Positions 1 to 64,000 of a stretch of DNA of 64,000 bases are shown here, piece after piece. Positions within the stretch are counted from its first letter, which is position 1. The number at the start of each line of letters is the position of its first letter. A program made the position numbers and the translations under genes. The notes under the pieces were generated by a model. It was not told the origin of the DNA. It saw nothing but the letters and a program-made list of their open reading frames with translations, and made no database searches. This DNA is from Clostridia bacterium (GTDB lineage Bacteria; Bacillota; Clostridia; Oscillospirales; Acutalibacteraceae): the NCBI GenBank assembly GCA_017521125.1, contig JAFXDV010000010.1:62001-126000 (forward strand), read 5' to 3'.

Positions 1-489
1 CGGCTGCTCCTTCATCAAATAATAGAACAGGCTCGTCCTATGTTTGAGAAACGGATTGGCGTAAAAGGCATGGTTCTAAAAAGCCACATTGATCCATATG
101 CTGTGCAAAACACCAAAAACAAGCTTGAACTGTTCCTTCTGGATATCATACGTCCCGGAAAGCAGTGTCTTCATGACAGGATAAATAACATCACAGATTA
201 TATGATGGAAAATATCCATCGTATGCTGACGCTTCAGGAGATGGCCCACGCACTGGGAATGAGTGTTTCCTCCTTAAAACGGCTTGTGCAGGAGGCTTAT
301 GGCAAATCGCCTGTTAAATATTTTACAGAGCTGAAGATTGAAGAAGCGAAGCGACTGATAATGCATTCTCCAATGAATATGACAGAAATCGCAGAGAAAC
401 TGGGCTATTCTTCCGTACATTATTTTTCAAGGACGTTTAAACAAAAAACAGGAAAAACACCTTCCGAATACAAAAACGCTTTTGGGTAA
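1..489 (+). CDS. AraC-family transcriptional regulator, C-terminal part (5' end outside window)
   Basis: The reading frame is open from base 1, so the start lies upstream of the window and only the last 162 residues are visible. The C-terminal hundred residues form the double helix-turn-helix of AraC/XylS regulators: a first helix pair around LTLQEMAHALGMS, then the family signature IAEKLGYSSVHYFSRTFKQKTGKTPSEYK. This part binds DNA; the ligand or sensor domain would be in the missing N-terminus, so the inducer cannot be guessed. No clear terminator of its own follows; the next feature is the tRNA-relic region. The motif match is strong; the target genes are unknown. Confidence 0.9.
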   Translation, partial: RLLLHQIIEQARPMFEKRIGVKGMVLKSHIDPYAVQNTKNKLELFLLDIIRPGKQCLHDRINNITDYMMENIHRMLTLQEMAHALGMSVSSLKRLVQEAYGKSPVKYFTELKIEEAKRLIMHSPMNMTEIAEKLGYSSVHYFSRTFKQKTGKTPSEYKNAFG

Positions 490-570
490 AAACAGTTTCA
501 CAAAGACCAAACAGACCGCAGAAGCCAGCGAAAACCTATCACTCCGAACTGTTTTCTTAACGCCAAAACC

Positions 571-1028
571 CTCTCGAGTTCGAGTCCCGCATGTAAAAAG
601 CAAAAAAAGAGAGCCAAACCACAGGGGCTTGTCTCTCTTTTTGGTGCCGGTGGTGGGACTCGCTACGGTGCTTTGCACCTACACGCCCACGTCAGCGAAA
701 ACAGTTCGCTGAACTGTTTTCTTCCGCATCGCTCCTTCCTGTTCGAGTCCCACATGTAAAAAGCAAAAATAAAAGAGTCGCACCTTACGGTACAACTCTT
801 TTATTTTGGTGCCGGTGGTGGGACTCGCCGTGTGTTGCACCCACTATTAGCTTGTCGACCCAAGCCTAACGCCTTCGGTACCCGACTGCGCCGCTCTGTC
901 TACAAAACAGTACACCGTACTGTTTTGTTTAACGCCAGACCCTCTCGGGTTCGAGTCCCCTAAAACAAAAAAATATCAAGTCAAACCTAAAGGCTTGTCT
1001 TGATATTTGGTGCCGGTGGTGGGACTCG
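571..1028. repeat. Tandem relics of tRNA 3' ends, each with its own terminator hairpin
   Basis: This gene-free stretch (about 490-1007) contains three units. Each has the T-arm word GTTCGAGTCCC on the plus strand (578-588, 741-751, 949-959), then an A/T-flanked hairpin (604-642, 767-806, 971-1008), then an identical 21-base block equal to the reverse complement of a tRNA-Leu 3' end including CCA (642-662, 807-827, 1008-1028). Only the third block continues into a complete tRNA. Within each unit CGAGTCCC and GGGACTCG are inverted around the hairpin, as if two convergent tRNA 3' ends shared one bidirectional terminator. Shorter repeats built on AACAGT...ACTGTTTT also recur at about 550, 698-722 and 906-927. 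The likely origin is repeated recombination or integration at tRNA 3' ends. I see no protein gene here. Confidence 0.7.
971..1008 (-). terminator. Terminator of tRNA-Leu
   Basis: An inverted repeat with arms AAATATCAAG and CTTGATATTT, extended inside by CAA/TTG and CCT/AGG pairs, lies immediately downstream of the tRNA on the minus strand and ends in a run of T. It is close to symmetrical and could also act on the plus strand. Confidence 0.75.
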
Positions 1029-1094
1029 AACCCACACGATGTTGCCACCAACGGATTTTGAGTCCGTCACGTCTGCCAATTCCATCACACCGGC
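1008..1094 (-). tRNA. tRNA-Leu, anticodon CAA
   Basis: The minus strand folds as a class II (long variable arm) tRNA of 87 nt with the CCA end encoded. The acceptor stem GCCGGUG pairs perfectly with CACCGGC, followed by A73 and CCA. The anticodon stem ACGGA/UCCGU encloses the loop CUCAAAA, placing CAA at 34-36, which reads UUG codons. The T arm contains GUUCGAGUC. The long variable arm (GGUGGCAACAUC) and A73 agree with leucine identity. A terminator follows directly, and two upstream copies of its 3' end lie at 642 and 807. Confidence 0.95.
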
Positions 1095-1146
1095 GATTAC
1101 TCTACAATTATACTCAAAACATATTTAAAAATCAAGTCTTTTATTA

Positions 1147-1179
1147 TTAAAAAATGCCCTTAGTAAAAACTAAGGGCAT
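1147..1179 (-). terminator. Terminator after the P-type ATPase
   Basis: On the minus strand the arms ATGCCCTTAG and CTAAGGGCAT enclose a short T-rich loop and are followed by TTTTTTAAT, just past the ATPase stop codon. Confidence 0.85.
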
Positions 1180-1184
1180 AGGCT

Positions 1185-3797
1185 TTAATGATGCTTCTTT
1201 ATAAGACCTAATGCTTTAGAGATTTCCATTACTATAAATGGTACTATAATAAGTCCTAAAGCAATGAGGTAAAGTTCGGTTGTAAGTGGGATAAGTCCGA
1301 AAATGCTTCGAATTGGGGTAAGGGTTACCAAAAGCACAAGAGCTGTAGAGCCGAGAGCTGCCCAGTTTAGTTTAGAGTTTGTGAAAATTCCCAGTTTAAA
1401 GAGGGAATGTTCGCTACGCATATTAAAGGCCTGAACAACCTGTGTGAGTGCTAAAACAATGAAAGCCATTGTCTGTCCGCCCTCAAGGCTTCCCATAACG
1501 TTTTCGCCCAGCTTAAAGCCGATAAGTGTGAGTGCCGCAAACATAAAGCCCTGTAATACAACACGGATACCCAGACCATTTGCAAAGATACCCTGATTCT
1601 TTGGCTTTGGTTTTTTATACATTATATCACTTTCAACCTCTTCCATACCAAGAGCAATAGCAGGTAGCGAGTCGGTTACAAGATTTATCATTAAAAGCTG
1701 CATTGAAAGTAACGGTGTTTTATGCCATAAGAGCATAGCTGCAAAAACGGTTATAACTTCGCCGATATTTGTACCGAGGAGGAAGCCTACAACCTTTTTA
1801 ATGTTGTCGTAAATTCCTCTGCCCTCTCTGACTGCGTCAACGATTGTAGCAAAGTTGTCATCGGTTAAGGTCATATCTGCGGCGCCCTTAGCAACGTCGG
1901 TACCTGTGATACCCATAGCGCAACCAATGTCGGCAGCCTTTAGGGCAGGAGCGTCGTTTACGCCGTCACCTGTCATTGAAACAACCTGACCTTTTCTCTG
2001 CCAAGCTTTTACTATACGAATTTTATTTTCAGGAGAAACACGTGCATAGACACTAATGCTTTCAACCTGAGCATCAAGCTCACTGTCGGTCATAGCATCA
2101 AGCTCCACACCTGTAATAGCACGGTCACCCTCAAGGAGAATACCAAGCTCTTTTGCAATGGCAGATGCGGTTACAACGTGGTCGCCTGTAATCATAATAG
2201 GCTTAATTCCTGCCTGACGGCAAACTGCTACCGCCTGTTTTGCTTCAGGTCTTGGTGGGTCTATCATACCCACAAGGCCCATAAAGGTTAGACCGTTTTC
2301 AAGGTTTTCGGAGGTAATTTCAGATGGGAGTTCATCAATCTCTTTATATCCGATAGCCAAAACTCTAAGAGCGTCACTACTCATTTGCTCTACCAAGGTT
2401 TTAGCTTTTTCTAAATCGCCTGCAACGCAGCGGTCTGCCATCATATCGAAGGCACCCTTAACGATTACAACCTTTTTGCCGTCTATAATATTAACGGTGG
2501 ACATTAACTTTCTGTCGGAGTCGAAAGGAATTTCTGCAATTCTCTCGTAATCTTTGTTAAGAGCCTCTTTGGTGTATCCGTTTTTATAGGAAGCGTATAC
2601 AATAGCGGTTTCGGTGGGGTCGCCGATATGCTGAACCGAATCGCCATCAATTACAACGCTACCGTCACTACAAAGGGTACCGTAATTTAAGAGTTTTCTG
2701 ATTTCTTCAGTGTTATTATCTGAAATTTCTTCAATTTCTCCACCGTCAACGTATGCCTTTGTTAAGGTCATACGGTTTTGGGTTAAAGTACCGGTTTTAT
2801 CCGAACAGATAACCGATGCGCTTCCCAGAGTTTCAACTGCAGGGAGTCTGCGGATAAGGGCGTTTTTCTTAACCATTCTTTGTACGCCAATAGAAAGAAC
2901 TATGGTAACAATGGCAGGAAGTCCCTCAGGAATTGCAGATACTGCAAGGGAAATTGAGGTCATAAAGATTTCAAGCACGGGAATTTTGTTTATAACGCCA
3001 ACAATAAAGATAATTCCGCAAGCAGCAAGAGCAACTATACCTAAATATTTGCCAAGCTGAGCCAGTTTTTCCTGTAAAGGAGTTTGACCCTCATCCTCGT
3101 TATCAAGAAGGGCTGCGATTTTGCCCATTTCGGTATCCATACCAATAGCGGTTACAACCGCAATGGCAGTTCCGTAGGTAATTGAGCAACCTGAAAAGAC
3201 CATATTTGTACGGTCTCCCACAGGGGCATTATCCTTAACCTCTGCCAAGGCATCCTTTTCGGATGGCACCGATTCTCCCGTTAGGGCAGATTCTTCAGAT
3301 TTAAGGCTTACACTCTTAATAAGTCTTGCATCGGCGGGAACGAAATCTCCTGCTTCAAGGAGAATAACATCTCCTACCACAAGGGATGCCGCATCCACAA
3401 TCTGCTCCTTGCCGTCACGAATAACCTTTGCGTGAGGCGCCGACATATTTTTTAGAGCATCAAGAGCCTTTTCTGCCTTGCTCTCCTGCATTACACCCAT
3501 AAGTGCATTAAGGATAACTATAAGCATAATAAGTGCCGGCTCAAAAAACTCCTTGGGGTTTTTCTCAACACAAGCAACCACAAAGGAAATTACCGCCGCC
3601 GCAATGAGAATTAAAATCATTGCGTCTTTAAACTGGTCAACAAAGCGTTGGAAATTAGTCTTTTTCTTTTTCTCCTTTAGCTTGTTGGGTCCGTATTTTT
3701 CAGCTCTTTGCTGAACTTCACTGCCGCTAAGACCTTTTTCCAGGTCGGTGGCGAGCTCTTTTACAAGCTCATCTGCATTTTTGTTATATGCAACCAT
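1185..3797 (-). CDS. P-type cation-transporting ATPase (Ca2+/Mn2+ type)
   Basis: This 870-residue membrane pump couples ATP hydrolysis to cation export and has the normal length for a bacterial P2-type (SERCA/PMCA-like) ATPase. In order it shows an N-terminal cation-ATPase domain, an actuator loop with LTGESVPSEK (a TGES-type motif), the M4 metal-site motif AIPEGLPA, the phosphorylation site DKTGTLT, the hinge TGDGVNDAPAL and a C-terminal six-helix domain. The start ATG has GGAGG six to seven bases upstream. The leader carries a yybP-ykoY-class riboswitch, a family that senses Mn2+ and often controls Mn2+ exporters and related P-type ATPases. Manganese export is therefore at least as likely as calcium export. 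The choice of ion is inference. Confidence 0.92.
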   Translation of the reverse strand: MVAYNKNADELVKELATDLEKGLSGSEVQQRAEKYGPNKLKEKKKKTNFQRFVDQFKDAMILILIAAAVISFVVACVEKNPKEFFEPALIMLIVILNALMGVMQESKAEKALDALKNMSAPHAKVIRDGKEQIVDAASLVVGDVILLEAGDFVPADARLIKSVSLKSEESALTGESVPSEKDALAEVKDNAPVGDRTNMVFSGCSITYGTAIAVVTAIGMDTEMGKIAALLDNEDEGQTPLQEKLAQLGKYLGIVALAACGIIFIVGVINKIPVLEIFMTSISLAVSAIPEGLPAIVTIVLSIGVQRMVKKNALIRRLPAVETLGSASVICSDKTGTLTQNRMTLTKAYVDGGEIEEISDNNTEEIRKLLNYGTLCSDGSVVIDGDSVQHIGDPTETAIVYASYKNGYTKEALNKDYERIAEIPFDSDRKLMSTVNIIDGKKVVIVKGAFDMMADRCVAGDLEKAKTLVEQMSSDALRVLAIGYKEIDELPSEITSENLENGLTFMGLVGMIDPPRPEAKQAVAVCRQAGIKPIMITGDHVVTASAIAKELGILLEGDRAITGVELDAMTDSELDAQVESISVYARVSPENKIRIVKAWQRKGQVVSMTGDGVNDAPALKAADIGCAMGITGTDVAKGAADMTLTDDNFATIVDAVREGRGIYDNIKKVVGFLLGTNIGEVITVFAAMLLWHKTPLLSMQLLMINLVTDSLPAIALGMEEVESDIMYKKPKPKNQGIFANGLGIRVVLQGFMFAALTLIGFKLGENVMGSLEGGQTMAFIVLALTQVVQAFNMRSEHSLFKLGIFTNSKLNWAALGSTALVLLVTLTPIRSIFGLIPLTTELYLIALGLIIVPFIVMEISKALGLIKKHH

Positions 3798-3847
3798 TCT
3801 TTTTCCTCCATTTTTATTAGTATATTGAATTTTTTGCTATATAATAC

Positions 3848-3957
3848 AAAAAAGACTTATCTGAAAAAATCAGATAAGTCTTGTCTTTTAATCTTAAGCC
3901 GGGGGGGAACCCCGATATGACGGCTTAATCACACTTTCGTGCAGACTACTCCCTTAA
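3848..3957 (-). promoter_or_regulatory. yybP-ykoY family (Mn2+) riboswitch with terminator platform
   Basis: Read on the minus strand, the leader contains UUAAGGGAGUAG (3956-3945), a hairpin with a GAAA loop, GCCGUCAUA, and a CGGGGUUCCCCCCCGG helix that ends in CUUAA. UUAAG and CUUAA close the aptamer as P1. These are the conserved parts of the yybP-ykoY aptamer. Immediately downstream a strong hairpin (AAGACTTATCTGA ... TCAGATAAGTCTTTTTT, 3850-3886) gives a transcription-termination platform before the ATPase start. This family is established as Mn2+-responsive, normally ON with metal, which fits an exporter. Confidence 0.85.
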
Positions 3958-3967
3958 CTATTGTACT

Positions 3968-3998
3968 ATTATAATACATTAATTGGAATATTTTGTAA
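3968..3998 (-). promoter_or_regulatory. Probable promoter of the riboswitch-ATPase transcript
   Basis: On the minus strand TTTACA is separated by 17 bases from TATTATAAT, ending roughly ten bases before the aptamer begins. This is a sigma-A-type match with an extended -10 region. Confidence 0.5.
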
Positions 3999-4006
3999 AG
4001 AATTTT

Positions 4007-4678
4007 TTAATATTCTTTTCTTCTTACAACTACGTTGTCCATACCTTTTACTATGCAATCGGCAGGGAAAACGCCACGAAGAGAGTTTAGAGGATAAACT
4101 GAAGTTCTCTTTCCGATAACTGTGCCGGGGTTTAAAACACATCCGCATCCTACGTCGGCATCATCACCTAAAATTCCGCCAATCTTACGAAGACCGGTTT
4201 CAAAATCCTCGTCGCCACGAATTACAACTGCTTTTCCGTCTGCCTTAAGATTTGAGCAGATAGAACCTGCGCCCATATGAGCGTGGTTTCCTAAGATGGA
4301 ATCTCCTACATAATTATAATGAGGAACCTGAGCTTTATCAAGAATAATACAGTTTTTAAGCTCGGTAGAGTTACCGATTACACAGTTTCTGCCAATAATA
4401 ACATTGCCTCTAATAAATGCTCCGGGTCTGAGTTCGGTTCCTTCGCCGATAATAGCGGGTGCCTCTATGGTAACAGTAGAAGCGATTTTTACATTTTCTC
4501 CAACATATACGCCATCGGAAATTTCTGTAAAGCCCTCAAGTCCTGTTGCTATCAAATCTTTAATGTGATTTTTGATTTCGGGAAGCATTTCCCAAGGATA
4601 CTCAAATTTTGCAAAGAACTCCTTTAAATATGGGGTCTGGCAGTCAAACAAATCTTTAGTTTTTACTAGTTTATTCAA
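4007..4678 (-). CDS. Left-handed beta-helix nucleotidyltransferase-like protein (GlmU C-terminal type)
   Basis: The product is about 223 residues. After an N-terminal segment of about 60 residues come hexapeptide repeats (VYVGENVKIASTVTI, IIGEGTELRPGAFI, VIIGRNCVIGNSTEL, GAGSICSNLK) typical of the left-handed beta-helix of GlmU and related acetyltransferases. There is no N-terminal pyrophosphorylase domain. I set the start at the TTG at 4678, with GAGGGAGG eight bases upstream; the sequence TTGAATAA overlaps the stop of the preceding gene, suggesting translational coupling. The neighbour encodes phosphoglucosamine mutase, so the pair probably serves UDP-GlcNAc or sugar-phosphate metabolism. 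Which step this protein carries out cannot be told. Confidence 0.8.
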   Translation of the reverse strand: MNKLVKTKDLFDCQTPYLKEFFAKFEYPWEMLPEIKNHIKDLIATGLEGFTEISDGVYVGENVKIASTVTIEAPAIIGEGTELRPGAFIRGNVIIGRNCVIGNSTELKNCIILDKAQVPHYNYVGDSILGNHAHMGAGSICSNLKADGKAVVIRGDEDFETGLRKIGGILGDDADVGCGCVLNPGTVIGKRTSVYPLNSLRGVFPADCIVKGMDNVVVRRKEY

Positions 4679-6290
4679 CGCTGTGGCCTCCCTCAACGAT
4701 TTTGTCTGCAATAGCGTTTGCATATTCTACGCAAAGCTCTTCGGATTCGGCTTCAATCATAACACGAATTACAGGCTCGGTACCGCTTTGTCTTAAAAGA
4801 ACTCGGCCGTTGCCGTCAATTAGTTTTTCAATTCTGTCTCTTTCTGCTAAAACTGCCTCATCAGCAAATACTGCGGGCTTGCTTTTTACTCTTATATTTT
4901 TAGTGTACTGCGGATATACCATTAGTCCTTCGGTTAATTGTGAAAGAGTTGCCTTTCTGTCGCAAAGCTCCTCTGCTATCATAATAGCGGTAAGGAGTCC
5001 GTCGCCTGTGGTAGCGTACTTTTTGATTATAACGTGACCGGACTGTTCTCCGCCCAAGCTATAATCTTTTTCTTGCATACATTCATATACAAAGCGGTCG
5101 CCAACCTTAGTTTGCTCACACCTCATTCCGATTTCGTCAAGGCTCTTAAAGAATCCGCTATTGGACATAACTGTTGCAACAACTGTGTTGCCGTTGAGCA
5201 TACCTCTGTCCTTAAAACGTTTGGCTAATATATACATAATAGCGTCGCCATCTACAATGTTGCCGTTTTCATCAACTGCAAGACATCTGTCGCAGTCTCC
5301 GTCAAAGGCAAAGCCTAAATCAAGGTGCTGTTCTTTTACCATCTTACAAAGGTTCTCAATATGGGTTGAACCGCAACCATTGTTAACATTTAGTCCGTCA
5401 GGTTCCGCACCTATAACTACCGTTTGGGCACCAAGAGCTCCAAACAAAGACTTTGCAAGGCTCCAAGAAGCGCCGTTTGCACAGTCAAGACCAATCTTCA
5501 AATTCTTATATGAATTTGAGGCGATTGAAATAAGGTATCCAAGATAACGATTTCTTCCTGAAACGTAATCTATGATACAACCGATTTTTTCTCTTTGTGC
5601 AAGTGGAAGGTCGGTTCCGTTAACTCCTAAATATTTAAGGTCTCCATCAATATAAGCCTCGATTAAAGAGGTGGTCTTATCGTCAAGCTTTTCGCCGTGG
5701 CGGTTAATAACCTTGATACCGTTATCATAGAAAGGATTGTGAGAAGCGGTAATCATAATTCCGCAGTCAAAATTATCCTGTCTTGTTACATAGGAAACAC
5801 TTGGTGTGGTGGTAACGTGGAGCATATAAGCATCTGCGCCTGATGCGGTGATACCTGCAACTATGGAATATTCAAGCATATAGCTGGAACGGCGAGTATC
5901 CTTACCTACAACTATCCGAGGTCTGTAGCCTGTCTTTGTGCAACCCGAAAGAGGGGAAGAATAATACCAACCTAAAAATCTTCCTACCTTATACGCCTGC
6001 ATAGAGGTTAGGTTTACGTTTGCCTCTCCTCTGAAGCCGTCGGTACCAAAATACTTGTTCTCTCTTTCGCCACCTTGCTGACACTCTATGGATATATCTC
6101 CCTTTAAAAGTTGGTCTGCGGTAATATCAAAAAGTTCGCAAAGTTGTACTATTTTATCTATCTGAGGCTGTGCCTGATTCATCTCCCATTTGGAAATCGA
6201 CTGTCTTGATACAGAAATCTTTTCTGCCAATGCTTCCTGAGACATATCTGCCGCTATTCGAAGTTTTGCAAGTTTTTCGCCTATTGTCAT
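4671..6290 (-). CDS. XRE helix-turn-helix domain fused to phosphoglucosamine mutase
   Basis: The 539-residue protein has two parts. Residues 1-65 are an XRE/Cro-type helix-turn-helix (LRIAADMSQEALAEKISVSR, then SISKWE). From about residue 79 a complete phosphohexose mutase follows, opening with KYFGTDGFRGEAN. It has the catalytic serine in TASHNP (Ser183), the metal loop DGDCDR, the sugar-binding GEQSGH and the phosphate-binding RQSGTEPVIRV. GlmM converts glucosamine-6-P to glucosamine-1-P for peptidoglycan precursors. A normal GlmM is about 450 residues and has no DNA-binding domain, so this is a real fusion, in frame and preceded by AAAGGTG. It may be an enzyme that regulates its own transcription. 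The mutase call is firm; regulation is inference. Confidence 0.88.
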   Translation of the reverse strand: MTIGEKLAKLRIAADMSQEALAEKISVSRQSISKWEMNQAQPQIDKIVQLCELFDITADQLLKGDISIECQQGGERENKYFGTDGFRGEANVNLTSMQAYKVGRFLGWYYSSPLSGCTKTGYRPRIVVGKDTRRSSYMLEYSIVAGITASGADAYMLHVTTTPSVSYVTRQDNFDCGIMITASHNPFYDNGIKVINRHGEKLDDKTTSLIEAYIDGDLKYLGVNGTDLPLAQREKIGCIIDYVSGRNRYLGYLISIASNSYKNLKIGLDCANGASWSLAKSLFGALGAQTVVIGAEPDGLNVNNGCGSTHIENLCKMVKEQHLDLGFAFDGDCDRCLAVDENGNIVDGDAIMYILAKRFKDRGMLNGNTVVATVMSNSGFFKSLDEIGMRCEQTKVGDRFVYECMQEKDYSLGGEQSGHVIIKKYATTGDGLLTAIMIAEELCDRKATLSQLTEGLMVYPQYTKNIRVKSKPAVFADEAVLAERDRIEKLIDGNGRVLLRQSGTEPVIRVMIEAESEELCVEYANAIADKIVEGGHSVE

Positions 6291-6345
6291 AAAATCACCT
6301 TTCTATATAAATAATATGTGGTTCAAGTCAATTATATAAAAGCCA

Positions 6346-6460
6346 TTTGTAAAAGTCTATCAACTATACATTGAACTTACCGCAACCTGAGGTTGCAAAA
6401 TTTTCGGTTTTTTTCCTTCGTTTTTGTTTATTATTGCTCTTTTTGTAAAAGTTTGTCAAC
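6346..6460. repeat. 19-bp direct repeat in the region upstream of the XRE-GlmM gene
   Basis: The 331-base gene-free stretch 6291-6621 holds two copies of TTTGTAAAAGTnTrTCAAC (6346-6364 and 6442-6460; two mismatches), 96 bases apart. On the minus strand each begins GTTGAyA, giving -35-like words TTGATA and TTGACA pointing at the XRE-GlmM gene. Between them is a small hairpin, GCAACC-TGA-GGTTGC, at 6381-6395. The copies could be operators for the XRE domain or two promoters. The rest of the stretch is AT-rich and carries the plus-strand promoter listed separately. Confidence 0.45.
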
Positions 6461-6544
6461 AATCTTTTACCTTCGCTCGTTTTTTACCCCTTTTTATTAT
6501 GTATAAAAATTTTTAAATTTTTCAAAATATATAGTAGAATACTA

Positions 6545-6573
6545 TTGAAAAAGCGATAACTTTTTGATATAAT
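6545..6573 (+). promoter_or_regulatory. Promoter of the cofE-like/guaA pair
   Basis: TTGAAA and a perfect TATAAT are separated by 17 bases, about 49 bases before the start codon of the CofE-like gene. Confidence 0.65.
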
Positions 6574-6621
6574 ATATTGTAATTTTTTAAATTTTTGTTT
6601 TACGAAGGGACGAAAAAAACA

Positions 6622-7824
6622 ATGGAAAACAAAGAACGCAAAGTTGGTACTGTTTCTCGTGGTATCAGATGCCCTATTATAAGAGAGGGCGATGACTTGG
6701 CTCAAATCGTTACAGACAGCGTTTTAGAGGCTGCTGAAAGCGAAGGTTTTGAGCTCAGAGATAAGGACGTTATTTCTCTCACCGAGTCTATCGTTGCACG
6801 TGCTCAGGGCAACTATGCTACAACCGATGATATTGCCGCAGACGTTAAGGCAAAGCTTGGCGGTGGAACTATCGGTGTTATCTTCCCTATTCTTTCACGT
6901 AACCGTTTTGCTATCTGTCTTAAAGGTATCGCAAAGGGTGCTAAAAAGATCGTTTTAATGCTTAGCTACCCCTCTGACGAGGTTGGAAACGAGCTCGCAG
7001 ACTGGGATAAAATCGACGAAGCCGGAATTAACCCTCATTCTGATGTTTTATCTTTAGAGCGTTATCGTGAAGTTTTCGGCGTTCATCCTCTTAAATTCAC
7101 AGGGGTTGACTACGTTGCTTACTACGAAAACCTTATTAAAGAGTGTGGCTGTGACGTTGAGATTATCTTTGCAAATCAGGCAAAGGCTATCCTTGGTTAC
7201 ACCGACACTGTTTTAAACTGCGATATTCACACTCGTGCTCGCACCAAGCGTCTTTTAAAGGCCGGTGGTGCAAAAACCGTTTTAGGTCTTGACGAAATTT
7301 TAACTAGCCCTGTAAACGGCAGCGGCTGCAACGAAAAGTATGGTCTTTTAGGTTCTAACAAATCTACCGAAGACAAGATTAAGCTTTTCCCAAGAGAGTG
7401 TAAAGATTTAGTTTTAGACATCCAGGGCCGAATCAAAGCCGCAACAGGCAAATCTGTTGAGGTTATGGTTTACGGAGACGGCGCATTCAAGGATCCACAG
7501 GGTAAAATTTGGGAGCTTGCAGATCCTGTTGTTTCTCCTGCCTTTACCGACGGACTTATCGGTACACCTAACGAATTAAAGCTTAAATATTTAGCCGACA
7601 ACGATTTTAAAGATTTATCAGGCGAAGAGCTTAAAAAGGCTATTTCAGACAGTATCAAAGCCAAGGACGGAAGCAGTTTGGTTGGAAATATGGCAGCTCA
7701 GGGTACTACACCACGTCAGCTTACCGACCTTATCGGTTCTCTTTGCGATTTAACAAGCGGCTCAGGCGACAAAGGCACTCCCGTTGTTTTAGTTCAGGGC
7801 TACTTTGACAACTATACTAACTAA
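6622..7824 (+). CDS. CofE-like protein (coenzyme F420-0:L-glutamate ligase family)
   Basis: The protein has 400 residues. Its N-terminal half matches the F420:gamma-glutamyl ligase fold: IRCPIIREGDDLAQIV, then DKDVISLTESIVARAQGN, then VIFPILSRNRF. Genuine CofE adds glutamate to coenzyme F420-0, but it is about 250 residues long. F420 is not expected in most Clostridia and no other F420 gene is in the window. The protein probably belongs to a paralogous family with an unknown amide-ligase role. I chose the ATG at 6622 because GAAGGGA precedes it and the family motif starts soon after. The downstream gene, the synthetase half of GMP synthase, follows 14 bases later, so the two are probably co-transcribed. 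The family is clear; the substrate is not. Confidence 0.75.
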   Translation: MENKERKVGTVSRGIRCPIIREGDDLAQIVTDSVLEAAESEGFELRDKDVISLTESIVARAQGNYATTDDIAADVKAKLGGGTIGVIFPILSRNRFAICLKGIAKGAKKIVLMLSYPSDEVGNELADWDKIDEAGINPHSDVLSLERYREVFGVHPLKFTGVDYVAYYENLIKECGCDVEIIFANQAKAILGYTDTVLNCDIHTRARTKRLLKAGGAKTVLGLDEILTSPVNGSGCNEKYGLLGSNKSTEDKIKLFPRECKDLVLDIQGRIKAATGKSVEVMVYGDGAFKDPQGKIWELADPVVSPAFTDGLIGTPNELKLKYLADNDFKDLSGEELKKAISDSIKAKDGSSLVGNMAAQGTTPRQLTDLIGSLCDLTSGSGDKGTPVVLVQGYFDNYTN

Positions 7825-7838
7825 TGGAGGAATTTGTA

Positions 7839-8840
7839 ATGGATTGCAACAAAAGGCCTGAATCTATGGAGCGTATAACCACAAAAGAGCTTGCAAATGC
7901 GTTTATTGATGAACAGGTAGAATTAGTCAGAAAGCAGGTTGGAGACAAAAAGGTGCTCCTCGCTCTTTCAGGAGGCGTTGACTCTTCAGTTGTTGCTGCT
8001 CTTCTTATTAAGGCTATCGGCAAACAGTTGGTTTGCGTTCACGTTAACCACGGACTTATGAGAAAGGGCGAAAGCCAGGGCGTTATCGATATGTTCCAGG
8101 GCGAGCTTGACGCTAACCTTATTTACGTTGATGCTACCGATCGTTTTCTTGATTTACTTGCAGGAGTTTCTGAGCCTGAGAAAAAGAGAAAGATTATCGG
8201 TAAAGAATTTATCGAGGTTTTTGCCGACGAAGCAAGAAAGCTGGAGGGCGTTAGCTTTTTAGCTCAGGGCACAATTTATCCTGACATTTTAGAAAGCATT
8301 AAGGCGGCAGAAGGCAAAAAGGCTGTTAAGTCCCACCACAACGTTGGCGGTCTTCCTGAGGACCTTAAGTTTGAACTTGTTGAGCCAATTAAGCTTCTCT
8401 TTAAAGATGAGGTTCGTGTAGTAGGTGAGGCTTTAGGTCTTCCACACGCTATGGTTTATCGTCAACCATTCCCAGGCCCCGGTCTTGGCGTTCGTTGTCT
8501 CGGCGCTATCACACGTGACCGTCTCCACGCTCTTAGAGAGGCCGATGCAATTTTAAGAGAAGAGTTTGACAATAACGGCCTTGCAGGAAAGGTTTGGCAG
8601 TATTTCATTGCCGTTCCCGACATCAAGAGCGTTGGCGTTAAGGACGAGAGCAGATACGAAGGTTGGCCTGCAATTATCCGTGCGGTAAATACCACCGACG
8701 CTATGACTGCAACCATCGAAGAAATTCCTTACGAAATTCTCCACAAAATTACTTATAGAATCACCCACGAGGTTGAGGGCATTAACCGAGTTCTTTTAGA
8801 CCTCACACCAAAGCCAATCGGAACGATAGAGTGGGAATAA
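7839..8840 (+). CDS. guaA: GMP synthase, ATP-pyrophosphatase subunit without amidotransferase domain
   Basis: The protein has 333 residues and converts XMP to GMP using ATP and ammonia. It contains the PP-loop SGGVDSS (residues 44-50) and the GuaA-specific C-terminal dimerisation domain (RQPFPGPGLGVRCLG, ending LTPKPIGTIEWE). Standard bacterial GuaA is about 510 residues and starts with a glutamine amidotransferase domain of about 190 residues, which is absent here. Two-subunit GMP synthases of this type are known from archaea, so a separate amidotransferase is expected elsewhere, or free ammonia is used. I chose the ATG at 7839 because GGAGG lies eight bases upstream; the ATG at 7824 overlaps that site. 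A terminator follows at 8894. Confidence 0.93.
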   Translation: MDCNKRPESMERITTKELANAFIDEQVELVRKQVGDKKVLLALSGGVDSSVVAALLIKAIGKQLVCVHVNHGLMRKGESQGVIDMFQGELDANLIYVDATDRFLDLLAGVSEPEKKRKIIGKEFIEVFADEARKLEGVSFLAQGTIYPDILESIKAAEGKKAVKSHHNVGGLPEDLKFELVEPIKLLFKDEVRVVGEALGLPHAMVYRQPFPGPGLGVRCLGAITRDRLHALREADAILREEFDNNGLAGKVWQYFIAVPDIKSVGVKDESRYEGWPAIIRAVNTTDAMTATIEEIPYEILHKITYRITHEVEGINRVLLDLTPKPIGTIEWE

Positions 8841-8893
8841 TATCTATTGTTATGGGGTAAAGTGAAATATCCTCAAAATCTAGCAAAAATCAC

Positions 8894-8928
8894 AAAACCG
8901 TTCTTGAAAAAACAAGGACGGTTTTTTA
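8894..8928 (+). terminator. Terminator after guaA
   Basis: Arms AAAACCGTTCTTG and CAAGGACGGTTTT (one wobble pair) enclose six A and end in a T run. Confidence 0.85.
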
Positions 8929-8959
8929 TAATGTATGTGTTTTCATTAAAACAACTATG

Positions 8960-8999
8960 TTTACAAGTGGTTATTTTTGTGTTACAATAATATTATTGT
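8960..8999 (+). promoter_or_regulatory. Promoter with overlapping palindromic operator before the citrate-type transporter
   Basis: TTTACA (8960-8965) and TACAAT (8983-8988) are 17 bases apart. The -10 box overlaps a perfect 16-bp palindrome, ACAATAATATTATTGT (8984-8999). A repressor bound there would block the promoter. The leader between this promoter and the transporter start is about 90 bases and holds no convincing gene. Confidence 0.6.
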
Positions 9000-9091
9000 G
9001 TTCAAATTGTCTGTTTGTATAGAGAGGAACTGAATTTTGTGGCTAAAGTTCCAAAATTTCTTTGTTAATAAATTCATTTTGAGGTGAAAAT

Positions 9092-10423
9092 ATGTCAGAA
9101 ACTATAATTTTAAGTATCGCCGGTTTTCTTACCATTGGTGTAATTCTTCTCCTGTTGAATCGAAAACTGGCCTCACCTTACGTTGCAATCTCGATGGTGC
9201 CTATCATCACCTGCCTTATTATTGGCAAGGGCGCTTCCTTGGGAGAGTACATGATTAGCGGTATTTCTTCCATTGCACAAACGGGTGTTATGTTTATTTT
9301 CTCGGTTGCGTTTTTCGGCATACTGGGCGAAACAGGTGCGTTTGACCCTTTCGTTAACCGTATCATCAAGGCCACCAAAGGCGACCCTGTGCGTTTAATG
9401 ATTGGCGTGTTCCTTTTTGCCAGTATTGTGCATCTTGACGGCTCAGGTGTAGTTACCTGTATGTTAGTCATCCCACCAATGTTACCTATTTTTAAGCGTC
9501 TACATATGCACAATACTTCCTTCGCTATGGCTCTGGGCTTAGCCGCCGGCCTTATGAACGCCATTCCCTGGGGCGGACCCACTATGAGAGCCGCTTCAGT
9601 TCTGGAAATGGACGTTATGAAATTGTGGATTCCTTTTATTCCCACCCAGATCTTTGGTATGCTGGTTTCTTTGGCAATCTGCATTGTAATCGGCCGAAAA
9701 GAAAGAAAACGCCTGATTGCAGAAGGGTTCCTGTCGGAAAAGTCACAGTTGAATATGGACGAATTTACCACCAAGCTTGACGAGGAGCAACAACAGATGC
9801 GTAGGCCAAAACTAATTGTGGTTAACTGGATTCTGATTCTCCTTGTTTTAGGCCTTTTGATCAGCGGCATCGTGAAGCCGTTGGTTGCCTTTATGGTTGG
9901 GGTATCTCTAGCACTGATTATCAACTATCGTGACCCTGCCATCCAGCGAAAATTACTGGAAGACAAGGGCAAAGATGCCATTGGCCTAACCTGCATCATT
10001 TTCTCAGCAGGTGTACTCATGGGCATTATGGGAAATTCCGGTATGTCTGAAGCTATGGCTACTACCTTGGTGCACTTGCTACCTGACGCAATATCTAAGT
10101 TTATGGCGCCTATCATCGGCGTGTTGACCATTCCTCTATCCATTCTCTTTGATGCAGATTCTTATTACTACGGCATTATGCCCATTCTGATAGAGACTGC
10201 AGAAGCTCTGGGAACAAGTGGTGTCGATATTGCACGAGCATCTATTATAGGTCAAATGACAGTAGGCTGGCCGGTAAGTCCTATGGTTGGCACCTTCTTC
10301 CTGTTTACCGGTCTGTTAGATTTGGATATAGGCGCTTGGCAAAAATACTGCTTGAAGTACTTTATTCTGGTGACAGTAGCGATGACCGCCTTTGCTTGTG
10401 TGACAGGACTATTTAGTTTCTAA
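9092..10423 (+). CDS. CitMHS-family divalent citrate:H+ symporter-like transporter
   Basis: The protein has 443 residues and about twelve hydrophobic segments, with the organisation of the CitMHS branch of the ion-transporter superfamily. Typical features are the N-terminal AGFLTIGVILLLLN segment, the re-entrant motif with SGVVTCMLVIPPMLPI, NAIPWGGPTMRAA, and the C-terminal FDADSYYYGIMP and GWPVSPMVG. CitM-type carriers import metal-citrate complexes in symport with protons. GAGGTG lies seven bases before the ATG. The gene stands alone between its own operator-promoter and a strong bidirectional terminator, directly next to the Leu-regulated acyl-CoA synthetase unit, so another carboxylate as substrate is possible. 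Confidence 0.82.
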   Translation: MSETIILSIAGFLTIGVILLLLNRKLASPYVAISMVPIITCLIIGKGASLGEYMISGISSIAQTGVMFIFSVAFFGILGETGAFDPFVNRIIKATKGDPVRLMIGVFLFASIVHLDGSGVVTCMLVIPPMLPIFKRLHMHNTSFAMALGLAAGLMNAIPWGGPTMRAASVLEMDVMKLWIPFIPTQIFGMLVSLAICIVIGRKERKRLIAEGFLSEKSQLNMDEFTTKLDEEQQQMRRPKLIVVNWILILLVLGLLISGIVKPLVAFMVGVSLALIINYRDPAIQRKLLEDKGKDAIGLTCIIFSAGVLMGIMGNSGMSEAMATTLVHLLPDAISKFMAPIIGVLTIPLSILFDADSYYYGIMPILIETAEALGTSGVDIARASIIGQMTVGWPVSPMVGTFFLFTGLLDLDIGAWQKYCLKYFILVTVAMTAFACVTGLFSF

Positions 10424-10443
10424 TTACGCAAGAAGTCAAAATT

Positions 10444-10478
10444 AAAGAGCGATTAGATTTCTTCTAATCGCTCTTTTT
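10444..10478. terminator. Bidirectional terminator between convergent genes
   Basis: Arms AAAGAGCGATTAGA and TCTAATCGCTCTTT pair perfectly and are flanked by T on the plus strand and A on the other side. It serves both the transporter and the convergent TIM-barrel acyl-CoA synthetase gene. Confidence 0.9.
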
Positions 10479-10484
10479 GTGCTT

Positions 10485-12992
10485 TTATTTGCCGTTTCCT
10501 GCGGTGTTGGAGCCGTCGCCTGTAAGGCCTAATTCCTTTGCCGCTTGTTCACGCATTTTGTATTTTAAAATTTTACCTGCGGCATTCATTGGGAAGGAGT
10601 CAACAAAGGAGATGTATTTTGGCACCTTGTGTCTTGCCATACTCGCCTTTATATAGTCGGTCATTTGTTCCTCGGTCACGCTGCCCTTTTCTTTAAGGAT
10701 AATGCAAGCCATTATCTCTTCGCCGTATTTTTTATCAGGAACACCTATAACCTGAACGTCAGAAACTGCAGGGTGGGTATAGATAAACTCCTCAATTTCT
10801 TTAGGATAAATATTTTCGCCGCCTCTGATAATCATATCCTTAAGACGTCCTGTAATACGATAGTTACCCTCTTCATCTCGACAAGCAAGGTCGCCTGAAT
10901 GGAGCCAACCTTCAGAGTCCACGGTGTCCTTGGTTGCCTGAGGCATTTTATAGTAACCCTTCATTGTATTATATCCCTTGGAGCAGAACTCTCCGTTTAC
11001 ACCATCAGGCACTTCAAGGCCTGTTTCGGGGTCGATGATTTTACAACGAACGTGGGGGAAAGCGTAGCCGACTGTATCGGTTCTGACCTCTAAGCTATCT
11101 GTCCAGGCAGACATTGTAGAACCCGGCGCAGACTCGGTTTGGCCGTAAACACTGACAATTCCCGTCATATTCATTTCATCAGGTCTTGCCGCTCGGCGCA
11201 TAAGCTCAGGTGGGCAACCAGCACCTGCCATAATGCCTGTTCGCATATGTGAAAAGTCGGTCTTGCGATAATCAGGGTGGTTAAACATAGCGATAAACAT
11301 TGTGGGAACACCGTTAAAGCAGGTGATTTTCTCCTGATTAATACAAGCAAGTGACTGCTTTGCAGAGAAGTACGGAAGAGGGCAAATGGTGGCTCCGTGG
11401 GTGAGCGATGAGGTCATAGAAAGCACCATTCCGAAACAGTGGAACATCGGCACCTGAATCATCATTCTGTCGGCGGTGGAAAGGCCCATTCGGTCTCCTA
11501 TACATTTACCGTTATTTACTACGTTATAGTGGGTGAGCATTACTCCCTTAGGGAAGCCGGTAGTGCCTGAGGTGTACTGCATATTGCAGACGTCGTCAGG
11601 TCTTACCGCCGCCGCCATCTGAGCAACTGTTTCCTTGCTCACCATCTCGGCACGATCCATAGCGCCGCTAAAGGTTAATGCCCCGTCCATTTTAAAGCCA
11701 ACGGTAATTACGTTGCGCAAAAAGGGCAAACGCTTACAGTGGAGAGCTTCTCCCGGTTTTGAGTTTTTCATTTCAGGACAAAGCTCACTGATAATAGTTT
11801 TATAATTTGAGTCAAGACAGCTCTCAATCATAATAAGGGTATGGGTGTCCGACTGTCGCAGCAGATACTCCGCCTCGTGAATTTTGTAGGCGGTATTGAC
11901 GGTTACCAAAACTGCCCCAATTTTTGTTGTTGCCCAAAAGGCAATATACCACTCGGGCACGTTGGTCGCCCAAACGGCCACCTTGCTTCCCGCCTTTACT
12001 CCAAGGGAAACGAGGGCACGTGCGAAGGTGTCTACATCCTCTCGAAACTCTTTATATGTACGGGTGTAGTCAAGGGTGGTATATTTAATGGCGTACTGGT
12101 CAGGGAACTCCTCTGCCATACGGTCCAAAACCTGAGAGAAGGTTAAATCAATGAGCTCATCCTTTTTCCAGACGTACTGTCCTGTGCCGTCGTGGTTAAA
12201 GTAGAGACTTTTCTTCTTTCCTCTTGGGTTTTCAAAGCGGTTCATATAATTTATGAAATATGGGAAAATGATTTCAAGGTCACTTAAATCCTCAATCCAC
12301 TCAGGCTTCCACTCAAGAGAAATAAAGCCGTTGTAGTTAACTGAGGAAAGAGCCAACATAAAATCTTCTATTGGCGCAGTACCCTCGCCGATTAAATCGT
12401 ATTCTCCGTCATCCTTTGAATCACGAAGATGAACATGGCGAACATAGTCGCCCAAATTTTTAATGGTGGTGTCTGCCTTTTCCCCAAAATCTCTGAAAGG
12501 ATGATGGACGTCCCACAAAACCGCCAACTCATCACTTGCAAATTCGTCTAAAAGCTTTCTGAGTCTTTCGGTGTTGGCATAAATGCCGCTTGTTTTAATT
12601 AAAACGGTTAGGTCGTTTTCTTTGGCGGCAACAATAATCTTTGAAAGATTTTCTTTAACTCTATCCTCGTTTTCGGTTAAGGCAACCACGGCCACGTAAG
12701 GAACCCTTGCGTTACGGGCGGCTTCTATTAAAACTTTCAAAAAGCTTAAATCCTCATTAAGCGAAATATCATATGAGGTATCAAAACAAGGAATGGTTAT
12801 ATTTTTTTCTTTTAACTGTCGCACGGTGGATGCTACGTTATATTTATGAAAAGGTCCACTTTTATCAAGCATTGGGTCGAACTTTGGCAAATTGTAAACT
12901 TCAATTCCGCTAAAGCCCATTTCGCTTGCCACCGCAACGGTATCGTCCCAATTTAAATCGGACCAACCACGTGTGGAAAAGGAAAGGTTCAT
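10485..12992 (-). CDS. Sugar-isomerase-like TIM barrel fused to AMP-forming acyl-CoA synthetase
   Basis: The 835-residue protein is a fusion. Residues 1 to about 262 resemble xylose-isomerase-like TIM barrels (AP-endonuclease-2/Hyi type), with LWDVHHPF, HVHLRDS and ISLEWKPEW supplying metal ligands. The usual first glutamate appears replaced by lysine in VLIKTSG. Residues from about 280 form a complete acyl-CoA synthetase with YTSGTTGFPKG near 475, YGQTES, SGDLACRDEEG and the catalytic lysine in AAGKILKYK (about 807). It would activate a carboxylic acid to its CoA ester. The ATG overlaps the stop of the LeuA-like gene as ATGA, with GAGGAGG upstream, so both lie under the leucine T-box. By analogy with the Ile and Val units I infer isovalerate as substrate. 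I do not know the barrel's role. Confidence 0.85.
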   Translation of the reverse strand: MNLSFSTRGWSDLNWDDTVAVASEMGFSGIEVYNLPKFDPMLDKSGPFHKYNVASTVRQLKEKNITIPCFDTSYDISLNEDLSFLKVLIEAARNARVPYVAVVALTENEDRVKENLSKIIVAAKENDLTVLIKTSGIYANTERLRKLLDEFASDELAVLWDVHHPFRDFGEKADTTIKNLGDYVRHVHLRDSKDDGEYDLIGEGTAPIEDFMLALSSVNYNGFISLEWKPEWIEDLSDLEIIFPYFINYMNRFENPRGKKKSLYFNHDGTGQYVWKKDELIDLTFSQVLDRMAEEFPDQYAIKYTTLDYTRTYKEFREDVDTFARALVSLGVKAGSKVAVWATNVPEWYIAFWATTKIGAVLVTVNTAYKIHEAEYLLRQSDTHTLIMIESCLDSNYKTIISELCPEMKNSKPGEALHCKRLPFLRNVITVGFKMDGALTFSGAMDRAEMVSKETVAQMAAAVRPDDVCNMQYTSGTTGFPKGVMLTHYNVVNNGKCIGDRMGLSTADRMMIQVPMFHCFGMVLSMTSSLTHGATICPLPYFSAKQSLACINQEKITCFNGVPTMFIAMFNHPDYRKTDFSHMRTGIMAGAGCPPELMRRAARPDEMNMTGIVSVYGQTESAPGSTMSAWTDSLEVRTDTVGYAFPHVRCKIIDPETGLEVPDGVNGEFCSKGYNTMKGYYKMPQATKDTVDSEGWLHSGDLACRDEEGNYRITGRLKDMIIRGGENIYPKEIEEFIYTHPAVSDVQVIGVPDKKYGEEIMACIILKEKGSVTEEQMTDYIKASMARHKVPKYISFVDSFPMNAAGKILKYKMREQAAKELGLTGDGSNTAGNGK

Positions 12993-14401
12993 ATTTCATC
13001 CTCCTCATAAACAATTTTGTTTAGTGCGTTTATATAAGCGTTAATACCTGCGCATATAATATCGGTAGAGATACCACGGCCTGAATATAATTTTCCGCCG
13101 TTTCTGAGTCTAACAATTGTCTGGCCCATAGCCTCTCTTCCCTCGGTTACGGCTTTTAATTGGAAGTCATCAAGCTCGTAGTGGCGACCTGTTATGCTTT
13201 CTATTGCAAGAAATGCCGCATCAATTGGTCCGTCGCCTATGCAAACTCCCTCTAAAATTTGGCCGTTCTTCTTTAGTTTCATATGTGCGGTAGAAGAAAT
13301 GGTGTTACCTGAATTTATAACAAAGGTTTCAAGCTGATAGGTAGGTGGCACCTGCATTGCCGCAGAGGCAACGATAGCATCTAACTCACGAATGCTTACC
13401 TGTTCTTTTTTGTCAGCAATTTTGCGAAATGCTTCTACAACCTTTGGTCTGTCTTCTTCTGAAAGATCGTAGCCTAAGGTTTCTACCGCCTTTAATACAG
13501 ACTCCGCCTCATCGTGTACTGTCAGATAAAGGTCTTCATCATCTGCACGGACTCCGCTATCAAAAGGAGAGGTCTTTTTGCGCTCGGTTTCGCACATCCA
13601 GGTAATCTGTCCCATTATGCGACTGAGTTGTGATACAGAAATATCAGTGGTAATATCCATTGCCGCACTTCTTGTGCTAATTATTTTGGCAACGTTGGAA
13701 AGGGATGCGGTGCCTTGGAAGTGTGCGGCAGCCTTAATTTCGGTTGCTCCCTGCATAATTGCCGCTATAGCACAGGCATCGGCTAAAAACAGTTCGTTGT
13801 TGCAGCACACGCCTAAACTAACCTCTTTTAAAGCAGGGGTCGAAGCTTTGAGGTTTGAAATAAACTCTCCAAACTCCTCAGGAAGCATTGTTCCTGCTGT
13901 GTCGCATACTGTAACTGTGGTAGCACCTGCATTTACAGCGGTGGTTATTGCGCTGCTTAAAAAAGAGGCGTCACTTCTTGTTGCATCGTCAGCAACAAAC
14001 TCAACATCGTTACATAATGCCTTACAGTTGCTAACACTTTCCTTAATGTCTTCTAAAACTGCCTCAGGCTTTTTATGATACAAATACTCCATTTGTACCG
14101 AAGATGCAGGAGCGCAAACCTGTAAACGTGGTTTTTTTGCTTCTTTTAAAGCGTTCCACACTGTATTGATGTTTTCGTTATTAAGCGCCACGGGAACGGC
14201 AACTACGCTATTCATTACGGCGGCGGCTATAGATTTAACCCTTAATGCATCGGTTCTTGAGTTTCCTACTCCCTCAAGCTCGATAACCGAGGTGCCTAGA
14301 CTGTCAAGCAGCTTTGCAAGTTCAATTTTTTCACGGAAGGATAATGTTGCTCCTTCGGTCATATACTTCATTGTAACATCACTGATTTTAATTTGTTTCA
14401 T
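12989..14401 (-). CDS. 2-isopropylmalate synthase homologue with degenerate active site and intact LeuA regulatory domain
   Basis: The protein has 470 residues. Residues 1 to about 270 are a DRE-TIM (HMGL-like) barrel and about 350-465 are a LeuA dimer/allosteric domain with GDGPIDAAF and GRGISTDII. In real LeuA the opening DTTLRDG, the HTHDD pair, NGIGERAGN and SSGIHQDG form the metal and ketoacid site. Here these read DVTMKYM, CCNNE (residues 199-203), HFQGTASLSN and DSGVRADD, so the Arg, Asp and both metal-binding His are lost. Normal condensation of acetyl-CoA with ketoisovalerate is unlikely; a leucine sensor or changed activity is plausible. I chose the ATG at 14401, six bases after GAGGTG. 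It is preceded by a Leu-type T-box and coupled to the downstream synthetase. Confidence 0.85.
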   Translation of the reverse strand: MKQIKISDVTMKYMTEGATLSFREKIELAKLLDSLGTSVIELEGVGNSRTDALRVKSIAAAVMNSVVAVPVALNNENINTVWNALKEAKKPRLQVCAPASSVQMEYLYHKKPEAVLEDIKESVSNCKALCNDVEFVADDATRSDASFLSSAITTAVNAGATTVTVCDTAGTMLPEEFGEFISNLKASTPALKEVSLGVCCNNELFLADACAIAAIMQGATEIKAAAHFQGTASLSNVAKIISTRSAAMDITTDISVSQLSRIMGQITWMCETERKKTSPFDSGVRADDEDLYLTVHDEAESVLKAVETLGYDLSEEDRPKVVEAFRKIADKKEQVSIRELDAIVASAAMQVPPTYQLETFVINSGNTISSTAHMKLKKNGQILEGVCIGDGPIDAAFLAIESITGRHYELDDFQLKAVTEGREAMGQTIVRLRNGGKLYSGRGISTDIICAGINAYINALNKIVYEEDEI

Positions 14402-14420
14402 ACTTGTCACCTCTTAGTAA

Positions 14421-14735
14421 AATAAAAAGCCCTGAGGCAATTAGCCTCAGGGACGAAAACTTAAAATTTCGCGGTACCACCCTGCTTACCCACCTAAAAA
14501 GGCGAGTCACTCAAACAGCTTCTAACAAAGCCTTGCCCGTAACGGAGGCCGCCGTGTTTCATTACTTGCTATAGCCAAAGCATTCAAACCCGAATCAGAT
14601 TTTGGGATAAGGTTTTCACGAAACCAACTCAGGAAGGAGACTGTTTATCTTTTTGCATCGGTTCGCACCAACCACCGACTCTCTGAAGCGAATTTTAATA
14701 AACAGAGTTTCCGTCAACGTTATTTTATATGGTAT
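14421..14735 (-). promoter_or_regulatory. T-box leader with Leu (CUC) specifier
   Basis: On the minus strand the leader has the distal Stem I motif CAGAGAG...GGTTGGTGCGA, the T-box AGGGTGGTACCGCGA (14483-14469) and a terminator CCCTGAGGC/GCCTCAGGG with T tail (14421-14453). Stem I pairs as GGAA/UUCC and CUGUUUAU/AUAAACAG, with loop ACU on one side and UCUCC on the other. The central triplet of UCUCC is CUC, a leucine codon (14639-14637). The base after it is C, whereas a purine is usual. UGGU in the T-box pairs with an ACCA tRNA end, as in tRNA-Leu. Uncharged tRNA-Leu should switch the downstream pair on. Confidence 0.88.
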
Positions 14736-14743
14736 ATGTGAGA

Positions 14744-14772
14744 ATTTAACCATAAAATTGAGCATTTGTCAA
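14744..14772 (-). promoter_or_regulatory. Promoter of the Leu T-box unit
   Basis: On the minus strand TTGACA and TTAAAT are 17 bases apart, just upstream of Stem I. Confidence 0.6.
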
Positions 14773-14801
14773 GAAAAACTTAAAAATTTTTTAAAAAATG
14801 T

Positions 14802-14830
14802 TTGACAAACGCAAAAAAATATGTTAAAGT
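14802..14830 (+). promoter_or_regulatory. Promoter of the Ile T-box unit
   Basis: TTGACA and TAAAGT are 17 bases apart, about 20 bases before Stem I. It points away from the Leu T-box promoter, with about 30 bases between the two -35 boxes. Confidence 0.65.
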
Positions 14831-14836
14831 ATGAAA

Positions 14837-15108
14837 AAGTTATTTAAAAGCTGTGACGAAGACGGCAAGGTTTTAAGGTCTACAGAGAGTCGACGGGTGG
14901 TGCGAGTCGACGACGGATAAACCAATTTGCCCATCACTTCCGAGCCGGTTGGCCGAGTATATTTTTACCAGGTCTTCCCGTTTGCCTGCGTTAAAGGATA
15001 GGGCTTACTAAAGAGCCTGAAGTGACGGCATTCTTGCCGTAATTTGAGTGGTACCACGGGTATTAAATTTACTCGCCTCAAGATTTTTCTTGAGGCGATT
15101 TTTTATTT
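14837..15108 (+). promoter_or_regulatory. T-box leader with Ile (AUC) specifier
   Basis: The leader has the distal Stem I motif CAGAGAG...GGGTGGTGCGA, the T-box motif GAGTGGTACCACGGG (15046-15060) and a terminator TCGCCTCAAGA/TCTTGAGGCGA followed by T (15073-15108). Stem I pairs as GAAG/CUUC and GGCAAG/UUUGCC, leaving CAUCA on the 3' side of the specifier loop. Its central triplet is AUC (14933-14935), an isoleucine codon, followed by A as is usual. UGGU matches an ACCA tRNA end. It controls the first XRE-cupin-synthetase gene. Confidence 0.88.
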
Positions 15109-15127
15109 TCCGGAAAGGATGAAAATT

Positions 15128-17392
15128 ATGAGCAATATGAATTCTGCAACTCAGTTAATGGACATTGCCGCACGTATTCGTGATATGCGTGACATTTTGG
15201 GCTACAGTACCCAGAAAATGGCAGAACTTACCGAGATTAGCGAAAAAGATTATAGAACTTATGAAACGGGTACCGTTGATTTGCCATTTACCTTTTTACA
15301 TAAGTGCGCCGCCGCTTTCGGCGTTGAAATTACCGTGCTTTTGGAGGGGCAGAGCGCAAAGCTTTCAGGCTATACCGTAACTCGCAAAGGCAAGGGCCTT
15401 GTTACTGCAAGCGAGGATGGAATTACCATTCAGGATATGGCTCCTATGTTCCGCAAAAAGTTGGCTACTCCTTACTGGGTTACATATCAGTATTCTGATG
15501 AGTTACAGGATAAGCCTATTCACACTGTTACCCACGCAGGTCAGGAATTCGATATGGTTATAAAGGGCACTATGCGCATCCGTGTTGGCGACCACGAGGA
15601 AATTCTCCACGAGGGCGACAGCATTTTCTACAAGTCCTCTACCCCTCACGGCATGATTGCCGTTGACGGAAAGGACTGCGTTTTCCTTGCTGTTATTATG
15701 GCAAGTGATACCACCGACCAGAAGCTATTTATCGGCTCGGGCAAAAAGGAAGAGCAGGAAAATCTTCTTTGTCACAAGTTTATTAAAACCGAAGAAGACG
15801 AAAAGGGCGCTCTTAAAAATATTTCTTTCGAGGATGCGGACACCTATAACTTTGCCTTCGATACGGTTGACGCTATTGCCAGAAAAAATCCTGACAAACT
15901 TGCTATGCTTCATATATCTAACGATATGACCGAGCGCCGCTTTACGTTTAAGGATATTAAGGACGCCTCTTCTCAGAGTGCAAACTACTTTAAATCTTTG
16001 GGAATTAAGCGCGGAGACCGAGTTATGTTGGTTCTAAAACGCCATTATCAATTCTGGTTTGCTATTTTGGGTCTTCATAAAATAGGCGCAATTGCAATTC
16101 CTGCTACAAATCAGTTGGTTGAAAAGGACTTTACATATCGCTTTAAGGCGGCAGGTGTTAATGCTATTATTTGCACCGCGGACGGCGATACAGCTCATCA
16201 GATTGAACTTGCAGAGGAGCAGTCTCAGATGAGCCTTACCAAAATTCTTGTTGGCGGAAAAAGAGACGGTTGGCACGATTACGATAAGGAATATTCCCTC
16301 TTCTCTCGCAGATTCGTAAGAGAAGCCGACGCTCCAAAGGGCGACGACCCCATGCTTATGTTCTTTACCTCAGGAACTACCGGATATCCCAAAATTGCTA
16401 TGCACAGCTACAAGTATGCGTTAGGACATTTCGTTACTGCTAAATATTGGCATATGGCAGAAAAAGAGGGTCTCCACTTTACCATTTCCGAAACCGGTTG
16501 GGGTAAAGCGCTGTGGGGTAAGCTATACGGACAATGGCTTTGCGAGGGCGCCGTATTTACCTACGATTTTGACCGCTTCGATGCAGAAAAGATTCTGCCG
16601 ATGTTTAAAAAATACAATATTACTACATTCTGTGCGCCTCCTACTATGTACAGAATGCTTATCAAACAGGATTTAAGCCGTTTTGATTTATCTTCTATCC
16701 ATCACGCCACCACCGCAGGAGAGGCTCTTAACCCTGAGGTATTCTATCAGTTTGAAAAGGCAACCGGTCTTCGTATTGCCGAGGGCTTCGGTCAGACCGA
16801 GATGACCTTAGGTATTGCCAACCTTGTTGGTACAATGCTAAAACCCGGTGCAATGGGTAAACCTGTTCCAGGCTACGGCATTGATTTGGTGGATACCGAC
16901 GGCAACCCTGTCGCAGACGGTGTTAACGGTGAAATTGTTATCCGTACCGACCCTGCGCCTACCTGTGGCGTTTTCCTCGGTTACTACAAAGAGCCCGAGA
17001 AAACTGAGGCAGTATGGCACGACGGTTTATATCACACCGGAGATTTGGCTTGGCGAGATGAGGATGGTTATTATTGGTACGTTGGCCGCGCCGACGACGT
17101 TATTAAGTCCTCCGGTTACCGAATCGGACCTTTTGAAATTGAGAGCACAATTATGGAGCTCCCTTATGTTTTGGAATGTGGCGTTTCTGCCGCTCCCGAC
17201 GAGGTAAGAGGTCAAGTTGTAAAGGCAAGTATTGTTTTAGTTAAAGGCACCGAGCCTTCTGAACAACTTAAAAAAGACATTCAGACCTACGTTAAGACAA
17301 GAACAGCTCCTTACAAATATCCACGTATTGTTGAGTTCCGTGATGAACTGCCTAAAACAATAAGCGGAAAAATAATTAGAAATAAACTTTAA
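15128..17392 (+). CDS. XRE-cupin-acyl-CoA synthetase fusion, Ile T-box controlled
   Basis: The 754-residue protein has three parts. Residues about 8-70 are an XRE helix-turn-helix; 95-195 a single-domain cupin (THAGQEF and STPHGM keep His, Glu and His); and from 235 an AMP-forming acyl-CoA synthetase with FFTSGTTGYPK near 411, GFGQTE, HTGDLAWRDEDG and the C-terminal lysine SGKIIR. The layout mimics XRE-cupin repressors such as PuuR joined to a medium/short-chain acyl-CoA synthetase. I chose the ATG at 15128, nine bases after AAAGG; longer versions would translate the T-box. A close paralogue follows at 17729. From the Ile T-box I infer 2-methylbutyrate as substrate. Whether the DNA-binding part is functional is unknown. 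Confidence 0.87.
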   Translation: MSNMNSATQLMDIAARIRDMRDILGYSTQKMAELTEISEKDYRTYETGTVDLPFTFLHKCAAAFGVEITVLLEGQSAKLSGYTVTRKGKGLVTASEDGITIQDMAPMFRKKLATPYWVTYQYSDELQDKPIHTVTHAGQEFDMVIKGTMRIRVGDHEEILHEGDSIFYKSSTPHGMIAVDGKDCVFLAVIMASDTTDQKLFIGSGKKEEQENLLCHKFIKTEEDEKGALKNISFEDADTYNFAFDTVDAIARKNPDKLAMLHISNDMTERRFTFKDIKDASSQSANYFKSLGIKRGDRVMLVLKRHYQFWFAILGLHKIGAIAIPATNQLVEKDFTYRFKAAGVNAIICTADGDTAHQIELAEEQSQMSLTKILVGGKRDGWHDYDKEYSLFSRRFVREADAPKGDDPMLMFFTSGTTGYPKIAMHSYKYALGHFVTAKYWHMAEKEGLHFTISETGWGKALWGKLYGQWLCEGAVFTYDFDRFDAEKILPMFKKYNITTFCAPPTMYRMLIKQDLSRFDLSSIHHATTAGEALNPEVFYQFEKATGLRIAEGFGQTEMTLGIANLVGTMLKPGAMGKPVPGYGIDLVDTDGNPVADGVNGEIVIRTDPAPTCGVFLGYYKEPEKTEAVWHDGLYHTGDLAWRDEDGYYWYVGRADDVIKSSGYRIGPFEIESTIMELPYVLECGVSAAPDEVRGQVVKASIVLVKGTEPSEQLKKDIQTYVKTRTAPYKYPRIVEFRDELPKTISGKIIRNKL

Positions 17393-17399
17393 AAAAATA

Positions 17400-17428
17400 T
17401 TGACAATTTCTAAAAAAAGTGATATGAT
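17400..17428 (+). promoter_or_regulatory. Promoter of the Val T-box operon
   Basis: TTGACA and TATGAT are 17 bases apart, starting eight bases after the stop codon of the preceding gene. No terminator is visible between that stop codon and this promoter. Confidence 0.7.
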
Positions 17429-17434
17429 TCCTAA

Positions 17435-17717
17435 TAATCAAAGGCGTTGATGGAGAGTTATATTGAAAATACTCTGTTTCAGAGAGATGACGTTTGGTGC
17501 GAGTCATTACAGAACTCAGTATATGTAGCTCCGGAGTCTGGAGGAAGAAAGCTTTTGCCGTAGAACCTCCGCGTGTAAGCGACGTAATGGCTTAGGGTGT
17601 GTTGGCACCTTGTGAGTGGTATTTGCTGTGAGGCAAATGCAATTTGAGTGGTACCGCGGGTATGCTTTTTACTCGTCTCAAAGGAATCAAACTTTGAGAC
17701 GAGTTTTTGTTTTTTGG
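17435..17717 (+). promoter_or_regulatory. T-box leader with Val (GUA) specifier
   Basis: The leader has CAGAGAG...GTTTGGTGCGA in Stem I, the T-box motif GAGTGGTACCGCGGG (17646-17660) and a terminator ACTCGTCTCAAAG/CTTTGAGACGAGT followed by T (17671-17717). Stem I pairs as GGAG/CUCC and an 8-bp helix UAUAUUGA/UCAGUAUA, leaving AGU opposite UGUAG. The central triplet is GUA (17525-17527), a valine codon, followed by G. UGGU matches an ACCA tRNA end. It precedes a synthetase gene and, by close spacing, the VOR and leucine dehydrogenase genes. Confidence 0.88.
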
Positions 17718-17728
17718 AGAGGTATATT

Positions 17729-20014
17729 ATGGAAAATAACATAACCGGTATGACTTATAAAATAAGAGAGACTGCCGCTCGTATTAAAGAGCTTCGCGAA
17801 ATTACAGGCCTTACCGTCGAGGAAATGGCAAAGCGCACAGAAATCAGCGTAGAAGAATATATAGAGTGTGAAGCAGGTAACAGAAACCTGAGCATCGCAT
17901 TTTTATATCATTGCTCCCTTTCCCTCGGTGTTGATATGGGAGACCTTATTGAAGGTCGCAGTCCTAAACTGCACACCTATGCTTTAACCAGAAAAGGCCA
18001 CGGCCAACGCATTGAAGAAGCCCATCATATGATAGGCTACAACCTTGCCGCCGATTTTAAAAACCGTATTGCCCTACCTTTATATATGGAGCTTAACTAC
18101 CGAGATGGCGCCGAATACGAAGATATCGAGCTTACCACCCACGAGGGTCAGGAATGCGATATCGTTATCCGTGGACATATGCGCATCCAAATCGGAGAGC
18201 ATACCGAGGTTTTACATCCCGGCGATACAATTTATTACGATTCTTCAACTCCTCACGGTATGATTGCCGTTGACGGAGAGGACTGCGCTTTCTATGCTAT
18301 TGTTCTTCGTAATGCCGCCGCACGCGCAAATGAGCAGACTGCCAGTGAGGCTACACCTATTAAAGCTGCTCGTAAAGAAAACAAGCAGAGAATTTATCAC
18401 AACTTTATTATTCCTACCGAAACAGATGGAAAACTTACTAATATAGCCTTTAAGAATGAAGAAAAATTCAACTTTGCTTATGATATAGTTGACGCTTTGG
18501 CTGATAAAGACCCAGAAAAACTCGCTATGGTTCATTTAAGCGAGGATGGTACGGAGCGCAGATTCACCTTTAAGGATATGAAGAGAGAGTCGGCTCGTGC
18601 CGCTAACTACTTTAAGTCTTTGGGTATTAAGCGTGGCGACCGAGTTATGTTAGTACTAAAAAGACATTATCAGTTCTGGTTTTCTATTCTAGGCCTTCAT
18701 AAACTTGGTGCCGTTGTAATTCCTGCTACAAATCAGCTGCAGGAAAAAGATTTTACCTATCGCTTTGAAGCAGGTAAAATAAAGGCTGTTGTTTGTACCG
18801 CCGATGGAGAGGTTTCCTCAGCGGTTGACGAGGCGGCTGCAAAGGTTCCCCACCTTGCCACCAAGATTTTGGTTGGCGGAGAAAGAAAGGGTTGGCATAA
18901 CTTTGATGGGGAATATACAATGTATAGCAGTCACTTTAACTGCACTGATGATACTCCTTGCGGAAGTGACCCAATGCTTATGTTCTTCACCTCAGGAACA
19001 TCAGGTTATCCAAAACTTGCGGCACATAATTATAAATATCCGTTAGGACATTTTATAACCGCTAAATATTGGCATCAGATTAATCCTGACGGTCTGCATC
19101 TTACTATTTCCGATACCGGTTGGGCCAAATCTCTTTGGGGCAAACTTTATGGTCAATGGCTTTGCGAGGCGGCAATTTTTGTATACGATTTCGACCGCTT
19201 TGATGCAGAAAAAATATTGCCTCTTTTCAAAAAATACAATATTACTACCTTCTGCGCTCCGCCTACTATGTACCGTATGCTTATCAAACAAGATTTAAGC
19301 CGTTTTGACCTTTCTTCTATTGAACACGCATCTATTGCAGGCGAGGCATTAAACCCTGAGGTCTTCCGTCAGTTCCAGAAGGCAACCGGTCTTGAAATTA
19401 TGGAGGGCTTCGGTCAGTCTGAAAGCACACTTATAATCGGTAACCTTACAGGCTACAGTCATAAAATCGGTTCTATGGGTAAACCCGTTCCCCTTTATGA
19501 CGTTCATCTTCTTGACGCCGAAGGTAACGAGGTTGCTACAGGCGAAAACGGAGAGGTTTGCATAAATATTTCAAAGGGTATTCCTTGCGGACTCAGCTTC
19601 GGTTATGAGGGCAACGAGGAAACCACTGCTGAGACCTGGCGTGACGGTTGGTATCACACAGGTGACCTTGCTTGGCGTGATGAGGACGGCTTCTTCTGGT
19701 ACGTTGGCCGTGTAGACGACGTTATTAAGTCTTCGGGTTACCGCATTGGACCTTTCGAGATTGAAAACGTTATTATGGAATTGCCTTACGTTTTGGAATG
19801 TGGTGTTTCTGCGGCTCCTGACGAGGTTAGAGGTCAGGTTGTAAAGGCAAGTATCGTGCTTGTTAAAGATTTCAAAGGTACAGACGAACTGAAAAAAGAA
19901 ATTCAAAACTATGTTAAATCTCGTACTGCGCCTTATAAGTATCCACGTATTGTTGAATTCAGAGAAAGTCTTCCCAAAACAACAAGCGGAAAGATTATTC
20001 GTAAAATGTTATAA
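17729..20014 (+). CDS. XRE-cupin-acyl-CoA synthetase fusion, Val T-box controlled
   Basis: The 761-residue paralogue of the preceding gene has the same order: XRE domain (about 12-75), cupin (THEGQEC and STPHGM, about 100-200), a charged linker rich in Ala and Lys, then acyl-CoA synthetase with FFTSGTSGYPK near 417, GFGQSES, HTGDLAWRDEDG and SGKIIR. The synthetase parts are nearly identical over long runs, indicating tandem duplication, while the HTH and cupin parts have diverged more. The ATG at 17729 follows GGAGAGG by seven bases. The gene opens a run of tightly spaced genes down to leucine dehydrogenase. With the Val T-box, isobutyrate to isobutyryl-CoA is the inferred reaction. Substrate preference is unproven. 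Confidence 0.87.
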   Translation: MENNITGMTYKIRETAARIKELREITGLTVEEMAKRTEISVEEYIECEAGNRNLSIAFLYHCSLSLGVDMGDLIEGRSPKLHTYALTRKGHGQRIEEAHHMIGYNLAADFKNRIALPLYMELNYRDGAEYEDIELTTHEGQECDIVIRGHMRIQIGEHTEVLHPGDTIYYDSSTPHGMIAVDGEDCAFYAIVLRNAAARANEQTASEATPIKAARKENKQRIYHNFIIPTETDGKLTNIAFKNEEKFNFAYDIVDALADKDPEKLAMVHLSEDGTERRFTFKDMKRESARAANYFKSLGIKRGDRVMLVLKRHYQFWFSILGLHKLGAVVIPATNQLQEKDFTYRFEAGKIKAVVCTADGEVSSAVDEAAAKVPHLATKILVGGERKGWHNFDGEYTMYSSHFNCTDDTPCGSDPMLMFFTSGTSGYPKLAAHNYKYPLGHFITAKYWHQINPDGLHLTISDTGWAKSLWGKLYGQWLCEAAIFVYDFDRFDAEKILPLFKKYNITTFCAPPTMYRMLIKQDLSRFDLSSIEHASIAGEALNPEVFRQFQKATGLEIMEGFGQSESTLIIGNLTGYSHKIGSMGKPVPLYDVHLLDAEGNEVATGENGEVCINISKGIPCGLSFGYEGNEETTAETWRDGWYHTGDLAWRDEDGFFWYVGRVDDVIKSSGYRIGPFEIENVIMELPYVLECGVSAAPDEVRGQVVKASIVLVKDFKGTDELKKEIQNYVKSRTAPYKYPRIVEFRESLPKTTSGKIIRKML

Positions 20015-20029
20015 ACAAAAGGTATAGCT

Positions 20030-20692
20030 ATGGAACATAAACGTTTAACGCTTTTTGCAGGACATTATGGTAGCGGCAAAACAAATATCGCAGTAAACTA
20101 TGCGCTACTCTTAGCAAGTGAGGGCAAAAAGGTTTGTATTGCCGATTTGGACATTGTAAACCCTTATTTTCGCACAAAGGATAGCGCCGAGGTTCTTGAA
20201 AAGGCAGGAGTGGAGCTTGTTTCCCCACAGTTTGCCAACACTAACGTCGACCTACCTGCCCTTCCTGCAAAAGCCTATAAATTAGTGACAGATAAAAAAA
20301 CTTATGGTATAATGGACATTGGCGGCGATGACCGTGGTGCCTACGCTTTAGGCCGCTATGTTCCATCTATAAAAGAGGAAAACAACTATCGATTAGTCTT
20401 TGTGGCAAACTGTTATCGTCCTCTAACTCGAACTCCTGAGGATGCTCTTGAGGTTATGAGGGAAATTGAGGCGGCTTGTAAGCTAAACTTTACCGATATT
20501 ATAAATAACTCTAATTTAGGTGAAGAAACAACGGCAGATACAGTTCTTGCTTCACAAGATTACATAAAAAAATTAAGTGAAATCAGCGGCCTTCCCGTGT
20601 TTGCTCACACCGCCGTTTCTAGCGTTGCAGAGAAACTAAAGGGAAAACTTGACCCTGTGATTTCCCTTGATTTGCAAAAGAAATTATTTTGA
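20030..20692 (+). CDS. MinD/CobQ-like P-loop ATPase of the ketoacid oxidoreductase operon
   Basis: This 220-residue soluble protein has a Walker A GHYGSGKTN (residues 11-19), a switch region IADLDIVNPYF and MDIGGDD as Walker B-like segment. It belongs to the SIMIBI/MinD-like class with a single lysine in the P-loop, without the deviant KGG signature. It sits 15 bases after the synthetase gene and 14 before the ferredoxin gene. Such ATPases occur beside 2-oxoacid:ferredoxin oxidoreductase genes and may help assemble or regulate the enzyme. The role is a guess from context. Confidence 0.75.
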   Translation: MEHKRLTLFAGHYGSGKTNIAVNYALLLASEGKKVCIADLDIVNPYFRTKDSAEVLEKAGVELVSPQFANTNVDLPALPAKAYKLVTDKKTYGIMDIGGDDRGAYALGRYVPSIKEENNYRLVFVANCYRPLTRTPEDALEVMREIEAACKLNFTDIINNSNLGEETTADTVLASQDYIKKLSEISGLPVFAHTAVSSVAEKLKGKLDPVISLDLQKKLF

Positions 20693-20706
20693 TAAGGAGA
20701 AAAAAT

Positions 20707-20913
20707 ATGGCAAAAGTAACCTTCCGTACTGATTGGTGCAAAGGCTGTGGCCTTTGTGTAGACGCTTGTCCTAAGGGCTGTCTTGCAATTAACGCGGATA
20801 CCATTAACAAAAAAGGCTATTCTCCTGCTGTGATGATAAATCCCGATAAATGCATTGGTTGTGCTTTCTGTGCAACTATGTGTCCCGATTGTATTATCAC
20901 TGTAGAAAGGTAG
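20707..20913 (+). CDS. vorD: 2-oxoacid:ferredoxin oxidoreductase delta subunit (2x[4Fe-4S] ferredoxin)
   Basis: The 68-residue protein carries two complete CxxCxxCxxxCP cluster motifs (CKGCGLCVDACP at about 11 and CIGCAFCATMCP at about 49). It is the electron-transfer subunit expected for the four-subunit VOR/KOR enzymes and lies ten bases before the alpha subunit. GGAG precedes the ATG. Confidence 0.85.
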   Translation: MAKVTFRTDWCKGCGLCVDACPKGCLAINADTINKKGYSPAVMINPDKCIGCAFCATMCPDCIITVER

Positions 20914-20922
20914 GAAAAAGTT

Positions 20923-21984
20923 ATGGCAGAAAGAGTTTTAATGAAAGGAAACGAAGCTATTGCCGAAGCCGCTATCAGAGCCGGTTGTAAGCATTACTTT
21001 GGATATCCTATAACCCCACAAACAGAGATTGCCGCTTATATGGCTAAGAAAATGCCTAAAATTGGCGGTGTTTTCCTACAGGCAGAAAGCGAAATCGCTT
21101 CTATAAATATGGTCTATGGCGCCGCAGCTGCCGGCGTTCGTGTAATGACCTCTTCTTCAAGCCCGGGAATTTCTTTAAAGGCAGAAGGTCTTAGCTACAT
21201 AGCAGGTTCTGATATCCCTGCCCTTGTTGTAAACGTTCAACGTGGCGGCCCCGGTCTTGGCGGTATTCAGCCTTCTCAGTCCGACTATTTCCAGGCTACA
21301 AAGGGTGGCGGACACGGAGACTATCGTATGATAGTTTTAGCTCCCGCATCTGTTCAGGAAATGGCAAGTCTCACCATTAAAGGCTTTAATCTCGCCGACA
21401 AATACCAAATGACCTCTATGATTTTGGCAGACGGTACAATTGGACAAATGATGGAGCCTATTACCTTTGAGGATGCAGAGATTGAAAATTATGAAAAGCC
21501 TTGGGCTCTTACAGGTACTAATTGTGAAAGAAAACACAATATCGTTAACTCTCTCTATTTAAAGCCTGAAGAATTAGAAGTTAAAAACTTCGAGCGTTAT
21601 GAGAAATATAAGGCTATCGAAGAGAACGAGGCTATGTGGGAAGAGTATATGATGGAGGATGCCAAATACTGTGTGGTTGCTTTTGGTATTGCCGCTCGTG
21701 TTGCTAAAAACGCAGTTGTTGCCGCAAGAAATGAAGGCATTAAGGTTGGTCTTATCCGTCCTATAACCCTTTGGCCTTTCCCACAAAAAGCTATAAAGGA
21801 AGCCGCAGACAAGGTTAATGGCTTTATTTCGGTAGAGCTTAGTATGGGACAGATGATTGAGGATATCCGTCTTTATACCGAATCTAAAAAGCCTGTTGCT
21901 CTTTGTAACCGTTGCGGCGGTATGATTGTTAGCCCTGATGAAGTTTTACAGAGCATTAAAAATGCAGAGAAAGGAGTGTTCTGA
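20923..21984 (+). CDS. vorB: 2-oxoacid (3-methyl-2-oxobutanoate type):ferredoxin oxidoreductase alpha subunit
   Basis: The 353-residue protein matches the pyruvate/ketoisovalerate oxidoreductase alpha chain: MKGNEAIAEAAIRAGCKHYFGYPITPQTEI at the start, then SSPGISLKAEG, VNVQRGGPGLGG and the C-terminal domain II (GLIRPITLWPFP). Together with beta, gamma and delta it interconverts a 2-oxoacid plus CoA with acyl-CoA, CO2 and reduced ferredoxin. Sequence style and the neighbouring leucine dehydrogenase favour branched-chain substrates over 2-oxoglutarate; that choice is inference. One base separates its stop codon from the beta subunit start. Confidence 0.88.
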   Translation: MAERVLMKGNEAIAEAAIRAGCKHYFGYPITPQTEIAAYMAKKMPKIGGVFLQAESEIASINMVYGAAAAGVRVMTSSSSPGISLKAEGLSYIAGSDIPALVVNVQRGGPGLGGIQPSQSDYFQATKGGGHGDYRMIVLAPASVQEMASLTIKGFNLADKYQMTSMILADGTIGQMMEPITFEDAEIENYEKPWALTGTNCERKHNIVNSLYLKPEELEVKNFERYEKYKAIEENEAMWEEYMMEDAKYCVVAFGIAARVAKNAVVAARNEGIKVGLIRPITLWPFPQKAIKEAADKVNGFISVELSMGQMIEDIRLYTESKKPVALCNRCGGMIVSPDEVLQSIKNAEKGVF

Positions 21985-21985
21985 T

Positions 21986-22744
21986 ATGGCAGTAGTATTT
22001 AAAAAACCTGATTCTTTAGCAGACATTCCCTTCCACTATTGCCCTGGTTGTCCTCACGGTATAATTCACCGTTTGGTTGCCGAGGTAATGGATGAGCTTC
22101 AAATAGAAGGCAAGACAATTGGTGTTGCTCCTGTTGGTTGCGCAGTTATGGCTTATGATTACTTTACCTGTGATATGATTGAGGCGGCTCACGGAAGAGC
22201 ACCTGCTGTTGCTACCGGCATTAAGAGAAGTCGTCCTGAAAATATTGTATTTACATATCAAGGAGACGGCGACTTGGCTTCTATCGGTATGGCAGAAACC
22301 GTTCACTCTGCCGCAAGAAATGAAAATATAACCGTTATCTTCGTAAACAATGCGATTTACGGAATGACAGGCGGTCAGATGGCTCCAACTAGTCTTCCAG
22401 GTCAGGTAACACAAACCTCACCTTACGGACGTGACGTTGACCATTGCGGTTGGCCTATCAGAGTTTCTGAAATGCTTGCTACCCTCGAAGGTCCTGAATA
22501 TATTACTCGTGTTGCCGTTAACAACGTTAAGAACGTTATGCAGGCTAAAAAGGCTATTAAAAAGGCCTTCCAAAACCAGATTGACGGCAAGGGCTTCTCT
22601 TTAGTTGAGGTTGTTTCGGCTTGTCCTACAAACTGGGGTATGACTCCTCAAAAAGCACTGGAGTGGGTTGAAAGCGATATGCTTCCCTTCTATCCAATCG
22701 GTGTTTACAAGGACAGAAGCGCTGAGAAGGAGGAGAGCAAATAA
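21986..22744 (+). CDS. vorA: 2-oxoacid:ferredoxin oxidoreductase beta subunit (TPP-binding)
   Basis: The 252-residue protein starts at the ATG at 21986, preceded by AAAGGAG. It holds the thiamine diphosphate fold: HYCPGCPHG with cluster-type cysteines at the N-terminus, GDGDLASIGMAE as the TPP/Mg motif followed by VNNAIYGMTGGQMAPTS. It carries the active site of the oxidoreductase. TAATG overlap couples it to the gamma subunit. The gene symbol follows the VorABCD convention used for such operons and could equally be written korB. Confidence 0.87.
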   Translation: MAVVFKKPDSLADIPFHYCPGCPHGIIHRLVAEVMDELQIEGKTIGVAPVGCAVMAYDYFTCDMIEAAHGRAPAVATGIKRSRPENIVFTYQGDGDLASIGMAETVHSAARNENITVIFVNNAIYGMTGGQMAPTSLPGQVTQTSPYGRDVDHCGWPIRVSEMLATLEGPEYITRVAVNNVKNVMQAKKAIKKAFQNQIDGKGFSLVEVVSACPTNWGMTPQKALEWVESDMLPFYPIGVYKDRSAEKEESK

Positions 22745-23280
22745 TGAAAACCACACAAATCCTTATTGCAGGCTTCGGCGGACAGGGAATTTTGTTCGCA
22801 GGAAAGTTTTTAGCCTATAAAGGTCTTACCGAAGATTTACAGGTTTCCTGGCTTCCCTCTTACGGCCCTGAAATGCGTGGAGGTACCGCTAACTGTAACG
22901 TTATTCTTTCCGACACTCCTGTTGGAAGTCCTATTATCACTACACCTGACGTTTTAGTTGCGATGAACCTTCCTTCTCTTCAAAAGTACGTTGATACTGT
23001 TGCCCCAGGCGGACAGATTTACGTTGACAGCGCTCTTATTGAAGAAAAAGTAACACGTACCGACGTGGACGTTTTCTATATCCCTGCAACACAGATGGCA
23101 AAAAGCCAGGGTATCGCAACCCTTGCTAATATGATTATTATGGGACATCTTTTAGAAAACAACCCTGAGCTTTCCTTTGAAGGCACCGAAGAGGTTGTAA
23201 AAAAACTCGTTCCACCCAAGAAAGCCGCTCTTGTTGAGCTTAACATCAAGGCGCTGACGCTTGGTAAAGAATATAAATAA
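22744..23280 (+). CDS. vorC: 2-oxoacid:ferredoxin oxidoreductase gamma subunit
   Basis: The 178-residue protein has the gamma-chain motifs IAGFGGQGILFAGK at the start and WLPSYGPEMRGGTANCNVI, which contact CoA and the TPP site in related enzymes. It completes the delta-alpha-beta-gamma order. Twenty-eight bases separate it from leucine dehydrogenase. Confidence 0.87.
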   Translation: MKTTQILIAGFGGQGILFAGKFLAYKGLTEDLQVSWLPSYGPEMRGGTANCNVILSDTPVGSPIITTPDVLVAMNLPSLQKYVDTVAPGGQIYVDSALIEEKVTRTDVDVFYIPATQMAKSQGIATLANMIIMGHLLENNPELSFEGTEEVVKKLVPPKKAALVELNIKALTLGKEYK

Positions 23281-23308
23281 TTTGAACTAATTTTAGGAGG
23301 AAAAGAAA

Positions 23309-24340
23309 ATGAATGCAATGACTGAAATGAGCAATTATCGTCATGAAAAAGTGTTGTTTGTAAACAACGAAAAAGCAGGTCTTAAGGCTATAATCGCTGT
23401 ACACAACACCAACCTCGGCCCCGCTATCGGCGGTTGCCGTTTATTCCCTTATGAGTCTTACGACGCAGCCCTTTTTGACGTATTACGTCTTTCTCGTGGT
23501 ATGTCACATAAGAATGCAGTTGCAGGTCTTCCTCACGGCGGCGGTAAGGGTGTTATTATCGCAGACCCTTCACAGAAAACCGAAGCTATGTTTGAGGCTT
23601 TTGCAGAGGCAGTTGAGAACTTAGGCGGACAGTACATAACCGCAGAAGACGTTAACACAACCTGCGACGACGCTATGGTAATGCTTCGCAAAACCAAGTA
23701 TCTTTGCGGTCTTCCAATGAACAGTGGCGACCCATCTCCTTTCACCGCAAGAGGTGTTTGGCAGGGTATCAGAGCTACCGCTAAGGTTGCTCTCGGCACC
23801 GACAGTTTAGAGGGTCTTACCATTGCCGTTCAGGGTCTTGGTAAGGTTGGTTTCGATTTGTGCCGTCTCTTACACGAAAGCGGAGCAAAGCTTATTGTTG
23901 CAAACCGTAGCAATAAAGAAGCTCTTGACAAAGCTGCTGCTGAATTTGGCGCAAAGGTTGTTGCAACAAATGAGATTTACTCTCAAGAGTGCGACATCTT
24001 CTCACCAAACGCTATGGGCGCTATCTTAAATCCTGAGACCATTCCTGTTTTAAAATGTAAAGCAGTAGCAGGTGGTTCTAACAACCAGATTTTAGACGAC
24101 GCTTCAGGTCTTGCATTAAAGGCTCGTGGCATCTTCTATGCTCCTGACTTTGTTATCAACGGCGGTGGCGTTATCAATGCTGCAGCAGAGGTTGACGGAC
24201 CTTACAACAAGGAAGCTGTGCTCGAAAAGGTTGACAAAATCTATGATAGCATTGAGCATATCCTTACCGAATCTAAGAAAACAGGCGAACCTGAGGGCGT
24301 TATTGCTACTCGTTACGCTGAGTCTCTTATCTACGGTTAA
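23309..24340 (+). CDS. Leucine (branched-chain amino acid) dehydrogenase
   Basis: The 343-residue protein belongs to the Glu/Leu/Phe/Val dehydrogenase family and matches leucine dehydrogenase in length. The two active-site lysines fall at Lys68 (GMSHKNA) and Lys80 (HGGGKG), the same numbering as in Bacillus LeuDH. The NAD-binding turn GLGKVG follows. The enzyme reversibly converts Leu, Ile or Val to the 2-oxoacid and ammonia. Placed at the end of the Val T-box operon it would supply the final amination of ketoacids made by VOR. AGGAGG lies eight to nine bases before the ATG, and a strong terminator follows. Confidence 0.93.
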   Translation: MNAMTEMSNYRHEKVLFVNNEKAGLKAIIAVHNTNLGPAIGGCRLFPYESYDAALFDVLRLSRGMSHKNAVAGLPHGGGKGVIIADPSQKTEAMFEAFAEAVENLGGQYITAEDVNTTCDDAMVMLRKTKYLCGLPMNSGDPSPFTARGVWQGIRATAKVALGTDSLEGLTIAVQGLGKVGFDLCRLLHESGAKLIVANRSNKEALDKAAAEFGAKVVATNEIYSQECDIFSPNAMGAILNPETIPVLKCKAVAGGSNNQILDDASGLALKARGIFYAPDFVINGGGVINAAAEVDGPYNKEAVLEKVDKIYDSIEHILTESKKTGEPEGVIATRYAESLIYG

Positions 24341-24365
24341 GAGCAACAGAAAATTTTAATCTTAC

Positions 24366-24404
24366 AAAAAAGACTTGAAATCTTATGATTTCAAGTCTTT
24401 TTTT
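24366..24404. terminator. Terminator of the Val T-box/VOR/LeuDH operon
   Basis: AAAAAGACTTGAAATC and GATTTCAAGTCTTTTTTT pair perfectly around TTAT. The symmetrical A and T flanks let it serve the convergent LysR gene too. Confidence 0.9.
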
Positions 24405-24421
24405 ATTAAATGTGACAGCGA

Positions 24422-25318
24422 TTAGAGTAAAAGCCCCTCCACCTTATTTGTCTCCATAACCGTTTTAAGAGAAGCTAAAAAGCATTCCGTCGGCCGAGTA
24501 GTAAGGGCGGCTCTGCGGCAGAGCAGATATATGCGGCGGTCAGGTATAGCAAAGCTCATTTTGCACCTGCGCAAATCAGGCGCGTTCTGCAAGGCGTCGG
24601 CTATACTTCGTGGCACTACTGCCCAGGCCTGAGGCCTTGAAATAAAGAGTCTTATCTGACTCATAAGCCCTAATCTTATCTGGGGTTTTGCCTCTGTTCC
24701 AAAAACACTCTGGTGCCATTTTCTGAGCTCTGAAGTCCAGACGCTATAAACCTGGTGGTCCACAGATAAATCTTCTAAATTTACAGGGTCGGGATAATCC
24801 GACCTTGCCGAGCACAAAAACGCCATCGGCTCGTTCATAAAGGGAATGGTTACAATCTGGTCATTATCCACCATCCGTCCTGAAAAAGCTACATCTAACT
24901 TATCTCTCTCCAAGGCCTTTCGCGCTTCGGCTGTAGCAATATCTTTAATTTCCAACCGAATTTCAGGAAAGTGGTTTGAAAAATGCTCGTATACAGGGGG
25001 AAGCATATAACTACCGATACTGTTAAGAGATGATATCCTTAAAATTTCTTCTGTTAAAGGCGGATTGCAAACAGCATACATCTGATTTTCAAGGGCTTGG
25101 TGCTGTTGCGCTAAGGGCAGAAACCTTTCGCCCGCGGGGGTTAAGGATAATTTTCGGTTTCCCTTGCTTCTGTAAAACAGTTCCTGGCCAAGCTCTTTTT
25201 CAAGGTTCCTTAACCGCGTACTAAGGGAAGATTGATTAATATAAAGGGTTTGGGCAGCTCCTGTAATGCTACCTTCACGGTATATTGTCAAAAACGCTTC
25301 TATTCCTAAATCGGTCAT
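24422..25318 (-). CDS. LysR-family transcriptional regulator
   Basis: The 298-residue protein has the N-terminal LysR helix-turn-helix (IEAFLTIYREGSITGAAQTLYINQSSLSTRL) and a periplasmic-binding-like effector domain. I chose the ATG at 25318, seven bases after GGAGG; a TTG 15 bases upstream overlaps that site. It is divergent from the transporter/aminoacylase gene, with a 22-bp inverted repeat between them, so it probably controls that gene and itself. The effector is unknown. Confidence 0.92.
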   Translation of the reverse strand: MTDLGIEAFLTIYREGSITGAAQTLYINQSSLSTRLRNLEKELGQELFYRSKGNRKLSLTPAGERFLPLAQQHQALENQMYAVCNPPLTEEILRISSLNSIGSYMLPPVYEHFSNHFPEIRLEIKDIATAEARKALERDKLDVAFSGRMVDNDQIVTIPFMNEPMAFLCSARSDYPDPVNLEDLSVDHQVYSVWTSELRKWHQSVFGTEAKPQIRLGLMSQIRLFISRPQAWAVVPRSIADALQNAPDLRRCKMSFAIPDRRIYLLCRRAALTTRPTECFLASLKTVMETNKVEGLLL

Positions 25319-25332
25319 ACTCTTTCCCTCCA

Positions 25333-25354
25333 AATATTGAATTCATTCAATATT
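25333..25354. promoter_or_regulatory. Inverted repeat, probable LysR operator
   Basis: AATATTGAAT and ATTCAATATT are perfect inverted copies separated by TC. The site contains the T-N11-A pattern typical of LysR boxes and lies between the divergent LysR and transporter genes. Confidence 0.6.
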
Positions 25355-25431
25355 ATATAGCAAAAAACCGTCATTTACAACACTTTTTTAAAACATTATA
25401 ATGATATCAAATATTTATCGAGGTGCTGTTT

Positions 25432-27825
25432 ATGAAAAGCAATACTGCTAAGGCGGTCTTTTGCGCCGCTTTGGGAAACATTCTTTGGGGATTCAGTTTC
25501 CTCTTTATCAAACAGGCTCTGAGCGTGGTTTCTCAGCCATCCATAATGCTTGCCCACCGTTTTACCATATCGGTGCTTATTATGCTTCTTATGATACTTT
25601 TCGGTAAGGGCAAAATTTCTCTAAAGGGCAAAAATTTTGCTTTTATTTTATTGCTGCAGGTCTTTCAGATATGTTATACTGTTTTTGAAAGCTACGCGCT
25701 TCTTTATACCAACTCAACCATCGCCGGTCTTGGCCTTGCGGTTGTACCTGTTGTCACTATCGGCACAGGGGCTCTCTTTTTAAAAGAATACCCCTCCTTG
25801 CGACAAGCTTTGTTCTGTATAATGCCAGTAGTGGGCGTGGTTTTCATAACCCTTTCAGGCAAAGAATTGGGAGTTATGACTCCCTTAGGCGGATTATTCT
25901 TGCTTATTACGGTAGTCGCTTCTGCACTATTTAAGACGGCAAACCGCAAAGCATCTCAAGAGTTTACCGCATTTGAACGCACCTTTTTTGTGTTGGCCTC
26001 CTCATCGGTAGTGTTTACTGTAGCCGGCCTTAAATCTGCAAATTGGGATGTTGCAAGCTTTGTCTCGCCCCTGGCAAACCCAAAATATATTATTTCGGTT
26101 CTTTTCTTGGCAATTCTCTGCTCCATCGCCGCAAATATCCTTATAAACTATGCTGCGAGTCAGATGTCGGTCTTTAAAGTCTCCTCCTATGGCTCTCTCT
26201 CAACCTTGTGCTCAGCTGTTGCGGGCATTGCTTTACTTGGAGAGCCTGTAAATCTCGGTTTAATATTGGGAGGAGTGCTTATTATAGTGGGTGTTCGAGA
26301 AGTAACTAAGCCTAAAAAGGAGAAAAAACTTATGTATGACATTTTAATTAAAAACGGTATGATTATTGATGGTACAGGTAGCCCCTCTATGAGAGCACAG
26401 GTTGCCGTAAAGGACGGAAAAATTGTAAAAATCGCCCGAAATATTGAGGCCGAGGCAAAGGCTGTTATAGATGCCGCAGGTAAGGTTGTAACCCCTGGCT
26501 TTATTGACTCTCACTCTCATTCCGACAAACAGTTTTTCTCACACCCTGAGCAAAAGGAAAAGGTTGAGCAGGGTATCACCACCTCGGTTGCAGGTCAATG
26601 CGGCGCTTCAATCTGCAGTACAGATGCCGCTGAATTTTTAGACAATGCTCGTGGCTGCAAGCTTGGTGCAAATATCGGTCAGCTTATTGGCCACGGTTCT
26701 TTACGAAAAGCCGTTATCGGCACAGAAAACCGCAAACCCACCGCCGACGAGCTTGAAAAAATGAAATCCGTTATGCGTGAGGCTATGGAGCACGGGGCTT
26801 TGGGTGTTTCCTTCGGATTTATCTATGCTCCCGGTTGCTTCGCCGACACAAAGGAAGCTATCCAAATCGCAAAGGTGGTAGGCGAGTATCACGGTATTGC
26901 CGCCATCCATCTCAGAAGTGAAGCCGACAAACTTGTTGAGGCGGTAAATGAATTTGTCACTATTGTTAAAGAATCTGGTGTTCGCGGAGTTATTTCGCAC
27001 CATAAGGCATCGGGAAATCCTAAAAACTGGGGACTGGTAAAGGAGACCCTTCGCATTATAGACCAGGTCAATGTCCAAGGGTATGAGCTTTATGCCGATG
27101 TCTATCCCTATACTGCATCACACACACGTTTTTCTTCAGCCTTTATCCCTATTCAGTGGCGTTCAGGGGGAACCGATAGTCTATTAAAGCATTTGGAAAG
27201 CCCTGAGGAAATAGCCGAGGCTAAGGCTAGGTTTTATTCTGCTCATTCTGATATGGATTACATACTTGTTGCCCGATGCGCTGGCCGCCCTGAGTTTGAG
27301 GGTCTTCGTGTGCCTGAAATTGCTGAAAAATTGGGACTAGATGAATTCTCTGCCGCTTTGGAGATAGTGCGACTTACAAAGGACAGCTGTTCCGCCTGCT
27401 TTTTTACTATGTGCGAGGAGGATGTAGAGACGGTAATGGCACATCCTCGCGTTATGATTTGCACCGACTCAGGCGTTGTGGCAACCGCTTCCAGCTACCA
27501 TCCACGACTGCGCGCAAGCTTCCCAAGGGCTATTGCTCGTTATGTTCGAGAAAAAGGGGTTGTTTCACTTTCTGAAATGATTAGGAAAATGACCTCTATG
27601 CCTGCCGCCGTTTACGGTTTTCAGACTAAAGGTCTTATTCGTGAGGGAATGGACGCCGACATCTGTATCTTTGACCCTGAAAAACTTGAAGATAAGGCGA
27701 CCTACGCTAATCCTCACGCCCACGCCGAAGGCTTTGATTTTGTAATTGTGGGTGGAAAAATTGCTGCTGAAAATGCCCAATACACAGGGGAGCTTGGCGG
27801 AACGATGCTATATAGAACTCTTTAA
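25432..27825 (+). CDS. DMT/EamA transporter fused to D-aminoacylase-type amidohydrolase
   Basis: The 797-residue product joins two full proteins in frame. Residues 1 to about 292 form a ten-helix EamA/DMT-superfamily exporter (ALGNILWGFSFLFIKQAL near the start, repeated EamA halves). From Met301 an N-acyl-D-amino-acid deacylase follows: YDILIKNGMIIDGTG, the zinc motif GFIDSHSHSD, HLRSEA, HHKASG and the C-terminal KGLIREGMDADICIFDP. Such enzymes hydrolyse N-acyl-D-amino acids or dihydropyrimidine-like amides. The junction AAAAAGGAGAAAAAACTTATG at Met301 is an excellent ribosome binding site, so the amidohydrolase may also be made alone. The start ATG at 25432 follows GAGG by eight bases. A transporter joined to a deacylase suggests linked export and processing of acyl-amino compounds. 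Confidence 0.87.
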   Translation: MKSNTAKAVFCAALGNILWGFSFLFIKQALSVVSQPSIMLAHRFTISVLIMLLMILFGKGKISLKGKNFAFILLLQVFQICYTVFESYALLYTNSTIAGLGLAVVPVVTIGTGALFLKEYPSLRQALFCIMPVVGVVFITLSGKELGVMTPLGGLFLLITVVASALFKTANRKASQEFTAFERTFFVLASSSVVFTVAGLKSANWDVASFVSPLANPKYIISVLFLAILCSIAANILINYAASQMSVFKVSSYGSLSTLCSAVAGIALLGEPVNLGLILGGVLIIVGVREVTKPKKEKKLMYDILIKNGMIIDGTGSPSMRAQVAVKDGKIVKIARNIEAEAKAVIDAAGKVVTPGFIDSHSHSDKQFFSHPEQKEKVEQGITTSVAGQCGASICSTDAAEFLDNARGCKLGANIGQLIGHGSLRKAVIGTENRKPTADELEKMKSVMREAMEHGALGVSFGFIYAPGCFADTKEAIQIAKVVGEYHGIAAIHLRSEADKLVEAVNEFVTIVKESGVRGVISHHKASGNPKNWGLVKETLRIIDQVNVQGYELYADVYPYTASHTRFSSAFIPIQWRSGGTDSLLKHLESPEEIAEAKARFYSAHSDMDYILVARCAGRPEFEGLRVPEIAEKLGLDEFSAALEIVRLTKDSCSACFFTMCEEDVETVMAHPRVMICTDSGVVATASSYHPRLRASFPRAIARYVREKGVVSLSEMIRKMTSMPAAVYGFQTKGLIREGMDADICIFDPEKLEDKATYANPHAHAEGFDFVIVGGKIAAENAQYTGELGGTMLYRTL
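26319..26334 (+). promoter_or_regulatory. Internal ribosome binding site and start for a free amidohydrolase
   Basis: GGAG (26319-26322) lies nine bases before an in-frame ATG (26332) exactly where the amidohydrolase domain starts. The surrounding codons encode a KPKKEKK linker, so the match may partly reflect lysine codons. Confidence 0.5.
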
Positions 27826-27831
27826 AAGATT

Positions 27832-27870
27832 AAAAGAGCTATCAGATTTTAGTCTGATAGCTCTTTTTTT
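27832..27870. terminator. Bidirectional terminator between convergent genes
   Basis: AAAAGAGCTATCAGA and TCTGATAGCTCTTTT pair around a short loop, followed by T on the plus strand. It ends at the stop codon of the convergent XRE gene. Confidence 0.88.
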
Positions 27871-28480
27871 AGCCTTTGCTTATTACCTTTTTCTGCCAAC
27901 TTATCTTTTTACACTTTGGGCATTTCATATATCTTGTTCTGCCCATATGCATTGACCATACCATTGGTTTGTATGAGGGCACGTATTTGTGACCGCAGTT
28001 TTTACACTGGTAATACCCTGCCACCTGTTCGATTTTAATGGCATAGAAAATTCCCACAAAACAAGGGATAACGCCGGAGAAACAAAGGACAATTCTTTGC
28101 CAGTTCTCCATTGGAAGATATGCTGCGATAATGATTGGTGCAAGTAAAACAAGGACGGATAAAACTCCTATAACCACTTCAAGCGCTAAAAGTCTTTTAT
28201 CGTTTTCTTCCTTTTGTTTTACCATTTCAATCAAGGTTTTTTCAAGTTCTTTGTTGTAGTTATCCACTTTAACTACCTCCCCGTTTAATAAGTCGTTTAC
28301 TGTAATACCCAAGATTTCGCAAAGCTCCAACATTATTGCGGAATCGGGCAGAGATTTACCTGTTTCCCATTTGGACACTGCCCTATCGGTGATATTAAGT
28401 TTTTCTGCTAACTGCATTTGGGTCAGTTTTTTCTCTTTTCTGCAGTTTGCTATAAACCTTCCTATTTTCACTTGGTCCAT
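27869..28480 (-). CDS. XRE regulator with two membrane segments and C-terminal zinc ribbon
   Basis: The 203-residue protein starts at the ATG at 28480, preceded by AAAGGAGG. Residues 1-65 are an XRE helix-turn-helix (KLTQMQLAEKLNITDRAVSKWE). A charged stretch leads to two hydrophobic segments (VVIGVLSVLVLLAPIIIAAYL and IVLCFSGVIPCFVGIFYAI), then a CKNCG...CPKCKK zinc ribbon. Membrane-anchored XRE proteins with zinc ribbons are common in Clostridia but poorly characterised. It is divergent from the DUF4097 operon, with an inverted repeat between them. Confidence 0.85.
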   Translation of the reverse strand: MDQVKIGRFIANCRKEKKLTQMQLAEKLNITDRAVSKWETGKSLPDSAIMLELCEILGITVNDLLNGEVVKVDNYNKELEKTLIEMVKQKEENDKRLLALEVVIGVLSVLVLLAPIIIAAYLPMENWQRIVLCFSGVIPCFVGIFYAIKIEQVAGYYQCKNCGHKYVPSYKPMVWSMHMGRTRYMKCPKCKKISWQKKVISKG

Positions 28481-28531
28481 AGAGCGCCTCCTTTCATGCT
28501 CAGTATATACAACACCTTTAAAAAATACCAC

Positions 28532-28569
28532 GAACTGTTGGTTGAGTGGGGAAAATCAACCGACAGTTC
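28532..28569. promoter_or_regulatory. Long inverted repeat between divergent XRE gene and envelope operon
   Basis: GAACTGTTGGTTGA (28532-28545) and TCAACCGACAGTTC (28556-28569) are inverted copies with one mismatch, separated by ten bases. It lies between the divergent genes without a T tract, so an operator for the XRE protein is more likely than a terminator. Confidence 0.55.
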
Positions 28570-28671
28570 ATATTATACCACAATTTATTCACGCAGAAAA
28601 CAGTTTTTATTGACAAAGGTAATGCCACATGATATGTTTAAAATAAATAAAAGTTTAGGGGGATATTGCAA

Positions 28672-29052
28672 ATGGCCAAAAATTCTCGCTTAAGATGGTG
28701 GGAGATTGTATTTTTAATTTTAGGTTCTCCTATCTGGCTTTCTGTTTTAATTTCTGTTTTTGCAGTTGTTTTTTCTGTTTATGTTTCCCTTTGGTCTGCG
28801 ATTATCTCTCTTTGGGCAGTTTTTGTGTCCCTTTTAGCCTCGGCTTTTGGTCTGACAGCGGCAAGTTTTATCCTTTTAGTTTTGGGACGCATGTTCTCAG
28901 GTGCTGCCGCTTTCGCCGTAGGTTTAGTTTGTGCGGGACTTTCTATCTTTATGTTCTTCGTTTGCAAGGCGGCAACCAAGGGAATTATTTTTCTTACCAA
29001 AAAGGTTTGTTTGGCTTTAAAAAACTGCTTGATAAAGAAGGAGGTAGCGTGA
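28672..29052 (+). CDS. Small membrane protein, DUF1700/HAAS-like transmembrane part
   Basis: This 126-residue protein is almost entirely hydrophobic, with about four membrane segments rich in Ala, Leu, Val and Ser, and a basic tail (KKVCLALKNCLIKK). It resembles the membrane half of DUF1700 proteins that accompany DUF4097 proteins, but the usual N-terminal HAAS helices are missing. I chose the ATG at 28672, nine bases after AGGGGG. Its stop overlaps the next start as TGATG, so the two proteins are probably made together. Confidence 0.75.
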   Translation: MAKNSRLRWWEIVFLILGSPIWLSVLISVFAVVFSVYVSLWSAIISLWAVFVSLLASAFGLTAASFILLVLGRMFSGAAAFAVGLVCAGLSIFMFFVCKAATKGIIFLTKKVCLALKNCLIKKEVA

Positions 29053-29843
29053 TGAAAACATCTACAAAAATATGGTTGATTGTTGCAGCCGCCCTCGTTT
29101 TTTTAGGAACCATTATGTTTTCGGCAACTCTGTTTTTTGCCGATTGGGATTTTTCTAAAATCAGTACCACAAAATATGAGCAGAACTCTTATAATATTAG
29201 TGACTCTTTTGAAAACATTTGGATAGACACCGACACAGCAGATATAAAATTCCTTCTTTCAGGGAATGGTGAATGCAAGGTCGAGTGTTTCGAGGAAAAA
29301 AAGGCCAGGCATGAAGTAAAAATAGAAAACGGCACTCTTTTTATTAACGAAAAAGAGGAAAAAGCCTGGTATGATTATATAAACATCGGCTTCGGCACTC
29401 CAAAAATTACCGTTTATCTTCCAAAAGCAGATTTTTCCTCGGTTTATATTAAAGAGAGCACAGGAGATATATCTTTTTCTAAACTATCTGTAAAAGATAT
29501 TGACCTTTCCCTTTCAACCGGCGATATTTTACTTAGTGATGTAAAGTGTGAAAACCTTGTAACTAAAGGAAGTACCGGAGAGGTCGAACTCAAAAAGGTT
29601 ATCGCCTCTAATAAATTCGACATTAAAAGAAGCACGGGTGATATTGAGCTTAACGTTTGCGATGCGGCGGAAATATTTATTGAAACCGACACCGGCGACG
29701 TTGAGGGAAGTCTGCTTTCCCCTAAAACTTTTGCTACTAAGACAAGTACAGGAGAAATTCACGTTCCCCAAACTAATGAGGGGGGCTTATGCCAAATCAC
29801 CACCTCGACGGGAGATATAGAAATTTATCTTGGAGAAAAATAA
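29052..29843 (+). CDS. DUF4097 family beta-repeat protein
   Basis: The 263-residue protein has one N-terminal membrane anchor (IWLIVAAALVFLGTIMFSATLFF) and then an extracytoplasmic domain of short repeats built on STGDI/STGEV (seven or more copies), the hallmark of DUF4097 beta-solenoid proteins. The family is linked to envelope-stress regulation and forms operons with DUF1700-type membrane proteins and small regulators, as here. Molecular function is unknown. Stop and the next start overlap (TAATG). Confidence 0.85.
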   Translation: MKTSTKIWLIVAAALVFLGTIMFSATLFFADWDFSKISTTKYEQNSYNISDSFENIWIDTDTADIKFLLSGNGECKVECFEEKKARHEVKIENGTLFINEKEEKAWYDYINIGFGTPKITVYLPKADFSSVYIKESTGDISFSKLSVKDIDLSLSTGDILLSDVKCENLVTKGSTGEVELKKVIASNKFDIKRSTGDIELNVCDAAEIFIETDTGDVEGSLLSPKTFATKTSTGEIHVPQTNEGGLCQITTSTGDIEIYLGEK

Positions 29844-30508
29844 TGAAACTTTTATTTTCGGCTCTTTCTAAATTTTTAATGGGGCTATTTCTCGTGGGCG
29901 CATTGATTTTTATTCCTGCGGGTAGCCTTAAATATATGAACGGTTGGTTATTCATTGGTTTACTGTTTGTTCCTATGCTAATTCTCGGCGCAGTTCTTCT
30001 TTTAAAATCACCAAATCTCCTTGAAAAAAGGCTCGGCGCAAGGGAAGAAGAAAAAACCCAAAAAGGTGTTGTTGCAGCCGCAGGACTTATCTTTGTTGCA
30101 GGGTTTATTATTGCGGGTCTTGACTTTCGTTTCGGTTGGTCGACTATTCACAACGGAATTGTTTTTTCCGCTTCGGTAATACTTTTGATTTCCTACGCCT
30201 TATACGCCGAGGTTATGCGCGAAAATGCTTATCTTTCAAGGACGGTTGAGGTGCAAGAGGGACAGAAAATCATTGATTCCGGTCTTTACGGAATTGTCCG
30301 CCACCCAATGTATGCCGTGACCGTTTGGCTATTCCTTTCTATCCCTTTGGTTCTCGGCTCTCTTTGGGCCTTTCTCTGCTTTGCCCTTTATCTGCCCATT
30401 ATTGTTGTGAGAATATTAAATGAAGAAAAGGTGCTCGAAGAAGGACTTTCAGGATACATAGAATATAAAAAACGTGTTAAATACAGACTTTTTCCTTTTA
30501 TATGGTAG
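29843..30508 (+). CDS. Isoprenylcysteine carboxyl methyltransferase-like membrane protein
   Basis: The 221-residue protein has about five membrane segments and the SAM-binding signature of the ICMT/PEMT family near the C-terminus: GLYGIVRHPMYAV (RHPxY) followed by RILNEEKVLEEGLSGYIEYKKRVKYRL. Bacterial members methylate unknown, probably lipid or membrane, substrates. It overlaps the DUF4097 gene by one base and belongs to the same operon. Confidence 0.83.
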   Translation: MKLLFSALSKFLMGLFLVGALIFIPAGSLKYMNGWLFIGLLFVPMLILGAVLLLKSPNLLEKRLGAREEEKTQKGVVAAAGLIFVAGFIIAGLDFRFGWSTIHNGIVFSASVILLISYALYAEVMRENAYLSRTVEVQEGQKIIDSGLYGIVRHPMYAVTVWLFLSIPLVLGSLWAFLCFALYLPIIVVRILNEEKVLEEGLSGYIEYKKRVKYRLFPFIW

Positions 30509-30525
30509 GTTAAACGAGGTGTCTT

Positions 30526-31131
30526 ATGGAATTTAATGAAAAATTACAAGATCTTAGAAAAAATAAGGGGCTAACTCAAGAAGAACTCGCCCAGATTCTT
30601 TTCGTTTCACGAACCGCCATTTCCAAATGGGAATCAGGCAGAGGTGTGCCTAACATTGAATCCTTAAAGGCTATTTCTAAATTCTTCTCGGTCTCGCTGG
30701 ATGACCTTTTATCTTCCGACCAACTCCTTTTCCTTGCCGAAAACGAGCAAAAGATTAAAGAACGACATATCAAGGATATGATTTTGGGGCTTCTTGATTG
30801 CAGTATGGCTCTGCTCTTGGTTTTGCCTTTTTTCGCATTTCAAACAGAGAGCTACGTTAAGGAGGTTTCCCTTTTAAATTTCATAACCGCTCAGCCTTTT
30901 ATTAGGGTGCTTTGTCTTGTTGTTGTTTTGGGTATGGTTGCACTCGGTCTTTTATGCCTTGCCTTGCAAAACTGCAATAATGCTTTTTGGGTTAAAATCA
31001 AAAGCACTCTTTCCCTTTTGCTTAGTATTTTGGCGGTTATCCTTTTCATCCTCTGCAGACAACCCTATGCGGCGGTGTTTACCTTTGTATTTTTAATTAT
31101 AAAGATGTTTACTATTTTCCGCCGACACTAA
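30526..31131 (+). CDS. XRE-family regulator with membrane anchor
   Basis: The 201-residue protein has an N-terminal XRE helix-turn-helix (KGLTQEELAQILFVSRTAISKWE) and four hydrophobic segments in the C-terminal two thirds. It follows the ICMT-like gene by 17 bases with GAGGTG before the ATG. The arrangement suggests a membrane-state-sensing regulator of its own operon; direct evidence is lacking. Confidence 0.83.
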   Translation: MEFNEKLQDLRKNKGLTQEELAQILFVSRTAISKWESGRGVPNIESLKAISKFFSVSLDDLLSSDQLLFLAENEQKIKERHIKDMILGLLDCSMALLLVLPFFAFQTESYVKEVSLLNFITAQPFIRVLCLVVVLGMVALGLLCLALQNCNNAFWVKIKSTLSLLLSILAVILFILCRQPYAAVFTFVFLIIKMFTIFRRH

Positions 31132-31206
31132 AAGTATCATAACGTGACGCCAAGACTCTTTTATTTCTTTTTAGTTTGCCTTACTGTGTTTACAGGAGGG
31201 AAAATT

Positions 31207-31857
31207 ATGAAAAGTTTTAAAAAAAGTCTTGGTGTTTTTGTTTTTTTATTTTTGTCTTTTATTTTGTGGACTGTAGCAATTTCCTTTATTGACCTTGGGT
31301 CGATAGGTCCCAATGGGTCAAGTGTGGGTTTTGCTACACTTAACGGATGGTTTCACTCGGTCACGGGGGTACACATGACCCTTTATCTTATAACCGACTG
31401 GGCAGGGCTTGTGCCTGTGGCGGTTGGCTTTGGTTTTGCAGTTTTAGGTCTTGTTCAGTGGATAAAGCGCAAAAATATATTAAAGGTAGATTTTAATATT
31501 CTAACTCTTGGTGGATTTTATATCCTTGTGTTAGCATTTTATCTGCTATTCGAAGAGTTTGTTGTGAATTACAGACCTATTCTTATAAACGGTTATTTAG
31601 AAGCCTCTTATCCGTCTTCCACCACCTTACTTGTATTTTGTATTATGCCAACCGCAATATTGCAGCTTAAAGCTCGTATTAAAAGACAAACGCTTAAAAA
31701 AGTACTTAATATTATTATTGTTGTTTTTACTGTATTTATGGTTGTAGGCCGACTTATTTCAGGGGTCCACTGGCTAACCGATATTATAGGCGGAATTTTA
31801 CTTAGCGGCAGTCTTGTAACCTTATATTATTCTATAAACAAAAAACCCACCGTATGA
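31207..31857 (+). CDS. PAP2-family membrane phosphatase
   Basis: The 216-residue protein has about six membrane segments and the phosphatidic-acid-phosphatase motifs in order: NYRPIL, SYPSSTT (a PSGH-type motif with Thr where His is usual) and SGVHWLTDIIGG. Members dephosphorylate lipid phosphates such as undecaprenyl pyrophosphate. The change in the second motif may lower activity. AGGAGG lies nine bases before the ATG at 31207. It closes the envelope operon before a bidirectional terminator. Confidence 0.85.
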   Translation: MKSFKKSLGVFVFLFLSFILWTVAISFIDLGSIGPNGSSVGFATLNGWFHSVTGVHMTLYLITDWAGLVPVAVGFGFAVLGLVQWIKRKNILKVDFNILTLGGFYILVLAFYLLFEEFVVNYRPILINGYLEASYPSSTTLLVFCIMPTAILQLKARIKRQTLKKVLNIIIVVFTVFMVVGRLISGVHWLTDIIGGILLSGSLVTLYYSINKKPTV

Positions 31858-31873
31858 TTCGGTGGGTTTTTTA
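31841..31873. terminator. Bidirectional terminator between PAP2 and GH3 genes
   Basis: AAAAACCCACCG and CGGTGGGTTTTTT pair perfectly; the hairpin overlaps the PAP2 stop codon and ends just before the GH3 stop. Confidence 0.9.
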
Positions 31874-31879
31874 CGTGTT

Positions 31880-33562
31880 TTATTTTTCTTCCTCTACTGC
31901 GCCGAACATTGCAAGACGCTCTTTTACGTAGTCAGGAACCAACTTGAAGGGCTCTCCTCCCTGGAAAGGAATTTCGCCGAACATTGCGGCAACTGCTGCC
32001 TCAATAATTTCGGGGAAGAAGTTATATATGTTGATAAAGGTTGGGAAAGCCGAGTAGAAATCGTAATACATAAATGGGGAGCCGATGCCTATACCCATAC
32101 TCTTTTCAAAGCCTGCTCTTAATGCGTTCTGGAAGGTACTGATTTCAATACCGTAAAAGCCGCACTTACCGTGTGGGGTCCAACGCTTTAGGAATCCTGC
32201 ATAAATTATGAGGTCGTGTGTGGCAGCAATTTCTTTAAGGTCTGCCTCAGAAGCAAAGCTCTTTAAAAGACCTTTTTTCAGGGTAACCTCGCAGCCTCGT
32301 TTTTCAAACTCTTTAATAAAGGTCTGCATACTGTCATATCCCTTGTGTTCGCCTTCGGCATCGTGGCCTGAATAGATGATACAAACTTTTTTGTGCTTTT
32401 TGGGGTCTAATGGGAAAAGCTTGTTCTCGTCGCAAACAAGAGAAGGAACCTTTGCGGCAGCTTCCTTATTGAAGGCAATACATTCGGCGTTTATTTCATC
32501 AGCGTCGCCCTTTGTAAGTTCGAAATCGTCATCGAATACGCCAATTTTCTCCTTCAAATCAAGAACTCTCTGACAAGCGTCGTCAATTCGCTCCATTGGA
32601 ATTTCTCCGCTTAATACGGCCTCTTCGATTGCGTCGAAATAGAAATCTTTTACGCCGAGAATTATGTCGTTTCCTGCCTTTATGGCTTCAACATATACTC
32701 TGCTCATATCGTCTCCGCAATATGTACCAACGCTTCTCATCCAAACGTCGTCGGTAATAACAACGCCCTTGAAGCCCATTTCTTCCTTTAACAATTTTGT
32801 TAAGATTTTGTAAGAAAGGGTAGCAGGAACATATCTGCCGTTTCTTGTTGTGTTATCAATAGCAGGGAAACACTGGTGTGCAGTCATAATGGTTTCTACT
32901 CCTGCATCTATCATACCCTGGAACATTCTTCCCTGTGTTTTTAACCACTCTTCTTTGGTGGAAAGGTTCTTGGTCTCGCTAAAATGGGCATCACGATATT
33001 CCATACCGTCTTCTCCGGGGAAATGCTTAGCGCAAGCGGCAATACCTGCGTCCTGAAAGCCCTTCATTGTTGCGATGTTCATAGCAAGAAGCTTATCCGG
33101 GTCGTCGGTATAAGTTCTTCCAAGAATACTTGAATTGTCACGAGCAGGAATGTCACAAATAGGGGACCAAACCCAGTTTGTTCCTACACTTCTCAGCATT
33201 TTACCTCTAAGAAGACCTGTTTTATAGGCGTACTCCTCCGAGCCGGTGGAGCCTACCGAAAGGGAGTCTAAAACATATCCATAGTCCTTGGAGGGAACGG
33301 TTGTTCCACAGTCTGCCGCACGTATTGTGGGCACCTTTAGGCGACTATTTACAGCCTTTATGCTTGCTATGAACTTTTCTCTTTTTTCTGACGTTTGATC
33401 AACTTCGTCCATAATAACGCCGAAATTAAAATCTCCGGTTACCCAAAATGAACCATATGGGTATTTTTCTATTTCTTTAATACCGGGATTGTTCAGTTGG
33501 CATAGGGCTGTTTGACCGATTTTTTCTCTTAAAGTCAGTTCGGAAAGTAAAGGTTTTTTCAT
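31880..33562 (-). CDS. Glycoside hydrolase family 3 enzyme (beta-N-acetylhexosaminidase-like)
   Basis: The 560-residue cytoplasmic protein has the GH3 N-terminal TIM barrel with KHFPG near residue 188, a DAHF segment that can supply the NagZ-type His/Asp dyad, and the nucleophile motif VITDDVWM. A further C-terminal domain of about 200 residues resembles the GH3 alpha/beta sandwich. No signal peptide is visible. Likely substrates are beta-linked GlcNAc or related glycosides from cell-wall turnover or diet. GGAG precedes the ATG. Confidence 0.85.
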   Translation of the reverse strand: MKKPLLSELTLREKIGQTALCQLNNPGIKEIEKYPYGSFWVTGDFNFGVIMDEVDQTSEKREKFIASIKAVNSRLKVPTIRAADCGTTVPSKDYGYVLDSLSVGSTGSEEYAYKTGLLRGKMLRSVGTNWVWSPICDIPARDNSSILGRTYTDDPDKLLAMNIATMKGFQDAGIAACAKHFPGEDGMEYRDAHFSETKNLSTKEEWLKTQGRMFQGMIDAGVETIMTAHQCFPAIDNTTRNGRYVPATLSYKILTKLLKEEMGFKGVVITDDVWMRSVGTYCGDDMSRVYVEAIKAGNDIILGVKDFYFDAIEEAVLSGEIPMERIDDACQRVLDLKEKIGVFDDDFELTKGDADEINAECIAFNKEAAAKVPSLVCDENKLFPLDPKKHKKVCIIYSGHDAEGEHKGYDSMQTFIKEFEKRGCEVTLKKGLLKSFASEADLKEIAATHDLIIYAGFLKRWTPHGKCGFYGIEISTFQNALRAGFEKSMGIGIGSPFMYYDFYSAFPTFINIYNFFPEIIEAAVAAMFGEIPFQGGEPFKLVPDYVKERLAMFGAVEEEK

Positions 33563-33607
33563 AATATTTTCTCCTTTAAAGTGCCTTTTCTATTATAAGC
33601 ACATTTT

Positions 33608-34555
33608 TTATTCGTAGGTTTTGGTTTCAATTATATATCTAGGTCTTTTCTTGACCTCAATATAAATTTTACCTATATACTCCCCTATAACGCCAAGGCT
33701 TATAAGCTGTATTCCACCGAAAAAGCTTACTGCCGAAACGATAGATGCCCAACCTGCAACACCGCTACCGGTAAAATGGATAATAACCGACCACACGATA
33801 AGCAGAAAACTGATTAGCGACACTAAAACACCAACAGTTGTTATTATTCTTATGGGTTTTACCGAAAGACTTGTTATTCCGTTAAAGGCAAGGGACAACA
33901 TTTTTCTTAGTGGATAATGGCTTTTACCCGCAATTCTTGGACTTCTGTCATAATATACGACACTACTCTTAAAACCAACCAGCGGCACCATTCCACGAAT
34001 GTAAATGTTTACCTCTTCAAACTTGAAAAACTCGTCTAAGGCTCTTTTAGACATTAGTCGGTAATCTGCGTGGTTATATACTACCTCTGCCCCCATTAAG
34101 TTGAGGAATTTATAAAAGCCTTGGGCGGTAGTCCTCTTGAAACGAGTATCGCTTTTACGGTCTTTTCTCACGCCGTAAACTATATCCGAGCCTTTTAAAT
34201 ACTCCTCTACCATTTGGTCAATTGCATTTATATCGTCCTGTCCGTCACAGTCAATGCTGACTGTTATATCGGCATATTTTCTTGCCTCGTCAAGCCCTGC
34301 AATCAAAGCGTTTTGGTGACCTCGGTTTCGACTAAGGCTAATTCCTTCAAAAGTATCGTTTTCCTTTGAAAGATTTGATATAATCTCCCAAGTAGCATCA
34401 CTACTTCCGTCGTTCACAAAAAGCACACGGCTTTTTTCAGAGATTTTGCCATCTATATATAAATCGTTAATTTTTGTTGCAAAGATTGAATTGGTTATTG
34501 GCAAAACCTTTTCTTCGTTGTAACAGGGCACTACAATATACAATATCGGTTTCAT
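33608..34555 (-). CDS. Family 2 glycosyltransferase (GtrB/DPM1-like)
   Basis: The 315-residue protein has the GT2 nucleotide-sugar domain (LYIVVPCYNEEKVLPI, then VDFD-like SIDCDGQDD and RSPRIAGKSHYPLRKM) followed by two C-terminal membrane segments. It closely follows the layout of GtrB-type enzymes that load a sugar onto undecaprenyl phosphate. It lies 45 bases downstream of the GH3 start on the minus strand and probably has its own promoter. Confidence 0.88.
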   Translation of the reverse strand: MKPILYIVVPCYNEEKVLPITNSIFATKINDLYIDGKISEKSRVLFVNDGSSDATWEIISNLSKENDTFEGISLSRNRGHQNALIAGLDEARKYADITVSIDCDGQDDINAIDQMVEEYLKGSDIVYGVRKDRKSDTRFKRTTAQGFYKFLNLMGAEVVYNHADYRLMSKRALDEFFKFEEVNIYIRGMVPLVGFKSSVVYYDRSPRIAGKSHYPLRKMLSLAFNGITSLSVKPIRIITTVGVLVSLISFLLIVWSVIIHFTGSGVAGWASIVSAVSFFGGIQLISLGVIGEYIGKIYIEVKKRPRYIIETKTYE

Positions 34556-34681
34556 ACCCTTGTTCTCCTTTAATCTTTTTGAAAATTATACCATACCATT
34601 TTCGCTATTTCAAGTTTTTCTATTGTATATTTTCTCTCTTTTTGTTATAATTAGTGTATATAGCCTAAGGAGGTTTTTATT

Positions 34682-36097
34682 GTGAAATATTATCTTGCTA
34701 TTGATATCGGCGCTTCAAGCGGCCGCCACATTTTAGGCCATTTAGAAGATGGTAATATTGTTTTAGAGGAAATGTACCGATTCCCCAACGGACAGTATGA
34801 AAAAAACGGCGTTCTTTGTTGGGACAGTGAGGCTCTTTTCGGCCACATTGTTGAAGGTATTAAGCGCTGCTTTGATGCAGGAAAAGCTCCATACAGTGTG
34901 GGAATTGACACCTGGGGCGTTGACTTTGTCCTACTTGATGAAAACGACAAACTTTTAGGCGATGCGGTGGGTTACCGTGACAGTCGTACTCAAGGTATGG
35001 ATAAAAGTGTTAACAAGGTTATAAGCGATGAGGAGCTTTACAGTCGCACAGGCATTCAAAAACAGCCTTATAACACCATTTATCAATTAGAGGCAATTAA
35101 AAATCAAAATCCTGAGCATTTAAGCAAGGCAAAGGCTATGCTTATGACACCTGACTACTATTCTTTCCTTTTAACCGGTGTTAAGCATCAAGAATATACT
35201 ATTGCTTCTACCTCAGGCCTTCTAAACGCTGAAACTCGTGATTGGGACTTTGAGTTAATTGATAAACTCGGCTATCCAAGAGAGATTTTCTTGCCCCTCA
35301 GCGAGCCGGGAGAAGCCGTTGGCCAATTAAAACCTGAAATTCAAAAGATAGTTGGCGGAAACTGTTTGGTTGTACACGCTCCTGCTCACGATACTGCTTC
35401 TGCAGTTCTGGCAGTTCCTACCCTAACAGATGACACCCTTTACATAAGCTCAGGCACCTGGTCTTTAATGGGAACAGAGCTAACTAAGGCTAACTGTAGT
35501 GAAACAAGCCGTAAATACAACTTCACAAACGAGGGTGGTTATGGCAAAAAGTACAGATACCTTTCTAATATAATGGGTCTTTGGATGATTCAGTCGGTTC
35601 GCAAGGAAATTGAAGCTACAACAGGTAAAAAGTGGGGCTTTGATGAACTTTGCGAGGCAGCAGAAGAAGAAAGCAAAAAAGGCTTTAACGCTCTTGTTGA
35701 CTGTGATGATGCAAGATTTTTAGCTCCTAAGAGTATGATTGCAGAGCTTAAGGCGGCTTGCAAAGAGAACGGACAGAGAATTCCTGAAAACGATGCTCAA
35801 CTTGCGGCAACTGTATATCAGAGCTTGGCTGTTTGCTATGCTAAGGCAAAGGCAGGAATTGAAGATATTACAGGCAAAAAGTACGACGTCATTAACATTG
35901 TAGGCGGCGGAAGTCAGGAAACCTATCTTGACAGACTTACAGCAAAGGAATGTAAATGTGAAGTTTGCGCAGGACCAAAAGAAGCTACCGCTATTGGAAA
36001 TCTAGTTTGTCAGATGCTTGCCGACAAGGTTTGGAAAACGGTTCGAGATGCTAAAAAGTGTATTCAGGTTTCCTTTAAATGTAAGACATATAAATAA
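34682..36097 (+). CDS. rhaB: Rhamnulokinase
   Basis: The 471-residue FGGY-family kinase starts with AIDIGASSGRHILGHLEDG, the RhaB-type phosphate-binding motif, and has SVGIDTWGVDFVLLDE, YRDSRT and GGGSQETYLDRLTA. It phosphorylates L-rhamnulose to the 1-phosphate. The start is GTG, with AGGAGG eight to nine bases upstream. No rhamnose isomerase or aldolase is adjacent, so the rest of the pathway must be elsewhere. Confidence 0.92.
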   Translation: MKYYLAIDIGASSGRHILGHLEDGNIVLEEMYRFPNGQYEKNGVLCWDSEALFGHIVEGIKRCFDAGKAPYSVGIDTWGVDFVLLDENDKLLGDAVGYRDSRTQGMDKSVNKVISDEELYSRTGIQKQPYNTIYQLEAIKNQNPEHLSKAKAMLMTPDYYSFLLTGVKHQEYTIASTSGLLNAETRDWDFELIDKLGYPREIFLPLSEPGEAVGQLKPEIQKIVGGNCLVVHAPAHDTASAVLAVPTLTDDTLYISSGTWSLMGTELTKANCSETSRKYNFTNEGGYGKKYRYLSNIMGLWMIQSVRKEIEATTGKKWGFDELCEAAEEESKKGFNALVDCDDARFLAPKSMIAELKAACKENGQRIPENDAQLAATVYQSLAVCYAKAKAGIEDITGKKYDVINIVGGGSQETYLDRLTAKECKCEVCAGPKEATAIGNLVCQMLADKVWKTVRDAKKCIQVSFKCKTYK

Positions 36098-36103
36098 AAT
36101 AAA

Positions 36104-36130
36104 TGCCCACAGTATTTCAACTGTGGGCAT
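36104..36130 (+). terminator. Probable terminator after rhaB
   Basis: TGCCCACAGT and ACTGTGGGCA pair perfectly around a six-base loop; the tail TTATATATT is weaker than a pure T run. Confidence 0.7.
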
Positions 36131-36183
36131 TATATATTGTATTAAACTCTATAACACAATTTCTTAAAACACAAGATGTTGTG

Positions 36184-36633
36184 TTATTTTCTTTTTGTGG
36201 CAAAAAAGTCTTTTAAAAGTTTTGCTGTTTCTTCTTCGCATATTCCCCCATAGATTTCAGGCTTATGGTTATAGGGCAAATCGAAAAGGTTTATAACCGA
36301 ATCGGAAGAGGCAGACCCTGCTTTTAAATCATAGGCTCCAAAAATCAAGGTTTTAATTCTTGAGTTTATAATAGCCCCCGCACACATAGGGCAAGGCTCT
36401 AAGGTTACATAGAGTTCACACTCATCAAGGTGCCAACTGCCTAGTTTTTCTCCGGCGGCTTTTATAGCCTCAATTTCGGCGTGGGCAACAGGATTATTGT
36501 CAATTTCTCTTCGGTTATAGCCTTCCCCTACAATTTTGCCGTTTTTAACAACTACGGCGCCAATTGGCACGTCGCCGTTTTTCTCGGCCTCTTTTGCAAG
36601 TTGAATTGCCCTTTGCATAAATTTTTTATCCAT
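36184..36633 (-). CDS. tadA: tRNA adenosine(34) deaminase
   Basis: The 149-residue zinc deaminase has HAEIEAI (ligand His and catalytic Glu) and PCPMCAGAI (two Cys ligands), plus the TadA-type N-terminal helix FMQRAIQLAKEAEKNGDVPIGAVVV. It makes inosine at the wobble position of tRNA-Arg(ACG). It is preceded by the two parS-like sites. Confidence 0.94.
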   Translation of the reverse strand: MDKKFMQRAIQLAKEAEKNGDVPIGAVVVKNGKIVGEGYNRREIDNNPVAHAEIEAIKAAGEKLGSWHLDECELYVTLEPCPMCAGAIINSRIKTLIFGAYDLKAGSASSDSVINLFDLPYNHKPEIYGGICEEETAKLLKDFFATKRK

Positions 36634-36644
36634 TTAAACTCCTT

Positions 36645-36660
36645 TGTTCTACGTGGAACA
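36645..36660. promoter_or_regulatory. parS-like site 1 (ParB/Spo0J binding)
   Basis: TGTTCTACGTGGAACA differs from the symmetric 16-mer TGTTCCACGTGGAACA by one base. ParB sites of this form cluster near oriC; dnaA starts 10 kb away. Confidence 0.75.
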
Positions 36661-36679
36661 TTGAATTTTTTATTTAAAT

Positions 36680-36695
36680 TGTTCTATGTGGAACA
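36680..36695. promoter_or_regulatory. parS-like site 2
   Basis: TGTTCTATGTGGAACA lies 35 bases from site 1 in the same orientation, two bases from the symmetric consensus. Together they fill the 63-base gap between tadA and the CPBP gene. Confidence 0.65.
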
Positions 36696-36696
36696 T

Positions 36697-37710
36697 TTAA
36701 TATATAAACAAAGCAAGTATGCACTCTAAAGCAGATACTGCTATTGATACCATAATAGCAGGTGTGGAGAAGAACCATTTCATTCTGAGAGAAAAACTTG
36801 AAGTATAGGTTTTTTCTTCATCTAGTTCTAAAAGCTCCTTTGTTCTGCCTTTTAATAGATAAAATCCCACAAAAAAGGCTAAAATACAAAGAGCAAAATA
36901 AAGGGAATTTATAAACCCTATAATCTGTATGTTGTCGGTTTTTGTTGTTATTGCATCTATAATAACCGAAACTCCGTTGTTTATAAGGTGAATTATTACA
37001 CCTGTCCATATAGAATCGGTCTTAATTACCGCAAAACCTATGGCTATTCCTAAAATAAAGGCGAAGGGTAATTGCGTTAGATTTCCGTGCATCATACCGA
37101 AAAGGATGGCCGAAACAGATATGGCAAAACCTTTTCCATACCTTCGAAGGCTTCCCTGAACTACTCCACGCAGAGCAAACTCTTCAACAAGCGCAGGGGT
37201 CACTGCAATTGCTAAAAAAGTGGCCATAAACCCTAAAACGCCTTTTGGGGTATCAAAAACCGGAGGAGAAACAGGAATTCCTACCGCATTAAAGAGACCC
37301 GTTAATACATTTGCTATTATGTTTGCAAAGGCCGTAACTCCAATACACATAAGAATAATCGGCAGTAAAAATTCTTTTTTTGGTTTTTTAAAGGAAACTA
37401 TCTGTGTTAACTTTAAATGTTCTGAGTACAAAATTACCCCCAAGGGTAATATGAACATCAATATAGATGTAAAGGTTTGGGTTACCATTAAAAACATCGG
37501 ATCGGTTAAAAGACCTGCGGCCTCTTGTGCAGATAGCCCTAAAGCCCTTAGCAGACTTGTGAGCATTGTGGTAAGAAAGAAGGGTAATACCATTAAAATT
37601 AAAAAGGTTATCCCCACAATGTTGGCGCTTCTTTTAACTGTGCGCTCCTCATGTTTAATTTTTATATAATCTAGGTCCAAACCATCTAAATTTGGCTGAA
37701 AATTCTCCAA
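36697..37710 (-). CDS. CPBP-family intramembrane metalloprotease
   Basis: The 337-residue protein has about eight membrane segments and the CPBP/CAAX (Abi) protease motifs: EEFALRGVVQG (EExxxR), ILFGMMHGN (FxxxH) and HLINNGVS (HxxxN). The family includes type II CAAX-like proteases and bacteriocin-immunity proteins. The start is a TTG at 37710 with AAGGAGG upstream. Substrate unknown. Confidence 0.88.
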   Translation of the reverse strand: MENFQPNLDGLDLDYIKIKHEERTVKRSANIVGITFLILMVLPFFLTTMLTSLLRALGLSAQEAAGLLTDPMFLMVTQTFTSILMFILPLGVILYSEHLKLTQIVSFKKPKKEFLLPIILMCIGVTAFANIIANVLTGLFNAVGIPVSPPVFDTPKGVLGFMATFLAIAVTPALVEEFALRGVVQGSLRRYGKGFAISVSAILFGMMHGNLTQLPFAFILGIAIGFAVIKTDSIWTGVIIHLINNGVSVIIDAITTKTDNIQIIGFINSLYFALCILAFFVGFYLLKGRTKELLELDEEKTYTSSFSLRMKWFFSTPAIMVSIAVSALECILALFIY

Positions 37711-37883
37711 ATATATTCCTCCTTAAAAAAGGGCAAAAAAGCCATAAAACAAGCGTTTTAATGCTTGTAGAAAAAACTGTCTCTTGTTTTCTCTCGTTTT
37801 CTATCGATTTTATCGTTTTTTATGTGATTTTCTCTTTTACCATTCAGGCAAAAATAGAGTTTAAAACGATATATAGTTAACTG

Positions 37884-37931
37884 AAAATACACACATTTTG
37901 CACTAAAAAAGTGCAATTTGTGTGTATTTTT
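37884..37931. terminator. Terminator after gyrA
   Basis: AATACACACA-TT-TTGCAC and GTGCAA-TT-TGTGTGTATT form a long hairpin with one symmetrical internal loop and T runs on both sides. The rest of the 225-base gap to the CPBP gene shows no other feature. Confidence 0.85.
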
Positions 37932-37934
37932 CCA

Positions 37935-40487
37935 TTACTCGTTGGTTGTTGCTTCTTCGGTTTCTGCTTTTTCTTCAGGTCCTGTTTCCCCTGCATCTGC
38001 ATCGGGTGTTTCAGGAACATCGGTTATTTCTTCTTCGTCGTGTTCTGCGGTTGCGATAGAGAGAATCTTTTCTCCTTCGCCTACCCTCATAACTCTAACG
38101 CCCTTGGATGGACGAGCAAAGGTTGAAATGTCGCTAACCCTCATACGAATGATTATTCCGTCTGATGCTATCATAATAATATCTTCGTCTTCCCTTACGG
38201 CAAGCACTGCGGCTACCTTTCCGTATTTCTCGGTACGGTAGTTGGTAATTCCCTGACCGCCACGAGATTGTAGTCGGTAGTCTGCCATAGTAGAACGTCT
38301 GCCGTAGCCGGTTTCGGTAACAGTTAGAAGAATCGTTTCCTCATCACAAGCTGCCATAGCAACAACCTCGTCGTCGCCTTTAAGCTTAATTGCTCTTACG
38401 CCTCTTGCGGTTCTGCCCATACTTCTTACGTCATCCTCGGCAAAGCGTATAGCCTTACCATTCTTGGTTGCAACAAGAAGTGATTTGCTTCCATCGGTCA
38501 GGCTTACGAAACGAAGCTCGTCGCCCTCATCAAGACCAAGAGCAATAATACCGGTCTTTCGGGTATTCTTAAAATCAGAAAGGGCGGTTCTCTTAATAAC
38601 GCCGTTTTTGGTTCCCATACAAATAAACTGTTGGGTTTCAAGCTCAGGACAGGGCAGAATCATTGTGATTTTCTCTCCATCCATAAGAGGAAGGAGGTTT
38701 ATGAGGTTCATTCCCTTTCCTGTTCTTGTGCCCTCAGGAATTTCATATGCCTTCATTCTGTAAACTCTGCCAAGATTTGAGAATAACATTACATAATCGT
38801 GGCTTGAGCAAACGAACATATTGTCAACAATATCATCTTCTCTGGTTGAAAGTCCCTTAATTCCACGTCCGCCTCTGTGCTGAACAGAATATGTGTCGGA
38901 TGGGAGTCTCTTAATATATCCGTTGACTGTTTTTGTGAGAACGCATTCCTCAACAGGAATAAGGTCTTCAATATCAACCTCTCCTGAAACTGCGGAAATA
39001 TCGGTTCTTCTGTCATCAGAATATCTGTCACGAAGATTTAAAGCTTCGGTCTTAACTATATCAAGAACCTTTGAGTGATCGGCAAGAATAGCCTCGCACT
39101 CCTTAATAAAGTCTAACTTTTCCTTTAATTCGTCTTCAATCTTCTGTTTTTCCATTCCTGCAAGTTTACCAAGCTGCATCTGAACGATAGCGGTGGTCTG
39201 AAGTTCATCAAGACCGAATCTTTCAGATAATGCTTCCTTAGATTCAGGAATAGTCTTGCTCTTTCTGATAATGTTTATAACCTCATCAATGAAATCAAGA
39301 GCAATTTTAAGTCCCTCTAAAATATGGGCTCTCTCTTTTGCCTTTTTCATATCAAAGGCGGTTCTGCGCTCAATAATTTCACACTGGAAGTCGATGCAGT
39401 TTTGGAGCATCTCTTTGAGTGTTAAAATCTGAGGTTTGCCGTTAACGATAGCAAGTAAAATTGCGCCGATGGTAGACTGTAAAGCGGTATAACTGTAAAG
39501 CTTATTAAGAACAACCTGTGGGTTTGCATCCTTCTTTACGTCAACGATAATTCTGATACCGCCGTCACGCTTTGATGAATAGTCAACTACGTCATCAATT
39601 CCCTCGATTTTCTTATCTGCCGCTAAATCATAGATATGTTTAACAAGGTCTTTCTTTCTAACCTTATAAGGAATTTCAGTAATAACTATGCGATATTTAC
39701 CGTTTTTAAGCTCCTCAATTTCTGCCTTTCCTCGAACAACGATTTTACCCCTTCCTGTAGCATATGCTGCACGAATACCGGCTCTTCCCATAATGGTGCC
39801 GCCTGTTGGGAAGTCAGGTCCCTTAATAAATTCGCAAAGTTCAGGAAGGTCTGCATCAGGGTTGTCAATAAGACAACACATACCATCAATAACCTCTCCT
39901 AAATTGTGGGGAGGAATTTCGGTTGCCATACCTACTGCAATACCTGATGAACCGTTAACTAAAAGTTGTGGGAATCTAACAGGTAAAACCTCAGGCTCTT
40001 TTAGTCGGTCATCGTAGTTTGGTACAAAATTTACTGTATCTTTCTCAATATCATCAAGCATATGATGAGAAAGTCTGTTCATTTTAGACTCGGTATAACG
40101 GTAAGCAGCGGCAGGATAGCCGTCGATGTTACCGAAGTTTCCGTGTCCGTCAATTAAAGGATAACGGAGTGAGAAATCTTGCGCCATACGTACCATTGCA
40201 TCATAAACAGAGGTGTCTCCGTGTGGATGGTAACGACCAAGCACGGCACCAACTGTATCGGCGCACTTTCTGTATGCTTTATCAGGTGTAAGTCCGTTTT
40301 CATACATTGTATAGAGAATGCGGCGATGAACTGGTTTTAAACCATCTCTAACGTCAGGTAATGCACGTCCTACAAGTACCGACATTGAATATTGGAGCAT
40401 ACTGCTTTTTACTTCATCTACTATTTCAACCGGAACTATGTTGGTTTGTTCATCTTCCGGCCAGTAAACTGTCTCGTGTTTTGCCAT
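37935..40487 (-). CDS. gyrA: DNA gyrase subunit A
   Basis: The 850-residue protein contains the catalytic tyrosine motif AAYRYTES, the QRDR region, and the GyrA box QHRGGRG in the C-terminal beta-pinwheel, which separates gyrase from topoisomerase IV. It breaks and rejoins DNA to introduce negative supercoils with GyrB. The C-terminal 40 residues are a very acidic tail, as in other gyrases. It follows gyrB on the minus strand by 21 bases, in the origin block. Confidence 0.97.
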   Translation of the reverse strand: MAKHETVYWPEDEQTNIVPVEIVDEVKSSMLQYSMSVLVGRALPDVRDGLKPVHRRILYTMYENGLTPDKAYRKCADTVGAVLGRYHPHGDTSVYDAMVRMAQDFSLRYPLIDGHGNFGNIDGYPAAAYRYTESKMNRLSHHMLDDIEKDTVNFVPNYDDRLKEPEVLPVRFPQLLVNGSSGIAVGMATEIPPHNLGEVIDGMCCLIDNPDADLPELCEFIKGPDFPTGGTIMGRAGIRAAYATGRGKIVVRGKAEIEELKNGKYRIVITEIPYKVRKKDLVKHIYDLAADKKIEGIDDVVDYSSKRDGGIRIIVDVKKDANPQVVLNKLYSYTALQSTIGAILLAIVNGKPQILTLKEMLQNCIDFQCEIIERRTAFDMKKAKERAHILEGLKIALDFIDEVINIIRKSKTIPESKEALSERFGLDELQTTAIVQMQLGKLAGMEKQKIEDELKEKLDFIKECEAILADHSKVLDIVKTEALNLRDRYSDDRRTDISAVSGEVDIEDLIPVEECVLTKTVNGYIKRLPSDTYSVQHRGGRGIKGLSTREDDIVDNMFVCSSHDYVMLFSNLGRVYRMKAYEIPEGTRTGKGMNLINLLPLMDGEKITMILPCPELETQQFICMGTKNGVIKRTALSDFKNTRKTGIIALGLDEGDELRFVSLTDGSKSLLVATKNGKAIRFAEDDVRSMGRTARGVRAIKLKGDDEVVAMAACDEETILLTVTETGYGRRSTMADYRLQSRGGQGITNYRTEKYGKVAAVLAVREDEDIIMIASDGIIIRMRVSDISTFARPSKGVRVMRVGEGEKILSIATAEHDEEEITDVPETPDADAGETGPEEKAETEEATTNE

Positions 40488-40508
40488 TTTCTTGTTGCTC
40501 CTTTCTTA

Positions 40509-42446
40509 TTATATATCAAGGTCGGTAGCAAATACCGCATTTTCTTCAATAAACTGTCTTCTGGGTTCTACCTCTTCGCCCATTAACATACTAAAGGTTG
40601 CATCGGCAACCTCTGCGTCTGCCATTGTAACTCTTAGCATTGTTCTTGTTTCCGGGTCAAGTGTGGTTTCCCATAACTGATCAGGGTCCATTTCACCAAG
40701 ACCCTTATAACGCTGAACGTCTGCTGTGCCGCCTAGTTTTTCAATATATTCCTGCTTTTCCTCATCTGTAAAGGCATCAAAGTGTTGTTTGCCTTTTGAT
40801 ACTCTGTAAAGAGGAGGCTGTGCCAAATAAACGTGGCCTGTCTCAATAAGTTGAGGCATATATCTGAAGAAGAAGGTTAAAAGAAGTGTTCTGATGTGTG
40901 AACCGTCTACGTCGGCATCGGCCATAATTACTATTTTATCATAGCGAAGCTTTTCAATATTAAAGTTTTCGCCTATTCCTGTGCCTAACGCAACAATAAC
41001 AGGTGTCAACTTATCATTTCCGTAAACTTTGTCTTCTCTTGCCTTTTCAACGTTAAGCATTTTACCCCATAGTGGTAAAATTGCCTGATAGGTACTGTTT
41101 CTTCCCTCAACCGCACTACCGCCTGCAGAATCTCCCTCGACGATATAAATTTCGGTTTTTGTTGGGTCGTCTGAAATACAATCGGTAAGTTTTTCAGGCA
41201 TACGGGTTTTTCCGCCGATTCCTGATTTATTTCGAGAAGCATCTCTTGCTTTTTGTGCCGCTTCTCTTGCATTAGATGCGGCAATAGCCTTATCAATTAC
41301 TGTTTTTGCATCGCTTGGATTTTCTTCTAAGTATTTATAAAGCTGGTCGTTTACAATTTCTCTTACCAACTGTCCTACAGAGGTATTACCAAGCTTTGCC
41401 TTTGTCTGAGATTCAAACTGTGCATCTGCAAGTTTTACAGAAACTACGGCAACAAGGCCTTCCATAATATCCTCGCCTTTAAGATTATCTGAATCTACCT
41501 TTAATTTCTTAAAGTCGTGGGCATATTTATTTACAACCCTTGCCACAGTCTGTCTGAATGCTTGCTCGTGGGTACCTCCGTCAATGGTATGGAGGGTGTT
41601 TGCAAAGGACATTATTTTATTATCATATGCGGTAGACCACATAAGCGCAATTTCTGCGGTAGAATCTCCCTTTGAGCCTGCAAGATAAATAATATCTGAA
41701 ATTGGGTCTTTCTTTATACCCTTGCAAATATAATCAACGTAAGATTTAATACCACCTTCATAACAAAGGTCATCATTTTTAGGCTCGAATACGTTGGTTC
41801 TCTTATCCTCTAAAACAATTCTTATACCTGCATTAAGGAAAGCTTGTTCACGAAGGCGGTTTAGAAGGGTATCGTAATCGTAAACTATAGTATCTGTAAA
41901 GATTGTGGGGTCAGGTTTAAAGGTAACTGTTGTTCCTGTATCATTACACTCGCCAACAACCTCTAAATCTGAAACGATATTGCCCTTTTCATATCTCTGC
42001 TTGTAAATTTTCTTTCCGTCGTGAACCTCAACCTCAAGCCAGGAAGAAAGGGCGTTAACAACCGAAGCACCAACTCCGTGAAGACCACCTGATACCTTAT
42101 ATCCGCTTCCGCCGAATTTACCACCTGCGTGAAGAATTGTAAATACTACCGTTACGGTAGGAATTCCTTTTTGTGGATTGATACCAACAGGGATACCACG
42201 TCCGTTATCGGTAACACGGATTATTTCATCATCTAAAATTTCAACCTTTATTTTATCACAATATCCTGCAAGCGCCTCATCTATTGAGTTGTCTACGATT
42301 TCGTAAACAAGATGATGAAGTCCTCTTTCACCCGTAGAACCGATATACATACCCGGTCTTTTTCTTACGGCTTCAAGTCCCTCTAATACCTGTATGGAAT
42401 TTTCATCATAATTTTCTGTTACAGGAAGATTTGTTTCTAAACTCAT
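40509..42446 (-). CDS. gyrB: DNA gyrase subunit B
   Basis: The 645-residue protein has the GHKL ATPase (EIVDNSIDEAL, GRGIPVG, GLHGVG), the transducer, and the TOPRIM domain with VEGDSAGGSA and DADVDG. It supplies ATP hydrolysis for gyrase. Its length is normal for Gram-positive GyrB without the extra E. coli insert. It sits 18 bases after remB. Confidence 0.97.
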   Translation of the reverse strand: MSLETNLPVTENYDENSIQVLEGLEAVRKRPGMYIGSTGERGLHHLVYEIVDNSIDEALAGYCDKIKVEILDDEIIRVTDNGRGIPVGINPQKGIPTVTVVFTILHAGGKFGGSGYKVSGGLHGVGASVVNALSSWLEVEVHDGKKIYKQRYEKGNIVSDLEVVGECNDTGTTVTFKPDPTIFTDTIVYDYDTLLNRLREQAFLNAGIRIVLEDKRTNVFEPKNDDLCYEGGIKSYVDYICKGIKKDPISDIIYLAGSKGDSTAEIALMWSTAYDNKIMSFANTLHTIDGGTHEQAFRQTVARVVNKYAHDFKKLKVDSDNLKGEDIMEGLVAVVSVKLADAQFESQTKAKLGNTSVGQLVREIVNDQLYKYLEENPSDAKTVIDKAIAASNAREAAQKARDASRNKSGIGGKTRMPEKLTDCISDDPTKTEIYIVEGDSAGGSAVEGRNSTYQAILPLWGKMLNVEKAREDKVYGNDKLTPVIVALGTGIGENFNIEKLRYDKIVIMADADVDGSHIRTLLLTFFFRYMPQLIETGHVYLAQPPLYRVSKGKQHFDAFTDEEKQEYIEKLGGTADVQRYKGLGEMDPDQLWETTLDPETRTMLRVTMADAEVADATFSMLMGEEVEPRRQFIEENAVFATDLDI

Positions 42447-42464
42447 AATTTTTTGACCTTTCGC

Positions 42465-42749
42465 TTATTTTTTTATTTCTATTCCGCCCTCAATTATACC
42501 TTCATGTCTCTTTAAAAGGGTTTGTGAGGAAATTTGGGAAATATAGACTGTTTTATTTTTACTGTTTTTTTCACTACATACTATAAAAGATTTAGGAAGT
42601 TCAAAGGAGACATTAACAACCTGTCCTTTTTTTTCGACACCGTTAATATAATTTCTTGATATTTTTGAAACTGTAGTTGTATCAAGGTCAAATATACCAA
42701 TGATATCTCTCTTTTTTACAACAGTTTCCTGTCCTAAATGTAAATACAT
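42465..42749 (-). CDS. remB: DUF370/RemB-like regulatory protein
   Basis: The 94-residue protein begins MYLHLGQETVVKKRDIIGIFD, the signature of the DUF370/RemB (YaaB) family found between recF and gyrB in Bacillota. In Bacillus, RemA and RemB influence extracellular matrix gene expression. Conserved order makes the call secure even though RemB's biochemical role is poorly known. Confidence 0.85.
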   Translation of the reverse strand: MYLHLGQETVVKKRDIIGIFDLDTTTVSKISRNYINGVEKKGQVVNVSFELPKSFIVCSEKNSKNKTVYISQISSQTLLKRHEGIIEGGIEIKK

Positions 42750-42758
42750 ATATATCTC

Positions 42759-43823
42759 CTATTTAATTCTTCCGGCTTCTATATTAAAGACTGTGCCTTT
42801 TTCAAAATTTTTGATGTTTGAATAGTCACAACAAGTTATAAACACCTGTCTGTCTTTTATGTGATTAAGTATGTAATCTTGTCTTTCAGGGTCAAGCTCA
42901 CTCATAACGTCATCTAAAATCGCAACAGGCTGTTCCCCTTTTATATCCTCTATGGTTTTTGCCTCTGCAAGTTTTAAGGAGAGTGCAATACTTCTCTTTT
43001 GTCCTTGAGAGCCAAAACTTCTGGCAGAAATTCCGTTTATTTTAAAATCTAAATCATCACGATGCGGTCCTACCGAGGTAACACCTGAAAACATATCTGT
43101 TTTTCGTGCATTATAAAGAGCTTCTGCTAAATATTCTGCTTCTACAGATGAAACGTATGAAAATTCAAGTTTTTCCTTTTCTTTAGAAATACCTTTATAT
43201 ATTTCTGCGGTAGATGGCTCTGTTTTTTTACAGTATTTTTTTCTGTATTCTACGATTTTTGCGCCCTTTTCTGCTATTTCCGCTTCAAATATATCAAGCA
43301 TCTCACTAATACTCGAATTATTCTTATAATCTTTTATGATTTTGTTTCTTTGGGCAACTGCTCTTGTATAATCTTTTAAAAGTTCAATATAAACAGGATA
43401 AAGTTGACCTATTGCAACATCTAAAAATCTTCTCCTAACGTTTGGTCCGTCTTTTACTAAACCTAAATCACCCGGAGAAAAAACAATAGCACAAAAGTTT
43501 CCTGCAAGATGAGATGCAGATTTTAAAGGCTTTTCATCAAGAAATGCTTTTCTCTTATTTAAAATTTCTATTTTTGCATCTCTTTCTATTCCTTGGCTTA
43601 AAAAGTTCATTTTAAGCTCGGCCTTTTCCTTGCCAAAACCCACCATTTCCCTATCTTTAGCACCACGAAAGCTTTTCGCTCCCGTAAATAGCCAGATAGC
43701 CTCTGTAATATTTGTCTTTCCTTGGGCATTTGCGCCCATAAGAATATTTATATTACTGTCAGGTGTAAAGGAAAAATCAAAGAGATTTCTAAAGCCTTTA
43801 AATTCTATTTTTTTTATTTCCAT
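42759..43823 (-). CDS. recF: DNA replication and repair ATPase RecF
   Basis: The 354-residue SMC-like ATPase has Walker A GANAQGKTN, the ABC signature FGSQGQKRSIALSLKLAE and Walker B VAILDDVMSELD. It loads RecA at gaps. The start codon overlaps the S4 gene stop (TAATG). Confidence 0.96.
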   Translation of the reverse strand: MEIKKIEFKGFRNLFDFSFTPDSNINILMGANAQGKTNITEAIWLFTGAKSFRGAKDREMVGFGKEKAELKMNFLSQGIERDAKIEILNKRKAFLDEKPLKSASHLAGNFCAIVFSPGDLGLVKDGPNVRRRFLDVAIGQLYPVYIELLKDYTRAVAQRNKIIKDYKNNSSISEMLDIFEAEIAEKGAKIVEYRKKYCKKTEPSTAEIYKGISKEKEKLEFSYVSSVEAEYLAEALYNARKTDMFSGVTSVGPHRDDLDFKINGISARSFGSQGQKRSIALSLKLAEAKTIEDIKGEQPVAILDDVMSELDPERQDYILNHIKDRQVFITCCDYSNIKNFEKGTVFNIEAGRIK

Positions 43824-44029
43824 TATTCTATTCTAAATGAATTTCCATCAAATTCTGCAACGTCTCCGCTACGAAGTTTTTTACCCCTCATAGTGCAGAC
43901 CTCATTATTTACCAAAACCTCGCCGTTTTGTATAACAATTTTTGCGTGACCGCCTGTCTCAACAAGCCCTGCAAGTTTTAGTGCAGAATCAAGTCTTATA
44001 AATTCTTCTTTTATCTTTATATTTTTCAT
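43823..44029 (-). CDS. S4-domain RNA-binding protein (YaaA/RlbA type)
   Basis: The 68-residue protein is a single S4 domain ([34 protein letters not shown]). Genes of this kind sit between dnaN and recF throughout Bacillota and are linked to ribosome assembly. It overlaps dnaN upstream and recF downstream by single bases. Confidence 0.9.
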
Positions 44030-45126
44030 TATTTTAAAATTATAGGCATTATCATATAGATAAAGCTATCTGACTCTATAGGTTCAATTAAAAAGCCTGC
44101 TCCGCCGCCGTTAAACTTTATTCTTACTGTATCTGTTTCACAAGCACGAAGAGCATCAAGTAAATACTGTGGATTTACACCAATTACAAATTCTTCTCCT
44201 GTAAGCTCGGTTTCATATATATCTGTAGCTCGACCTAAAGATGAAGAACATGAGAAATTGATTAAATTTTTATCAATCTGACACTTAACAGGTGTTGCAA
44301 AACGGTCATTTATAACAATTGAAATTCTTTCAATTATATCAATAACCTCTCGTGTCTTAATTACTAACTGTTGAGTAAAATCTTTCTTAACAATTTTCTC
44401 GTAATTCATAAATTCTCCCTCAAGTAAACGGGAAACTAAGGTATAACCGTCGATAGAGAAAGAAACAAGCTTTTTATTTACAAAAATTTCAATATCCGCA
44501 TCATCATCATTTATGATTTTTACTGCTTCGCCGATTGCCTTGCCTGAAATAACAAAATCAAAATTTTCATTTATGTTTATTCTTTCTTGGCGAAGACCCA
44601 TTCTTCTTCCGTCAATACCAATAAAACGAATGATTTTATCCTTAATTTCTACCTTTAAGCCGGTAAGAATTGGGCGTGAGCCTTCGGTAGCAGCAACTGC
44701 AAATAATGTTTCTCTAACTAAATCTTTTAAAAGACCGCCTTTAATCTGAATTTTGTCGGTTTCAGGAACAGATGGAGTTTCAGGGAAATCTTCGGCAGAC
44801 ATACCCATAATATCAAAAACGGCATTTCCGCTTTTTATATGACACATTAGTCGGTCATCTGCTTCAATTTCTACGTTTATTCCATCACTTCTTCTTAAAA
44901 TTTCAGTAAGAAGCTTTGCGCTGATTACAATATCTCCCTCTTGTTTGCAGGAAGCATAAATTTCTTTTTTCATACTCATTTCAAGGTTATAGCTAACTAA
45001 AGTTACCTTTCCCTGCTCGGCAGAAATAAGAATTCCCTCTAAAACAGGAAGTGAGGTTTTAGTAACGATTCTTGAAAGATTTTGAACTGCATCTAAAAGA
45101 GAAGCTCTATCGGTAGAAAAAATCAT
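44029..45126 (-). CDS. dnaN: DNA polymerase III beta sliding clamp
   Basis: The 365-residue protein shows the three-fold clamp architecture; typical segments are [41 protein letters not shown] and the C-terminal YMIMPI. It tethers polymerase to DNA. I chose the ATG at 45126, six bases after AAAGGTG. The N-terminal extension in longer readings is not conserved. Confidence 0.96.
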
Positions 45127-45348
45127 AAATAACACCTTTTTCAAAAAATTTTTCTAATTAATTAATATAAAGACAGTAGTCATAATAAGGTTGGTTTAAA
45201 AGGTTAAAAAGTGGTTGAAAGTAAATAATAAAGGGAAAAAGCATGAGTTGATATTTCTTTTATAATTTGTTTATAAATTTAATAACTTTTTTTTATTCAC
45301 AACAAACTTAATAACTGTGATTTAATTAACCTTAATATCTTTAATAAC
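45127..45348. other. dnaA-dnaN intergenic region, part of probable oriC
   Basis: The 222 bases are strongly AT-rich. One sequence matches the DnaA box TTATNCACA exactly (TTATTCACA, 45293-45301); other candidates such as TGTGATTTA are weak. Bipartite origins flanking dnaA are usual in Bacillota, and all origin-block genes start here. The scarcity of consensus boxes lowers confidence in the exact site. Confidence 0.55.
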
Positions 45349-46686
45349 TTACATCTCAGACTTTAAATTTTTAATGATATCGTCAATGGTTTCCTTTTCA
45401 TAAGGATGGTCCACTAAAAACTCTTCTATCTGTCTTACATTATATAAAACTGTAGTATGGTCTTTATTAAAGGCTTCGCCGATTGCCTGATATGGAAGTT
45501 CTGTGGTTTCACGGGCTATATACATAGCAACCTGTCTTGCGTGAGCGAGTTCTGCTGTTCTTCTACGTGATAAAATATCATTTTCTGAAACGTCATAAGA
45601 ACGAGCAACCTCTTCAATTATTCTTTCAATTTTTATAGGTTCCGGTTGTGTGTCGGTTACAACTTCTTTTATAATGCTTTGAACAACCGAAATTGAAGGG
45701 GTATGATTCTGAATTTGAATATGTGCCTGTAGCTTTTTAACTACACCTTCAAGCTGTCGTGTATTCATCTTGATATGCTCTGCAATGTAATAAACGATAT
45801 TTTCATCAAAGGAGATTCCTAAAGAGGAAGCCTTAGAATTGATAATACCTACCCTTGTTTCAAAATCAGGTGGGGTAATATCAGCAAAAAGACCCATTTC
45901 AAGTCTGCCTCTGATTCTGGCATCCAAGGTTTTGATTTCCTTTGGTGGCCTGTCCATTGTAACCACGATTTGCTTATTGCTTTGATAAAGAGCATTAAAG
46001 GTGTTAAAGAATTCTTCCTGTGTTTGCTCCTTTCCTGCAATAAACTGAATGTCATCAATTAACAAAACGTCAAGATTGCGGTAATTATTTCTAAAATCGT
46101 CAACCGCTTCGTTTCCTGTGTTAACACGACCTTCGTGTAAAGCGCTGATTAGTTGGTTTGTAAACTCTTCACAACGAATGTATTCAATTTTCTTCTCAGG
46201 AAACTTTTTCTTAATATGATTTCTGATAGCAAGCATAAGGTGGGTTTTACCAACGCCGGAAGGACCATAGATAACAAGAGGGTTGTAAATAATACGTGGA
46301 TTATCTGCAACCGCCATTGAAGCGGCGTGGGCAAAACGGTTAGAAGAACCAACAATGAAGTTATCAAAGGTCAGGGTATCCTCATAGGTGCTGTTTGCGG
46401 GAGCTGCAATATGAGAAATTATTTCTCCGCTTTCATCAGCTACTACGATTTTTATGTTCATATCAATTCCCATAACTTCTTTAACACATCCGCCCAGGAT
46501 GTTCATATATGTAGACTCTAAAATACCTTTTTTGTATTCCGAATAAATGCCTAAAACTAAATTATCCTGTTTTATTTCCAAAAGGCGTAAATCTTTAAAC
46601 CATACGTTAAAGGAAACTTCAGGCATTTTGTTACGTATTTGGTCGGATATGGCTGTCCAAATGTCATTAACCGAATCTATCTGCAT
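45349..46686 (-). CDS. dnaA: Chromosomal replication initiator protein DnaA
   Basis: The 445-residue AAA+ protein has domain I (IWTAISDQIRNKMPEVSFNVWF), Walker A GPSGVGKTH, Walker B LLIDDIQF, and domain IV with the DnaA signature FNKDHTTVLYNVRQIE. It opens the replication origin. I chose the ATG at 46686, preceded by AAGGAGTG. A consensus promoter lies 45 bases upstream. Confidence 0.98.
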   Translation of the reverse strand: MQIDSVNDIWTAISDQIRNKMPEVSFNVWFKDLRLLEIKQDNLVLGIYSEYKKGILESTYMNILGGCVKEVMGIDMNIKIVVADESGEIISHIAAPANSTYEDTLTFDNFIVGSSNRFAHAASMAVADNPRIIYNPLVIYGPSGVGKTHLMLAIRNHIKKKFPEKKIEYIRCEEFTNQLISALHEGRVNTGNEAVDDFRNNYRNLDVLLIDDIQFIAGKEQTQEEFFNTFNALYQSNKQIVVTMDRPPKEIKTLDARIRGRLEMGLFADITPPDFETRVGIINSKASSLGISFDENIVYYIAEHIKMNTRQLEGVVKKLQAHIQIQNHTPSISVVQSIIKEVVTDTQPEPIKIERIIEEVARSYDVSENDILSRRRTAELAHARQVAMYIARETTELPYQAIGEAFNKDHTTVLYNVRQIEEFLVDHPYEKETIDDIIKNLKSEM

Positions 46687-46730
46687 TTTTTTCACTCCTT
46701 GAAAAAACAAAATTTGCTCAATTTAAATGT

Positions 46731-46759
46731 ATTATACCATACTTATTAACTTTTTTCAA
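46731..46759 (-). promoter_or_regulatory. dnaA promoter
   Basis: On the minus strand TTGAAA and a perfect TATAAT are 17 bases apart, 45 bases before the dnaA start. Next to it, 46760-46800 is nearly pure A/T, a possible DNA unwinding element; I see no TTATCCACA here. Confidence 0.7.
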
Positions 46760-46828
46760 TGACAACTTTAATAAATATTTAATAATAAATATATATTATA
46801 TATACAAAAAATAACAGGAGCCCTACTA

Positions 46829-46857
46829 TTGACAATAAAAAGACTTTTTGCTATTAT
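46829..46857 (+). promoter_or_regulatory. Promoter of the metallopeptidase-like lipoprotein
   Basis: TTGACA and TATTAT are 17 bases apart, 28 bases before the start codon, diverging from the dnaA promoter. Confidence 0.7.
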
Positions 46858-46885
46858 TTAAAAAGATTATTCTGGAGGTTTTTAG

Positions 46886-48724
46886 ATGACTTTTAAAAAA
46901 TTTTTATCTATCTTTCTTTCGGTAATTTTAATAGCATCTCTTCTTTCGGCTTGCAAAAAAACAAACACTCCTACCATTGAAAATACATCAAGTAAACAAG
47001 AGGAAGAACAGAAAGTTACTTTAGTTGATACTATTGAGGCCACCGAAACTCATGGTTTATATAAATTAGGCGCAGAAATTAAAACAGAAGCATCAAATGC
47101 AGATATAAAAATCATAGATAATACAGCCTACATATTTTTTGATATGGGTTCCGAGCTACAGGTTGTAAGCTTTTCGGTTTTTGAAAATAAAGTTTTAGGC
47201 ACAACTACACTGTCAGGCGAAAACCACAACTATGGTGTTTTAGATTCCGGAGAGTTTTATGTAACAAATCTTCAGACGTCACAGGTCAGCCTTTTTGAAA
47301 AAGACGGAAATCTAAAAGAAGAAACAAATATTTGTGATAGTCCCCTCAAGTTTGGTTTTTTGGATATTTCGGGACAGTTTTTTATCTACCAAAAAACAGA
47401 TAGCTCGGTTGTAAACAGATATGACTTCTTGTCAACAGAGACTAAAGAAGGCACAGTAAAAATCAATATTACAGGGTCTGTCAACAAAGACAAAGAGAAC
47501 GTTTATGTTAAGGATGAAATGAGCAAACACTATAGCATAAACTTTGAAACCTTTAGTATTACAAAAACTCAAACCGAAGCATTCAGAGAATATATAGATG
47601 GTGTTGGTTTTTCTACCGAAGGAGAGTATGTTACACATACGGCACTTAAAAACGGTATAGCAAAATATATGAGTAAATTTATTTCGGCTCAAGAGAAGGT
47701 TATAACGGCTGAAGAAAATCGCTTTATTGTTGTTTCAGAGGAACCTCATAATTATTTGAGAATATACGATTTTGACAGCGGCTTTGCAACCGGAGAAATT
47801 GAGGTAACAGGCGCAATTTTAGATGCACAGTTTGTAGACGAAAATCATGTATTTATTGCCTACAAGGATACTAATACTTCTAAAAATCTTTACCATCTTT
47901 TCGCTATAAATGAAAACGAAGGCAGAAACACATTTGAAGGCGGACGTTTAGACGATTTGGAAATTTATAAGAATGTGTTTGGTCCTGCCTCTAATTTTGA
48001 GGATACCGAAGCCGGAGATCTCGCATACGAGAAAAAAATCAGATTCTTTTACGGAAAAACGGGAGAGGACTTTAAACCCGGTTTTAGCTATTCGTTGATT
48101 TCTAAAACAGATTTTGATGCTAAGTTAAATATGGCTAAAAAGGTTCTTGAGGTACTTGATGCAGAGCTTTTGACAGAAGCTACCGCAGGCAGAGAAATTT
48201 GGGTATACCTTTGCGCAGGGCTTGACAATAAGAACACAGAGTATTCTGAACTTGCGGCACACACCGAACTTTACAATCATAAGGTAATACTTATTGATGC
48301 CAAGTGTAGCGACAATAAGTTTGCAGAACTTCTTTGCCACGAGTTTGCTCATATTTTAGATGATTATTTCCCACAAAGCATAAAGGATGGCTTTAGCAGT
48401 ATTACTCCGGAAAATATTAAATCGGAGGCGTACACAGGAGATTATAAAAACATTTCCTCCGACCAATACACCCCCTATGATTCGGATAAAAATAACGTGT
48501 GGTTTTACAATAATTACTGCCGTATAAACGAGAAAGAAGACCGCACAATCACGTTAGGCGAAATGTTTAGAAATTATGTGGTTGCTTCATCAGGAGACCT
48601 CTTTAATTTTGAAAACGTTAAGAAAAAGGCAGGATATTTAAGTAAGGCTTTAGAGGAAACCTTTGATTATTGTAAGGAAACCGAAAGACAGCTTTGGGAG
48701 ATTGCTTATTCGTATACAGAATAG
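46886..48724 (+). CDS. Lipoprotein with HExxH zinc-metallopeptidase motif
   Basis: The 612-residue protein starts with a lipoprotein signal (basic MTFKK, hydrophobic core, LLSAC lipobox with Cys23). Residues about 60-370 form a beta-rich, probably propeller-like, region without recognised domain. Near the C-terminus is HEFAHILDDY (His485, Glu486, His489), a gluzincin motif, and LGEMFRNYV about 75 residues later could supply the third ligand. The pattern recalls anthrax lethal factor-like and Pro-Pro endopeptidase domains (inference). It would act outside the membrane. GGAGG lies seven to eight bases before the ATG. It is transcribed away from dnaA with its own promoter and terminator. Confidence 0.75.
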   Translation: MTFKKFLSIFLSVILIASLLSACKKTNTPTIENTSSKQEEEQKVTLVDTIEATETHGLYKLGAEIKTEASNADIKIIDNTAYIFFDMGSELQVVSFSVFENKVLGTTTLSGENHNYGVLDSGEFYVTNLQTSQVSLFEKDGNLKEETNICDSPLKFGFLDISGQFFIYQKTDSSVVNRYDFLSTETKEGTVKINITGSVNKDKENVYVKDEMSKHYSINFETFSITKTQTEAFREYIDGVGFSTEGEYVTHTALKNGIAKYMSKFISAQEKVITAEENRFIVVSEEPHNYLRIYDFDSGFATGEIEVTGAILDAQFVDENHVFIAYKDTNTSKNLYHLFAINENEGRNTFEGGRLDDLEIYKNVFGPASNFEDTEAGDLAYEKKIRFFYGKTGEDFKPGFSYSLISKTDFDAKLNMAKKVLEVLDAELLTEATAGREIWVYLCAGLDNKNTEYSELAAHTELYNHKVILIDAKCSDNKFAELLCHEFAHILDDYFPQSIKDGFSSITPENIKSEAYTGDYKNISSDQYTPYDSDKNNVWFYNNYCRINEKEDRTITLGEMFRNYVVASSGDLFNFENVKKKAGYLSKALEETFDYCKETERQLWEIAYSYTE

Positions 48725-48759
48725 AAAAAAGAGAAGAGCTAACGCTCTTCTCTTTTTTA
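48725..48759 (+). terminator. Terminator of the lipoprotein gene
   Basis: AAAAAAGAGAAGAGC and GCTCTTCTCTTTTTT pair perfectly around TAAC. Confidence 0.9.
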
Positions 48760-48762
48760 TTA

Positions 48763-48791
48763 TTGACACGCTTTAACAAATATGTTATATT
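48763..48791 (+). promoter_or_regulatory. Promoter of the XRE gene at 48817
   Basis: TTGACA and TATATT are 17 bases apart, 25 bases before the start codon. The adjacent GTTATATTGTAAAC could be an operator half-site. Confidence 0.75.
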
Positions 48792-48816
48792 GTAAACAAA
48801 CAAGGGGGAGAGAAAA

Positions 48817-49344
48817 ATGATTTCAGGAGAAAGAATAAAAAGCATAAGAAAAATGCGGGGTTTGACTCAAAAAGAATTAGGCCTGGCGGTAGGATTTGAC
48901 GAGTCTACTGCAGACATAAGAATTGCACAATATGAATCTGATAACAGAACGCCTAAAGCAAATTTGTTAAACAATATGGCGGATGAATTAGAGGTTTGTC
49001 CATATGCTCTCTCAGAGCCACAAATTGAAACAGATTTAGGCTTGCTTCATACACTTTTTGCAATAGAAGACCTTTATGGATTAGAAATAAAAGAAATTGA
49101 CGGACGATATATGCTTTCTCTTTCTGCACCTGACACGAAGCTTGAAAAGGCATTGAGTGCTTGGTGCGAGAAAAAAGAGAACTTTGAAAACGGCGAAATA
49201 GAAGAGGAAGATTATAATCTCTTCAGATACTCCTATACAGAGGCAAGCGACAACAAGTCGGCAGCAAAAGTGGTTGTAAAAAGAGAAAGGAAACCTCTAA
49301 AGAAAGAGGCTCCCCAAAAGAAAGACGAATATTGGCTCCTTTAA
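48817..49344 (+). CDS. XRE-family transcriptional regulator
   Basis: The 175-residue protein starts with an XRE helix-turn-helix (MRGLTQKELGLAVGFDESTADIRIAQYESDNRTPKANL). The rest, about 110 residues, is charged with no recognised domain and ends in a lysine-rich tail (KRERKPLKKEAPQKKDEY). GGGGGAG precedes the ATG. It converges with the AraC gene, the stop codons overlapping by four bases. Targets unknown. Confidence 0.88.
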   Translation: MISGERIKSIRKMRGLTQKELGLAVGFDESTADIRIAQYESDNRTPKANLLNNMADELEVCPYALSEPQIETDLGLLHTLFAIEDLYGLEIKEIDGRYMLSLSAPDTKLEKALSAWCEKKENFENGEIEEEDYNLFRYSYTEASDNKSAAKVVVKRERKPLKKEAPQKKDEYWLL

Positions 49345-50153
49345 AGTTTATCCTTGGGAGAAACCTTAAAGTGATTTTTATAGGCACGGTAAAAGGCAGA
49401 GTAATCTGAAAAGCCGCACTGTCTGTAAACCTGAGTTGGATTAAGTCCGGACTCAATTAGTTCCCTTGCAAAAACAAGCCGTTTTACCGTAATATATTCC
49501 CATACTGTAGAAGCCGTTGCCTTTTTAAAGCTTCGGCAAAGCTGAGATTTGCTTATATAAAATTTTTTGCAAAGAGAGTCGAGAGACAGTTCTTTATATA
49601 GATTATCGTTTATGTAACTGATAATCTGCACTATTCTTGTATCTTGGCTTTTAGAATACTCGGTTTTCTTAAATGGAAAGTCGGAATAAAGCTCATACAA
49701 AAGTGGAAGCAAACAGGAAATAATGTGAAGACGAGTGTTATTGCTTTTTTCCTTTAGCCGCTCTATGAGCATAGGAATATCGGTATTTTCCAAATCTTTT
49801 AAATTAAACCGATTGCCGATTCCTGTCGGACGATTGAAAAACACCTCGGTCAAGGTTCCGTCGGGGTCAAAGTGGCTAAAAAGTTCCTTATCGAAGTGAA
49901 GAGAAATTCTCTCGTAAGGAATGTTCTTTTGAGGTACAATGTAATGTGATTCGGCAGGGCGCATAATGAAAATATCTCCCTCTTCCAGAAGATACTCGCT
50001 ACCCTCTATTCTGAAAATTCCCTTTCCTGAAAAGATACAACAAATTTCGCACTTTGAATGCATATGCATTTCAAAGTCTTTGGGATTGGGCTTTTGGTCA
50101 AGGGCGTATTTAAACTCAAGCTGCTTGTCTGAGAAGGTGTAAAAATCTTTCAT
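49341..50153 (-). CDS. AraC-family regulator with N-terminal cupin
   Basis: The 270-residue protein has an AraC-type cupin sensor (FEMHMHSKCEICCIFSGKGIFRIEG, EGDIFIMRPAESHYI) and two C-terminal helix-turn-helix units (LSLDSLCKKFYISKSQLCRSFKK; YRQCGFSDYSAFYRAYKNHFKVSP). Such proteins usually sense sugars. No adjacent sugar operon is obvious. A palindrome upstream overlaps its -35 box, suggesting self-control. Confidence 0.93.
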   Translation of the reverse strand: MKDFYTFSDKQLEFKYALDQKPNPKDFEMHMHSKCEICCIFSGKGIFRIEGSEYLLEEGDIFIMRPAESHYIVPQKNIPYERISLHFDKELFSHFDPDGTLTEVFFNRPTGIGNRFNLKDLENTDIPMLIERLKEKSNNTRLHIISCLLPLLYELYSDFPFKKTEYSKSQDTRIVQIISYINDNLYKELSLDSLCKKFYISKSQLCRSFKKATASTVWEYITVKRLVFARELIESGLNPTQVYRQCGFSDYSAFYRAYKNHFKVSPKDKL

Positions 50154-50168
50154 ACTATCACCAACTTC

Positions 50169-50197
50169 AGTTTATCATAAAATGCGAATATTCGCAA
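50169..50197 (-). promoter_or_regulatory. Promoter of the AraC gene with overlapping palindrome
   Basis: On the minus strand TTGCGA and TAAACT are 17 bases apart. A perfect 14-bp palindrome TGCGAATATTCGCA (50183-50196) covers the -35 box. Confidence 0.55.
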
Positions 50198-50204
50198 TAA
50201 AAAC

Positions 50205-50241
50205 AAAAGAAAAAGGAGATACTGTTTAAAAAAGTATCTCC
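50205..50241 (-). terminator. Terminator of the sugar-nucleotide/priming transferase operon
   Basis: On the minus strand GGAGATACT and AGTATCTCC pair around an A/T loop, followed by TTTTTC. Confidence 0.85.
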
Positions 50242-50252
50242 GTTTTTGCTTT

Positions 50253-51125
50253 TTAGTTGTACATTCCTGCTTCGGTCATTTTCGCAATAGCATCAACAAC
50301 ACTTTGCTTATCTTCCTTGTATGTAACACCGTACCAACGGTCAGGTGTAGAAAGAACTGCAACCTTTTTAATGCCATCTTTAACCAACTTACCGATTTCA
50401 AGAGGAATAAAGAACTCCTTTTTAGGCTCGTTTATGTTTTCTTTTAAAAACTCTATAAAATCTTTTTCAAGATAGTCGAAAATATCAGGAGTAAGACCCC
50501 ACATATTCATAGAAACCAAATGCTCCGGATCGAGCTTAACGATTTCGCCATTTTCGTTTTCGTACTGACAGTCTTTAATTTTTGCAACCTCTATGATGTC
50601 TGTAAGATATCCGTTTTCTGCTTCGCAAATTCCTCTGGAAACATAACCGTTGTCGGTAAGGGTGTTTTGAACCTGAAAACCTACCATACAGTAATCGTCG
50701 GTCTGCCTTTTAAGCTCTTCGTACAAAACCTTGAAAGCGGTTTTACCGTAATAATCATCAGCGTTTATTATTGCAAAAGGTTCTTTTACAAGGCCTTTGC
50801 AGGCGAGAATTGCCTGACCTGTTCCCCATGGTTTTTCTCTTGTTTCGGGGCAAACAAAGCCGCCGGGCAGATCATCCATTTCCTGAAAAGCATAATGGGT
50901 TTCAACCATTTTGGATATACGATTTCCAACAAGTTCTTTAAAGTCTTTTTCAATGGAATGTTTGATAACAAAAACAACCTTGTCGAAACCTGCGGCAACT
51001 GCGTCATATACAGAATAATCGACAATCGCTTCTCCGTTTTTGCCTACCGGCTCTGCCTGTTTGAGTCCGCCAAAACGACTACCCATTCCTGCTGCCATTA
51101 CTACTAAAGTTGCGTGAAAACTCAT
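50253..51125 (-). CDS. Sugar-1-phosphate nucleotidyltransferase
   Basis: The 290-residue protein has the NTP-transferase signature LVVMAAGMGSRFGGLKQ and NADDYYG for the metal-binding Asp. It resembles GalU/RfbA-type enzymes that make a nucleotide sugar; the exact sugar is not clear. Its ATG overlaps the stop of the priming glycosyltransferase gene (ATGA), so the two are coupled and probably work in the same surface-polysaccharide pathway. Confidence 0.85.
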   Translation of the reverse strand: MSFHATLVVMAAGMGSRFGGLKQAEPVGKNGEAIVDYSVYDAVAAGFDKVVFVIKHSIEKDFKELVGNRISKMVETHYAFQEMDDLPGGFVCPETREKPWGTGQAILACKGLVKEPFAIINADDYYGKTAFKVLYEELKRQTDDYCMVGFQVQNTLTDNGYVSRGICEAENGYLTDIIEVAKIKDCQYENENGEIVKLDPEHLVSMNMWGLTPDIFDYLEKDFIEFLKENINEPKKEFFIPLEIGKLVKDGIKKVAVLSTPDRWYGVTYKEDKQSVVDAIAKMTEAGMYN

Positions 51126-52507
51126 TTTTTGTCATCTTCCTTTTCTATATATTTTGCGCCACGAGTATTTTTATTGTCATCGCTTGTGAACCCTTGGGTA
51201 CTCTCCCTTAAAAAAAGAATTTTTAGGGTTATAGCGATAAGCTTCATATCAAGAATTAAGGAGTATTTTTCGATATACATAAGGTCCATTTTCAGCTTGT
51301 CGGCAGGGGCGGTGTTATATTTTCCATAAACCTGCGCATATCCCGTAAGACCTGCTTTTACACGGTGCCGCAAATCAAAATCAGGATAAAGATTAGTGTA
51401 ATCATACACGTTTTGAAGCCTTTCCGGTCGAGGACCTACAAGGGACATATCACCGAAAAAGATGTTTAAAAGCTGAGGAAGTTCGTCTATTCTAAGAGGT
51501 CGGATAATTTTGCCTGTTTTGGTAATGCGGTCATCGTCGTTTTCCGCTTTTCTGGCTCCATTTTTGTCTGCATCAACAATCATGCTGCGAAATTTATATA
51601 TATTAAAAATCTTACCGTCCTTGGTGACCCTGTTTTGCTTATAGAAAACCGGCCCCTTGTCCTCAAGCTTTATAAAGAGAGGGACAAGCAGAAAGATAGG
51701 GCTTGTAACTATAAGACCTATTGTCGAGAGCAGAATGTCGAAAAATCTTTTAATCGCAGCCTGCTCAAGGGTAATTCCTCGGTTATGACACAATAAAACG
51801 GGAGTGTCAAAAACTTGTATAGGGTCGGCGGTACTAATTACAACATCGGTGCTTGATGGGAGAATATAGGTTCTCTTTCTCTTAGTATAACAATATCGCA
51901 AAACGCTGTCTTTTATGCTCTTATCAAAATCGGTAATAAGAACGGCATCATATTTGTCTATTTGCTTTTCGATTTCCTCTGGGGTTTTGCCCTCCACCGA
52001 AAAACCTTTTTCGATTTTAAAGCGCTCAGGAATTTTAGTAAACTTATCTATAAGCGCAAACCCTTCCTTGTCCTCTCCAAAAACAACAAGCATTTTTAGT
52101 GCAGGATAAAGCCTGAAATAAATGACGTTGGCACAGTATGAACAAAGAAAAATTAAAACAATCTGAAAAAACGTGCAAAAAATAAGTGGCACGGGAAAAA
52201 GAAGCTCACGTGCGATAAGGCAAAGCTCCAGAAACATAACAAAGTTTGAAAAAATTGTTGCTAAGCTCAGGTCATATATGATTTCGTGAAGTCGGTACAC
52301 GCCGAACCTGAAGCCTCCGTACAACTGAATAAAGGCAATTAGAAAAATCAAATATGAAAGGACAACTACATAGTTTCCGTTTTTTGAAAAAAGTGCCTTT
52401 GGATAATGATTTTGCCAGGTGTCTACAAAAGAAGAGGTCAGACAGGCTAAAACAAGCCCTTTGACAATAACCATTATGCTCGTATGAAATTTTATCAAAT
52501 ATTTCAA
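51122..52507 (-). CDS. Polyprenyl-phosphate sugar-phosphotransferase (WcaJ/WbaP type)
   Basis: The 461-residue protein has four N-terminal membrane segments, a CoA-binding-like middle domain (LKMLVVFGEDKEGFALIDKF) and a C-terminal bacterial sugar transferase domain (KRFFDILLSTIGLIVTSPIFL, KFRSM, RITKTGKIIRPLRIDELPQLLNIFFGDMSLVGPRPE). It transfers a sugar phosphate to undecaprenyl phosphate to start exopolysaccharide. The start is probably the TTG at 52507 (AGGAAG upstream); an ATG at 52474 is the alternative. Confidence 0.92.
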   Translation of the reverse strand: MKYLIKFHTSIMVIVKGLVLACLTSSFVDTWQNHYPKALFSKNGNYVVVLSYLIFLIAFIQLYGGFRFGVYRLHEIIYDLSLATIFSNFVMFLELCLIARELLFPVPLIFCTFFQIVLIFLCSYCANVIYFRLYPALKMLVVFGEDKEGFALIDKFTKIPERFKIEKGFSVEGKTPEEIEKQIDKYDAVLITDFDKSIKDSVLRYCYTKRKRTYILPSSTDVVISTADPIQVFDTPVLLCHNRGITLEQAAIKRFFDILLSTIGLIVTSPIFLLVPLFIKLEDKGPVFYKQNRVTKDGKIFNIYKFRSMIVDADKNGARKAENDDDRITKTGKIIRPLRIDELPQLLNIFFGDMSLVGPRPERLQNVYDYTNLYPDFDLRHRVKAGLTGYAQVYGKYNTAPADKLKMDLMYIEKYSLILDMKLIAITLKILFLRESTQGFTSDDNKNTRGAKYIEKEDDKK

Positions 52508-52569
52508 TTAACAATCTTCCTTCGAAGAACGACAGTTAGATTTTTAAAAAATCTAATATCTGCTCTTTA

Positions 52570-52598
52570 ATATTATTATAATTAAGAACTTTTGTCAA
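52570..52598 (-). promoter_or_regulatory. Promoter of the EPS priming operon
   Basis: On the minus strand TTGACA and TAATAT are 17 bases apart, 63 bases before the TTG start. Confidence 0.65.
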
Positions 52599-52604
52599 GC
52601 GGAG

Positions 52605-52633
52605 TTGATATTTGGAAAAGGTTGTGTTAGAAT
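52605..52633 (+). promoter_or_regulatory. Promoter of the trmL transcript
   Basis: TTGATA and TAGAAT are 17 bases apart. The transcript would begin near 52640, leaving a leader of about 170 bases before trmL. Confidence 0.6.
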
Positions 52634-52664
52634 ATAAAAAAATATGCCTTTGGAGTGGTTGTTT

Positions 52665-52733
52665 ATGAGTTTAACAAGACAGCCCTCCTTGATTAGCATA
52701 ATAAAAGCATTCCCTACTTTTGGTAATATATAG
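52665..52733 (+). CDS. Possible 22-residue leader peptide before trmL
   Basis: An ATG nine bases after GGAG opens a 22-codon frame, MSLTRQPSLISIIKAFPTFGNI, between the promoter and the hairpin upstream of trmL. Composition and length give no family. It may be a leader peptide or chance. Confidence 0.25.
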   Translation: MSLTRQPSLISIIKAFPTFGNI

Positions 52734-52767
52734 GTAGAAAGAAAAGATGGGTGAAAAGGAATAACCT

Positions 52768-52790
52768 TTGCGGCGGCGTAACCGCCGCAA
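52768..52790 (+). other. GC-rich hairpin immediately before trmL
   Basis: TTGCGGCGG and CCGCCGCAA pair perfectly around CGTAA and are followed by TATTTTT, then the trmL ribosome binding site. It could be an attenuator; the short T run argues for weak termination. Confidence 0.5.
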
Positions 52791-52812
52791 TATTTTTGGA
52801 AAGGAAAAGAAA

Positions 52813-53307
52813 ATGGCAATACTTAATATAGTTATGGTTGAGCCGGAAATACCGCAAAACACCGGAAACGTTGCACGCACCTGTGCGGCTACAGGAGCAA
52901 GACTTCATCTTGTTGGTCCTATGGGCTTTAAAATTGATGATAAAAAGCTAAAAAGGGCAGGTCTCGACTACTGGCATTTGTTAGACATTACCTATTATGA
53001 TAATTTGTCTGATTTTTTTGAAAAAAACAAGGGAGATTTCTTCTTTTTTACAACAAAGGCTCTGCATACTCACACAGAAGTTTCATATCCTGATAATGCA
53101 TATCTTTTCTTTGGAAAGGAAACCAAGGGGCTTCCTGAGGAATTGCTTTTAGAAAACAGGGAAAGCTGTGTAAGAATACCAATGGTAAGCGATGCTAGGA
53201 GTCTGAACCTTTCAAACAGCGTGGCAATAGGGGTTTATGAGGTTTTAAGACAGTGGGACTATCCCCTTTTGCAGAATTTTGGTCAGTTGCACAATTATAA
53301 ATGGTAA
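52813..53307 (+). CDS. trmL: tRNA (cytidine(34)-2'-O)-methyltransferase
   Basis: The 164-residue SPOUT-fold enzyme has VEPEIPQNTGNVARTCAATGARLHLV, FFGKETKGLPEE and IPMVSDARSLNLSNSVAIGVYEVLRQ, all typical of TrmL, which methylates the wobble base of tRNA-Leu. I chose the ATG at 52813 after GGAAAGG; an upstream frame extension would read through the hairpin. Confidence 0.94.
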   Translation: MAILNIVMVEPEIPQNTGNVARTCAATGARLHLVGPMGFKIDDKKLKRAGLDYWHLLDITYYDNLSDFFEKNKGDFFFFTTKALHTHTEVSYPDNAYLFFGKETKGLPEELLLENRESCVRIPMVSDARSLNLSNSVAIGVYEVLRQWDYPLLQNFGQLHNYKW

Positions 53308-53335
53308 AAATTTTTTATTTCATTATAAATATATA

Positions 53336-53364
53336 TTGCAAATTCCATTTATTTTGTATATAAT
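53336..53364 (+). promoter_or_regulatory. Promoter of the glycolytic operon
   Basis: TTGCAA and a perfect TATAAT are 17 bases apart, 47 bases before the pgk start. Confidence 0.7.
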
Positions 53365-53411
53365 CTATTTGTGAAAATATGTTAATTATTTATCAAGGAA
53401 GGAAGAATAAA

Positions 53412-54623
53412 ATGACAGCACTCAATAAAAAGACAGTTGATGACATTAACGTAAAAGGCAAGCGTGTACTTGTTCGTTGCGATTTTAACGTGCCTCTAAA
53501 GGCTGGCGTTATTACCGACGAGAACCGTATCGTTGCCGCTTTACCAACCATTAAGAAGCTTATAGCTGATGGCGGAAAGGTTATCCTTTGCTCACATATG
53601 GGCAAACCAAAGGGAGAGCCAAAGCCTGAGCTTTCTTTAGCACCTGTTGCTAAGAGACTTTCTGAGCATTTGGGACAGGAAGTTATCTTTGCCGCTGATG
53701 ACAACGTTGTTGGCGAAAACGCAAAGGCTGCAATTGCTGCTATGAAGGATGGCGACGTTGTTCTTCTTCAGAACACTCGTTACAGAGTAGAGGAAACCAA
53801 AAACGGAGAGGCTTTCTCTAAAGAACTTGGTTCTCTTGCAGACATTTTTGTTAACGATGCTTTCGGCGCTGCTCACAGAGCACACTGCTCAACCGTTGGC
53901 GTTGTAGATTACGTTCAGGAAGCCGTTGTTGGTTACCTTATTCAAAAGGAACTTAAATATTTAGGAAACGCAGTTGAAGATCCTGTTCGTCCTTTCGTTT
54001 GCATTTTAGGCGGCGCAAAGGTTGCAGATAAGCTTTCTGTTATTGAAAACCTTATTAACAAGGCAGACACCATTATTATCGGTGGCGGTATGTCTTACAC
54101 CTTCGCTGTAGCACAGGGCGAGACCGTTGGTAACTCCCTCGTTGATATGGAAAAGGTTGATTACTGTAAAGAAATGCTGAAAAAGGCAGAGGAAAAGGGC
54201 GTTAAGATTGTTCTTCCTGAAGATTCTATCGTTGCTAAAGCTTTCCCTAACCCAATTGATGCTCCTATCGAGACTAAAAACGTAAAAACAAGCGAGATTC
54301 CTGATGATATGATGGGTCTTGACATTGGTTTAGAGGCTGCAAAGACCTTTGCTGAGGCTGTAAAGTCTGCTAAGACTGTTGTTTGGAACGGACCTATGGG
54401 CGTTTCTGAAAACCCAAGCCTTGCAAACGGTACAATTAGTGTTGCTAAGGCTCTTGCTGAGACCGATGCAGTTACAATTATCGGCGGCGGCGACTCTGCT
54501 GCAGCTGTAAACAACTTAGGCTTTGGCGATAAGATGAGCCACATTTCTACCGGCGGCGGCGCTTCCCTTGAATTCCTTGAGGGTAAAGAGCTTCCCGGTA
54601 TTGCAGCAATGAACAATAAATAA
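53412..54623 (+). CDS. pgk: Phosphoglycerate kinase
   Basis: The 403-residue enzyme starts at the ATG at 53412 after AAGGAAGGA. Signatures are [21 protein letters not shown] and GGGDSAAAV near the C-terminus. It transfers phosphate from 1,3-bisphosphoglycerate to ADP. It opens pgk-tpiA-gpmI; glyceraldehyde-3-phosphate dehydrogenase and enolase are not in the cluster. Confidence 0.97.
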
Positions 54624-54634
54624 AAAATCATAAT

Positions 54635-54657
54635 GCACGGCAATTTCTTTGCCGTGC
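54635..54657 (+). other. Hairpin between pgk and tpiA
   Basis: GCACGGCAA and TTGCCGTGC pair perfectly around five bases, followed by TTATTTTAGGAG, which runs into the tpiA ribosome binding site. Partial terminator or RNA processing site. Confidence 0.6.
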
Positions 54658-54677
54658 TTATTTTAGGAGAGAAAGAT

Positions 54678-55442
54678 ATGAAAGATTGTAGAAAAGCAGT
54701 TATCGCAGGTAACTGGAAAATGAACAAAACCCCCGCAGAGACCACCGCTCTTATTAACGAAATGAAGCCTTTAGTTGCAGATGCTAAGTGCGACGTTGTT
54801 TTATGTGTTCCTTTTATTGATATTGCAGCAGCAGTTGAGGCTGCAAAAGATTCTAACATCAAAATCGGCGCAGAAAACGTTCACTTTAAGGAGTCAGGAG
54901 CTTTCACCGGCGAAATTTCTGCTAAAATGTTAGTAGAAGCAGGCGTTGAATACGTTGTTGTTGGTCATAGCGAGAGAAGACAGTATTTCGGCGAGACCGA
55001 CCAGACTGTAAACCTTCGCACACTTGCTGCTATTAAAGAGGGCCTTACCGCTATTGTTTGCGTTGGTGAGACTTTAGAGCAGAGAGAGCTTGGCTACACC
55101 GAAACATTACTTAAATATCAGACCAAGATGGCTCTTACCAACGTTGCTAAAGAAGATTTAGATAAAATTATTATCGCTTACGAGCCTGTTTGGGCTATCG
55201 GCACAGGCGTAACCGCTACTGCAGACCAGGCAGACGAGGGTAACGGCTTTGTTAGAGAGGCTATTGCCGAGGTTTACGGCAAAGAGGTTGCAGAGACTGT
55301 TACTATTCAGTATGGCGGCTCTATGAATGCTAAAAATGCAGATGAGTTGGTTGCTAAGGAAAACGTTGACGGCGGACTTATCGGCGGCGCTTCTTTAAAG
55401 GCAGAGGACTTTAGCATAATTGTTAAAGCTGCAAGCAAATAG
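54678..55442 (+). CDS. tpiA: Triosephosphate isomerase
   Basis: The 254-residue TIM-barrel enzyme has AGNWKMNKT, VGHSERR (catalytic His) and IAYEPVWAIGTG (catalytic Glu), and GGSMNAKNA. I chose the ATG at 54678 after AGGAGAG. It interconverts the triose phosphates. gpmI follows nine bases later. Confidence 0.97.
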   Translation: MKDCRKAVIAGNWKMNKTPAETTALINEMKPLVADAKCDVVLCVPFIDIAAAVEAAKDSNIKIGAENVHFKESGAFTGEISAKMLVEAGVEYVVVGHSERRQYFGETDQTVNLRTLAAIKEGLTAIVCVGETLEQRELGYTETLLKYQTKMALTNVAKEDLDKIIIAYEPVWAIGTGVTATADQADEGNGFVREAIAEVYGKEVAETVTIQYGGSMNAKNADELVAKENVDGGLIGGASLKAEDFSIIVKAASK

Positions 55443-55451
55443 GAGTTAAAA

Positions 55452-56984
55452 ATGAAGAAACCTATTGTTTTAACTATAATGGATGGCTTCGGCTTCAACG
55501 AAAACAAAGAGGTCAATGCTATCGAGAAGGCAAACACCCCTTGTCTTGACAGAATTTTCAAAACCTATCCTACCACCAAGATTGGCGCATCAGGTATGGA
55601 CGTTGGCCTTCCTGATGGACAGATGGGCAACAGCGAGGTTGGTCACACCAACATCGGCGCAGGCAGAGTAGTTTACCAGGAGCTTACCCGTATTACTAAG
55701 GCGGCAAACGACGGGGAAATGATGAAGAACGAAGCCTTGGTTGCTGCTATGACAAATTCCAAGAAAAACGGCTCGGCTTTACATCTTATGGGTCTTTTAT
55801 CTGACGGTGGCGTTCATTCTCATATTGAGCATATGTACGCTTTAGTCAGAATGGCTAAGGATATGGGGCTAAGTGAAGTTTATATCCACGCCCTTTTAGA
55901 CGGACGTGACGTTCCTCCCGCTTCTGCGGCAGATTTTATAAAAGCTGCAAATGAGGAACTTGCAAAAATCGGTGTTGGTAAAATCGCAACCGTTATGGGT
56001 AGATTTTACGGAATGGACCGAGATAATCGTTGGGACCGTGTTGGCAAGGCTTATGCCGCTCTTGTTTACGGCGAGGGCGTTTTAGCCGACGATGCCGAAA
56101 AGGCAGTAAGAGAGTCTTACGAGACCATTGATGAGGACGGTAAAAACCTTACAGACGAGTTCGTTCTTCCTACCGTTATTAACGGCACAAAGAGAATTGC
56201 ATCAAAGGATAGCGTAATCTTCTTTAACTTCCGTCCTGACAGAGCAAGAGAAATTACTCGTACCTTTGTTGACCCTGATTTTTCAGGCTTTGAGAGAAAA
56301 GGCGGAAAGCTCGATGTATTTTACGTATGTATGACTCAGTATGATGCTTCTATGCCAAATGTTGAGGTTGCTTTCAAGCCTCAGTCACTTGACAACACCT
56401 TAGGTGAGTTTTTAAGCAAACAAGGTCTTGCCCAGCTTAGAATTGCCGAAACCGAAAAGTACGCTCACGTAACATTCTTCTTCAACGGAGGCGTTGAGGT
56501 AGAATATGAGGGAGAGGACAGAATTTTAGTTGCTTCTCCAAAGGTTGCGACATATGATATGCAGCCTGAAATGAGTGCAAATGAAGTTTGCGACAAGGTT
56601 GTTGAGGCTATTGAAAGCGGCAAATACGACGTGGTAATTCTAAACTATGCTAACTGCGATATGGTAGGTCACACAGGAATTTTTGAAGCTGCTGTTAAAG
56701 CGGTTGAAACTGTTGATACCTGCGTTGGCAGAACCTTGGACGCTACTCTTAAAATGGGCGGTGTTATGCTTCTTACTGCCGACCACGGAAACGCCGACTG
56801 TATGGTGGCCGAGGATGGCTCCCCCTTTACTGCTCACACAACAAACCCTGTTCCGTTTACCGTAGCAGGTTTAGATTGCGAACTCAGAGAGGGCGGCAGA
56901 CTTTGCGATATTTCTCCTACAATTATTAAAATTTTAGGACTTGCACAGCCGGAAGAAATGACCGGAGAAAGCCTTATTAAATAA
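55452..56984 (+). CDS. gpmI: 2,3-bisphosphoglycerate-independent phosphoglycerate mutase
   Basis: The 510-residue alkaline-phosphatase-superfamily enzyme has LTIMDGFGFN (metal site), the catalytic serine in MGNSEVGHTNIGAGR, and C-terminal NYANCDMVGHTG and LTADHGNAD. It needs Mn2+. GGAG precedes the ATG. A perfect terminator ends the operon. Confidence 0.97.
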   Translation: MKKPIVLTIMDGFGFNENKEVNAIEKANTPCLDRIFKTYPTTKIGASGMDVGLPDGQMGNSEVGHTNIGAGRVVYQELTRITKAANDGEMMKNEALVAAMTNSKKNGSALHLMGLLSDGGVHSHIEHMYALVRMAKDMGLSEVYIHALLDGRDVPPASAADFIKAANEELAKIGVGKIATVMGRFYGMDRDNRWDRVGKAYAALVYGEGVLADDAEKAVRESYETIDEDGKNLTDEFVLPTVINGTKRIASKDSVIFFNFRPDRAREITRTFVDPDFSGFERKGGKLDVFYVCMTQYDASMPNVEVAFKPQSLDNTLGEFLSKQGLAQLRIAETEKYAHVTFFFNGGVEVEYEGEDRILVASPKVATYDMQPEMSANEVCDKVVEAIESGKYDVVILNYANCDMVGHTGIFEAAVKAVETVDTCVGRTLDATLKMGGVMLLTADHGNADCMVAEDGSPFTAHTTNPVPFTVAGLDCELREGGRLCDISPTIIKILGLAQPEEMTGESLIK

Positions 56985-56992
56985 TAATTTTT

Positions 56993-57027
56993 AGACCGAG
57001 TAGTTTTACTCGGTCTTTCTTTTTTTG
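56993..57027 (+). terminator. Terminator of pgk-tpiA-gpmI
   Basis: AGACCGAGTA and TACTCGGTCT pair perfectly around GTTT, followed by TTCTTTTTTT. Confidence 0.92.
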
Positions 57028-57077
57028 CATATATTATGTTTTTTACATTAAAATATATATAAATACTAAACTTTTTC

Positions 57078-57106
57078 TTGATTTTGACATTGCTTGCAGT
57101 TATAAT
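57078..57106 (+). promoter_or_regulatory. pckG promoter
   Basis: TTGATT and a perfect TATAAT are 17 bases apart, 36 bases before the start codon. Confidence 0.6.
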
Positions 57107-57142
57107 GTAGTTGGTGGAAAATTGACTAAAGGAGAATTTGAA

Positions 57143-58921
57143 ATGACAAAGAACCCAACAATTGTAAAGTGGTTAGAAGAAATGAAAACTCTTCTTCAAC
57201 CCGAAAACGTAGTTTGGATTGACGGAAGCCAGGAACAAATCGAGGCTTTAAGAGCAGAGGCTTGTCAGAGCGGCGAAATGATTAAATTAAATCAGGAAAA
57301 GCTTCCCGGCTGTTATCTTCACAGAACTAATCCTAACGACGTAGCACGTGTTGAGGACAGAACCTTCATTTGTACTGAAACAAAGGAAGAAGCAGGTCCT
57401 ACAAACAACTGGTGCGACCCAAAAGAAATGTATGAAAAGCTCTACAAAATTGCTAAAGGCAGTTACAAGGGCAAGACAATGTATATCATCCCTTATTCTA
57501 TGGGACCTATCGGCTCTCCTATCGCTAAGGCAGGTATTGAGGTTACCGATTCTATCTACGTTGTTTTAAATATGGTTATTATGACTCGTGTTAGCCCTAA
57601 GGTTTTAGAGGTTTTAGGCGACAGTAACGACTGGGTTAGAGGTTTACATTCAAGATGTGACATCGACCCTGAAAACAGATACATCTGCCACTTCCCACAG
57701 GATAACACAATTATTTCTGTAAACTCAGGTTACGGCGGAAACGTACTTTTAGGTAAAAAGTGCTTTGCGCTTCGTATCGCTTCCTATCAGGGATGGAAGG
57801 AAGGCTGGATGGCTGAGCATATGCTCATCTTAGGTCTTCAGAATCCTAAGGGAGAGGTTAAATACATTGCTGCAGCTTTCCCCTCTGCTTGCGGAAAGAC
57901 CAACCTCGCAATGCTTATTCCTCCTGAGTATCTTCGCAAGAAGGGCTACAAGATTTGGACCGTTGGCGATGACATCTCTTGGATGAAGATAGGTCCTGAC
58001 GGCAGACTTTATGCTATCAACCCTGAAAACGGTTTCTTCGGTGTTGCACCCGGAACCAACGTTCACTCTAACTTCAACGCTTTAGAGTCAACCAAGAAGA
58101 ACACCATCTTCACAAACGTTGCTTTAAATCTTGATGATAATACAGTTTGGTGGGAAGGTCTTGACAAGAATCCTCCTGAGAATGCTCTTGAGTGGAAGGG
58201 CAATCCTTGGAACCCATCAATGTTTGTCAAAGCTGACAAGTCTACCTATGCGGCTCATCCAAACTCAAGATTTACTGCTCCTGCAGAAAATTGTCCTTGC
58301 ATTTCTGACGAATTCAACAAGGGCGCAGGTGTTCCAATCTCTGCTATCGTATTCGGCGGACGTCGTGCTAAGTGCGCTCCCCTTGTATATCAATCAAAAG
58401 ACTGGGTTAACGGTGTGTTCGTAGGCTCTGCTATGGCATCTGAGACAACCGCAGCAGCTGCAGGTGCAGTTGGTGTTGTTCGTCGTGACCCAATGGCTAT
58501 GCTTCCATTCTGCGGATATCATATGGGCGAGTACTTTAAGCACTGGTTAGAGATGGGCGAGAAGCTTGGCGACAAGGCTCCAAAAATCTTTAACGTTAAC
58601 TGGTTCCGTACCGATGATGAAGGCAACTTCATTTGGCCGGGCTTTGGCGACAATATGCGTGTTCTTAACTGGATTATCGACCGTTGTGAAGGCGAGGTTG
58701 ATGCTAAGGAGACCGCTATCGGTTACGTTCCTTACGCAGATGACATTGACCTTACCGACCTTGATTTCGACAGAGCTACATTAGAGAGCATCTTAGAGGT
58801 TGACAAAGATATTTGGACAAAAGAGGCTGAGGAAATCGAGGAGCATTACAAGAAGTTTGGCGACAAGCTACCTTGCGCTTTAAGAGAGCAGCTTGAAAAC
58901 CTTAAGAATAACTTAAAATAA
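57143..58921 (+). CDS. pckG: Phosphoenolpyruvate carboxykinase (GTP)
   Basis: The 592-residue enzyme belongs to the GTP-dependent class: the P-loop FPSACGKTNLAM, the kinase-2 motif WTVGDDISW and the N-terminal PNDVARVEDRTFICT. It interconverts oxaloacetate and phosphoenolpyruvate; in fermenting anaerobes it often runs toward oxaloacetate. I chose the ATG at 57143, eight bases after GGAG. It is monocistronic between its promoter and rpsO. Confidence 0.95.
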   Translation: MTKNPTIVKWLEEMKTLLQPENVVWIDGSQEQIEALRAEACQSGEMIKLNQEKLPGCYLHRTNPNDVARVEDRTFICTETKEEAGPTNNWCDPKEMYEKLYKIAKGSYKGKTMYIIPYSMGPIGSPIAKAGIEVTDSIYVVLNMVIMTRVSPKVLEVLGDSNDWVRGLHSRCDIDPENRYICHFPQDNTIISVNSGYGGNVLLGKKCFALRIASYQGWKEGWMAEHMLILGLQNPKGEVKYIAAAFPSACGKTNLAMLIPPEYLRKKGYKIWTVGDDISWMKIGPDGRLYAINPENGFFGVAPGTNVHSNFNALESTKKNTIFTNVALNLDDNTVWWEGLDKNPPENALEWKGNPWNPSMFVKADKSTYAAHPNSRFTAPAENCPCISDEFNKGAGVPISAIVFGGRRAKCAPLVYQSKDWVNGVFVGSAMASETTAAAAGAVGVVRRDPMAMLPFCGYHMGEYFKHWLEMGEKLGDKAPKIFNVNWFRTDDEGNFIWPGFGDNMRVLNWIIDRCEGEVDAKETAIGYVPYADDIDLTDLDFDRATLESILEVDKDIWTKEAEEIEEHYKKFGDKLPCALREQLENLKNNLK

Positions 58922-58929
58922 ATTTTTTC

Positions 58930-58958
58930 TTTACAAAAGGGAAATTTTGTGATATAGT
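58930..58958 (+). promoter_or_regulatory. rpsO promoter
   Basis: TTTACA and TATAGT are 17 bases apart, 101 bases before rpsO. Confidence 0.6.
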
Positions 58959-58964
58959 TTAAAG

Positions 58965-59050
58965 GCTACCGTTTGCGAGGCTTTAGGCGACTGCCGAAAT
59001 TCGGATTCACCTGACCTTCTGCTTTGCTTACGGAGAAAAATTAAAAAGAG
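58965..59050 (+). promoter_or_regulatory. Structured rpsO leader, possible S15 autoregulatory RNA
   Basis: The leader between promoter and start can close with CCGU (58969) and ACGG (59030) and contains GCCGAAAUUCGGA as an internal hairpin. S15 commonly represses its own translation through such leaders. I cannot match it to a defined class by eye. Confidence 0.4.
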
Positions 59051-59059
59051 GTGAAAGAC

Positions 59060-59323
59060 ATGACAAACGAGCAAAAACAGGCAGTTATTGCTGAGTATGC
59101 TACTCATGAGGGAGATACAGGTTCTCCTGAGGTACAGATTGCGGTTCTCACTAAGAGAATCAACGAGCTTACCGAGCATTTAAAGGTTCACAAAAAGGAC
59201 CACCACTCAAGAAGAGGTCTTCTTAAAATGGTTGGTCACAGAAGAAACCTTTTAGCTTACCTTGCAAAGAAGGATATCGAAAGATACCGTTCTATCATTA
59301 AGCGTCTCGGAATCCGTAAGTAA
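59060..59323 (+). CDS. rpsO: 30S ribosomal protein S15
   Basis: The 87-residue protein is a complete S15 ([38 protein letters not shown], ending [12 protein letters not shown]). It binds 16S rRNA. I chose the ATG at 59060, six bases after GAGGTG. The rpsO-pnp order is widely conserved. Confidence 0.98.
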
Positions 59324-59338
59324 TCTAATGCACAAAAA

Positions 59339-59372
59339 TAAGGCAGACCGCAGAATTTTCGGTCTGCCTTGT
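59339..59372 (+). terminator. Terminator after rpsO
   Basis: AAGGCAGACCG and CGGTCTGCCTT pair perfectly around an eight- to nine-base loop; the T tail (TTGTT) is weak, so some read-through into pnp is possible. Confidence 0.75.
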
Positions 59373-59516
59373 TGCAAGTTTATAGCAGTAAAAATTAACT
59401 GTTAAAAAAGGGTGTTTGAGGGTTTAGCGGTAAATCGAGTGCCAAGGATTTTGACATTGGATTTATTGCTTAACCCATGCCCTTAAAATAATAAATATTT
59501 TAATGGAGGTAAAAAA

Positions 59517-61694
59517 ATGTACGAGAATTTTAAAATTTTCACTACCGAATTTGCGGGTAGACCCCTTTCGGTAGAAATCGGTAAAATGGGACTTCTTGCT
59601 AATGGCTCTTGCCTTATTCGTTACGGCGAGACCGCAGTTTTCTGTGCGGCAACCGCTTCTGCAAAGCCAAGAGATGGTATTGACTTCCTTCCTCTTTCTG
59701 TTGATTTTGAGGAAAAGCTTTACTCTGTAGGTAGAATCCCCGGTTCATTCACAAGAAGAGAGGGCAAGCCCACCGATAAGGCTATTTTGGCTTCCCGTGT
59801 TATCGACAGACCTGTACGCCCCTTGTTCCCCAAGGATATGAGAAACGACGTTTCTCTCGTTTGTACAGTTATGGCTGTTGACCCTGACTGTTCTCCTGAA
59901 ATTACCGCTATGATTGGTGCTTCTATTGCCCTTTCTATTTCTGACATTCCTTGGGAAGGTCCTATCAGCGGTATCAGCGTTGGTTACGTTGACGGACAGA
60001 TTGTTCTCAACCCAACTGCTGCTCAGCAGGAAAACAACAAGTTACAGTTAACCGTTGCTTCCACAAGTGACCTTGTTGCTATGATTGAGGCAGGTGCTTA
60101 TGAAATTCCTGATGACATTATGTTTGACGCTATTATGACAGGTCATGAGGAAAACCAGAAAATCGTTAAGTTCATTAACGAAATTGTAGCCCAAATCGGC
60201 AAACCTAAGTTCACATTTGAATCAAGCAATCCTGATGAGGCTATGTTCGAGGCTATCAAGGAGTTTGCTATTGATGACGTAAAGGCTGCGCTTGATACCG
60301 ACGATAAGCTCGTTCGTGACGAGAGACTTCGCCCAATTTATGATGCTGTTCACGAGAAATTTGACGAAATTTATCCTGAACAGGAAATGGTTATTGATGA
60401 CTGCCTCTATAAATTGCAGAAGTTCGTTGTTCGTCGTTGGCTTCTTGACGAGGGCAAGCGTGTAGACGGCAGAGGAATTGATGATATCAGACCTCTTTAC
60501 AGTGAGGTTGGATTAATTCCTCGTGTTCACGGCTCAGGACTTTTTGCTCGTGGACAAACTCAGGTTTTAACTATTGCAACCTTAGGCTCTATCGGTGACA
60601 GTCAGACTCTTGACGGTATCGATAGTGAGGTTACAAAGAGATATATCCACCACTACAATATGCCTTCCTACTCTGTAGGCGAGACCAAGCCTTCAAGAGG
60701 ACCCGGACGTCGTGAAATCGGTCACGGCGCTTTGGCAGAACGTGCTTTAGTTCCTGTAATTCCAAGCGCAGAAGAGTTCCCATATACCATTCGTTTGGTA
60801 TCTGAAATTCTTTCTTCCAACGGCTCTACATCTCAGGGCTCTATCTGTGGTTCTACCCTTGCTCTTATGGATGCAGGTGTTCCAATTAAGGCTCCTGTTG
60901 CAGGTATTTCTTGCGGACTTATCTCTGAGGGCGACCGCTTTATGACTATGGTTGACATTCAGGGTCTTGAAGATTTCTTCGGCGATATGGACTTTAAGGT
61001 AGCAGGTACCAAGGCCGGTATCACCGCTATTCAGATGGACCTAAAGGTTCACGGACTTACCCCTGAAATCATAAAGGAAGCTCTTGCTAAGACCCACAAG
61101 GCTCGTGACTATATACTCGATGAGGTTATGCTCAAAGCTATTGCCGAGCCACGTGCTGAGGTTAGCGAGTACGCTCCTAAGATGCTTTCGACCAAAATCG
61201 ACCCTGACAAGATTCGTGAGGTTATCGGTTCTGGCGGTAAGGTTATTCAGAAGATTCAGGCAGACTGTGAATGTAAGATTGACATTGAGGACGATGGAAA
61301 GGTATTTATTACCGCAATCAACGGCGACAACGCTAAGCGTGCTCTTATGATTGTTGAAACCATCGCTAACGACCCTGAAATCGGCGCAATTTACAGAGGT
61401 AAGGTTACCCGCCTTATGACCTTTGGCGCATTCGTTGAAATCGCTCCAGGTAAAGAAGGTCTCGTTCACATTAGCAAACTCGACGTTAAGCGCACCGAAA
61501 AGGTAGAGGACTGCGTTTCTGTTGGCGACGAGGTTATCGTTAAGGTTACCGAAATCGACGATCAGGGCAGAATCAACCTTTCAAGAAGAGATGCTCTTGT
61601 TGAAATCGAAGGCGCAGTTGTTGAAGATGACGGCGAGGCAGATAAAGAGAGAAAGCCAGTTAGGAGAAAAGACAGACACGGTTTTCGTAAATAA
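59517..61694 (+). CDS. pnp: Polyribonucleotide nucleotidyltransferase
   Basis: The 725-residue enzyme has two RNase PH domains (SCLIRYGETAVFCAATAS; ERALVPVIPSAEEFPYTIR, SICGSTLALMDAG), a KH domain (IREVIGSGGKVIQKIQ) and an S1 domain (GAIYRGKVTRLMTFGAFVEIAPGKEGLVHIS), ending in a basic tail. It degrades RNA phosphorolytically. GGAGG lies seven to eight bases before the ATG. Confidence 0.98.
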   Translation: MYENFKIFTTEFAGRPLSVEIGKMGLLANGSCLIRYGETAVFCAATASAKPRDGIDFLPLSVDFEEKLYSVGRIPGSFTRREGKPTDKAILASRVIDRPVRPLFPKDMRNDVSLVCTVMAVDPDCSPEITAMIGASIALSISDIPWEGPISGISVGYVDGQIVLNPTAAQQENNKLQLTVASTSDLVAMIEAGAYEIPDDIMFDAIMTGHEENQKIVKFINEIVAQIGKPKFTFESSNPDEAMFEAIKEFAIDDVKAALDTDDKLVRDERLRPIYDAVHEKFDEIYPEQEMVIDDCLYKLQKFVVRRWLLDEGKRVDGRGIDDIRPLYSEVGLIPRVHGSGLFARGQTQVLTIATLGSIGDSQTLDGIDSEVTKRYIHHYNMPSYSVGETKPSRGPGRREIGHGALAERALVPVIPSAEEFPYTIRLVSEILSSNGSTSQGSICGSTLALMDAGVPIKAPVAGISCGLISEGDRFMTMVDIQGLEDFFGDMDFKVAGTKAGITAIQMDLKVHGLTPEIIKEALAKTHKARDYILDEVMLKAIAEPRAEVSEYAPKMLSTKIDPDKIREVIGSGGKVIQKIQADCECKIDIEDDGKVFITAINGDNAKRALMIVETIANDPEIGAIYRGKVTRLMTFGAFVEIAPGKEGLVHISKLDVKRTEKVEDCVSVGDEVIVKVTEIDDQGRINLSRRDALVEIEGAVVEDDGEADKERKPVRRKDRHGFRK

Positions 61695-61702
61695 GTAAAA
61701 CT

Positions 61703-61732
61703 AAACCCTTGAGAATTTTCTCAAGGGTTTTC
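61703..61732. terminator. Terminator of pnp, shared with convergent small gene
   Basis: AAACCCTTGAGAA and TTCTCAAGGGTTT pair perfectly. The hairpin overlaps the stop region of the convergent gene at 61721. The same hairpin recurs at 62447-62477. Confidence 0.88.
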
Positions 61733-61891
61733 TATCTTTCGCAATTGAGTTTCTTTCATTTCTTCTAACTTTTTTTGACCGATATCCACATAAATGCAGT
61801 GGGCGCACGAGCCTGTTATATCTAAAGCGATTTCCTTTAAAACACATTGGTCGTTTCTTTGGTAGACACAGAAAATATTTTCACAAAACAT
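61721..61891 (-). CDS. Small cysteine-rich protein, unknown function
   Basis: The 56-residue protein starts at the ATG at 61891 after AAGGGTGA. Five Cys residues lie in FCENIFC, QC and SCAHC, compatible with a zinc or metal site; the rest is charged helix. It resembles short Cys-rich proteins (DUF1540-like) of Clostridia but I cannot name the family securely. Confidence 0.6.
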   Translation of the reverse strand: MFCENIFCVYQRNDQCVLKEIALDITGSCAHCIYVDIGQKKLEEMKETQLRKIENP

Positions 61892-61995
61892 ATTATCACC
61901 CTTTAAAATATAACATACCAAAAAACAAAATGCAACCAAAAATGGTTATATAAATAGAACCGAAAACGGACATAATATTGTTTTGGGTGATGATT

Positions 61996-62172
61996 ATGTT
62001 TAAAATTGATAATGAGTTAAAAAATGCAAACACTCCTCGCACAGTGCGATTTACCGAAGCTCTTTTTGAGAGGCTTAACAAAACTGCGACAGACAATAAT
62101 ATCTCATTTAATTTACTTGTGTTACAATGTTGTAAATATGCACTTGACAACATAGAAAGCCAAGAAAACTAG
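61996..62172 (+). CDS. Ribbon-helix-helix (Arc/CopG-like) small protein
   Basis: The 58-residue protein has a beta strand RTVRFTE followed by two helices (EALFERLNKTATDNNISFNLLVLQCCKYALDNI), the Arc/MetJ fold. It is probably a small DNA-binding protein. No toxin partner is adjacent. Start choice among three nearby Met/Val codons is uncertain. Confidence 0.6.
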   Translation: MFKIDNELKNANTPRTVRFTEALFERLNKTATDNNISFNLLVLQCCKYALDNIESQEN

Positions 62173-62240
62173 CCAAAAACCTTGTAAGATTTTTAAATTT
62201 ATGGTATATTAAATATGTAGACCGAGAAGGGAGAAAAACA

Positions 62241-62429
62241 ATGGAAAAGAAATTGTATAAATCAAAAACAGATAAAAAGCTTTGCGGTGTTTGCGGCGGT
62301 ATTGCCGAATATTTAAACATAGACTCCACCGTTGTTCGCTTGATTTTAGTTTTGGCACTTTTCTTTGCCGGCTGCGGCCTTTTGGCATATATTATTGCAG
62401 CTTTAGTAATGCCTAACAAACCTGAATAA
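62241..62429 (+). CDS. PspC-domain small membrane protein
   Basis: The 62-residue protein matches the PspC domain: KLYKSKTDKKLCGVCGGIAEYLNIDSTVVRL then a hydrophobic segment and MPNKPE. Such proteins take part in envelope-stress responses. AAGGGAG precedes the ATG. Confidence 0.88.
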   Translation: MEKKLYKSKTDKKLCGVCGGIAEYLNIDSTVVRLILVLALFFAGCGLLAYIIAALVMPNKPE

Positions 62430-62446
62430 TTAAATTTTAAAAAACG

Positions 62447-62477
62447 AAAACCCTTGAGAATTTTCTCAAGGGTTTTG
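62447..62477 (+). terminator. Terminator after the PspC gene
   Basis: AAAACCCTTGAGAA and TTCTCAAGGGTTTT pair perfectly; the hairpin is a copy of that after pnp. Confidence 0.88.
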
Positions 62478-62526
62478 TTTTGCCTTGCGGCAGGTACAAA
62501 GAAAGGAGTGTAACAAAAGACAAATG

Positions 62527-62748
62527 TTAATGACAAGTTCTTTTTAGTTCGTATTTGTTAAATTGTATTATTTCTGCTTTTTTGGCATAGGTCTTATTAG
62601 GAAAAAGGGCTTTTAAGATTAAACGCTTAATTCCTTTGAAGAGTTTGCGCTCAAAACGAGCCCACTTGTCCTCCGCAAAAAGTCCGTATATAATGATAGC
62701 AGCTACTAAAATTTCTATAACTGTTTGAATAAAAAATCTAAGTTCCAT
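62527..62748 (-). CDS. LexA-controlled small membrane protein (SOS-induced)
   Basis: The 73-residue protein has one N-terminal membrane segment (about residues 7-24, FIQTVIEILVAAIIIYGLF) and a strongly basic cytoplasmic or surface tail (KWARFERKLFKGIKRLILKAL). I recognise no family. AGGAGG precedes the ATG. The promoter is a perfect consensus followed directly by a LexA box, so the protein should be made only after DNA damage. By analogy with SOS-induced membrane proteins such as YneA or TisB it may block division or lower membrane potential; this is inference. Confidence 0.7.
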   Translation of the reverse strand: MELRFFIQTVIEILVAAIIIYGLFAEDKWARFERKLFKGIKRLILKALFPNKTYAKKAEIIQFNKYELKRTCH

Positions 62749-62763
62749 TGTTTTTCCTCCTAT

Positions 62764-62816
62764 CGAACAAATGTTCGGTACGTTTTTATTATAGCGTATT
62801 CTTTCTATTTTGTCAA
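62764..62816 (-). promoter_or_regulatory. Consensus promoter with LexA box
   Basis: On the minus strand TTGACA (62816-62811) and TATAAT (62793-62788) are exactly 17 bases apart. CGAACATTTGTTCG, a perfect match to the Gram-positive LexA consensus, lies at 62777-62764, beginning about four bases after the expected transcription start. Confidence 0.88.
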
Positions 62817-62899
62817 GGCTTTTTTAACATTTTTTGCCTTACAAGTTAATTATATTAAGTTTGGTGTCCCAATATTCGTACTTTACTCAAAAAATTGCA

Positions 62900-62929
62900 A
62901 AAAAAGAGCGGTTTTTTAAAAACCGCTTT
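62900..62929 (-). terminator. Terminator of rsmA
   Basis: On the minus strand AAAGCGGTTTTT and AAAAACCGCTCTTTTTTT pair with a T-rich tail just past the rsmA stop. Confidence 0.88.
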
Positions 62930-62932
62930 GAT

Positions 62933-63778
62933 TTATATATTATTTGAAATTTCGGCTAACTGCTCTAAGGTCAGTTCTTCGGCTCTTGCAGTTTCCTTTA
63001 GTCCTGCGCTTAAAAGAGCGGTTTTCAAAACCTCTTTGCTTATCCCCATTGTTGAGGAGACGGTGTTAACAAGTGTTTTTCTTCTCTGGGCAAAGCAAGC
63101 CTTTACAAAGGCGAAGAATTTCTTTTCATCCTTTAAATCTATTGGCGGCTCTTTTCTGATTTTTAAGGTTATTACCGCACTGTCCACGTTGGGTGGGGGA
63201 AGGAAGGAATCACGGCCTACCTCAAAAAGAATTTCGCCCTCACTAAAGTAAGAAACGGCTACGGTAACAGCCCCTGCCTGTCGAGTGCCCACTGTGGCGC
63301 AGAGTCGCTCTGCCGCCTCCTTTTGCACCATAACGGTTATGTTATCTAAGGGGAGCCTACTCTCTAAAAGGTGCATTATAATAGGGGAGGTTATATAATA
63401 AGGAAGATTTGCGCAAACTGCAACCCTTTTGCAGTCGCTAAAATTTTCATGTATAATTTTAGATAAATCAAGTTTCATAGCATCTCCAAAGATAATGCTA
63501 ACGTTATCTTTGTCGGCTAAGGTTTTATTTAAAACAGGCTTTAGCTTGGTGTCAAGCTCAACGGCAACAACCTTTTTTGCTCTGTCACTAAGGCTTCGGG
63601 TAAGAACCCCTGCGCCTGGACCGATTTCTAAAACACCGGTCTCTTGGTCACAGGCACACTCTGCCATAGCAGGACAAACAGATGGGTCAATAAGAAAGTT
63701 TTGTCCCATTGATTTTTTTAAATCAAAGCCCTCGCTATTTAATATTTTTCTTAAAGTATTTATATTTGCAAGTTCCAT
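62933..63778 (-). CDS. rsmA: 16S rRNA (adenine(1518)/(1519)-N6)-dimethyltransferase
   Basis: The 281-residue KsgA/RsmA enzyme has GQNFLIDPSV, the SAM motif VLEIGPGAGVLTRSL, and NLPYYITSPII for substrate binding. I chose the ATG at 63778, preceded by AAAAGGGGA. It dimethylates two adenines of 16S rRNA. It is divergent from mnmE. Confidence 0.96.
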   Translation of the reverse strand: MELANINTLRKILNSEGFDLKKSMGQNFLIDPSVCPAMAECACDQETGVLEIGPGAGVLTRSLSDRAKKVVAVELDTKLKPVLNKTLADKDNVSIIFGDAMKLDLSKIIHENFSDCKRVAVCANLPYYITSPIIMHLLESRLPLDNITVMVQKEAAERLCATVGTRQAGAVTVAVSYFSEGEILFEVGRDSFLPPPNVDSAVITLKIRKEPPIDLKDEKKFFAFVKACFAQRRKTLVNTVSSTMGISKEVLKTALLSAGLKETARAEELTLEQLAEISNNI

Positions 63779-63835
63779 AAATCTTCCCCTTTTAATCAAT
63801 TATATCAAAGGAACTCTACTGTTGCAACATTTGTG

Positions 63836-63864
63836 TTGATAAAGGTTTAAAAATATGTTAAAAT
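63836..63864 (+). promoter_or_regulatory. mnmE promoter
   Basis: TTGATA and TAAAAT are 17 bases apart, 36 bases before the start codon. Confidence 0.6.
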
Positions 63865-63900
63865 TACTTAGTTAATCACAATAAAAAGGAGAGTGACAGT

Positions 63901-64000
63901 ATGAGCGAAAAGACTATTGCGGCAATTTCTACCCCTGAAGGTCAGGGAGGAATTGGCGTTGTCAGAATTTCGGGTAGCCAGGCTTTCAGCGTTGGAGATA
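63901..64000 (+). CDS. mnmE: tRNA modification GTPase MnmE, N-terminus (cut by window end)
   Basis: The first 33 codons read MSEKTIAAISTPEGQGGIGV and continue VRISG, the conserved N-terminal start of MnmE, which modifies wobble uridines with MnmG. AAGGAG precedes the ATG. Only the first 100 bases are in the window. Confidence 0.93.
   Translation, partial: MSEKTIAAISTPEGQGGIGVVRISGSQAFSVGD

Follow-up and report, generated by a model that had tools for sequence, protein, structure and literature searches.

Tail-copy arrays behind tRNA genes as members of a folded unit family in a clostridial order

The array behind tRNA-Leu(CAA) in the window, the whole 64-kb stretch of DNA that was analysed, is very probably (roughly 95%) one member of an order-wide family of tRNA-tail units. 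After the terminator of its tRNA gene, a unit opens with an inverted copy of the host's T-arm, continues with a folded body and closes with a copy of the host's own tail, behind which roughly half of the units have a terminator copy. The host tRNA stays whole at the units, and its transcript should stop at the first terminator.

The array behind tRNA-Leu(CAA)

The 20-mer GGTGCCGGTGGTGGGACTCG occurs in three exact copies in the window, all on the + strand and starting at 643, 808 and 1009, and no further copy with up to three mismatches is present there (chance expectation 0.00). Once the A of CCA is counted, the tail common to all three is 21 nt long, and the copies are spaced 165 and 201 nt apart. 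Allowing up to two mismatches, the inverted T-arm word matches five times in the 64 kb (shuffle mean 0.45): three matches lie in the array, one is the tRNA itself and one is at 42369. For the bodies we used two covariance models, R1, built from 13 type A units (alignment A1), and R2, built from type B units. The parts of the array and its neighbours are collected in Table 1.

Table 1. Parts of the tail-copy array and neighbouring genes, in window positions
Feature	Position	Strand	Basis
tRNA-Leu(CAA), whole, encoded CCA; tail 1008-1028	1008-1094	-	Sequence and tRNA search
Terminator-like hairpin 1, immediately 3' of CCA	971-1008	-	Inverted repeat and sequence
Inverted host T-arm copy, 13/13 nt, opens unit 1	947-959	-	Inverted-repeat and word search
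Unit 1 body, type A	828-946	-	R1 match 807-959, 149.5 bits (not independent: one of the 13 units from which R1 was built); fold
Second tRNA tail copy, exact, 21 nt	807-827	-	Word search
Terminator-like hairpin 2	766-807	-	Inverted-repeat search
Inverted T-arm, unit 2	739-751	-	Inverted-repeat and word search
Unit 2 body, shorter variant	663-738	-	R1 match 642-751, 44.3 bits
Third tRNA tail copy	642-662	-	Word search
Terminator-like hairpin 3	604-642	-	Inverted-repeat search
Inverted T-arm, partial third unit	576-588	-	Word search
Truncated third-unit body, no tail copy seen behind	490-575	-	Weak R1 match 437-588, 32 bits
AraC-type regulator, cut by window edge	ORF 40-489	+	Neighbour
Cation P-type ATPase (Ca-ATPase)	1185-3797	-	Neighbour

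A first-pass annotation of this DNA had described an identical 21-base tRNA 3' end occurring three times, each copy beside a different terminator hairpin and an inverted T-arm word, with a single whole tRNA; all of this is borne out, and ARAGORN gives Leu(CAA) as the only tRNA in the window. The array is present where it had been placed (571-1094) but reaches somewhat further, since in the weakest R1 match a partial third unit touches the AraC-type gene's end or overlaps it. The folded body of unit 1, about 120 nt long, runs in order through a GNRA-capped first hairpin, a AAAACAGT hairpin, a GTCG/CGAC hairpin and a last hairpin. Treated as a single DNA strand, 490-1100 folds more stably than 20 of 20 shuffles (z -6.56). 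Elsewhere in the window, Rfam places three T-box leaders within about 3.2 kb, at 14446-14726 (-), 14844-15083 (+) and 17438-17683 (+).

The unit family in the source genome and across the order

The genome holding the window (G000) is a 1.33-Mb draft, 93.65% complete. Of 19 stretches retrieved from it, 18 together span its 31 tRNA genes. Behind ten of the 31, at a distance of 143-200 nt, 16 nt of the gene's own tail recur exactly. The first-pass annotation had proposed searching the genome for more copies of the units, and that search was productive: with up to 4/20 mismatches allowed, an own-tail copy follows 12 of the 30 distinct tRNA genes listed, a set that includes two genes without downstream sequence. 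The same scan gave 6 of 34 in G009, 2 of 21 in G002 and 1 of 23 in G007; in G016, from a different genus within the family, the single gene flagged among 34 was a tRNA-Ser with a second tRNA-Ser behind it. The G000 loci follow a common plan, with terminator and inverted T-arm ahead of the body and tail and terminator behind it; Gln-TTG, Thr-TGT and Tyr show it in a somewhat degraded form.

The ends of the units follow the host. Among 21 units of the genus, tail copies begin in or just past the T-loop and run to CCA; they are 18-22 nt long in 18 units and 17 nt in one, with Gln-TTG and Tyr degraded. Compared with all tRNAs of the genome, the inverted T-arm matches its host at least as well as any other in 18 of 20 units, with the host as sole best fit in 7 and in a tie in 11. 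R1 gives 16 matches in G000, of which 12 lie behind tRNA genes, two form an orphan array on contig 5 and two are weak (C16:10017-10142 and C6:81690-81796, at 27 and 24.7 bits). One tail of the orphan array is exactly that of tRNA-Pro(TGG) of G002 and the other differs from it by two mismatches; both are unlike the present tRNA-Pro(TGG) gene of G000, and arrays can therefore outlive or lose their tRNA. Three local peculiarities were also noted. On contig 6 of G000 (L292), 3' of tRNA-Met(CAT), a gene of about 1.2 kb for an HTH protein sits inside the unit array. Behind tRNA-Glu of G002 (L077), a type B unit has a repeated end, with GTACCCCGTCC present five times at a 41-nt period. The Rfam Gut-1 RNA stands directly behind tRNA-tail units at L055 (771-845) and L037 (3723-3791).

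R1 matched in 16 of 40 relatives and, with at most ten candidates scored per genome, in 71 of 295 genomes of the order, spanning 44 of 149 genera; R2 matched in 8 of the 295. Of 58 R1 loci fetched, 52 were checked for an upstream tRNA, the six left out being units already counted (L128, L129, L134, L144 and L145) or part of the same array as L141 (L154). A tRNA lies within 1200 nt upstream at 44 of the 52, and 39 of these 44 have a unit that closes with the tail of that same tRNA by a cut-off of at most 4/20 mismatches, whereas mismatched pairings with other isoacceptors pass the same test in 48 of 1826 cases. Mean tail mismatches are 1.93 to the own tRNA versus 9.47 to other isoacceptors. At 12 distant type B loci with a tRNA, all outside the genus, the ungapped tail test passed in none; by local alignment, the host tail beats every mismatched tRNA at four of the 12 and ties at one. 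Two of those four wins are clear (tandem units, both behind one tRNA-Ser of G194) and two are by 1-2 points; L319 has a full tail copy elsewhere within 420 nt.

The remaining eight R1 loci have no tRNA in reach, four of them starting within 155 bases of a contig end and four not. At L138 a phage-integrase ORF (tyrosine recombinase by Pfam) is followed by 13 nt of tail, the hairpin and the unit, and at L241 and L155 large serine recombinase ORFs (Pfam) cross, on our reading of the sequence, about the last six tail bases into the hairpin. We read these three integrases as later insertions ahead of a unit already present. L250 has an alpha-galactosidase-like ORF and no tRNA. Relatives of the L241 recombinase, 32-45% identical, occur on four viral contigs.

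Comparison of bodies indicates that vertical descent and dispersal between tRNAs both happen, some bodies having spread between different tRNA genes while their ends follow the host. Despite differing tails, the Ser-CGA, Arg-CCG and Glu units of G000 have bodies that are 91-94% identical, and the Arg-CCG bodies of G000 and G004 are 72% identical. Body types differ between G000 and G009 at the same tRNA in three cases (Pro-CGG, Arg-ACG and Glu). The nearest body to each of 21 genus type A units lies behind another tRNA of the same genome in 7 cases, behind the same tRNA of another genome in 4, and differs in both respects in 10. Mean body identity is 0.758 for the same tRNA in different genomes (9 pairs), 0.661 for different tRNAs in the same genome (37 pairs) and 0.645 where both differ (164 pairs), and the Thr-TGT bodies of G001, G002 and G005 are 81-84% alike. 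Since same-tRNA bodies are on average the most alike, vertical descent accounts for a large part.

Fold of the unit and its likeness to the E. coli RtT repeats

In the type A fold, drawn from the 13 sequences of A1, the closing stem is formed by the inverted T-arm paired with the tail copy. It is followed by a GNRA-capped hairpin, whose 5' arm is the complement of the T5' strand, and then by three hairpin arms. The closing stem and first hairpin of the body track the T-arm of the host tRNA. In A1, 23 of 48 pairs are changed on both sides and 95.0% of cells pair, with a covariation score of 0.424 versus a shuffle mean of 0.170 (0.05-0.10 with slid partners). In 62 model-fitted sequences, an alignment biased toward the structure, 40 of 48 pairs are changed on both sides, 94.1% pair and the score is 0.493 versus 0.151. 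Covariation is found in 9 of 9 helices in A3 and in 7 of 9 in A1. Changes are shared among related sequences, and matched ones can also arise when palindromes are corrected during replication; the covariation therefore indicates a constraint on the folded form and not necessarily an RNA product. We read the conserved fold as a sign that the single-stranded form, whether RNA or ssDNA, is under constraint. That the unit has a selected RNA function is rather doubtful, at perhaps a one-in-three prospect. Folding of single units as RNA was mixed, with z-scores of -4.38, -2.42 and -3.44 for three units of this family, and of -0.95 and -2.86 for two of the E. coli units described below. The second body type, B (A2, five sequences), has a fold of its own on an unchanged plan.

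The second tail is followed by a terminator copy in 23 of 48 units, first and second terminators being alike beyond the 99th percentile of mismatched pairs; in the other 25 they are not alike. We also considered the first terminator as an element-borne family and rejected this, because, although first terminators resemble one another more than the terminators behind empty tRNAs do (6 of 2000 permutations), the second terminators show the same degree of likeness.

Of known systems the closest are the RtT units of E. coli, which have the same plan. At the tyrT/tyrV locus of K-12 (annotated rttR/tpr), exact 19-nt copies of the tRNA-Tyr tail occur: tyrV is followed by three at 178-nt spacing, and a further one lies between tyrT and tyrV. 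The Rfam model RtT (RF00391) calls all four units. RtT RNA is released during tRNA processing. The parts of an RtT unit are an inverted T-arm, a copy of the T5' strand with TTCG, the body and the tail, in the same order as in our units, and the window array resembles RtT in carrying tandem copies of the tRNA tail behind a tRNA. In three E. coli units the inverted T-arm reads GGATGAGAA, a word also found in some type B units of our family, for example at Pro-CGG of G000 and at Glu of G009, and the inverted T-arm of the three units behind tyrV is GGAAGGATGAGAAGCTTC. The tail junction GAGTA is found in those three units and in 4 of 5 type B units, and GATGAGAA and GAGTA occupy the same places in RtT units and in some type B units. 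RtT differs in occurring at one tRNA-Tyr locus in E. coli, whereas the units here stand behind tRNA-Leu and many other tRNA species across an order.

Model searches were made in both directions. Without filters, the four best R1 matches at the K-12 locus fall exactly on the RtT units, at 13.9-18.2 bits and E-values of 5e-5 to 9e-4; the four units are near-copies, so that the matches count about once; the next match there scores 6.9 bits, and the best in a control of 13.4 kb of unit-free G016 tRNA loci scores 11.7 bits. With default filters, R1 found one of the four and R2 none. R2 was set aside as a bridge to RtT, its unfiltered scores of 11-12 bits being no better than the control at 11.0. 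The Rfam RtT model, which E. coli passes as a positive control, gave no match in the window at threshold (45 bits), none at E<=1 for 480-1100, none at E<=10 in seven type B loci and none in 40 relatives. The units described here are thus not members of Rfam RtT, but they share its plan and have a weak but specific model similarity to it, and common descent is at most hinted at. In the open-access literature we found nothing on such arrays and nothing linking RtT to a wider class. A short palindrome behind Methanopyrus tRNAs (PMC5217627) is different from the units here.

Origin and spread of the units

We put at even odds a route of spread by replication template switching at T-arm microhomologies with no element-specific enzyme, a mechanism deduced from its products. 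DNA synthesis over the tRNA tail and terminator hairpin would snap back, copying the T-arm inversely. Microhomology in the T-arm would then let the nascent strand switch to the body of a unit behind a different tRNA, and microhomology in the T-loop would bring it back to the home tRNA, where the tail and often the terminator are recopied. Such a route would yield the tail copies, copied terminators and host-matching inverted T-arms described above. Arrays would lengthen or shorten through recombination between tail copies, and the body would carry no enzyme. As a claim in itself, spread that needs no dedicated transposase falls a little short of an even chance. Against template switching stands the inverted acceptor part that a fresh snap-back should leave: at least 9/11 of it is present in only 4 of 62 units (host mean 6.6 versus 6.2 for other tRNAs). 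The two of these in which it is complete, 11/11, at tRNA-Pro of G125 and tRNA-Tyr of G080, speak for the route. Also against it are the unlike terminators of 25 of 48 units, the greater average likeness of bodies at the same tRNA, and the type B loci outside the genus at which the ungapped tail test failed. No recent strain-level gain of a unit was seen in the genomes compared, and a tRNA-specific recombinase could yield the same products.

It is a tentative idea, and one we hold to be unlikely as it stands, that the E. coli tyrT/RtT repeat is an outlier of a widespread class of enzyme-free units, whose inverted T-arm acts as a guide that selects tRNAs with a matching T-arm and allows the unit to regenerate the tail and terminator of the chosen tRNA, leaving the host gene undamaged. 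The family itself makes a general class, with many natural replicates, of a single old curiosity, the tail repeats at E. coli tyrT, and thereby opens origin and function to comparative tests; it may also show how a repeat colonises essential genes safely without a transposase.

An unlikely but still substantial alternative is a miniature mobile element placed behind tRNAs by a site-specific enzyme encoded elsewhere, with the tail as target duplication and the inverted T-arm as guide or recognition arm. The narrow range of tail-copy lengths, the match of the inverted T-arm to the host, the likeness of bodies between different tRNAs of one genome and the integrases at such tRNA ends in relatives are all consistent with it. 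An enzyme is harder to place: RVT_1, Y1_Tnp, IS110 and Cas1 gave no match in G000, a draft in whose gaps such genes could sit. Among 13 genomes, RVT_1 is found in 2, Y1 transposase in 6, Cas1 in 5 and DEDD IS110 transposase in 2, one of these over the cut-off. The terminator is copied too in 23 of 48 units, which makes the duplication longer than usual target duplications. Across 12 stretches of 7-20 kb with 15 tRNAs, the only distant second tail belongs to the tRNA-Met array of G000, some 2 kb beyond the tRNA; between the two lies the HTH-protein gene and no transposase.

Several more specific routes were tried and rejected. First, a circular element inserting at the T-loop would, on moving between tRNAs, leave the donor's tail on the tRNA; the Arg-CCG unit of G000 shows nothing of the kind. 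Second, a simple 20-nt target duplication does not cover the copied terminators. Third, the four enzymes searched for in G000 were dropped as engines for lack of a match there. Fourth, the search of 7-20 kb stretches for a larger autonomous version gave only the tRNA-Met array with its HTH-protein gene.

Less probable again is an RNA gene family passed on by vertical descent, in the manner of E. coli RtT: read-through would release a structured RNA downstream of tRNAs, and the need to pair with the host tRNA would keep its ends matched to it. The covarying helices, the plan shared with the tyrT/tyrV repeats and the greater average likeness of bodies at the same tRNA argue for it, while presence at orthologous tRNAs is patchy, body types switch between species at the same tRNA and palindrome correction can mimic covariation.

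The first-pass annotation had read the array as relics of repeated integration and excision at tRNA-Leu. Recombination at a tRNA 3' end is a fair part of that reading, as arrays vary among related genomes and integrative elements do enter such tRNA ends in relatives; the scar of repeated integration and excision itself is unsupported and, we judge, very improbable. The same folded body, with covarying helices, stands behind many different tRNAs in many genera, and the units, at the spacing of the tail copies, are too short to hold an integrase gene. Neither an integrase gene nor element remains were found between the tail copies, and Pfam named no integrase among the 4 of 11 neighbouring ORFs of 1-8000 that were scanned. 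Integrative elements that target tRNAs (attL/attR) likewise use the tRNA tail and leave a second copy; unlike them, the units are gene-free, stand behind many tRNAs, each ending in the tail of its host, and share a conserved fold. The family is a warning that a tail copy behind a tRNA gene need not be an integration scar. R1 gave no match in 80 loci of named genomes that carry the neighbouring Ca-ATPase, and no tRNA-Leu(CAA) was found in the 36 of them scanned for tRNAs, so that there is no direct empty-site comparison at the tRNA-Leu locus. Recombination among convergent tRNA genes, the other explanation then offered, is dismissed, the window having one tRNA and the T-arm words belonging to units.

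Palindromic repeats of the REPIN/MITE type are likewise short, folded, dispersed and gene-free. Unlike them, the units are placed by tRNA tails and have host-matching ends, and G000 has no Y1 transposase match. Phage contigs have palindromic repeats, away from tRNAs, that also contain the AAAACAGT..ACTGTTTT hairpin. Nine viral contigs carry this hairpin, and six of the nine also have a full-model R1 match at E<=0.01 (L266, L268, L269, L271, L273 and L274). L274 (55.6 bits) is the sole one of the six with a tRNA, and the unit behind it closes, by eye, with a copy of the tRNA's tail that differs at one position; we read it as host flank. The other five are weak, at 24-34 bits, and by eye L266, L269, L271 and, less clearly, L268 are GC-rich palindromic repeats. 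L267 has a partial R1 match cut by the contig end, and L270 and L272 have the hairpin alone. A phage-borne version of the unit was set aside on these grounds. L266 and L269-L272 carry a GC-rich palindromic repeat (in L269, GGGGGCGTCGAGCGCCCGGAAAACAGTCCAGTGGACTGTTTTCAGCGAGACGC...GCCCCC) with the central hairpin of type A, away from tRNAs. Among the copies of this repeat in L269, the outer arms vary, by eye, in a matched fashion.

Follow-up and report, generated by a model that had tools for sequence, protein, structure and literature searches.

A conserved small membrane protein of Clostridia, almost certainly under LexA control, as a candidate inhibitor of cell division

Background

The Gram-positive proteins YneA, SosA, DivS and ChiZ are small, SOS-induced division inhibitors that span the membrane once (PMC6851548); YneA binds FtsW through its transmembrane (TM) segment (PMC13396833). 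In Caulobacter, division is inhibited by SidA, which is LexA-controlled, and the WYL activator DriD turns on the 71-residue protein DidA (PMC4211646). For the gut Clostridia, a large and mostly uncultured group, no SOS checkpoint is described in the literature searched.

Here a gene for a 73-residue membrane protein, located within a 64-kb stretch of DNA from a Clostridia bacterium (termed here the window), is examined together with its homologues. An earlier reading of the sequence (termed here the original prediction) had proposed that this gene is SOS-controlled and that its product is a division inhibitor, a membrane-active peptide or a membrane-associated repair factor.

Results and discussion

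Architecture of the locus

The gene and its control elements lie on the minus strand of the window. A promoter that matches the consensus at 12 of 12 positions (TTGACA-N17-TATAAT; 62788..62816, with TTGACA starting at 62816 and TATAAT ending at 62788) is followed, about 10 bases past the -10 hexamer and ahead of the ribosome-binding site, by the LexA box CGAACATTTGTTCG (62764..62777), which covers the expected transcription start. This box fits CGAACN4GTTCG, the criterion for the Gram-positive LexA regulon, and is the sole zero-mismatch LexA-box match in the window. The ribosome-binding site AGGAGG (62756..62761) stands 7 bases ahead of the ATG at 62748, with which the gene begins (62527..62748, the stop codon ending at 62527). 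The perfect promoter, the perfect box, AGGAGG and the 73-residue gene of the original prediction are thus all present. Past the stop codon lies a hairpin terminator (62447..62476), which is usable from both strands and is also 3' of a PspC gene; a near-identical hairpin occurs at 61708-61735, the stem being CCCTTGAGAA/TTCTCAAGGG.

The arrangement goes beyond chance, since it recurs in homologues (see below) and since the core GAACATTTGTTC occurs perfectly only three times in the whole genome (a 1.33-Mb assembly of 17 contigs, 93.65% complete): before the 73-residue gene, before a Y-family DNA polymerase with IMS and IMS_C domains, and in an apparent mobile element. The same genome has one lexA gene, whose product contains LexA_DNA_bind and Peptidase_S24 domains and which carries a one-mismatch box, GAATATTTGTTCG, directly before its start codon, in a promoter layout similar to that of the 73-residue gene; the region upstream of its recA is without such a box. 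In relatives, the same LexA boxes precede the homologue of the 73-residue gene and, in 3 of the 5 genomes inspected, a Y-family polymerase as well (named there by resemblance).

In the mobile element (L020, site 1500; contig C5:60320 of the window's own genome, G000) the box lies between TTGACA and TATAAT, and one of the genes downstream matches the mobilization protein NikA, so that this element, too, may answer to SOS. In two genomes with no detected member of the protein family, G082 (L182) and G063 (L188), a perfect GAACAAATGTTC or GAACATTTGTTC directly precedes genes of 451 and 446 residues, which resemble each other (with AKYD.ACTSSGVDR near the start) and, we presume, a radical SAM protein.

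Conservation of the gene and its LexA box

Protein searches found the gene in 9 of 9 other congeneric genomes and in several other genera; within its bacterial family, a profile of 15 sequences detected it in 150 of 398 genomes and 55 of 135 genera, many genomes giving no detectable copy in that search. Two genomes have more than one match (three in G027, two in G301). A profile of 55 sequences detected no member outside this family among 396 genomes sampled from the order and, among 393 genomes of the class, a single match beyond the family, weak and partial (G960, in another family; E 7e-4), which is attributed to chance. Those relatives that have names are Clostridia, Oscillospiraceae and Ruminococcaceae bacteria, and several come from the ruminant gut. 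A phage origin was considered and set aside, there being no relative in viral contigs or phage records. The original prediction was to be given up if homologues lacked a conserved protein sequence; conservation was looked for and found, and dN falls below dS between congeners (e.g., 0.08 versus 0.51), which argues that the gene is real.

To no known family had the original prediction assigned the protein, and indeed the Pfam, NCBIfam, PHROG and PDB sequence libraries gave no match to it; Pfam CdaA_N and DUF4818 (E about 0.05) appeared below the cut-offs, for one member each, and were rejected. Gene neighbourhoods were similarly uninformative as to partners: none is kept across genera, the commonest being an Obg-like GTPase (7 of 52 loci). 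The yneA gene adjoins lexA; such an adjacency was not seen in any locus examined here.

The 66 distinct homologues were collected by protein similarity, so that boxes in the 150 bp upstream of them constitute independent evidence. Within these regions, GAACN4GTTC occurs perfectly in 44 and with one mismatch in 14 of the 66 (58 in total), as against 0.2% perfect (about 0.1 expected in 66) and 4.2% one-mismatch occurrences in first-order Markov sequences, the homologues being related sequences rather than 66 independent events. The 219 other genes of these loci, taken for comparison, gave 1 perfect and 4 one-mismatch boxes (5/219). A TTGAC-type promoter adjoins the box in 46 of the 58 box-bearing homologues, and 23 of the 66 have another box, imperfect in sequence (CGAACATTTGTnTTGAC), that overlaps the -35 hexamer. 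The LexA control proposed originally is well supported by this contrast between 58/66 and 5/219 and by the boxes at lexA and at the Y-family polymerase gene of the same genome. Judged from such sequence evidence, it is close to certain that the gene is real, conserved and LexA-controlled.

Predicted structure and comparison with described proteins

The protein has one TM helix (about residues 4-24), which holds a conserved glutamate, followed by an amphipathic, basic helix (26-48); E12, E26 and E33 are each conserved in at least 90% of members. An AlphaFold2 model built from 55 sequences (mean pLDDT 82.5) places helices at 2-24 and 26-48 and a low-confidence one at 53-72, in agreement with the single membrane segment first proposed. 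For the stretch 27-44 the hydrophobic moment is 0.54, and none of 1000 shuffles of helix 26-48 reached the observed value. Mean net charge is 0 before the TM helix and +7.5 after it, which bears out the basic character originally ascribed to the protein and from which the N-terminus is predicted to lie outside, and the C-terminus with the basic part inside. The original prediction is silent on this inside location and on the C-terminal tail of the family.

The C-terminal tail varies greatly among members in length and sequence. Of the proteins, 45 of 66 end in alanine and 40 of 66 in CA, VA or AA, as compared with 6.1% and 0.9%, respectively, of 442 long open frames used as a reference. This usual Cys/Val/Ala-Ala end is like the tmRNA tag of the window's own genome (DNNKVALAA), and such ends suggest that a ClpXP-like protease removes these proteins by way of the C-terminus. 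The protein of the window ends in TCH, however, and its congeners end otherwise, so that this reading does not hold for its own genus.

Like YneA of Bacillus subtilis, which is SOS-induced, small and has one TM segment (PMC13396833), the 73-residue protein would be a damage-induced single-pass protein; unlike YneA, which has a LysM domain outside the cell, it has neither LysM nor a model match, and its C-terminus is predicted inside. LysM matched none of the 55 members, and curated division-inhibitor family models gave no match. Judged by these tests, the protein falls outside the YneA/ChiZ family, although it may act in a similar way. SosA of Staphylococcus aureus, which is likened here by description rather than by sequence, comes close in size (77 versus 73 residues), in its one TM segment near the N-terminus, in its SOS induction and in having no LysM; its C-terminus, however, lies outside and is likely a CtpA substrate (PMC6851548). 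The predicted topology is therefore opposite to that of YneA and SosA, both of which require their outside parts in order to act. SidA and DidA, again likened by description and not by sequence, are small, single-TM and damage-induced, but constitute two genes with one control each, whereas here a single gene carries, besides its LexA box, a second dyad.

A putative second operator

This dyad, which was noticed by inspecting upstream regions and is absent from the original prediction, is the inverted repeat AAAGTACGAATATTGGGACACC (GTMC-N8-GKAC; minus strand, 62863..62884, core 62866-62881). Its right half, together with a -10-like hexamer, forms GGGACA-N10-TATAAT (minus strand, 62849..62870), possibly a second promoter without a -35 hexamer. 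Within 300 bp upstream, GT[AC]C-N8-G[GT]AC occurs in 43 of 66 homologues against 0.3 expected; because the pattern was written after viewing these very sequences, a better guide is the comparison of spacings, those of 3-7 and 9-14 occurring in at most one homologue each. In most members an extended form, AAAGTMC-N8-GKACWTT, precedes the LexA box by about 80-105 bp. The window contains the dyad once, before the 73-residue gene, about one occurrence of the bare core being expected by chance per 64 kb (1.05-1.6); the Markov estimate from the dyad scan (0.0 per 100 kb) is disregarded. Among the loci scanned, intergenic dyads with matching flanks stand almost all before family members; most of these loci were fetched around the family, so the scan is not informative on whether other genes share the dyad. 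Eight further members were picked from it by their dyad, and each also carries a perfect LexA core.

One other intergenic dyad among the scanned loci of the window's own genome is ATAGTCCGTATTATGGGACATA (L211, 1487-1508; G000 contig C5, about 50.9 kb), with a -10-like TAGAAT; it stands 23 bases before a gene of 329 residues, the first 160 of which match PADLOC MTase_II (a type II methyltransferase), with no Pfam match. At recA, lexA and the polymerase no full dyad occurs. GGGACA-N10-TAnnAT precedes recA in G000 (L214, C6:25144-25165) and G013 (L215, C72:2270-2291) and is found in a similar context in G009 (L210, C10:129-150), a locus in which recA was not found. A link between this element and recA is treated as weak: the match falls within the open frame upstream or at its end, and constraint on that coding sequence may account for it; nor does the full dyad occur there.

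From these patterns it can tentatively be proposed, though this is less likely than not, that the gene is doubly gated, with LexA joined by a regulator, so far undescribed, that acts on the dyad, such that a damage checkpoint protein would answer a second signal. That signal is possibly a LexA-independent damage pathway, as with the WYL activators PafBC and DriD elsewhere.

Division inhibition and its alternatives

By analogy with YneA, SosA and SidA, there is about an even chance that the protein is an SOS-induced membrane inhibitor of division, which is judged the likeliest of the three functions offered by the original prediction; against it stand the lack of a match to any known division-inhibitor family in the libraries searched, the predicted topology opposite to that of YneA and SosA, the position away from lexA in all loci examined and the many genomes of the bacterial family in which no copy was detected. 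In undamaged cells, LexA bound to the box over the transcription start would keep a very strong promoter shut; upon DNA damage, RecA filaments would promote LexA self-cleavage and the promoter would open. The small protein would then enter the membrane with its basic part inside, and its TM helix, through the conserved glutamate, would pack against a membrane protein of the divisome (FtsW being the best guess, by analogy), thereby holding up cell division until proteolysis removes it. A second factor on the upstream dyad may govern the timing of promoter activity.

It is unlikely, though worth weighing, that the protein instead regulates some other membrane protein during damage, such as a protease, transporter or cyclase. 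A single helix with a glutamate kept in the membrane occurs in small regulators of membrane enzymes, and the lineage-restricted distribution fits such a role; the lack of a neighbour conserved across genera, however, leaves no partner to name.

A membrane-depolarising peptide that lowers the membrane potential and renders cells dormant, as with the SOS-controlled single-TM peptides TisB and DinQ of Escherichia coli, is distinctly improbable. The small size, basic character, single membrane helix, amphipathic second helix and strong LexA-locked promoter are all compatible with it, and DinQ is a precedent as an SOS-controlled single-TM peptide (PMC3567139). But the conserved E12, E26 and E33, together with the extended charged region inside, point to a specific partner. 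TisB and DinQ are toxic peptides with antisense RNAs; a promoter scan identified no antisense RNA gene at the 73-residue gene, although a plus-strand promoter-like match lies inside that gene, so that this point weighs little either way. Finally, although its strongly basic inside part could touch DNA, a role of the protein in tethering a repair protein or the nucleoid to the membrane is very improbable, given that no DNA-binding family matched and that the tail is so variable.

Conclusions

The putative second operator makes a further regulator directly searchable. If division inhibition is the true function, then a LexA-controlled protein conserved throughout a lineage, with its C-terminus predicted inside the cell, would represent a new way of enforcing the division checkpoint, with implications for how gut Clostridia behave under DNA-damaging drugs.
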